Positions 1 to 21,318 of a stretch of 21,318 nucleotides of DNA are shown here, in pieces. Below the pieces are notes generated by a model, which was not told the DNA's origin, ran no database searches, and saw only the letters and a program-made list of their open reading frames with translations. Origin of the DNA: a virus; the IMG/VR virus record IMGVR_UViG_3300013131_002271, positions 1 through 21,318 of that record; one strand, written 5' to 3'. A program made the translations under genes and the position numbers. Positions within the stretch are counted from its first letter, which is position 1; the number at the start of each line of letters is the position of its first letter.

Positions 1-186
1 GGCTTCGCGGGACTCCAAAAAATGGCTAGCTTCCTGCCCGTTCTGGCGTTTGCTGGCGATTTTTTGCACAACCCGGCGCGCCGCTCGGCGGGCGGATGGT
101 GGGGGATTGCGTGGCTTTGGAGGCCCGTGCGTGAGGGGAATGGCGGTGGCCCGTGTGCGGGCGTGGGAGGCTCGTGCAGGCGCTTG

Positions 187-246
187 GGCGGCCTTCCGCG
201 CGGCGGGTGGAACGGAGCGTGCGGGGAATGGCGGCCTTCCGCGCGG
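187..246. repeat. 17-bp direct repeat pair
   Basis: GGCGGCCTTCCGCGCGG occurs identically at 187-203 and 230-246, 43 bp apart. A shorter neighbour, GGGGAATGGCGG, also recurs at about 136-147 and 224-235, so this segment seems built from partial duplications. No function can be assigned. Confidence 0.8.
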
Positions 247-289
247 GGAAATAGGCCACGCCGGGCAGGACTGGCGCGCCGCGATGAAC

Positions 290-362
290 ACCAGCGGTTG
301 AATATCGGTTGCGCGGGGTGGCCCGAAACCCGGCATTTTTGCATACCAGCGGTTGAATATCG
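290..362. repeat. 18-bp direct repeat pair
   Basis: ACCAGCGGTTGAATATCG occurs identically at 290-307 and 345-362, 55 bp apart, each followed by GC-rich sequence. The second copy continues as GAATATCGTC (355-364). The reverse complement of that 10-mer is found at 1180-1189, at the end of the first pentamer array, so the left-end repeats and the later arrays share a motif in opposite orientation on either side of the small gene at 675. Confidence 0.8.
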
Positions 363-399
363 TCCTCGCGGGGCGGGAAAGGCGGCTGCGGGCGGCACA

Positions 400-466
400 G
401 AACGGGAGCGAAACAGGAACGGAACGGGAACGGAATAGGGAACGAATCGAGAACGAAACGGGAACG
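400..466. repeat. Iteron-like GAACG cluster
   Basis: Seven copies of GAACG begin at 400, 417, 422, 428, 440, 451 and 462. The last three are exactly 11 bp apart and the step before them is 12, close to one helical turn, as in iterons or repeated operator half-sites. Flanks are A/G-rich. Simple-sequence slippage could also produce this pattern. Confidence 0.45.
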
Positions 467-597
467 AAATCGCCGGGGAAAAAAGGGGGGGGCCGTGAGC
501 AGCGCCATGAATATTTTGCTCCGCTTCCCTCCTACGAAATTTTTCCGCATATGTTCATTAGTGTTTCCTGATATAAAAAATTCTGCAAAAAGGGGTT

Positions 598-626
598 TTG
601 GGGTGGTTGCTGTGGTGTGGTATTGT
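598..626 (+). promoter_or_regulatory. Weak candidate promoter upstream of the 124-aa gene
   Basis: TTGGGG at 598-603 and TATTGT at 621-626 are separated by 17 bp, giving partial matches to sigma70 -35 and -10 boxes about 50 bp ahead of the start codon at 675. The match is poor. It is listed only because this gene needs a promoter and nothing better is visible nearby. Confidence 0.2.
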
Positions 627-674
627 ATGGGGCCGGTTAGTTGAGAGCCGGGAGATGGCTGTAGGAGATTTGGG

Positions 675-1049
675 ATGTCGACGCATCGGGTTCCTGGGTC
701 GGGGGTCACATTAACGACCAGATTTGGCATTGGTCTCGGCACGACGGGCACGGCATTGGGCTACCCGAGTGCGCCATACCGGGGGATATCCTCTGTCGAG
801 GAGGATAGACCGGAGCCGTCGGCCGTCGTGGCGTCCGACTTCATGGAGAGGTTTGTGGAATACGCCAAGGAGAGGGGGGTTGACGAAAAGACGCTGCTGG
901 CTGCGCCAACCCGTCTGTTCACGCTGTTTCTATGCGTCCGTGGCATCGAACAGGACGGCGAGAAGGACGACGATGTGCGCGCCAAGCTGGATGCGGAGTT
1001 GAAGCTGCTCCGACTGCCGTGTTGTGAAGCGGTTTCACAAATGCTTTGA
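675..1049 (+). CDS. Hypothetical protein, 124 aa
   Basis: I do not recognise this protein. The ATG at 675 has a good AGGAG (663-667) seven bases upstream, which argues that the gene is real and fixes the start. The N-terminal third is Gly/Ser/Thr/Pro-rich and probably disordered. From about residue 50 the sequence is acidic and amphipathic (DFMERFVEYAKERGVDEKTL onward) and predicted helical to the end. No signal peptide, membrane segment or catalytic motif is visible. The last codons contain a palindromic operator-like site, and the stop codon overlaps the -35 box of a strong promoter, so transcription of this gene and of the downstream RNA unit could interfere. It stands alone between two repeat-rich non-coding stretches. 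A small regulator or accessory phage protein is possible, but this is a guess. Confidence 0.6.
   Translation: MSTHRVPGSGVTLTTRFGIGLGTTGTALGYPSAPYRGISSVEEDRPEPSAVVASDFMERFVEYAKERGVDEKTLLAAPTRLFTLFLCVRGIEQDGEKDDDVRAKLDAELKLLRLPCCEAVSQML
1022..1040. promoter_or_regulatory. Palindromic operator candidate
   Basis: TTGTGAAGCGGTTTCACAA is a perfect 7-bp inverted repeat (TTGTGAA / TTCACAA) with a 5-base centre. It ends five bases before the -35 box at 1046, a usual place for an activator or repressor dimer site. It lies within the final codons of the 124-aa gene. No regulator gene is adjacent in the window. Confidence 0.5.
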
Positions 1050-1073
1050 CATTTGTGGGTTGACGTGGATAAT
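1046..1073 (+). promoter_or_regulatory. Strong sigma70-type promoter
   Basis: A perfect TTGACA (1046-1051) and GATAAT (1068-1073, five of six matches to TATAAT) are separated by 16 bp. Transcription would begin near 1080. No gene follows; instead there are two pentamer arrays and an intrinsic terminator, so the predicted product is an RNA of about 295 nt ending near 1374. This is the best promoter match I see in the window. Confidence 0.65.
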
Positions 1074-1118
1074 AGGATAGCGCGCTGGGTGTGGGGGATG
1101 GTTTACGGGTTTTGACCG

Positions 1119-1178
1119 CGCGCCGCCTCGCGCCGCGGCGCTTCGCAACGCAACGCAGCGCAACGCAACGCAACGCAA
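1119..1178. repeat. CGCNN pentamer array A (12 units)
   Basis: Twelve contiguous pentamers fit CGCNN without a break. The first five vary at NN (GC, CT, GC, GG, TT); the last seven are CGCAA except one CGCAG. The array starts two bases after TTTGACC (1111-1117) and is followed directly by CGACGATATT (1179-1188). On the minus strand the array reads as an open frame with a repeated R-C-V-A-L peptide, which I treat as an artefact. Confidence 0.8.
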
Positions 1179-1207
1179 CGACGATATTCTTTTGGATGGT
1201 TTGACCA

Positions 1208-1262
1208 CGCCACGCAACGCCCCGCTACGCCACGCTCTGCCCCGCCGCGCCTCGCAACGCAA
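1208..1262. repeat. CGCNN pentamer array B (11 units)
   Basis: Eleven contiguous pentamers, ten fitting CGCNN and one TGCCC, with NN mostly different from array A. The architecture is the same: TTTGACC (1200-1206), array starting two bases later, then CGACGATATT (1263-1272). The last 20 bases (1253-1272) are identical to 1169-1188 in array A. The frame of the pentamer is kept while the variable bases differ. Confidence 0.8.
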
Positions 1263-1326
1263 CGACGATATTGATTCTGGGATTTTGAGGGACGGCGGCG
1301 AGCCGGTTGATCCGCGCAGCGCGTCC

Positions 1327-1347
1327 ACGGGGGGTTGCACCCCCCGT
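1327..1347. other. GC inverted repeat before the terminator
   Basis: ACGGGGGG (1327-1334) and CCCCCCGT (1340-1347) form a perfect 8-bp stem with loop TTGCA, six bases before the intrinsic terminator hairpin. It could protect the RNA 3' end or form a second, bidirectional part of a tandem terminator. Confidence 0.6.
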
Positions 1348-1352
1348 TAATT

Positions 1353-1374
1353 AGCCCGCTTCGGCGGGTTTTTT
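1353..1374 (+). terminator. Intrinsic terminator
   Basis: CCCGC (1355-1359), tetraloop TTCG, GCGGG (1364-1368), then six T (1369-1374): a compact UUCG-capped hairpin with a U-tract. It separates the non-coding unit on the left from the late gene operon that starts at 1389. Confidence 0.85.
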
Positions 1375-1388
1375 GTTGGGCAAGGTGG

Positions 1389-1652
1389 ATGAGACTGGTC
1401 AAGGTGACGTGGTTGGATCATGCGTCGTTTGCGCTGAACCAGTGGCAGAGCCTTGATGGTTTGCGTGAGTTGCGCCCGCAGTTGGTTGAGAGCGTCGGCT
1501 GGCTGGTTCACGAAACCAGGGATTTTGTGACCTTGGTTTCGACGGTTGGCGAGAACGAGGGGATGACCGGCGAGATTTGCATCGGGCGCGGGATGATACG
1601 GAGGATAGAGGCGATGGGATGCGGGAAGAAGAAGGGCGGCCGGAAAAAGTGA
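1389..1652 (+). CDS. Small conserved phage protein, 87 aa
   Basis: The sequence fits a small phage protein family I recognise by pattern but cannot name functionally: KV-x-W-L-D near the N-terminus, a middle S-V-G-W-L-V-x-E-T-x-D-x-V-T-L segment, and a C-terminal I-x-x-G-M-I-R-R-I motif before a basic tail (KKKGGRKK). Such genes often lie just ahead of packaging genes. I chose the ATG at 1389 because the frame upstream runs into the terminator. AAGGTGG lies directly before the start, so the Shine-Dalgarno is poorly spaced. The 3' end overlaps the terminase small subunit gene by 34 bases. No catalytic motif is seen; the fold is probably a small beta barrel or SH3-like domain, which is an inference. 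Confidence 0.65.
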   Translation: MRLVKVTWLDHASFALNQWQSLDGLRELRPQLVESVGWLVHETRDFVTLVSTVGENEGMTGEICIGRGMIRRIEAMGCGKKKGGRKK

Positions 1653-2128
1653 GGAGGGGCGGTGTCGGGAAGCGGGTGTTTGCGACACCCGCCGACATGC
1701 AGGCGCGGATTGACGATTATTTTGCGAAGTGCGCCGAGACGGAACGCTTCCCGACCGTGACGGGCTTGGTGCTTCATCTTGGCTTCAGGCACCGGCAGGC
1801 GCTTCACAAGTACGAGAATGGCGAAATCGGGATCGAGGATGGTCTCGCCGCCGAGTTTTCCGAGGTTGTCACCGCCGCCAAGATGCGGATCGAGGATGCG
1901 TGGACGCAGCGGCTGGCCGAGAGCAAGCAGGCATTGGGGCCGACGGTGTACATGCGGAACGTCTTCGGCTGGACCGGGACGGACAATGCGGCGCAGGGCA
2001 ACGCGGCCTTGAAGGTCTCGATGGAGATCACCGACCAGGAGGCGGCCCGTCGGTTGGTGTGGATTTTGGAAAAGGCGACGCGGGAACCCAAACAGTTGGA
2101 GGACAAGTCCACGGAAGCCAAGGGTTAA
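1619..2128 (+). CDS. terS: Terminase small subunit (P22 gp3-like)
   Basis: DNA-packaging recognition subunit of about 169 aa. It would bind the phage packaging site as a ring oligomer and bring DNA to the large subunit. Evidence: a basic N-terminus; a helix-turn-helix-like segment at about residues 44-68 (F-P-T-V-x-G-L-x-x-x-L-G-F then RQALxxYE); a helical middle; and the family-typical N-V-F-G-W near 114-118. This layout is that of gp3-type terminase small subunits. I prefer the ATG at 1619, with AGAGG seven bases upstream; an ATG at 1577 in the same frame lies deeper inside the preceding gene. The large subunit is about 5.8 kb downstream instead of adjacent, because a set of sugar-modification genes intervenes. 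Confidence 0.8.
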   Translation: MREEEGRPEKVRRGGVGKRVFATPADMQARIDDYFAKCAETERFPTVTGLVLHLGFRHRQALHKYENGEIGIEDGLAAEFSEVVTAAKMRIEDAWTQRLAESKQALGPTVYMRNVFGWTGTDNAAQGNAALKVSMEITDQEAARRLVWILEKATREPKQLEDKSTEAKG

Positions 2129-2185
2129 GGCTGGTGGGACTAGTCGGAGCGGAGGTCGGTCATTCTGATTCCTGAGTATCCCCAG

Positions 2186-3385
2186 TTGTGGGGCGAAGAT
2201 GTCGAGCAACGGGTCCGCGCCTTGCTGCCGGCGGACAGCCAAATCGCGGAATTGCCCGAAAAAGTGCAATTTTGCAGTCGGTGCGTGGTTTCCAATCAAC
2301 GGCCGAGGATCGTTTTCGAGGATGGGGTCTGCTCGGCTTGTCGGTACAAAGCGTCGCAGGCCGCCGTCGATTGGAAGACCCGCGACGCGGAATTGTGTGA
2401 ACTTCTCGATTCTTACCGGAGGGATTCGGGATGGGACGTGATCGTACCGACCTCCGGGGGAAAGGATTCGGGGCCGATCGCGCACCGGCTGAAGCACGAA
2501 TACCGGATGCACCCGCTGGCGGTGAAGTGGGCGCCGTTCGGATATACGGACATTGGGTTCCAGAATTTCAATGCCTTCGTCCACAGCGGCTTCGATTGCC
2601 TCGTTGGGTGGCCGAACGGCTTCGTCCTGAGAAAACTGTCGCGGATAGCACTTGAGGTCTTGGGCGACGCATGGCAACCCTTTGCCTATGGGCAACTGAA
2701 TTTCGCCATGCACATGGCGCTCCGCATGGGCATCCCCCTCGTCTTCTTCGGGGAGAACGGGGAAGCCGAGTATGGCGGCGACCCGTCGGCCAACGACAAG
2801 CCATGCTGGGGCTATGACGATTGGGAGCGGGTCTACCTCAAGGGCGCCGGGATCGACCGGCTGTTCGATATTGGGCTTGAGGTCGGGGCCTTCACCCGAG
2901 ACGAGCGCCGGGAAATCTCGGAATTCTACAGGTTGCCGCCACGGGACAAGCTGGGCGGCGTCCAATTCCATTGGTTCGCCTATTACCGGAAATGGCATCC
3001 CCAGGGGAATTATTACTACGCCACGGAGAACACCGGGTTTACGGCGAATACGGAACGGTCGGAGGGCACCTATTCCAAATACGCCAGCCTTGATGACCGC
3101 TTTGACGGCTTTCACTACTACATGGCCTATGTGAAGTTCGGCATCGGTCGCTGCACATCAGACGCGGCCCACGAGATCAGGGACGGGGAGATCACGCGGG
3201 ATGAGGGTGTCGCGCTGGTCAATCGCTTCGATGGCGAATTCCCGAAACGGCATTTCCAGGAATTTTTGTCGTATCTCAATCTGGACAAGGAACATTTCCG
3301 GCAGGTTTGCGACCGGTGGCGGCGTCCCGAGATATGGGACCGCGACGACCGCGATGAATGGGTGCCGCGCCACAAGGTTTCATAG
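2186..3385 (+). CDS. N-acetyl sugar amidotransferase (WbpG/PseA type)
   Basis: Member of the ATP-dependent N-acetyl-sugar amidotransferase family, which converts an acetamido to an acetamidino group on nonulosonic or related sugars in LPS or flagellin glycan pathways, using ammonia from a HisH-like glutaminase. Evidence: two CxxC pairs (C30/C33 and C49/C52), a likely zinc site typical of the family, followed by the PP-loop S-G-G-K-D-S at 90-95. Length about 399 aa is normal. The start is uncertain. The called TTG at 2186 has no good Shine-Dalgarno, while GGAGG at 2151-2155 is well placed for non-standard starts at 2162 (ATT) or 2165 (CTG) in the same open frame, adding seven or eight residues. 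The usual HisH/HisF-like partners are not in the window. Confidence 0.8.
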   Translation: MWGEDVEQRVRALLPADSQIAELPEKVQFCSRCVVSNQRPRIVFEDGVCSACRYKASQAAVDWKTRDAELCELLDSYRRDSGWDVIVPTSGGKDSGPIAHRLKHEYRMHPLAVKWAPFGYTDIGFQNFNAFVHSGFDCLVGWPNGFVLRKLSRIALEVLGDAWQPFAYGQLNFAMHMALRMGIPLVFFGENGEAEYGGDPSANDKPCWGYDDWERVYLKGAGIDRLFDIGLEVGAFTRDERREISEFYRLPPRDKLGGVQFHWFAYYRKWHPQGNYYYATENTGFTANTERSEGTYSKYASLDDRFDGFHYYMAYVKFGIGRCTSDAAHEIRDGEITRDEGVALVNRFDGEFPKRHFQEFLSYLNLDKEHFRQVCDRWRRPEIWDRDDRDEWVPRHKVS

Positions 3386-3394
3386 GAGGGGAAA

Positions 3395-3742
3395 ATGGCT
3401 TCCCGATACGGATTCGATTTCACGCCGATCGTGGGAACGACGGCGCCCAGCTTCAATTCCACGCTCGGTTCCTCGGGGGTTTACGCCCTGGAGGCGACCA
3501 GTACTGGCCGTATCTGGGCCGGAGGGAATAGGGCGGTACGTTTGGCGGGGCTGACCTCGACGCCGTTCTATTTCAGCGTCGGCACGGCCTCGACGACCAC
3601 GACTGCGGCGGTCGGCGACAGCGAACTGGTGCATGGCGGACGTGGTGAGATCGTGCCGGTCGCGGGCAACATATCGCATATCGCGTTCCGATCCTCGACG
3701 GATGTCACGATCAACGTGACGCTGGGGTACGGCGGGAGATGA
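3395..3742 (+). CDS. Small Ser/Thr-rich probable virion protein, 115 aa
   Basis: A short beta-rich protein with many Ser, Thr and Gly residues, including a T-A-S-T-T-T-T run, and a C-terminal half of alternating beta strands (HIAFRSSTDVTINVTLGYGG). Proteins of this look are common in podovirus structural regions and may be head-decoration or fibre-tip components, but I cannot name a family. A strong AGGAGGG (3384-3390) overlaps the stop of the amidotransferase gene. Its own stop overlaps the next start as ATGA (3739-3742), implying coupled translation with the nucleotidyltransferase. No signal peptide or membrane segment. Its placement among glycosylation enzymes makes it a candidate acceptor protein, by inference only. 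Confidence 0.7.
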   Translation: MASRYGFDFTPIVGTTAPSFNSTLGSSGVYALEATSTGRIWAGGNRAVRLAGLTSTPFYFSVGTASTTTTAAVGDSELVHGGRGEIVPVAGNISHIAFRSSTDVTINVTLGYGGR

Positions 3743-4407
3743 CGCCTGTCGTCATCATGGCGGGCGGCAGGGGGGAACGCCTGCACCCGCTGACCGACAA
3801 GACCCCGAAACCCATGCTGCCGGTCGGCGGCAAGCCGATCCTGGAAACGGTGATCGACGGGTTCAAGAACCAGGGGTTCAAGAAATTCTGGCTCTGCGTC
3901 AACTACCGCAAGGAGTGCATCGAGGACTATTTCAAGGACGGCTCCGGGCGGGGTATCAACATCCGCTATACCCATGAACCGGAGGCGCTTGGGACGGCCG
4001 GGGCTCTGGCGCTGTTACCGAAATTCAAGGTGCCGTTCATCGTGCAGAACAGCGATGTCATTGCCAGCGTGTCCTACGCCGCACTGATGGAGCATCACGC
4101 CAGGGCGAATTGCCAAGCCACGGTTTGCCTGAGCCTGTACCAGCATCAAATACCGTATGGTGTTGTGCAGACCGAAGAGAATTTGTTCAAGGGTGTCAGG
4201 GAAAAGCCCATCGAGGACTTCCCGGTGATCGCCGGGATTTACGTTCTGGAACCATCCGTCGTCGATCTTGTGCCGCGTGGGGCAAGATTGGATATGCCGG
4301 ACCTTCTGTTGAAGCTGGACAAGGTATCAGTGTTCGCCATCGAGGGATGGTGGGTGGATGTCGGACGGTTTTCCGACTATCTGAAGGCGAATGGAGGTAT
4401 GGTTTGA
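3739..4407 (+). CDS. Sugar-1-phosphate nucleotidyltransferase (PtmE/RmlA-like)
   Basis: Activates a sugar-1-phosphate with a nucleoside triphosphate, most like the catalytic part of PtmE (glucosamine-1-phosphate guanylyltransferase of legionaminic acid synthesis) or related mannose-1-P guanylyltransferases. Evidence: N-terminal signature M-A-G-G-R-G-E-R-L (7-15) followed by K-P-M-L-P-V-G-G-K-P (24-33); E-P-x-x-L-G-T-A-G-A-L near 80-90; N-S-D-V at 104-107, where N-x-D binds metal; and W-V-D-V-G-R near 205-210. At 222 aa it is a bare catalytic domain without the CBS domains of full PtmE. It overlaps the previous stop by four bases (ATGA) and the next start by four bases (TTGA). Exact sugar and nucleotide specificity cannot be read from the sequence. 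Confidence 0.8.
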   Translation: MTPVVIMAGGRGERLHPLTDKTPKPMLPVGGKPILETVIDGFKNQGFKKFWLCVNYRKECIEDYFKDGSGRGINIRYTHEPEALGTAGALALLPKFKVPFIVQNSDVIASVSYAALMEHHARANCQATVCLSLYQHQIPYGVVQTEENLFKGVREKPIEDFPVIAGIYVLEPSVVDLVPRGARLDMPDLLLKLDKVSVFAIEGWWVDVGRFSDYLKANGGMV

Positions 4408-4970
4408 TCCTCGGGATCATTCCGGCGCGCGGCGGATCGAAGAGAATTCCGCGCAAGAACATCAGGATTCTCGGCGGAAAGCCGATGATAGCGTGGACGA
4501 TTGCGGCGGCGAAGGCATCGATAATCAACCGCTTCGTGGTCTCGACGGAGGACTCGGAGATCGCCGATACCGCCGAGGCGTGGGGCGCCGAGGTCTTCAA
4601 CCGCAATCCGAAGTTCGCCGAGGACGAAGCCTCGATCTACGATGCTGTTTTCGAGGTCATGGACGAGATACCCTCGACGTGGGTTGTCCTCCTGCATCCG
4701 ACCTCGCCGCTGCGGACGGCCGCCGATATCGACGCCTGCATCAACCAATGCCTGATCAATTCGGCGCCGGCCTGCGTGGCGTGCGAATATACCGTTCCGG
4801 TGCCCAACGGGGCGGTGTACGTGGCGTATACGAGTTGGCTGCGGGAACACCGGAACTTCGACGGGCCGCGGACGGTGGTGTACCAGATGCCGTCATGGCG
4901 AAGCATCGATGTCAATGTCCAGGCCGATTTCGACCGGGCCGAACAATTGCTGAAAACACATGAATCCTGA
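4404..4970 (+). CDS. CMP-nonulosonate (acylneuraminate) cytidylyltransferase homologue
   Basis: Family that activates sialic, pseudaminic or legionaminic acid to its CMP form. Evidence: I-I-P-A-R-G-G-S-K-R-I-P-R-K-N at 5-19 (CTP-binding loop), V-V-S-T-E-D at 45-50, P-T-S-P-L-R at 99-104, P-N-G-A-V-Y near 134-139 and S-I-D near 167-169. Start chosen at TTG 4404, with GGAGG (4393-4397) six bases upstream and a TTGA overlap with the preceding stop. A longer in-frame start at 4110 would bury the gene in its neighbour. At 188 aa it is shorter than the usual 220-230 aa. Two normally conserved positions differ: His98 for the usual Gln before PTSPLR, and Asn171 for the second Asp of the I-D-x-D-T metal-binding motif. 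It may be specialised or impaired. Confidence 0.78.
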   Translation: MILGIIPARGGSKRIPRKNIRILGGKPMIAWTIAAAKASIINRFVVSTEDSEIADTAEAWGAEVFNRNPKFAEDEASIYDAVFEVMDEIPSTWVVLLHPTSPLRTAADIDACINQCLINSAPACVACEYTVPVPNGAVYVAYTSWLREHRNFDGPRTVVYQMPSWRSIDVNVQADFDRAEQLLKTHES

Positions 4971-5754
4971 GCTCCGCGCCGCTTGGTATCGACTATACGA
5001 GCCGCGCAGGCTCAAGATCGCGCGGTTCATGCACGAATACGAATATGTGGATGACGAACCGCTTGTCTCGGTGTTGCTGCCGACCCACAACCGAGCCGAT
5101 CTGCTGGTCAACCGGGCATTGGCGAGCGTTTTCATCCAGACCTACGACAACATGGAGATCGTCGTTCTCGCCCATAACTGCACGGATGATACGATTTCGC
5201 GGGTAAAACGGCTGCGGGATCATCGAATCCGGCTCGTCGAGGTCAAAAAGCGCGGGAATTACCCGGATACTGCCGAAAATCGGTGGTTTTGCGGTCCCGT
5301 TGAACCGTTGAACGTCGGTTTGGGGCTTGTGAAAGGGCAATGGATCGCCAGAATCGATGACGATGATGTCTGGACGCAGACGCACGTCGAAAATCTGCTG
5401 GGTTTGGCGCGAAAAGGGGACTTCGAGTTCGTTTCCGGTGCCCACAACGGCCCGCACGGCGTCGTCAGGCCCTATCGTCTCGGGAAAACCGAGGTTGGCG
5501 GAACCCAGACATGGCTTTACCGTTCGTATCTGAGGTTTTTCCGCTACAATCCCGATTGCTGGCGGAAACGATGGAACCGTGTCAACGATACCGATATCCA
5601 AGATCGCATGTATTCCGCCGGGGTCAGGATTGGATACCTGAACAAGGTGGTTTGTGACGTTCTGCCGAGACCGGGTGAGACCGAAATCGGCCTGAAAGCG
5701 TATTTGAGCCCAGGAAATGGGGCATTTGGGACTGTAGGTTCACCAGCAAGTTAA
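4960..5754 (+). CDS. Family 2 glycosyltransferase
   Basis: GT-A fold glycosyltransferase, 264 aa. The core begins after about 33 residues with L-V-S-V-L-L-P-T-H-N-R (35-45), the usual nucleotide-sugar entry strand; V-V-L-A-H-N-C-T-D-D-T near 68-78; and an acidic metal and nucleotide site I-D-D-D-D-V (132-137), an expanded DxD. The C-terminal part has aromatic and basic residues (about 178-215) as in acceptor-binding regions. No membrane segments, so it is probably cytoplasmic and soluble, able to act on phage proteins or on lipid-linked or LPS intermediates. It overlaps the cytidylyltransferase by 11 bases. The donor may be the product of the two preceding enzymes, but GT2 members use many donors. 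Confidence 0.83.
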   Translation: MNPELRAAWYRLYEPRRLKIARFMHEYEYVDDEPLVSVLLPTHNRADLLVNRALASVFIQTYDNMEIVVLAHNCTDDTISRVKRLRDHRIRLVEVKKRGNYPDTAENRWFCGPVEPLNVGLGLVKGQWIARIDDDDVWTQTHVENLLGLARKGDFEFVSGAHNGPHGVVRPYRLGKTEVGGTQTWLYRSYLRFFRYNPDCWRKRWNRVNDTDIQDRMYSAGVRIGYLNKVVCDVLPRPGETEIGLKAYLSPGNGAFGTVGSPAS

Positions 5755-5769
5755 GCAAGGAGCAAAGTC

Positions 5770-6300
5770 ATGGCCTACACAATCCGAAAGTCCGTCGTGG
5801 GCAATCAGTTCGGGCTGAATTCCACGGGCGCCTTGGTCGACAAGAACGGCTACGGCGCGTTGATGAAAAACTCGACGGGCGCCATCCAGAGTTCATCCTC
5901 GGCGCTGTCGTTCGCCGGCACACTGGTGGTCGACGAAGCGTTCAGCCCCAAATTCGAGGTTGCCTCCTCGTCCGGCGCGACGGTTTCCGCCTACGGCATT
6001 ACCATCATCAGTTCGGGAACAGCGGCCGCCCTCAACCTCGTCATGGCGGACCCGTCCACGGTGCCGAGCCTCAAGCATGTCTTCGCCGGGGCGTGCAGCG
6101 CGACCACGGTGCTGCTCAAGACGACCTCGACGGTGACGGTGTTCATGAGCACCCAGGATGTCGGCGCTACTGGGCTTCAGTTCGAGGTTGCCGGTGGAGT
6201 CATGGGCGAGAGTGTCGTTCTTCATGGGATCACGGTCGCCTCGGGATCGCCGCGCTGGGCCGTGCTCTATCGCACGGGAGGGGTGACGCTGGTAACGTGA
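5770..6300 (+). CDS. Ser/Thr/Ala-rich probable virion protein, 176 aa
   Basis: Unrecognised protein with beta-rich, low-charge, Ser/Thr/Ala/Val/Gly-rich sequence. After a start M-A-Y-T-I-R-K it contains short runs such as S-S-S-S and T-T-S-T-V-T-V, with no signal peptide or membrane helix. Such composition is typical of phage decoration, fibre or receptor-binding beta proteins. AAGGAG at 5758-5763 lies seven bases before the ATG, one of the clearer Shine-Dalgarno sites in this cluster, suggesting high expression as expected for a structural part. Its stop overlaps the methyltransferase start (TGATG). It is the second Ser/Thr-rich protein interleaved with the glycan genes and another candidate acceptor; this is inference. 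Confidence 0.7.
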   Translation: MAYTIRKSVVGNQFGLNSTGALVDKNGYGALMKNSTGAIQSSSSALSFAGTLVVDEAFSPKFEVASSSGATVSAYGITIISSGTAAALNLVMADPSTVPSLKHVFAGACSATTVLLKTTSTVTVFMSTQDVGATGLQFEVAGGVMGESVVLHGITVASGSPRWAVLYRTGGVTLVT

Positions 6301-7019
6301 TGGAAGCAGTTGACTGGACGAATGATCCTCGGCCGGACGGCTATGATCCGGCCGAGGAGATTCCCGGCGGCCGGCGTCATAGGCTGCATTTCCCGGCGAA
6401 ACCGGGCAAACATTCATTCGACAGGCTTTCCGACGAGGACAGGGCGAATATCGCCAAATTGGCGAAAGGGCGTAAATCGGTCATCGAGATCGGGACATTC
6501 ATCGGGGGGTCCGCCGAGATCATCCTTGAGAACATGGACCCCGAGGGAAGGCTGGTATGCGTCGACACGTTTCGCGGGACGCCAGCCAACGAGACCAAGG
6601 CCATCCCTCGGGAAATCATGCTTTGCTATGCGCTTCAACGATTGGAGCCGCATGAGCATAGGCTGACCGTGATCGTCGGGAAAAGCCTGGACGCCGCGGC
6701 GTGTTTCAAGGACGGCATCGCCGACATGATCTTTCTGGATGCCGACCACAGATACAGCGCCGTGACGGCGGACATCGGGGCGTGGTTCCCCAAGCTGATG
6801 CCGGGCGGTGTTTTTTGCGGCCATGATTTCTACAAATGGGCTATCAATCGGGAATTGCCGCCTGGGGAACTTGAACTTGACCGGCAATCGGAACCGGAGA
6901 CGGTAATCCATTGGGGCGTGACGATGGGTGTCTACGAGGCATTCGAGAAAAGCACGCTGCACGGTGGAACCAGTTGTTCAATCTGGAGCGCGGAGCAGGC
7001 ATGGCGAAGAAAGCCGTAA
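6300..7019 (+). CDS. Class I SAM methyltransferase (Methyltransf_24-like)
   Basis: About 239 aa. SAM-binding motif I is V-I-E-I-G-T-F-I-G-G-S at 61-71, followed by the acidic strand V-C-V-D-T (86-90), the motif M-I-F-L-D-A-D-H-R-Y (143-152), typical of the Methyltransf_24/CmcI-like group, and L-M-P-G-G-V-F-C-G-H-D-F (166-177). Members of this group often methylate sugars or small molecules in glycan and antibiotic clusters. The start at 6300 follows from the 1-base overlap with the preceding stop (TGATG); upstream extension would only overlap that gene. Given the neighbours, O- or N-methylation of the glycan made by this cluster is the simplest idea, but the substrate is unknown. Confidence 0.82.
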   Translation: MEAVDWTNDPRPDGYDPAEEIPGGRRHRLHFPAKPGKHSFDRLSDEDRANIAKLAKGRKSVIEIGTFIGGSAEIILENMDPEGRLVCVDTFRGTPANETKAIPREIMLCYALQRLEPHEHRLTVIVGKSLDAAACFKDGIADMIFLDADHRYSAVTADIGAWFPKLMPGGVFCGHDFYKWAINRELPPGELELDRQSEPETVIHWGVTMGVYEAFEKSTLHGGTSCSIWSAEQAWRRKP

Positions 7020-7921
7020 AACCTATTGATGTTGTCAGGCCCGAGAAAAAGATCGCCATTTACGGAACAACCCCATCGCGCATGGAAGGCCCGATCGGGA
7101 AGCCGGATTGGAAGCACTGGACCATCGGGCCGGGCGGCAAGGATGTGCATCATTGGGACCGTCTTTTCGAGATGCACAACGTCTGGCCGGAGGATTTCAA
7201 GGGCTATCTCAACGACCTTTCCTTGGTGAAGCCGCCGCAGGAGGTGTTCACGTTCCGGCCAATGAAGGAGGCCATTCGGGACTGGGCCAAGGAACATAAC
7301 AAGGATCAGGAAACCTTCGCCAAGGAGATTACTGGCGATTGGGCGGCGAACGTCGTTTTCCCGCGCCGTGTCATTGAGGAAATGTTTCCCCGCAGGATGT
7401 GGTTTTCGTCCTCGATTTCTTGGCTGATTGCCTTGGCGATTTACGAGGGTGCCACGGATATCGGGCTGTGGGGCATCGATCTTGAGTCGGGCGAGGAATA
7501 TATTTCACAGTTCGTTGGTTGCGCCCATCTTCTCGACGTGGCGCGGCTCATGGGGGTCAATATCCACCTTCCGGCCGGATGCGGGCTTCTGAGAGACCCT
7601 AATCCCTATCCTGACCGGTACGAGACGCAATTCGCCCTCGAAACAGAGCGCAAGGTCAAGTATCTCCAACGATGCATCCGTGATCAGGAAGCCGAGTTGG
7701 AAGCGACGCGCTCCAATGCCTTGCGTGTCGAGGGGCGCCTTCTTGCCATGCGGGAATTGAGTTGCCCGACGGAGGCGATGAAGCCGCGCGAGGAAGAGTT
7801 GATGCGGATGAATGCCAACATCGCGCAGTTGGCGGCCAACGTCAACACACTGCACGGCGAACTCGGCAGCACGCAGCACTGGCGGCAAAGGTTCGTGATC
7901 GGGCTGTTGGACCCCTGCTAG
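7001..7921 (+). CDS. DUF115/MptE-like phage protein with coiled-coil tail
   Basis: A 306-aa protein of the type often found beside phage terminases. The N-terminal half has a Rossmann-like start (K-I-A-I-Y-G-T-T-P, 17-25) and the segment S-S-S-I-S-W-L-I-A-L-A-I-Y-E-G-A-T-D-I-G-L-W-G-I-D-L (136-161), which matches the pattern of DUF115/MptE-like and sialyltransferase-like folds. From about 210 to 290 the sequence is heptad-like and highly charged (E-T-E-R-K-V-K-Y-L, then L-x-x-x-A-N-V-N-T-L), predicted coiled coil. ATG 7001 has CGGAGC just upstream; a longer in-frame start at 6911 lies deep in the methyltransferase gene. The stop TAG is directly followed, in the same frame, by the ATG of the terminase gene. 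Function unknown; a role in glycan transfer or capsid-linked packaging is speculative. Confidence 0.65.
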   Translation: MAKKAVKPIDVVRPEKKIAIYGTTPSRMEGPIGKPDWKHWTIGPGGKDVHHWDRLFEMHNVWPEDFKGYLNDLSLVKPPQEVFTFRPMKEAIRDWAKEHNKDQETFAKEITGDWAANVVFPRRVIEEMFPRRMWFSSSISWLIALAIYEGATDIGLWGIDLESGEEYISQFVGCAHLLDVARLMGVNIHLPAGCGLLRDPNPYPDRYETQFALETERKVKYLQRCIRDQEAELEATRSNALRVEGRLLAMRELSCPTEAMKPREEELMRMNANIAQLAANVNTLHGELGSTQHWRQRFVIGLLDPC

Positions 7922-10600
7922 ATGGATCAGATAGCCGAAATCCTTGCGCGCTTGAAGGGCTTGAGCGCGAAGGACCGGAACGACCTCAAGAAACAGATCG
8001 TCGATGCCACACTGGCTCGGAAGTGGATTGCCAATCCCGGCCCCCAAACCGATGCGGTATTTTGCGCCGCAGATATTCTACTTTACGGCGGCTCTGGGGG
8101 CGCTGGGAAGGGGTTCAAGTCGGCCGAGCCGGTTCTTACGCCGTTCGGATGGCGCAAGATAGGGGATATCAAGATCGGTGATCGGTTGTGTGCGACCGAT
8201 GGCACGACGACGCGAGTGATCGGCGTTTATCGCCGTGGCGTCCAGCCGATGTATCGGCTCTCGTTTGCTGACCGAACCAGCATTGAATGCGATGGCGATC
8301 ATATTTGGCTGGCGTGGAATACGCAGCGCAGCCGTAAAATCGGCAATGCCAGAACCAACGGATGCCAAGCGGCCCAGAAATGGACGACGCGGCAAATCCA
8401 TGAACACTACGGGGCCGGAAAAGAGCGATTGGCAATACCGCTGATTTCCAAGCCGGTGTGCTTCAATGTGGCCGGGAATCTCGTTGGACCCGGGGAGTAC
8501 AGGAAAAGGAATTTCAGCCCCTATGCGCTCGGCGTTCTCTTGGGGGATGGGTATCTTGGCGAGAGGGGAGTGAAATTCTCGTCGGCGGACAGTTACATCA
8601 TTGACCGGGTGGAAAAGGAACTTGGTGTCGAGTTGTCGCGTTACCAGACCAGAAGCGTGGCGTTCGATGTTCGAATCCCCAATCATGCCGCCATACCGTT
8701 TCTGACGGAAGTCGGCCTGATCGGGACGCATAGCGACACGAAGTTCATCCCACGCACATACCTTCTGGCGTCCGAGGATGAGCGGTGGTCCCTTTTGCAG
8801 GGGTTGCTTGATACCGATGGCACGGCTGACAAACGGGGCGGGATTTACTTCTGTTCGACCTCCGAACGATTATCCAACGATGTTGCCCACTTGGCTCGCT
8901 CTCTTGGCGCGATTTGCACGGTTTCATCCAAACTGCCGACGTTCACATACAATGGGCAAAAACGCACCGGGAAACGTTCGTTCAATATCAGGATAAAATT
9001 CGAGAACGGCGAACGGGCGTTTGGTCTGCCCAGGAAGAAGGAACGGGTTGCGGCCGTGGTTCCGCAATTCATGGGGAAGTCCATTGTTTCTATTGAAAAG
9101 ATCGAGGATGCCGAAACGATCTGCATCGCGGTTTCCCATCCGAACAATCTTTATATTGTTCACGATTTCATCGTTACCCATAACACGGACCTGTTGGCTG
9201 GATTGGCTCTTACCGAACACAAAAGATCGGCATTGTTTCGCAGGCAGTACACCGACTTGGGCGCGCTTATCGAGCGCGTTCTGACACTCAATGGGACCAG
9301 GAAGGGGTTCAACGGACAACCGCCGGCGAGCCTGAAGACACCGGATGGCCGGTTGATCGAATTCGGCGCCGCCGGTAGCATGGAACAGGTCCAGACGTGG
9401 CAGGGCCAGCCGCACGATTTTCGCGGGATGGACGAAGCCTGCCAGATGATCGAGGCTGTGGTCCGCTTTCTATTGGGCTGGGTTCGCAACGCCGCCGACA
9501 TGCTGGGCGCCGATACGGGGCAACGGTGCCGGGCGGTACTGGCGACCAACCCGCCGCTTTCGGCTGAGGGCGAATGGGTCATCGGCATGTTCCGGCCGTG
9601 GCTTGACTTGACCCATCAGAATCCGGCCCGCTTCGGGGAATTGCGATGGTTCGTCGTCGACCCTGATGGCAGGGACATGGAAGTCGACGGCCCGGATGAC
9701 GTAAAAGAATGGCCGACGCGGGAAGGGGTGCCGAGCGTTCACCGGCCGCAGTCCAGGACGTTCATCCCCGGCAAGCTGTCGGATAACCCGTTTCTGGTTA
9801 ATACGGGTTATCAAGCGACATTGGATTCGTTCCCGGAGCCGATGCGTTCCGCGATCCGGGACGGCAATTTCATGATCGCCCGCGAGGATTCGGAATGGCA
9901 GGTCATTCCGTCGCGGTGGATCATTGATGCGCAGAACCGATGGCAGTCCGTGCCGCCACATGTGCCGATGTGTTCCATCGGGGTCGATGTGGCGAGGGGC
10001 GGATCGAACCAGACCGTTCTTTCTCCACGGTTCGATACGTGGTTCGCGGAATTGATCGTCAAGGGCGGCAAGGAGACGCCGACCGGCTCCGACGTGGCGG
10101 CGCTGGTGTTCAAGAACAGAAAGGATCAGGCCGAAGTCGTCATCGACATGGGGGGTGGTTACGGCGGCTCCCCATATGATCACCTGAAGGCCAACGGAAT
10201 CCCGGTGACTGGGTTCAACGGCGCCGATGCATCGAACGCCAGGACGAAGGACCGGAAGCTCGGGTTCTACAACAAGCGGGCGGAAATCTATTGGCGGTTC
10301 CGGGAAGCCCTGGACCCCGACCAGCCCGGCGGGTCGCCGATTATGTTGCCGCCGGATTCCGGGCTGTTGGGGGATTTGGCGGCACCGCATTACGAAGTGA
10401 CGCCCAGAGGTATTTTGGTCGAGGACAAGAAGAAGATCATCAAGCGACTGGGCCGATCCACGGACAAGGGCGATGCGGTGGTCATGGCCTGGAGTTGCGG
10501 CCCGTCGTACCTCAGCCACGGCTCGGATTGGAAAGAACAGATCAAGAGGAAGTTCTTTCCGAAAGTCAATCGTGGGCATGATGCCCAGCGACGGCATTGA
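7922..10600 (+). CDS. terL: Terminase large subunit precursor with intein
   Basis: ATP-driven DNA-packaging motor and headful or site nuclease. The 892-aa precursor contains a 358-residue intein; the spliced protein would be 534 aa, normal for the family. ATPase: Walker A G-x-x-x-x-G-K/T is formed only after splicing, from G-A-G-K (60-63) and T422; Walker B-type F-R-G-M-D-E with D504/E505; coupling motif A-T-N-P-P at 541-545. RuvC/RNase H-like nuclease: D689 (I-G-V-D-V-A), D742 (V-V-I-D-M-G-G-G) and D851 (G-D-A-V-V-M-A). The ATG abuts the TAG of the preceding gene in the same frame and has no clear Shine-Dalgarno, so termination-reinitiation is likely. All catalytic residues are present, so packaging activity should depend on splicing. 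Confidence 0.9.
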   Translation: MDQIAEILARLKGLSAKDRNDLKKQIVDATLARKWIANPGPQTDAVFCAADILLYGGSGGAGKGFKSAEPVLTPFGWRKIGDIKIGDRLCATDGTTTRVIGVYRRGVQPMYRLSFADRTSIECDGDHIWLAWNTQRSRKIGNARTNGCQAAQKWTTRQIHEHYGAGKERLAIPLISKPVCFNVAGNLVGPGEYRKRNFSPYALGVLLGDGYLGERGVKFSSADSYIIDRVEKELGVELSRYQTRSVAFDVRIPNHAAIPFLTEVGLIGTHSDTKFIPRTYLLASEDERWSLLQGLLDTDGTADKRGGIYFCSTSERLSNDVAHLARSLGAICTVSSKLPTFTYNGQKRTGKRSFNIRIKFENGERAFGLPRKKERVAAVVPQFMGKSIVSIEKIEDAETICIAVSHPNNLYIVHDFIVTHNTDLLAGLALTEHKRSALFRRQYTDLGALIERVLTLNGTRKGFNGQPPASLKTPDGRLIEFGAAGSMEQVQTWQGQPHDFRGMDEACQMIEAVVRFLLGWVRNAADMLGADTGQRCRAVLATNPPLSAEGEWVIGMFRPWLDLTHQNPARFGELRWFVVDPDGRDMEVDGPDDVKEWPTREGVPSVHRPQSRTFIPGKLSDNPFLVNTGYQATLDSFPEPMRSAIRDGNFMIAREDSEWQVIPSRWIIDAQNRWQSVPPHVPMCSIGVDVARGGSNQTVLSPRFDTWFAELIVKGGKETPTGSDVAALVFKNRKDQAEVVIDMGGGYGGSPYDHLKANGIPVTGFNGADASNARTKDRKLGFYNKRAEIYWRFREALDPDQPGGSPIMLPPDSGLLGDLAAPHYEVTPRGILVEDKKKIIKRLGRSTDKGDAVVMAWSCGPSYLSHGSDWKEQIKRKFFPKVNRGHDAQRRH
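8111..9184 (+). mobile_element. Class 3 intein with LAGLIDADG endonuclease, in terL Walker A
   Basis: In-frame 358-residue insertion between K63 and T422 of the precursor, splitting Walker A as GK/T. It has no Cys or Ser at its first position (it begins G-F-K-S-A-E-P-V). It ends T-H-N followed by Thr. The class 3 Trp-Cys-Thr triplet is in place: W66 two residues after the block B His64 (D-H-I-W), C338 at block F position 4 (E-T-I-C-I-A-V), and T356 before H357-N358. Class 3 inteins start splicing from the block F Cys instead of residue 1. The central domain has both endonuclease motifs, L-G-V-L-L-G-D-G (140-147) and L-Q-G-L-L-D-T-D-G (229-237), with their acidic residues, so homing activity is probably intact. 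The +1 residue Thr is a suitable second nucleophile. Confidence 0.9.
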
Positions 10601-10612
10601 AAGGAAATCATC

Positions 10613-10819
10613 ATGACTGGGTTGTTCAGCGCGCCGAAAATTCCGTCCCCACCCGTCATCGAGACGCCGCCGCCCCCGGAGCCGGAAGTCATGCCGGACC
10701 CGGAGGATGCGCTTTTGAAGCAGCGTAAGCGCCAGGAAGCGTCGAAGGCCACGCAGCGATCGGGACGGATGTCCACCATTCTTTCCGATGCTGGCGGCTC
10801 CGACAAACTGGGCGCTTGA
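10613..10819 (+). CDS. Small Pro-rich conserved phage protein, 68 aa
   Basis: Pattern seen in many podovirus genomes between terminase and portal: M-x-G-L-F-S-A-P-K-I-P, a Pro-rich stretch (about 11-30), a short basic helix (L-L-K-Q-R-K-R-Q-E-A) and a C-terminal G-R-x-S-T-I-L-S motif. The ATG at 10613 follows AAAGGAAA after the terL stop. The function of this family is not known to me. Its constant position suggests a small part in portal or head assembly. A gap of about 29 bases with the portal gene's strong AGGAGG follows. Confidence 0.75.
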   Translation: MTGLFSAPKIPSPPVIETPPPPEPEVMPDPEDALLKQRKRQEASKATQRSGRMSTILSDAGGSDKLGA

Positions 10820-10848
10820 TGAAAAACGGCTTACGTTAGGAGGTTGCC

Positions 10849-12516
10849 ATGGATTCGCGGGTCAAGGACTTGCTGGATGCCGGTGACCGTCTGTTCGACC
10901 GTCCGACGCTGATGAATTTCTGGCAGGAAGTCGCCTTGAACTTCTTCCCGGAAATGGCGGATTTCACGTCGAAAATAAGCATCAGCGATCGGATCGCGGA
11001 CAATCTGACGACTTCCTATCCGGTCCTGGCCCGCCGTTCGCTTGGTGACGCCCTTTCCGCGTTGCTCCGTCCGGTATCGCTCGATTCCCCGTCGCCGGGG
11101 GTGTGGTTCTCGATTGCCGTGCCCGGCGTTGATGATGTGCAATCGCTGAAATGGCTGAAGTGGGCGACCGGCGTGCAGCGGCGCGCGATGTACGACCGCA
11201 AGGCGCGGTTCGTGCGGGCGACCAAGGAAGGCGATCACTCGTTCGTATCGTTCGGGCAGGCTCCGCTTTCGCTCGAATTGAGCCGGGATGGTAGCCGCCT
11301 TCTCTATCGTTGTCATCATCTGAAGGATGTTGCCTGGGAGCAGGACGCGGAAGGCGATTTCAACCACGTCCAGAGGAAGTGGCATCCCACGGCCACGCAA
11401 TTGATGGCGACGTTTGGCGACAAGGTTTCAGCGAAGGTCAAGGATTTGGCGAAGAAGGAGCCCGGCAAGACGGTGAAATGCCGTCATATCGTGATTGCGG
11501 CCGATGAATACGAACGGCGCGGCGCGGCCGGAAAGAAGTTCAGAACGCCGTGGGTTTCCGTTTGGGTCGACGAGGAAAACGAGGCCGTTCTGGAGGAAGT
11601 CGGTTCCTGGTCGCGCACCTACATCATTCCGCAGTTCGTGACCGTTCCGGGTTCGCAGTACGCGATTTCCCCGGCCGTCGTCGCCGCGATGCCGGATGGT
11701 CGCCTGATCCAGGCGATGACGTTGACCATTCTTGAGGCGGCTGAGAAAAACGCCGACCCGCCGATGGTCGCCACGCAGGAAGTCGTACGTTCGGATATCA
11801 ACCTGTTCTCCGGCGGTATCACATGGGTTGACCGGGAATACGATGAGAAGACGGGCGAAGCCTTGCGGCCCCTGGTCAATCCGAAGAGCGGCGAAGGCAT
11901 GGCGACGGCGTTCAATCTGCGCAACGACACCCGCGATCAGATCGCCAAGGCATTTTTTCTGGATTCGCTTTCGCTTCCTCCGGCGAACGTCAAGGAAATG
12001 ACGGCCTTCGAGGTCGGGACGCGGATTTCCGAATGGATTCGCCGGGCCATGCCGATCTTCGAGCCGATGGAGTTCGAGTACAACGGCGCCCTGTGCGAGG
12101 AAACGTTCGATCTTCTGATGCGGAACGGCGCGTTCGGCTCGCGCCGGGACATCCCGGAGGCTCTGAAGGGCAAGGATATCCAGTTCAAGTTTGAAAGCCC
12201 GTTGCACGAATCCAGCGAGCGCCGCAAGGGACAGCGGTTCATCGAGGCGCAGCAGATTTTGGCTCAGGCCGCGACGATGGATCAGAGCGTCATCGCCAAG
12301 CTCGATGTCGGCAAGGCGATGGATGATATCCTGAAATCCTACGGTACAGTCGATTGGATGCGCGATCAGGGCGAGATCGATGCCATGAATGCTGCGAGTG
12401 CTCAACAGGCGCAGGCGGCGAACATGATGGCCGGGGTTGGTGGCATGGCGGAAATCGCAAAGAACGTCGGGAGCGCGGTGAAGGACTTTGCCGGCGCGCG
12501 GGGAATGAATGGCTAG
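10849..12516 (+). CDS. Portal (head-to-tail connector) protein, T7 gp8-like
   Basis: 555-aa portal that would form the dodecameric ring at the capsid vertex through which DNA passes. Length and sequence character match the podoviral head-tail connecting protein family. The N-terminus (R-x-F-W-Q-E-V-A-L-N-F-F-P-E type segment, about 21-36) leads into a helical clip and stem region. The C-terminal part after about 500 is Ala/Gln-rich and helical, as in barrel domains. The strong AGGAGG (10838-10843), five bases before the ATG, sets the start. The stop overlaps the following gene by eight bases. The position after terminase and before scaffold agrees with the T7 gene 8 order. Confidence 0.85.
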   Translation: MDSRVKDLLDAGDRLFDRPTLMNFWQEVALNFFPEMADFTSKISISDRIADNLTTSYPVLARRSLGDALSALLRPVSLDSPSPGVWFSIAVPGVDDVQSLKWLKWATGVQRRAMYDRKARFVRATKEGDHSFVSFGQAPLSLELSRDGSRLLYRCHHLKDVAWEQDAEGDFNHVQRKWHPTATQLMATFGDKVSAKVKDLAKKEPGKTVKCRHIVIAADEYERRGAAGKKFRTPWVSVWVDEENEAVLEEVGSWSRTYIIPQFVTVPGSQYAISPAVVAAMPDGRLIQAMTLTILEAAEKNADPPMVATQEVVRSDINLFSGGITWVDREYDEKTGEALRPLVNPKSGEGMATAFNLRNDTRDQIAKAFFLDSLSLPPANVKEMTAFEVGTRISEWIRRAMPIFEPMEFEYNGALCEETFDLLMRNGAFGSRRDIPEALKGKDIQFKFESPLHESSERRKGQRFIEAQQILAQAATMDQSVIAKLDVGKAMDDILKSYGTVDWMRDQGEIDAMNAASAQQAQAANMMAGVGGMAEIAKNVGSAVKDFAGARGMNG

Positions 12517-12817
12517 GACGCCGGGAAGCCTGCCGGCGGCGGGAAGGCCCCCGGCCGGGGCTCCATGGGCACCAGCGAAATACACCGTTGCCCAAGCCGC
12601 CGCGGTTCAGGCGTTGTCGCATGGCACGGCCGACAAGGAACAGCAAATCCGGGCGCTCAAATGGATCGTCGAGGATGTTTGCGGAACCTATGACATGAGC
12701 TACCGGCCGGACAGTACCCGGGATTCCGATTTCGCCGAGGGCAAGCGGTTCGTCGGCAATCAGATCGTGAAAATGACCGTCCTCAACATAGCAAATCTAA
12801 GGAGCGAAAATGGCTGA
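12509..12817 (+). CDS. Bbp19-like small phage protein, 102 aa
   Basis: Short protein with a Pro/Ala-rich leader (about 1-30). The C-terminal half carries A-L-K-W-I-V-x-D-V-C-G, then the acidic/aromatic Y-R-P-D-S-T-R-D-S-D-F and E-G-K-R-F-V-G-N-Q-I-V-K-M, the pattern of the Bbp19-type phage protein family (D-x-x-x-x-F-x-E-G-R-R-x-V-G). That family usually lies between portal and scaffold or capsid genes, and its molecular role is not established. It overlaps the portal gene by 8 bases and the scaffold gene by 8 bases, so translation is probably coupled. Confidence 0.7.
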   Translation: MARTPGSLPAAGRPPAGAPWAPAKYTVAQAAAVQALSHGTADKEQQIRALKWIVEDVCGTYDMSYRPDSTRDSDFAEGKRFVGNQIVKMTVLNIANLRSENG

Positions 12818-13754
12818 AGAAACAACGACGACCGAAACCCCGAAAGGCGCGGAAGTCGCTGCGGAGACCACCAAAACGACCACGGAGACGACGAAACCGA
12901 CCGGCGGGACGCTGGCCGAATCCGTCGATGATGTTCCGGCGAAGGCGCCGCCGACGTGGCCGGACAATTGGCGCGAGTTGGGCGCGTCCGGCGATGAGAA
13001 GGTGCAGAAACTTCTCAACCGGTATTCGTCGCCGCAGGGCGTCATCAAGGCGCTTATTGCTGCGCAGAAGAAGATTTCCTCCGGGGAGATCCCGAAGCCC
13101 AAGCCGGAGGGCGAAGACCCCGAGGCCATGAAGGCATGGCGGGCCGAAAACAACATCCCCGAGAAGCCGGATGATTACTTGTCCGGTATTCCCGATGGTG
13201 TCGTGATCGGCGAAGAGGACAAGGACATTTCCGCCGACTTTCTCAAGGCCATGCACGCGAAGGACGTTCCGGCGGCCATCGTTCACGATGCCCTGTCGTG
13301 GTACATCGGAATCAAGGAAAAGCAGGCCGAACAGCAGAATGAGCGCGACAAGAAGTTCCGGGCCGGGTCCGAGGATGTCCTTCGGGAGGAATGGGGCGAC
13401 GAGTATCGCGGCAATCTGAACGGGATCGTTTCCGTGATAAACCAGTTCGGCGACGACAAGTTGCGGACCCGGATGTTCGCGGCGCGGATGGCGGACGGGA
13501 CGCCCTTGGGGGATGATCCTGATTTCCTGCGGTTCATGGCGAGTGTTTCACGTGAAATCAACCCGCGCGGTACGGTGGTCCCGACCGGCGGCCAGACCGT
13601 GACGCAGGCGATCGAGGCGGAAATCGAGCAGCTTGAGAAGGAGATGGCGGACACCAAGGGCCGGACCTATGACTACTACAAGAATCCGAGGAAGCAGGAG
13701 CGGTATCGGGAGTTGCTTGACCTGCGGGATCGGCACAAGGCGCGGGCAGTTTGA
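12810..13754 (+). CDS. Capsid scaffolding protein (T7 gp9-like)
   Basis: 314-aa highly charged protein with the composition of phage scaffolds: a Thr/Glu-rich acidic N-terminus (1-45), a conserved W-P-D-N-W-R-E-L segment near 50-57, a K-P-D-D-Y near 122-126, long charged helices, and a C-terminal coiled-coil and basic end (about 265-314) expected to bind the capsid shell. It would direct prohead assembly and leave before or during packaging. AAGGAG (12799-12804) lies five bases before the ATG. Its stop overlaps the radical SAM gene start. A near-consensus parS sequence lies in codons around 246-250 and is listed separately. Confidence 0.82.
   Translation: MAEETTTTETPKGAEVAAETTKTTTETTKPTGGTLAESVDDVPAKAPPTWPDNWRELGASGDEKVQKLLNRYSSPQGVIKALIAAQKKISSGEIPKPKPEGEDPEAMKAWRAENNIPEKPDDYLSGIPDGVVIGEEDKDISADFLKAMHAKDVPAAIVHDALSWYIGIKEKQAEQQNERDKKFRAGSEDVLREEWGDEYRGNLNGIVSVINQFGDDKLRTRMFAARMADGTPLGDDPDFLRFMASVSREINPRGTVVPTGGQTVTQAIEAEIEQLEKEMADTKGRTYDYYKNPRKQERYRELLDLRDRHKARAV
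13544..13559. promoter_or_regulatory. parS-like ParB binding site
   Basis: TGTTTCACGTGAAATC matches the conserved bacterial parS TGTTTCACGTGAAACA at 14 of 16 positions, with a perfect 12-bp palindromic core TTTCACGTGAAA (13546-13557). The core has the CACGTG centre of parS and not the CCCGGG centre of Noc sites. It is inside the scaffold gene and encodes S-V-S-R-E-I. The T-C-A serine codon it uses looks uncommon among the mostly TCG/TCC serine codons of neighbouring genes. It may bind host ParB, or be a chance match. Confidence 0.5.
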
Positions 13755-14632
13755 TGAGGCCGATTTACGACAACACCGTGATCCAGATCGACATTTCCGA
13801 TGGGGCCTGTCATCTGCGGTGCGCCAACTGCACCCGGATGATCGGCCACCATCGGAACCCGGCCTTTATGCCGATGGATGCGATAATCACGGCCATCGAA
13901 TCGCTGGACGGCTTCACAGGACAGATCGGCATGATGGGCGGGGAGCCCGCGCTGCACCCGCAGTTTCTTGAGGTTCTTACCGTCTGGCGGGAAATGGTGC
14001 CGCGCCGCCGTCGGGCCTTATGGACCTCGGGTTGGAAATGGCGGCAATACAAGGCCGACATCCTAGCCACATTCGACAAGGATTTGATCCATTACAACGA
14101 CCATACCCAAACCACCGGGAAACACCAGCCTCTCTTGGTGGCGATCGACGAAGTGGTTGATGACGAGGAATTGCGGCGCATTCTCATCGACAACTGTCCG
14201 TTCCAGCTTCATTGGAGCGCGGCGATCAACACAAACGGGGCCTTTTTCTGTGAAATTGCGGCGGCCAATGCCAGGGTGTTTGGATTGAAGGGGTACGATG
14301 TCGTGCCCGGCTGGTGGAGGAAAATCCCGGCCGAATTTCGTGATCAGGTTGAAACATTCTGCAATAAATGCTCCGGGGCGTTGCCTTTGCCGAAATTCTC
14401 GGACGGGCGCGGCGGTCGGGACGAGGCGACAATCGACGTGATTTCGCCCGGCAATCTTGAACGGCTCAAGGCGATGGGGTCGCCGAAAGTCGCCAAGGGC
14501 AACTACAGGATTTGGGACAAGAAGCTGTCCCGCACCGAGATCGAGGGGATGCAAGAGGGCTGGCAACCGAGGGAGTTTCGGGATTTCGAGGCCCATTCCC
14601 CGGAAGACGTTTGCAAGGCTATTGCAAGTTAA
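13754..14632 (+). CDS. Radical SAM enzyme
   Basis: 292-aa radical S-adenosylmethionine protein. The cluster motif C-H-L-R-C-A-N-C (C19, C23, C26) is the canonical CX3CX2C binding a 4Fe-4S cluster, and G-M-M-G-G-E-P (59-65) is the SAM-binding GGE motif. Later cysteines C148, C166, C203 and C206 could hold an auxiliary SPASM/Twitch-like cluster. Substrate unknown: the family includes peptide, nucleoside and sugar modifiers. The gene sits inside the morphogenesis operon between scaffold and capsid. The start is ATG 13754, overlapping the scaffold stop as TGATG; a TTG one codon earlier (13751) is also possible. No strong Shine-Dalgarno, so expression is probably coupled and lower than that of the capsid gene. 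Confidence 0.85.
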   Translation: MRPIYDNTVIQIDISDGACHLRCANCTRMIGHHRNPAFMPMDAIITAIESLDGFTGQIGMMGGEPALHPQFLEVLTVWREMVPRRRRALWTSGWKWRQYKADILATFDKDLIHYNDHTQTTGKHQPLLVAIDEVVDDEELRRILIDNCPFQLHWSAAINTNGAFFCEIAAANARVFGLKGYDVVPGWWRKIPAEFRDQVETFCNKCSGALPLPKFSDGRGGRDEATIDVISPGNLERLKAMGSPKVAKGNYRIWDKKLSRTEIEGMQEGWQPREFRDFEAHSPEDVCKAIAS

Positions 14633-14843
14633 CTGAAAATTTGTTAAGTTATCCAAAATCCGGTTATCCGCATAGCGACCCGGATCATTGACCATACCGA
14701 CGCAGCGCCCTGCGTTGCGGGTTAGCGGCCCCACCGGCCGGCAATAAGCAACAAGCAATTCTCGGTGGAAACCCCCGGACTCCGCAAACGGCAGTCATCC
14801 GTAGGCATCGGTTCCGTTCAACCCCATGTTGGAGGAACCACAT
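14633..14843 (+). promoter_or_regulatory. Leader region of the capsid gene
   Basis: A 211-base non-coding gap, the longest inside the late operon. It contains GTTATCC twice (14648-14654 and 14663-14669), an inverted repeat ACGCAG/CTGCGT with a four-base loop (14700-14715), and no T-run. TTGTTA (14641-14646) followed after 17 bp by TTATCC is only a weak promoter match. The gap may be a promoter and mRNA-stabilising leader that raises capsid expression. The only firm element is the GGAGGA at 14831-14836. Confidence 0.4.
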
Positions 14844-15698
14844 ATGGCTTCCACTGCTTTCCAGACGCAGTATCGTCAAGAATTCATTCATGGGTTCGAG
14901 GACAGGCAGTCGATCCTGCGTGCGACCACCGTTCAGGAAGCACAGATCAAGGGAAACACAGCGGTTTTCCTGGTCGCCGATTCCGGTTCGGCCACGGCGC
15001 AGACACGCGGTGTCGATGGCTTGATCGCGGCCCGAAACGACAACCTCACCCAAAACACCTGCACGCTCCGCGAATGGCATGACTTGCCTCGCAAGACCTA
15101 CTTCAACATCTTCGCCAGCCAGGGCGACCAGAAGCGGATCATGCAGGAAACCTCGATGGCGGTCATCAATCGCAAGATCGATGACATTATCATCGCGGAA
15201 CTCGACACGGCGACGAACGACACTGGCACCGCGACAACCGCGAGCCTCGATCTCGTGGTCTATGCCCAGACCGTCCTCGGCAACAACTTCGTCGATATCA
15301 CCGACGAAGACAACCTGTTCGCCCTGGTGTCGCCGGCGTTCTTCGGCATCATGATGCAGACCACGGAGTTTGCGTCCGCCGATTACGTCGAGGTCAAGCC
15401 GTTCACTGGCCCGGCCCGCCGGTTCCGGCGTTGGTGCGGGTTCAACTGGATGACGCATCCCCGTCTGACCGGCTCCATCGGCGCCGGTTCGGACAGCACG
15501 TCGGAACAGTGCTACTTCTACCATCGCAACGCCATTGGTTGTGCCGTCGACAAGGCCGGCCTGGACAGCGTGGTTGGCTATGATGAGGAGCAGGCATACT
15601 CGTTTGTCCGCACCTCGGTTATCATGGGCGCCAAGTTGCTCCAGAACAGCGGCGTCGTGATGGTCAAGCACAACGGCTCCGGCTACACCGCTCAGTAA
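14844..15698 (+). CDS. Major capsid protein
   Basis: 284-aa shell protein, of the type I associate with the Phage_capsid_2-like group in podoviruses. Typical N-terminal pattern: Y-R-Q-E-F-I-x-G-F-E-x-R-Q-S (9-22), K-G-N-T-A-V-F-L-V-A-D-S-G, then W-H-D-L-x-R-K-T and F-A-S-Q-G-D-Q-K-R-I-M-Q. The C-terminal part contains A-Y-S-F-V-R-T-S-V-I-M-G-A-K-L-L. GGAGGA (14831-14836), seven bases before ATG 14844, fixes the start; an ATG at 14826 lies upstream of that site and is not used. Placed after scaffold (with the radical SAM gene between) and before the tail adaptor, as gene 10 is in T7. Confidence 0.87.
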   Translation: MASTAFQTQYRQEFIHGFEDRQSILRATTVQEAQIKGNTAVFLVADSGSATAQTRGVDGLIAARNDNLTQNTCTLREWHDLPRKTYFNIFASQGDQKRIMQETSMAVINRKIDDIIIAELDTATNDTGTATTASLDLVVYAQTVLGNNFVDITDEDNLFALVSPAFFGIMMQTTEFASADYVEVKPFTGPARRFRRWCGFNWMTHPRLTGSIGAGSDSTSEQCYFYHRNAIGCAVDKAGLDSVVGYDEEQAYSFVRTSVIMGAKLLQNSGVVMVKHNGSGYTAQ

Positions 15699-15712
15699 AG
15701 GAGGAGGGTAAG

Positions 15713-16006
15713 ATGGCTTTTTCCTACGAGGGTACGACTTCCACATCGCCCAATCCTCCGCGTCTGATGTCGCAGACTATCGCATCGACGGCCGGGCGGA
15801 CTTGGGTCTACACGTCGACGGCCGTTTCTTCGGATATCTCGGCCGCCGGCCTCATCACCGACGGCTACTACCTCGGCATGAAGGGGGGCGACATGCTCAT
15901 CCACTTCACGTCGACGGGTGGTGTCGTCACATCCCACAGCGTGCTCACCGTCACATCGACGGGAGTTACCTTGAGTGCCGGGACCACGATCGGTCTCGGA
16001 TCGTGA
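15713..16006 (+). CDS. Small Ser/Thr-rich protein following capsid, 97 aa
   Basis: Conserved-looking companion of capsid genes in this phage type: S-P-N-P-P-R-L near 12-18, W-V-Y-T-S-T near 31-36, I-T-D-G-Y-Y-L-G-M-K near 48-57 and a C-terminal V-T-V/T-L-S-A-G-T-T-I-G-L-G-S end. Beta-rich, no membrane segment. A very strong AAAGGAGGAGGG (15698-15707) overlaps the capsid stop, implying high expression, as for a decoration or stabilising protein. The function is inferred from position and composition only. Confidence 0.72.
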   Translation: MAFSYEGTTSTSPNPPRLMSQTIASTAGRTWVYTSTAVSSDISAAGLITDGYYLGMKGGDMLIHFTSTGGVVTSHSVLTVTSTGVTLSAGTTIGLGS

Positions 16007-16032
16007 TCTTTCTTCTACAGTCCAAACTTGAC

Positions 16033-16060
16033 AGGGCGGCCTTTGTGCCGCCCTATCTTT
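16033..16060 (+). terminator. Hairpin between capsid and tail genes
   Basis: AGGGCGGC (16033-16040), loop CTTTGT, GCCGCCCT (16047-16054), then ATCTTT. The stem is a perfect 8 bp, but the T-run is short and interrupted, so it is likely a partial terminator or RNA-stability hairpin. The next gene's AGGAGG starts immediately after it (16061), so readthrough must occur for the tail genes unless another promoter exists. Confidence 0.6.
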
Positions 16061-16070
16061 AGGAGGAATC

Positions 16071-16541
16071 ATGGAAACTGAAACTGAGACCCGGAAATTC
16101 GTCGCGCCAGTACAGAAGAAACGGCTTCACGAAGGAAAACTGAATATCGCCACGCAGGTCAGGCGGCATTTGTTCGCCTATCTCCCCGTGGGAACGGTCG
16201 AGGCCGATATCCTGAATCCTGACTTCTGGGCGCACGTATCCGCGCAGGTTCAGCCTTTGGATATCGTCGAAACCATCTGCGAAGACGGCAGTTGGGAAGG
16301 ACTCTACAGGGTGATGTACGTCTCCAAGGGGGACGTGCGGCTGCACCGGCTCTACATGGTCGCCCACAAGACGCTTGTCGAGGCGGTCTCAGGCCCCGGA
16401 TACGACATCGCGTGGAAGGGGCCGGTCGCCAAGTGGGCAATCATCAAGGCCGATACCAAAGAAATCGTCAAGGGCGGCTTCTTCCCGAAGGATGCCGCCG
16501 CCGAAGCCCTGAAAGACCTTCTCAAAAACCTGAAGGAGTAG
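16071..16541 (+). CDS. Conserved phage protein, 156 aa
   Basis: Protein of a type often found between capsid and tail-adaptor genes in podoviruses. Acidic Thr/Glu start, then N-P-D-F-W-A-H-V-S-A-Q-V-Q-P-L-D-I-V-E (about 49-67), E-D-G-S-W-E-G-L-Y-R-V (about 71-81), and a C-terminal G-P-x-A-K-W-A-I-I-K-A-D-T-K-E-I-V-K-G-G-F (about 117-137), resembling a small beta domain that reads a W-x-V-I-R-x-x-D-G-x-V motif. No catalytic residues stand out. AGGAGG (16061-16066) four bases before the ATG sets the start. It may be a head-completion or virion accessory protein; not proven. Confidence 0.68.
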   Translation: METETETRKFVAPVQKKRLHEGKLNIATQVRRHLFAYLPVGTVEADILNPDFWAHVSAQVQPLDIVETICEDGSWEGLYRVMYVSKGDVRLHRLYMVAHKTLVEAVSGPGYDIAWKGPVAKWAIIKADTKEIVKGGFFPKDAAAEALKDLLKNLKE

Positions 16542-16544
16542 GCC

Positions 16545-17192
16545 ATGGCCCAGAACCAATTGGCCGTTTACAACATCGCCATGCGGGCGCTTGGCGAGCG
16601 GTCCATCGGATCGCTCACCGAGGAAACCGAGGCGCGGCGCGTCATGGACGAAATCTGGAATTCCGGTGACGGTGCCGTGAAGTATCTTCTCGAACAGGGC
16701 CATTGGGATTTCGGGACGCGGGCTGTCCTGATCGACTCGGACGCGGACATTACTCCATCGTTCGGGTACAGCTACGCTTTCACGCGGCCGACCGATTTCG
16801 TTTACCTCAACGCGCTGTCGGCCGATGAGTATTTTTCGGTCCCCCTCACGGACTATGAGCCGGAGGGGGCCTATTTTTACGCCGATGTCGACCCGCTTTA
16901 CATGAGTTACGTCTCGGACGATGCCAGTTACGGGTCCGACATGACCAAATGGCCGGAATCGTTCATGTTGTGGAGCGGGCACTGGATGGCCGTACAGGCG
17001 GCTCCCCGGCTCAAGAACGATCTCGACATGGAGCGTCTTGAAAAACGGACGACGCGGCTGTTGTCCGATGCCCGGTCCAAGGATGCCAATTCGGCGCCGG
17101 CCCGGTTCCCGCCGATGGGGGGGTGGGCGTCGGCGCGACTGGGCGGCAGGGTGCGCCGTGACAGGGGAAGCCGCTCGCGGCTGATCGGATAA
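16545..17192 (+). CDS. Tail adaptor protein (T7 gp11 / tail tubular A-like)
   Basis: 215-aa adaptor expected to form the ring between portal and nozzle. Pattern: N-x-A-M-R-A-L-G-E-R-S-I-G-S-L-T-E-E-T-E-A-R-R (about 10-32), typical of the gp11-like head-tail connector family; W-D-F-G-T-R-A near 53-59; and F-x-R-P-T-D-F-V-Y-L near 79-88. The C-terminus is basic and Arg/Gly-rich. AAGGAG (16533-16538) six bases before the ATG. The TAA stop is directly followed by the in-frame ATG of the nozzle gene. Order and length agree with T7 gene 11. Confidence 0.83.
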   Translation: MAQNQLAVYNIAMRALGERSIGSLTEETEARRVMDEIWNSGDGAVKYLLEQGHWDFGTRAVLIDSDADITPSFGYSYAFTRPTDFVYLNALSADEYFSVPLTDYEPEGAYFYADVDPLYMSYVSDDASYGSDMTKWPESFMLWSGHWMAVQAAPRLKNDLDMERLEKRTTRLLSDARSKDANSAPARFPPMGGWASARLGGRVRRDRGSRSRLIG

Positions 17193-20003
17193 ATGACCCG
17201 CCAGAACGTCCCGCTGCATACATTCAATCGAGGACGCATCTCGACGCTGGCGCTTGCCAGGACCGATCTTGATCGCACGCGGATGTCGGCGGAAATCCAG
17301 ACCAATTGGATGCCGAGAACGTTGGGGTCGATGATGCTCCGGCCAGGCCTGGGGTACATCAACGAGACCTACAACAATCTCAGATGCCGCATGGCGCCCT
17401 TCGTGTTCCGGGCGACCGACACGGCGATGATGGAATTCACGTCGACTCGCATTCGGTTCTACATCAATCCGCCCTATACGACATCCACGAACGGCGGGTT
17501 GATGACGCGGAGTTTTGTCAAGTCGTCCGCCACGAATGGGACCTTTTCATCGAGTCTTACCGGCTGGACGGATGCCGACGATTCCGGTTCGTCGTCGATC
17601 TGGGTGACGGGCAACTACATGGGCTTGGCCGGCACCAAGTACAAGACGGCACGGCGCCGGCAGGAAATCGCTGTTCCGGCGACGGATACGAACGTCGAGC
17701 ACGGTATCCGCATCACGGTCGAGCGTGGCAAGCCGAAGGTCAAGATAGGCTCTGCGGCTGGCAATGATGATTACGTTGTCGAGACTGAACTTCGGCCCGG
17801 AACCTATTCATTCTGTCTCGTGCCGAGCAGCAACATCCACGTCGAATTTTCGGCGAATACGGAATACCTGAGCCTAGTCAAATCCATTGCGATCGAAAGT
17901 ACGAACGTCGGCTTGAGCGAAACCGGCGTGGTCAGCCTTCCGGCGCCGTGGGGGGAATCGGACCTTGATAACCTCCGGTGGGAGCAGTCCGGCGATGTGC
18001 TGTTCTTGGCCTGCGGCTCAACCGTTCCGCAGCAGAGGATCGAACGATACGGGGCTGGTTCGTCGACTGGTTCATGGGCCATCGTGGATTACGTGACCGA
18101 AGACGGGCCGTTCGGCAACATCAATACGGGAAGCAAAAGGATCAACCCGAGCGGACTTTCCGGCGATATCACGCTTCAGGCCAGCGAGCCGCTGTTTCAC
18201 AAGACGAAGCATGTCGGTGCCCTGTTCCGGTTGACATCGGTCGGACAGGATGTGCAGACGAATATCACGGGCAGCGATCAGTGGTCCGATGACATCCGGG
18301 TTTCGGGCGTCGGCAGCGGCCGTCAGTTCTCGATCCTGATTACGCAGTCCACCGGGTTTACCTCGACGATCCGGGTTCAACGTTCTGTTGGGGAGACCGG
18401 AAGCTGGTCGAATGTTTCCGGCCTGTCGTATACGTCGACGCAGGACACGACCTATACGGATTCGCTGGACAACCAGATTGCGTTCTACCGCATCGGTGCC
18501 GGCTCGACGGACTACACGGATGGCACGGCGCACGTCGAATTGAGTTACTCGGCCGGCGGCATCACGGGCGTTGCAAAGATCGTCGCTGTGACATCCTCGA
18601 CGAACACCGATTCGACCGCTGCGTCCGCAATCGTTTTGAACAATCTGGGTTCGACGGCGGCCACGGACCTCTGGAGCGAGGGCGACTGGTCGATCCTGCG
18701 GGGCTATCCATCAGCGGTCGCTTTCCATGAAGGCCGACTGTGGTGGGCCGGGAAATCGAAGATATGGGGGTCTGTCTCGGACGCCTATGAGAGTTTCGAT
18801 CCCGACACGGAAGGGGATTCCGGGCCGATCAATCGGTCCATCGGGTTCGGGCCGGTGGATAAAATACAATGGATGACCTCGCTTGGACGGCTGATCATCG
18901 GAACCGGGGGTAACGAGATACAGGTCAAGACTGGGACTCTGGACGACCCGATCACGCCGACGAACTTCAACCTCCGCGCGGTGTCCAACCAAGGGTCCGC
19001 CAACGTTCAGGCCGTTACGATCGACAATCGCGCCTTGTTCACGCAGAGGGGCGGAACACGGGCGATGGAGACGGCCTATTCCGGCAATTCGCTGGATTAC
19101 GAGACGGCCGACCGCACCGTTCTGATCCCCGAGATGGGGAACCCGTCTTTCACAAAAATGGCCGTTCAGCGCCAACCCGATACACGGCTGCATTGCGTGC
19201 GCGGCTCTACGGATGGTACGGTTGCCGTGCTGGTTTCGGACCCGGCTGAGGATGTGACGTGTTGGGTGGACATCAACACGGGAGATGCCGATGGCGTGAA
19301 TGGCGTCGTCGAGGATGTTGTGGTTCTGCCCGGAATCGGAGAGGATTCGGTTTTCTATCAGGTCAAGCGCGAGATCAACGGTTCAACGCATCGGTTCATC
19401 GAGAAGTGGGCGAAGGAATCGGAGGCCGTCGGCGGTCCGATCACGAAGCTGGTTGATTCCCATATCGTGCAGGAATCGACGGCGACGACGCTTGTTACCG
19501 GGCTTGACCACCTTATCGGTGAGACGGTGGCGGCGTGGGGGGGCACCGGCAAGGATTTGGGGACGTATACAGTCGTCGCGTCGAGTTCCGGCTCCACGCA
19601 AGGGCAGATCACTCTGTCCGAAGCCTCGACAAGCACGGTGGTCGGGCTTCCGTACACGGCGTGGTTCAAGTCGGTCAAGCTGGCCTATGCGGCACAGATG
19701 GGAACGGCGCTGACGCAAAAGAAGCGGGTAAACCATTTGGGCCTGATCGCGCAAAATCTTCATGCGCGCGGCTTGCAGTTCGGTCCGGCGACATCGACGA
19801 GCATTTACGGATTTGACAATCTGCCGCCGGTCGAATCATCGGCGGTTTCCACGGACACGGTGTACTCGGCATACGATGAAACGCCGATTCCGTTCCCCGG
19901 AACGTATGATACAGATAGCAGGATTGTGTTGAAGGCGGCCTCACCGAGGCCGGCAACGGTGTTGGGAGCAATCATTGACATCGAAACGAAGGAAAAAGTC
20001 TGA
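17193..20003 (+). CDS. Tail nozzle protein (T7 gp12 / tail tubular B-like)
   Basis: 936-aa tail protein expected to form the hexameric nozzle below the adaptor. The N-terminal pattern R-Q-N-V-P-L-H-T-F-N-R-G-R-I-S-T-L-A-L-A-R (3-23) and N-W-M-P-R-T-L-G-S-M-M-L-R-P-G near 38-52 are hallmarks of this family. The rest is beta-rich and Ser/Thr/Gly-rich, with A-F-H-E-G-R-L-W-W-A-G near 509-519. It is somewhat longer than T7 gp12 (about 794 aa). The start abuts the previous stop in the same frame without a clear Shine-Dalgarno, so reinitiation is likely. It overlaps the next gene by 29 bases. Confidence 0.85.
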   Translation: MTRQNVPLHTFNRGRISTLALARTDLDRTRMSAEIQTNWMPRTLGSMMLRPGLGYINETYNNLRCRMAPFVFRATDTAMMEFTSTRIRFYINPPYTTSTNGGLMTRSFVKSSATNGTFSSSLTGWTDADDSGSSSIWVTGNYMGLAGTKYKTARRRQEIAVPATDTNVEHGIRITVERGKPKVKIGSAAGNDDYVVETELRPGTYSFCLVPSSNIHVEFSANTEYLSLVKSIAIESTNVGLSETGVVSLPAPWGESDLDNLRWEQSGDVLFLACGSTVPQQRIERYGAGSSTGSWAIVDYVTEDGPFGNINTGSKRINPSGLSGDITLQASEPLFHKTKHVGALFRLTSVGQDVQTNITGSDQWSDDIRVSGVGSGRQFSILITQSTGFTSTIRVQRSVGETGSWSNVSGLSYTSTQDTTYTDSLDNQIAFYRIGAGSTDYTDGTAHVELSYSAGGITGVAKIVAVTSSTNTDSTAASAIVLNNLGSTAATDLWSEGDWSILRGYPSAVAFHEGRLWWAGKSKIWGSVSDAYESFDPDTEGDSGPINRSIGFGPVDKIQWMTSLGRLIIGTGGNEIQVKTGTLDDPITPTNFNLRAVSNQGSANVQAVTIDNRALFTQRGGTRAMETAYSGNSLDYETADRTVLIPEMGNPSFTKMAVQRQPDTRLHCVRGSTDGTVAVLVSDPAEDVTCWVDINTGDADGVNGVVEDVVVLPGIGEDSVFYQVKREINGSTHRFIEKWAKESEAVGGPITKLVDSHIVQESTATTLVTGLDHLIGETVAAWGGTGKDLGTYTVVASSSGSTQGQITLSEASTSTVVGLPYTAWFKSVKLAYAAQMGTALTQKKRVNHLGLIAQNLHARGLQFGPATSTSIYGFDNLPPVESSAVSTDTVYSAYDETPIPFPGTYDTDSRIVLKAASPRPATVLGAIIDIETKEKV

Positions 20004-20334
20004 ACTGACGATCCGTTCGGCAACGGGTGCCGATTTCCTGGCGTTCTACGGAACGGAGCCGCCCCTGACGGTGCGAGCCATCGCGGCAGTGAAGGATGGC
20101 CGTGTAGTCGGTATTGGCGGGTACTACCTGGACAACGGCATGGCGGTGGCGTTCACGGACATCAACGATGAAATGACGAAGCGTGACAAGATCGCCGGAG
20201 GAAGGGCGGTCATCAACTTGTTGAAGCGGTTCGGCGGCCGGATTGTCGCCGAGCCGGGAGAGAATGGACCTGTAGCCATGAAGCACTTCGGGTTCACCGA
20301 GAGAGGCGGGGTCTGGGGCTATGACCGGAATTGA
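19975..20334 (+). CDS. GNAT-like protein (T7 gp13 position)
   Basis: 119-aa protein with a GNAT-type acetyltransferase layout: L-T-I-R-S-A-T-G-A-D-F-L-A-F-Y (11-25), a central G-R-V-V-G-I-G-G-Y-Y strand pair (about 42-51), and a final H-F-G-F-T-E strand. It occupies the slot of T7 gene 13, whose product family is related to acetyltransferases; it may be a virion-assembly protein without enzyme activity. The start is TTG 19975 with GGGAG (19964-19968) six bases upstream, overlapping the nozzle gene by 29 bases. No ATG is suitably placed. It overlaps the next gene by 14 bases. Confidence 0.7.
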   Translation: MTSKRRKKSELTIRSATGADFLAFYGTEPPLTVRAIAAVKDGRVVGIGGYYLDNGMAVAFTDINDEMTKRDKIAGGRAVINLLKRFGGRIVAEPGENGPVAMKHFGFTERGGVWGYDRN

Positions 20335-20989
20335 ACTGTTTACTGTTGCCGGGACGGCCGTAACGCTTGGGGATGCCGCCTTGGCGGCGTCAACGCTTAT
20401 TGGTGCGGCCGGGGCGATACAACAGGGGCAAGCCCAGAAAGCGTATGGGCAGGCTCAATACAATACTGCCGTCCAAGCCCAGAAGATGGCCGAGAACCGC
20501 GCCCAAGCTATGGAGCGGCAGGCCGGGCAGGAGCGGGCATCATCGCAGCGGGCCGCTATCGAGGACCGGCGGCAATCCCGGCTGGCTACGTCACGGATAC
20601 AGGCGGTTTCGGCGGCCGGTGGCGGCGGCGCGCTGGACCCGACAATCACCGACATTACGGGTGACGTGATGCGGCAGGGCGATATCGCCGCGATGACATC
20701 GCTTTACGAAGGCGGCGAGCGCGCCAAGTCGCTGGAATACGGTGCCGCGCTGGAAAGAGCGGGCGGTCAAGGCGAACTCTATGCTGGACAAGTGGCGCGA
20801 GCGATGGGCAACGCGGCGGCCAGCCGGTCCTATTTGACCGCCGGCGGCAATATCCTTGCCGGATACGCTGGTCTTGAGGAACGTTGGGCCAAGCGGGCGG
20901 CGAGGAATACGCTTCTGGAATCCGAAGGTGGAAGCTCGTTGTACCGGCGGTACGGGAGCGATCCGATCTACGACAGTGATTATTGGTAG
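20321..20989 (+). CDS. Internal virion protein (T7 gp14-like)
   Basis: 222-aa Ala/Gln/Gly-rich protein. A hydrophobic N-terminal stretch (about 5-33: F-T-V-A-G-T-A-V-T, then A-A-S-T-L-I-G-A-A-G-A-I) is followed by a long charged helical region with Q-A-Q-K repeats (35-90), a small Gly-rich linker (A-A-G-G-G-G-A-L) and another helix-rich part. This matches the composition of gp14-type ejection proteins, which insert into the outer membrane of the host during DNA entry. Length and position (after the gp13-like gene, before the next internal protein) agree with T7. Low sequence conservation is usual in this family, so the call leans on context. Confidence 0.7.
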   Translation: MTGIELFTVAGTAVTLGDAALAASTLIGAAGAIQQGQAQKAYGQAQYNTAVQAQKMAENRAQAMERQAGQERASSQRAAIEDRRQSRLATSRIQAVSAAGGGGALDPTITDITGDVMRQGDIAAMTSLYEGGERAKSLEYGAALERAGGQGELYAGQVARAMGNAAASRSYLTAGGNILAGYAGLEERWAKRAARNTLLESEGGSSLYRRYGSDPIYDSDYW

Positions 20990-20998
20990 GAGATTGAG

Positions 20999-21318
20999 AT
21001 GCCGATGATTCCTGACGACCGTGGCGCGCGGCCGGTTCCGCGTCCGAGTTTTGCGGTTCCCGGCAGCGAGGGTGCCGTACCGGGGTTGCGACGCGCGGCG
21101 GTGATTGGCGCGCAAGGGCAGATGGACGCCGCGAGCGATACGGTACGCGGAGCGCAGACATTGGGCCGCGCATCCGAATCGTTGAAGGCGGGCGACGCGG
21201 CGCGGGCGGCGGCGCTCGCCCGTATCCAGAGTCGAGAGGATTCCATTGCCAACATCAATGCGGTATCGGCTTTCGACCGTCAATCCAACGACGAACTGAT
21301 TCGCGTCAGCGGGGAAGA
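20999..21318 (+). CDS. Next internal virion protein, partial (5' end only)
   Basis: Open frame from ATG 20999 to the right edge without a stop; 106 codons are visible. AGGAG (20988-20992) overlaps the preceding TAG stop and lies six bases before the ATG. Sequence: M-P-M-I-P-D-D-R-G-A-R-P-V-P-R-P, then an Ala/Arg/Gln-rich helical region with A-A-R-A-A-A-L-A-R. By position this would be a gp15- or gp16-like ejection protein, possibly large, but the visible part has no diagnostic motif. Confidence 0.65.
   Translation, partial: MPMIPDDRGARPVPRPSFAVPGSEGAVPGLRRAAVIGAQGQMDAASDTVRGAQTLGRASESLKAGDAARAAALARIQSREDSIANINAVSAFDRQSNDELIRVSGE

Follow-up and report, generated by a model that had tools for sequence, protein, structure and literature searches.

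Paired CGC/NN pentamer arrays upstream of a phage terminase gene as probable guide RNAs of a VIPR-type system

The virus record analyzed here (the window, meaning the whole stretch of 21,318 bases) carries terminase, portal, capsid, and tail genes, and is probably a fragment of a phage genome. Two units sharing one design are found between a 124-amino-acid ORF and the genes preceding the terminase small subunit (terS), each comprised of the word GGATGGTTT, the word TTTGACC, a phased CGCNN array, and the word CGACGATATT. The features of this region are as follows:

1046..1073, plus strand: promoter-like site of sigma-70 type, TTGACA-16-GATAAT (11/12 consensus bases; a consensus match only)
1096..1117, plus strand: 5' flank of unit 1, GGATGGTTT ... 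TTTGACC (both words also precede array 2)
1114..1178, plus strand: candidate guide array 1, GAC-CG at 1114, then 12 perfect CGCNN units at 1119-1178 (vrRNA-like by family comparison)
1179..1188, plus strand: start of the 3' tail of unit 1, CGACGATATT (the word also occurs in a viral contig, L057, after an array located upstream of vipr)
1194..1206, plus strand: 5' flank of unit 2, GGATGGTTTGACC
1203..1262, plus strand: candidate guide array 2, GAC-CA at 1203, then 11 units at 1208-1262
1263..1272, plus strand: start of the 3' tail of unit 2, CGACGATATT
1353..1374, plus strand: intrinsic terminator-like element (7-bp stem, 4-nt loop, T run)
1619..2128, plus strand: terminase small subunit, given as context outside the element (PF16677, E 1.3e-11; phrog_606)

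The word GGATGGTTT occurs on the plus strand at 1096-1104 and 1194-1202, and TTTGACC at 1111-1117 and 1200-1206; the GAC-NN unit before each array is in phase with the pentamers that follow. The NN series of array 1 is GC CT GC GG TT AA AA AG AA AA AA AA, and that of array 2 is CA AA CC TA CA TC CC CG CT AA AA, with TGC replacing CGC in the unit at 1238-1242. An earlier sequence-only reading had described two like units of 12 and 11 pentamers with a constant CGC and a constant period of five but variable NN, and both points stand. The longest phased run that any trinucleotide attains within 1081-1374 has 12 copies, whereas 2000 dinucleotide-preserving shuffles never exceeded 5; phased CGC in array 2 reaches 10/12, and 5000 shuffles gave at most 6. 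The promoter that it placed before the arrays is present, though one such site was found where 0.6 would be expected by chance in the 2.2 kb scanned, which alone is weak evidence; the terminator that it placed at the end of the segment was recovered as well, and a further, G-rich hairpin lies just upstream of it.

The segment contains only two ATGs (1098 and 1196), opening frames of 5 and 2 codons, as previously read. Long ORFs run over the arrays, and a coding role on either strand was considered and rejected, these frames being a by-product of the GC-rich period. Predicted RNA folding is no more structured than that of shuffled sequences (z +1.47), in agreement with the earlier description of an unstructured RNA, and the AT-rich 3' tail (CGACGATATT...), whose leading word is common to both units and L057, has no evident hairpin and no structure beyond shuffles. 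A search of 900-1500 against Rfam families returned nothing at gathering score, and CRISPR array criteria applied to the window find only the 5-nt units, with no repeat-spacer structure.

Elsewhere in the window, two imperfect copies of the array end and tail (CGCCCCGCGAGGACGATATTCAACCGCTGG, CCCCGCGCAACCGATATTCAACCGCTGG) occur on the minus strand at 285-376 and are possibly decayed guide units of opposite direction. Non-coding DNA at 401-469 holds about six degenerate 11-bp tandem repeats (AACGGGAACGA). The 892-amino-acid ORF at 7922-10600 has a LAGLIDADG_3 domain and resembles a large terminase split by an intein. The regions at 2186-6962 and 13751-14632 hold ORFs judged by eye to be sugar/nucleotide-transferase-, glycosyltransferase-, and methyltransferase-like, together with a radical-SAM-like gene.

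The sequence-only reading knew of no family with this design, a statement that is now out of date, as the guide RNAs (vrRNAs) of VIPR share it (PMC13142463). VIPR is a recently described CRISPR-like phage system whose guide RNAs alternate GGY/NN, or a related consensus; the NN dinucleotides pair with DNA and one base is skipped per unit, such that two bases of every five are read (PMC13142463). In phage SUSP1, GGY/NN arrays are reported on both sides of vipr-vap1 (PMC13142463; KT454805), and on re-reading this locus we find them around vipr and vap1, arranged as in the CGC/NN family described below. The earlier impression that NN matters less than the spacing or the CGC repeat is not supported; in the related VIPR system, NN specifies the target.

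Viral contigs were scanned for ten CGC triplets in phase, and 101 stretches were returned. Diverse arrays (8-31 perfect CGCNN units, mostly 8-16, with hypervariable NN) are present in 89 of the 100 viral stretches retrieved with this pattern; individual arrays have up to 14 different NN and all 16 dinucleotides occur over the set, so most are not simple repeats. The arrays are often found after a stop codon and before a start codon, joined in tandem by AT-rich linkers; they end most commonly in CGCAACGCAACG, an ending shared with the window. It had been proposed earlier that related phages could be searched for such arrays with the window's tail: this brought out a large CGCNN family and the tail word in L057, but the exact pattern CGCNN x4-CGACGATATT has no match in the viral contigs. 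No TerS relatives were found in the viral contigs. Three tandem arrays with near-identical linkers of ~55 nt (CGATCCTGACCGAGAGATACCGATG...) occur in L100 (13025-13360) and L130 (1-350), in stretches without vipr, and the linkers of tandem arrays in L123 (608-1110) and L125 (12450-12690) are hairpin-like or repeated (GCCGTCAGCCTCAGCGGCTGGC; AGCCCGAAAGGGTCATCCTT), possibly representing another tail class. On the reverse strand of L057 (3150-3750), upstream of vipr, degenerate arrays have CAC, CTC, or TGC in place of CGC, which suggests a looser scaffold, C[G/A/T]C.

A protein of ~195 amino acids recurs beside the arrays. By profile search, its gene (vipr) is found in 65 of the 89 diverse-array stretches, compared with 0 of 35 viral stretches chosen arbitrarily. 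The vipr loci hold 181 arrays, every one of them on the same strand as the vipr coding sequence and 175 within 1 kb of it (median distance 151 bp). This supports the earlier reading of the non-coding segment as probably an RNA. A profile of 36 linked-protein sequences has a sole match in the PDB, 36pp, 'SUSP1 Vipr protein' (E 3.8e-9), and the AlphaFold2 model (pLDDT 93.9) of the linked protein from L015, which is related to the window phage by its portal, has type VII Cas7 and Csm3 as its best Foldseek matches. Judged by this profile match and predicted structure, the linked protein is a RAMP (Cas7/Csm3-like fold) homologous to SUSP1 Vipr. The second neighbor is a homolog of SUSP1 Vap1 (E 2e-7, obtained with a small database in the initial profile round, prior to its inclusion), with homologs in over 40 loci of the CGC/NN family. 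The 21-kb window record contains no vipr, and neither of the two genes beside the window arrays is a Vap1 homolog.

The reading rule of the CGC type is evident in a prophage-like locus of Paracoccus litorisediminis, which holds a vap1-like gene, two arrays, vipr, and a third array, and outside of which the genome has no other CGC/NN arrays. When one base is skipped per unit, array 2 has two exact 18/18 matches in 125 Paracoccus genomes, compared with ~0.014 expected (our own estimate, under uniform base composition). Both are in-frame in one gene type (...GDPLIERVTLVKPVRVGFTTLL...) and differ only at skipped third codon positions; this gene appears large-terminase-like, a phage terminase named by reading the protein rather than by database search. 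With skips of 0 and 2, the same array has no matches in the 125 genomes even when one mismatch is allowed, and with a skip of 3 it matches only itself. Array 3, read with a skip of 1, gives 18/20 matches in 22 genomes, against 0 for the control; the matched DNA translates as IYTRKSSEEG, which we take to be a serine-recombinase motif, and the two mismatches mostly both fall in a CTC-scaffold unit. The array 3 result is weaker alone because one conserved gene family gives nearly all of its matches. The 1-nt-skip code holds for the CGC type, mainly on the evidence of one array of another phage. A broader test of the skip rule, with 187 arrays against 1.8 Mb of loci, gave no clear targets at any skip, this being too little sequence.

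For the window arrays themselves, viral contigs and 385 alphaproteobacterial genomes yielded no convincing target, only chance-level matches. The 18-base core of array 2 has 0 matches in viral contigs; one match to array 1, in a low-GC contig, leaves the outer units unmatched and was taken as chance. The 16-base cores have 24 and 11 matches, and these extend no better than chance would predict. One lead, itself not above chance, is a wobble-phase match of the first eight units of array 1 to a phage gene in three contigs (L280, L281, and L284) from metagenomes 3300037722, 3300037714, and 3300037751. Metagenome 3300037722 is also the source of L002, the closest portal relative. Half of array 1 consists of CGCAA units, which are of low information content.

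Two lineages of portal relatives of the window phage carry vipr. In L015 (60% in the best segment), vipr and vap1 occur with CGC/NN arrays of 31 and 17 units at a different site, before a radical-SAM-like gene rather than at terS; judged by eye, the window shares this radical-SAM-like gene. In the other lineage, L005/L006, vipr is frameshifted. It lies there in two frames (G004:C1:344-824, G005:C1:3290-3770), with no array of at least four CGCNN units in the stretches examined; this is possibly a dying VIPR. The vipr genes of L015 and L005/L006, together with the tail word in L057, place the window arrays in the family by sequence design and imply that the window phage lineage carries VIPR.

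We consider it highly likely, by comparison with these relatives, that 1080-1374 encodes guide RNAs of a CGC/NN-type VIPR, similar to vrRNAs. The segment would give rise to two guide RNAs of ~85-95 nt each (array plus tail), and these would be coated in 5-nt steps by Vipr, a small, single-domain, Cas7-related RAMP that would hold each CGC. Vipr itself would be encoded beyond the 21-kb record or provided in trans. The displayed NN dinucleotides would then pair with double-stranded DNA as N1N2-x-N3N4-x..., with one target base skipped per unit (target form, CANCANAANCCNTANCANTCNCCNCGNCT). In coding targets, the skipped base would tend to fall at codon wobble positions, in which case synonymous changes would give the target no escape. 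Binding is predicted to repress the genes of a competitor, either phage or satellite, and the window pair very probably serves as a programmable means of attack on, or defense against, rival phages. The sponge or protein-binding DNA array proposed previously may apply to this orphan pair, but is not the best-supported role for this family.

Given that there is no vipr in the 21-kb record and no convincing target, the window guides are possibly orphan, decoy, or borrowed. An unlikely, but not negligible, alternative is a self-transcribed guide cassette without an effector, which by analogy could be an RNA anti-VIPR decoy that jams or loads a rival's Vipr, or a trans-acting guide that borrows Vipr from a co-infecting or resident element. 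The arrays have neither vipr nor vap1 beside them, come with their own promoter-like site and terminator, and adjoin terS rather than a vipr locus as in L015, and satellites carrying their own vrRNAs are reported (PMC13142463). However, the record is a fragment without replication genes, such that vipr may be missing from the assembly only, and the NN series of array 2 is diverse and guide-like.

It is less probable still that slippage has produced CGCAA-type pentamers as in phase-variable loci, with no guide role. CGCAA runs do occur in array 1, and most matches to the pattern in GTDB, which were set aside, are near-pure CGCAA repeats (Pasteurellaceae, Capnocytophaga, Neisseria, and others); yet the NN bases vary between most units of array 2 and over the first half of array 1, the flanks are common to both units, diverse-NN arrays track vipr, and there is no reading frame to switch. 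Least probable is a packaging site (pac/cos-like) or other protein-binding DNA array, for which a position just upstream of terS and a 5-bp phase suited to a DNA-binding multimer would be apt, whereas the arrays of relatives lie at vipr/vap1 rather than terS (in L015, before the radical-SAM-like gene) and are always strand-matched to vipr.

Read as VIPR-type guides, the window arrays share with the vrRNAs of SUSP1 and of the Pseudomonas fulva prophage clade tandem 5-nt units with a fixed trinucleotide, a hypervariable NN, and a 3' tail, arranged as tandem arrays in phage intergenic DNA; their 12 and 11 units fall within the ~9-16 units of the published systems. The CGC family further resembles VIPR in that its arrays flank vipr and vap1 and that a 1-nt-skip match to phage genes is found. 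The differences are that the window motif is CGC instead of the GGY of the published definition, that the tail is AT-rich without an evident hairpin, and that the pair is solitary, bracketed by its own promoter-like site and terminator in a record that lacks vipr. Because the motif is CGC and GGY is the published definition, the window arrays are filed as a VIPR variant. The noncontiguous RNA-guided code of VIPR is proposed to be older than CRISPR (PMC13142463).

The RAMP fold of the linked protein and the periodic interruption of guide-target pairing recall class 1 CRISPR crRNA on its Cas7/Csm3 backbone, but the window has no CRISPR repeats or spacers, contiguous guide, cas operon, or adaptation genes. 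The phase-variation repeats of Neisseria, Pasteurellaceae, and Capnocytophaga share the pentamer period and the CGCAA unit, and differ in their near-identical units, with little NN diversity and no vipr linkage seen. RNA anti-CRISPRs are solitary phage repeat units; they resemble the window pair as orphan guide-like RNA of a phage without an effector, but mimic CRISPR repeats rather than a pentamer code. The present data indicate that the VIPR code also works with a CGC scaffold. Guides of the CGC/NN type occur commonly among environmental phage contigs, they need not be located in a vipr locus, and one of them exactly matches a putative phage terminase gene with the skipped bases at wobble positions. 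The exchange of motif (CGC vs. GGY), orphan guides, and rival targets are directly testable.
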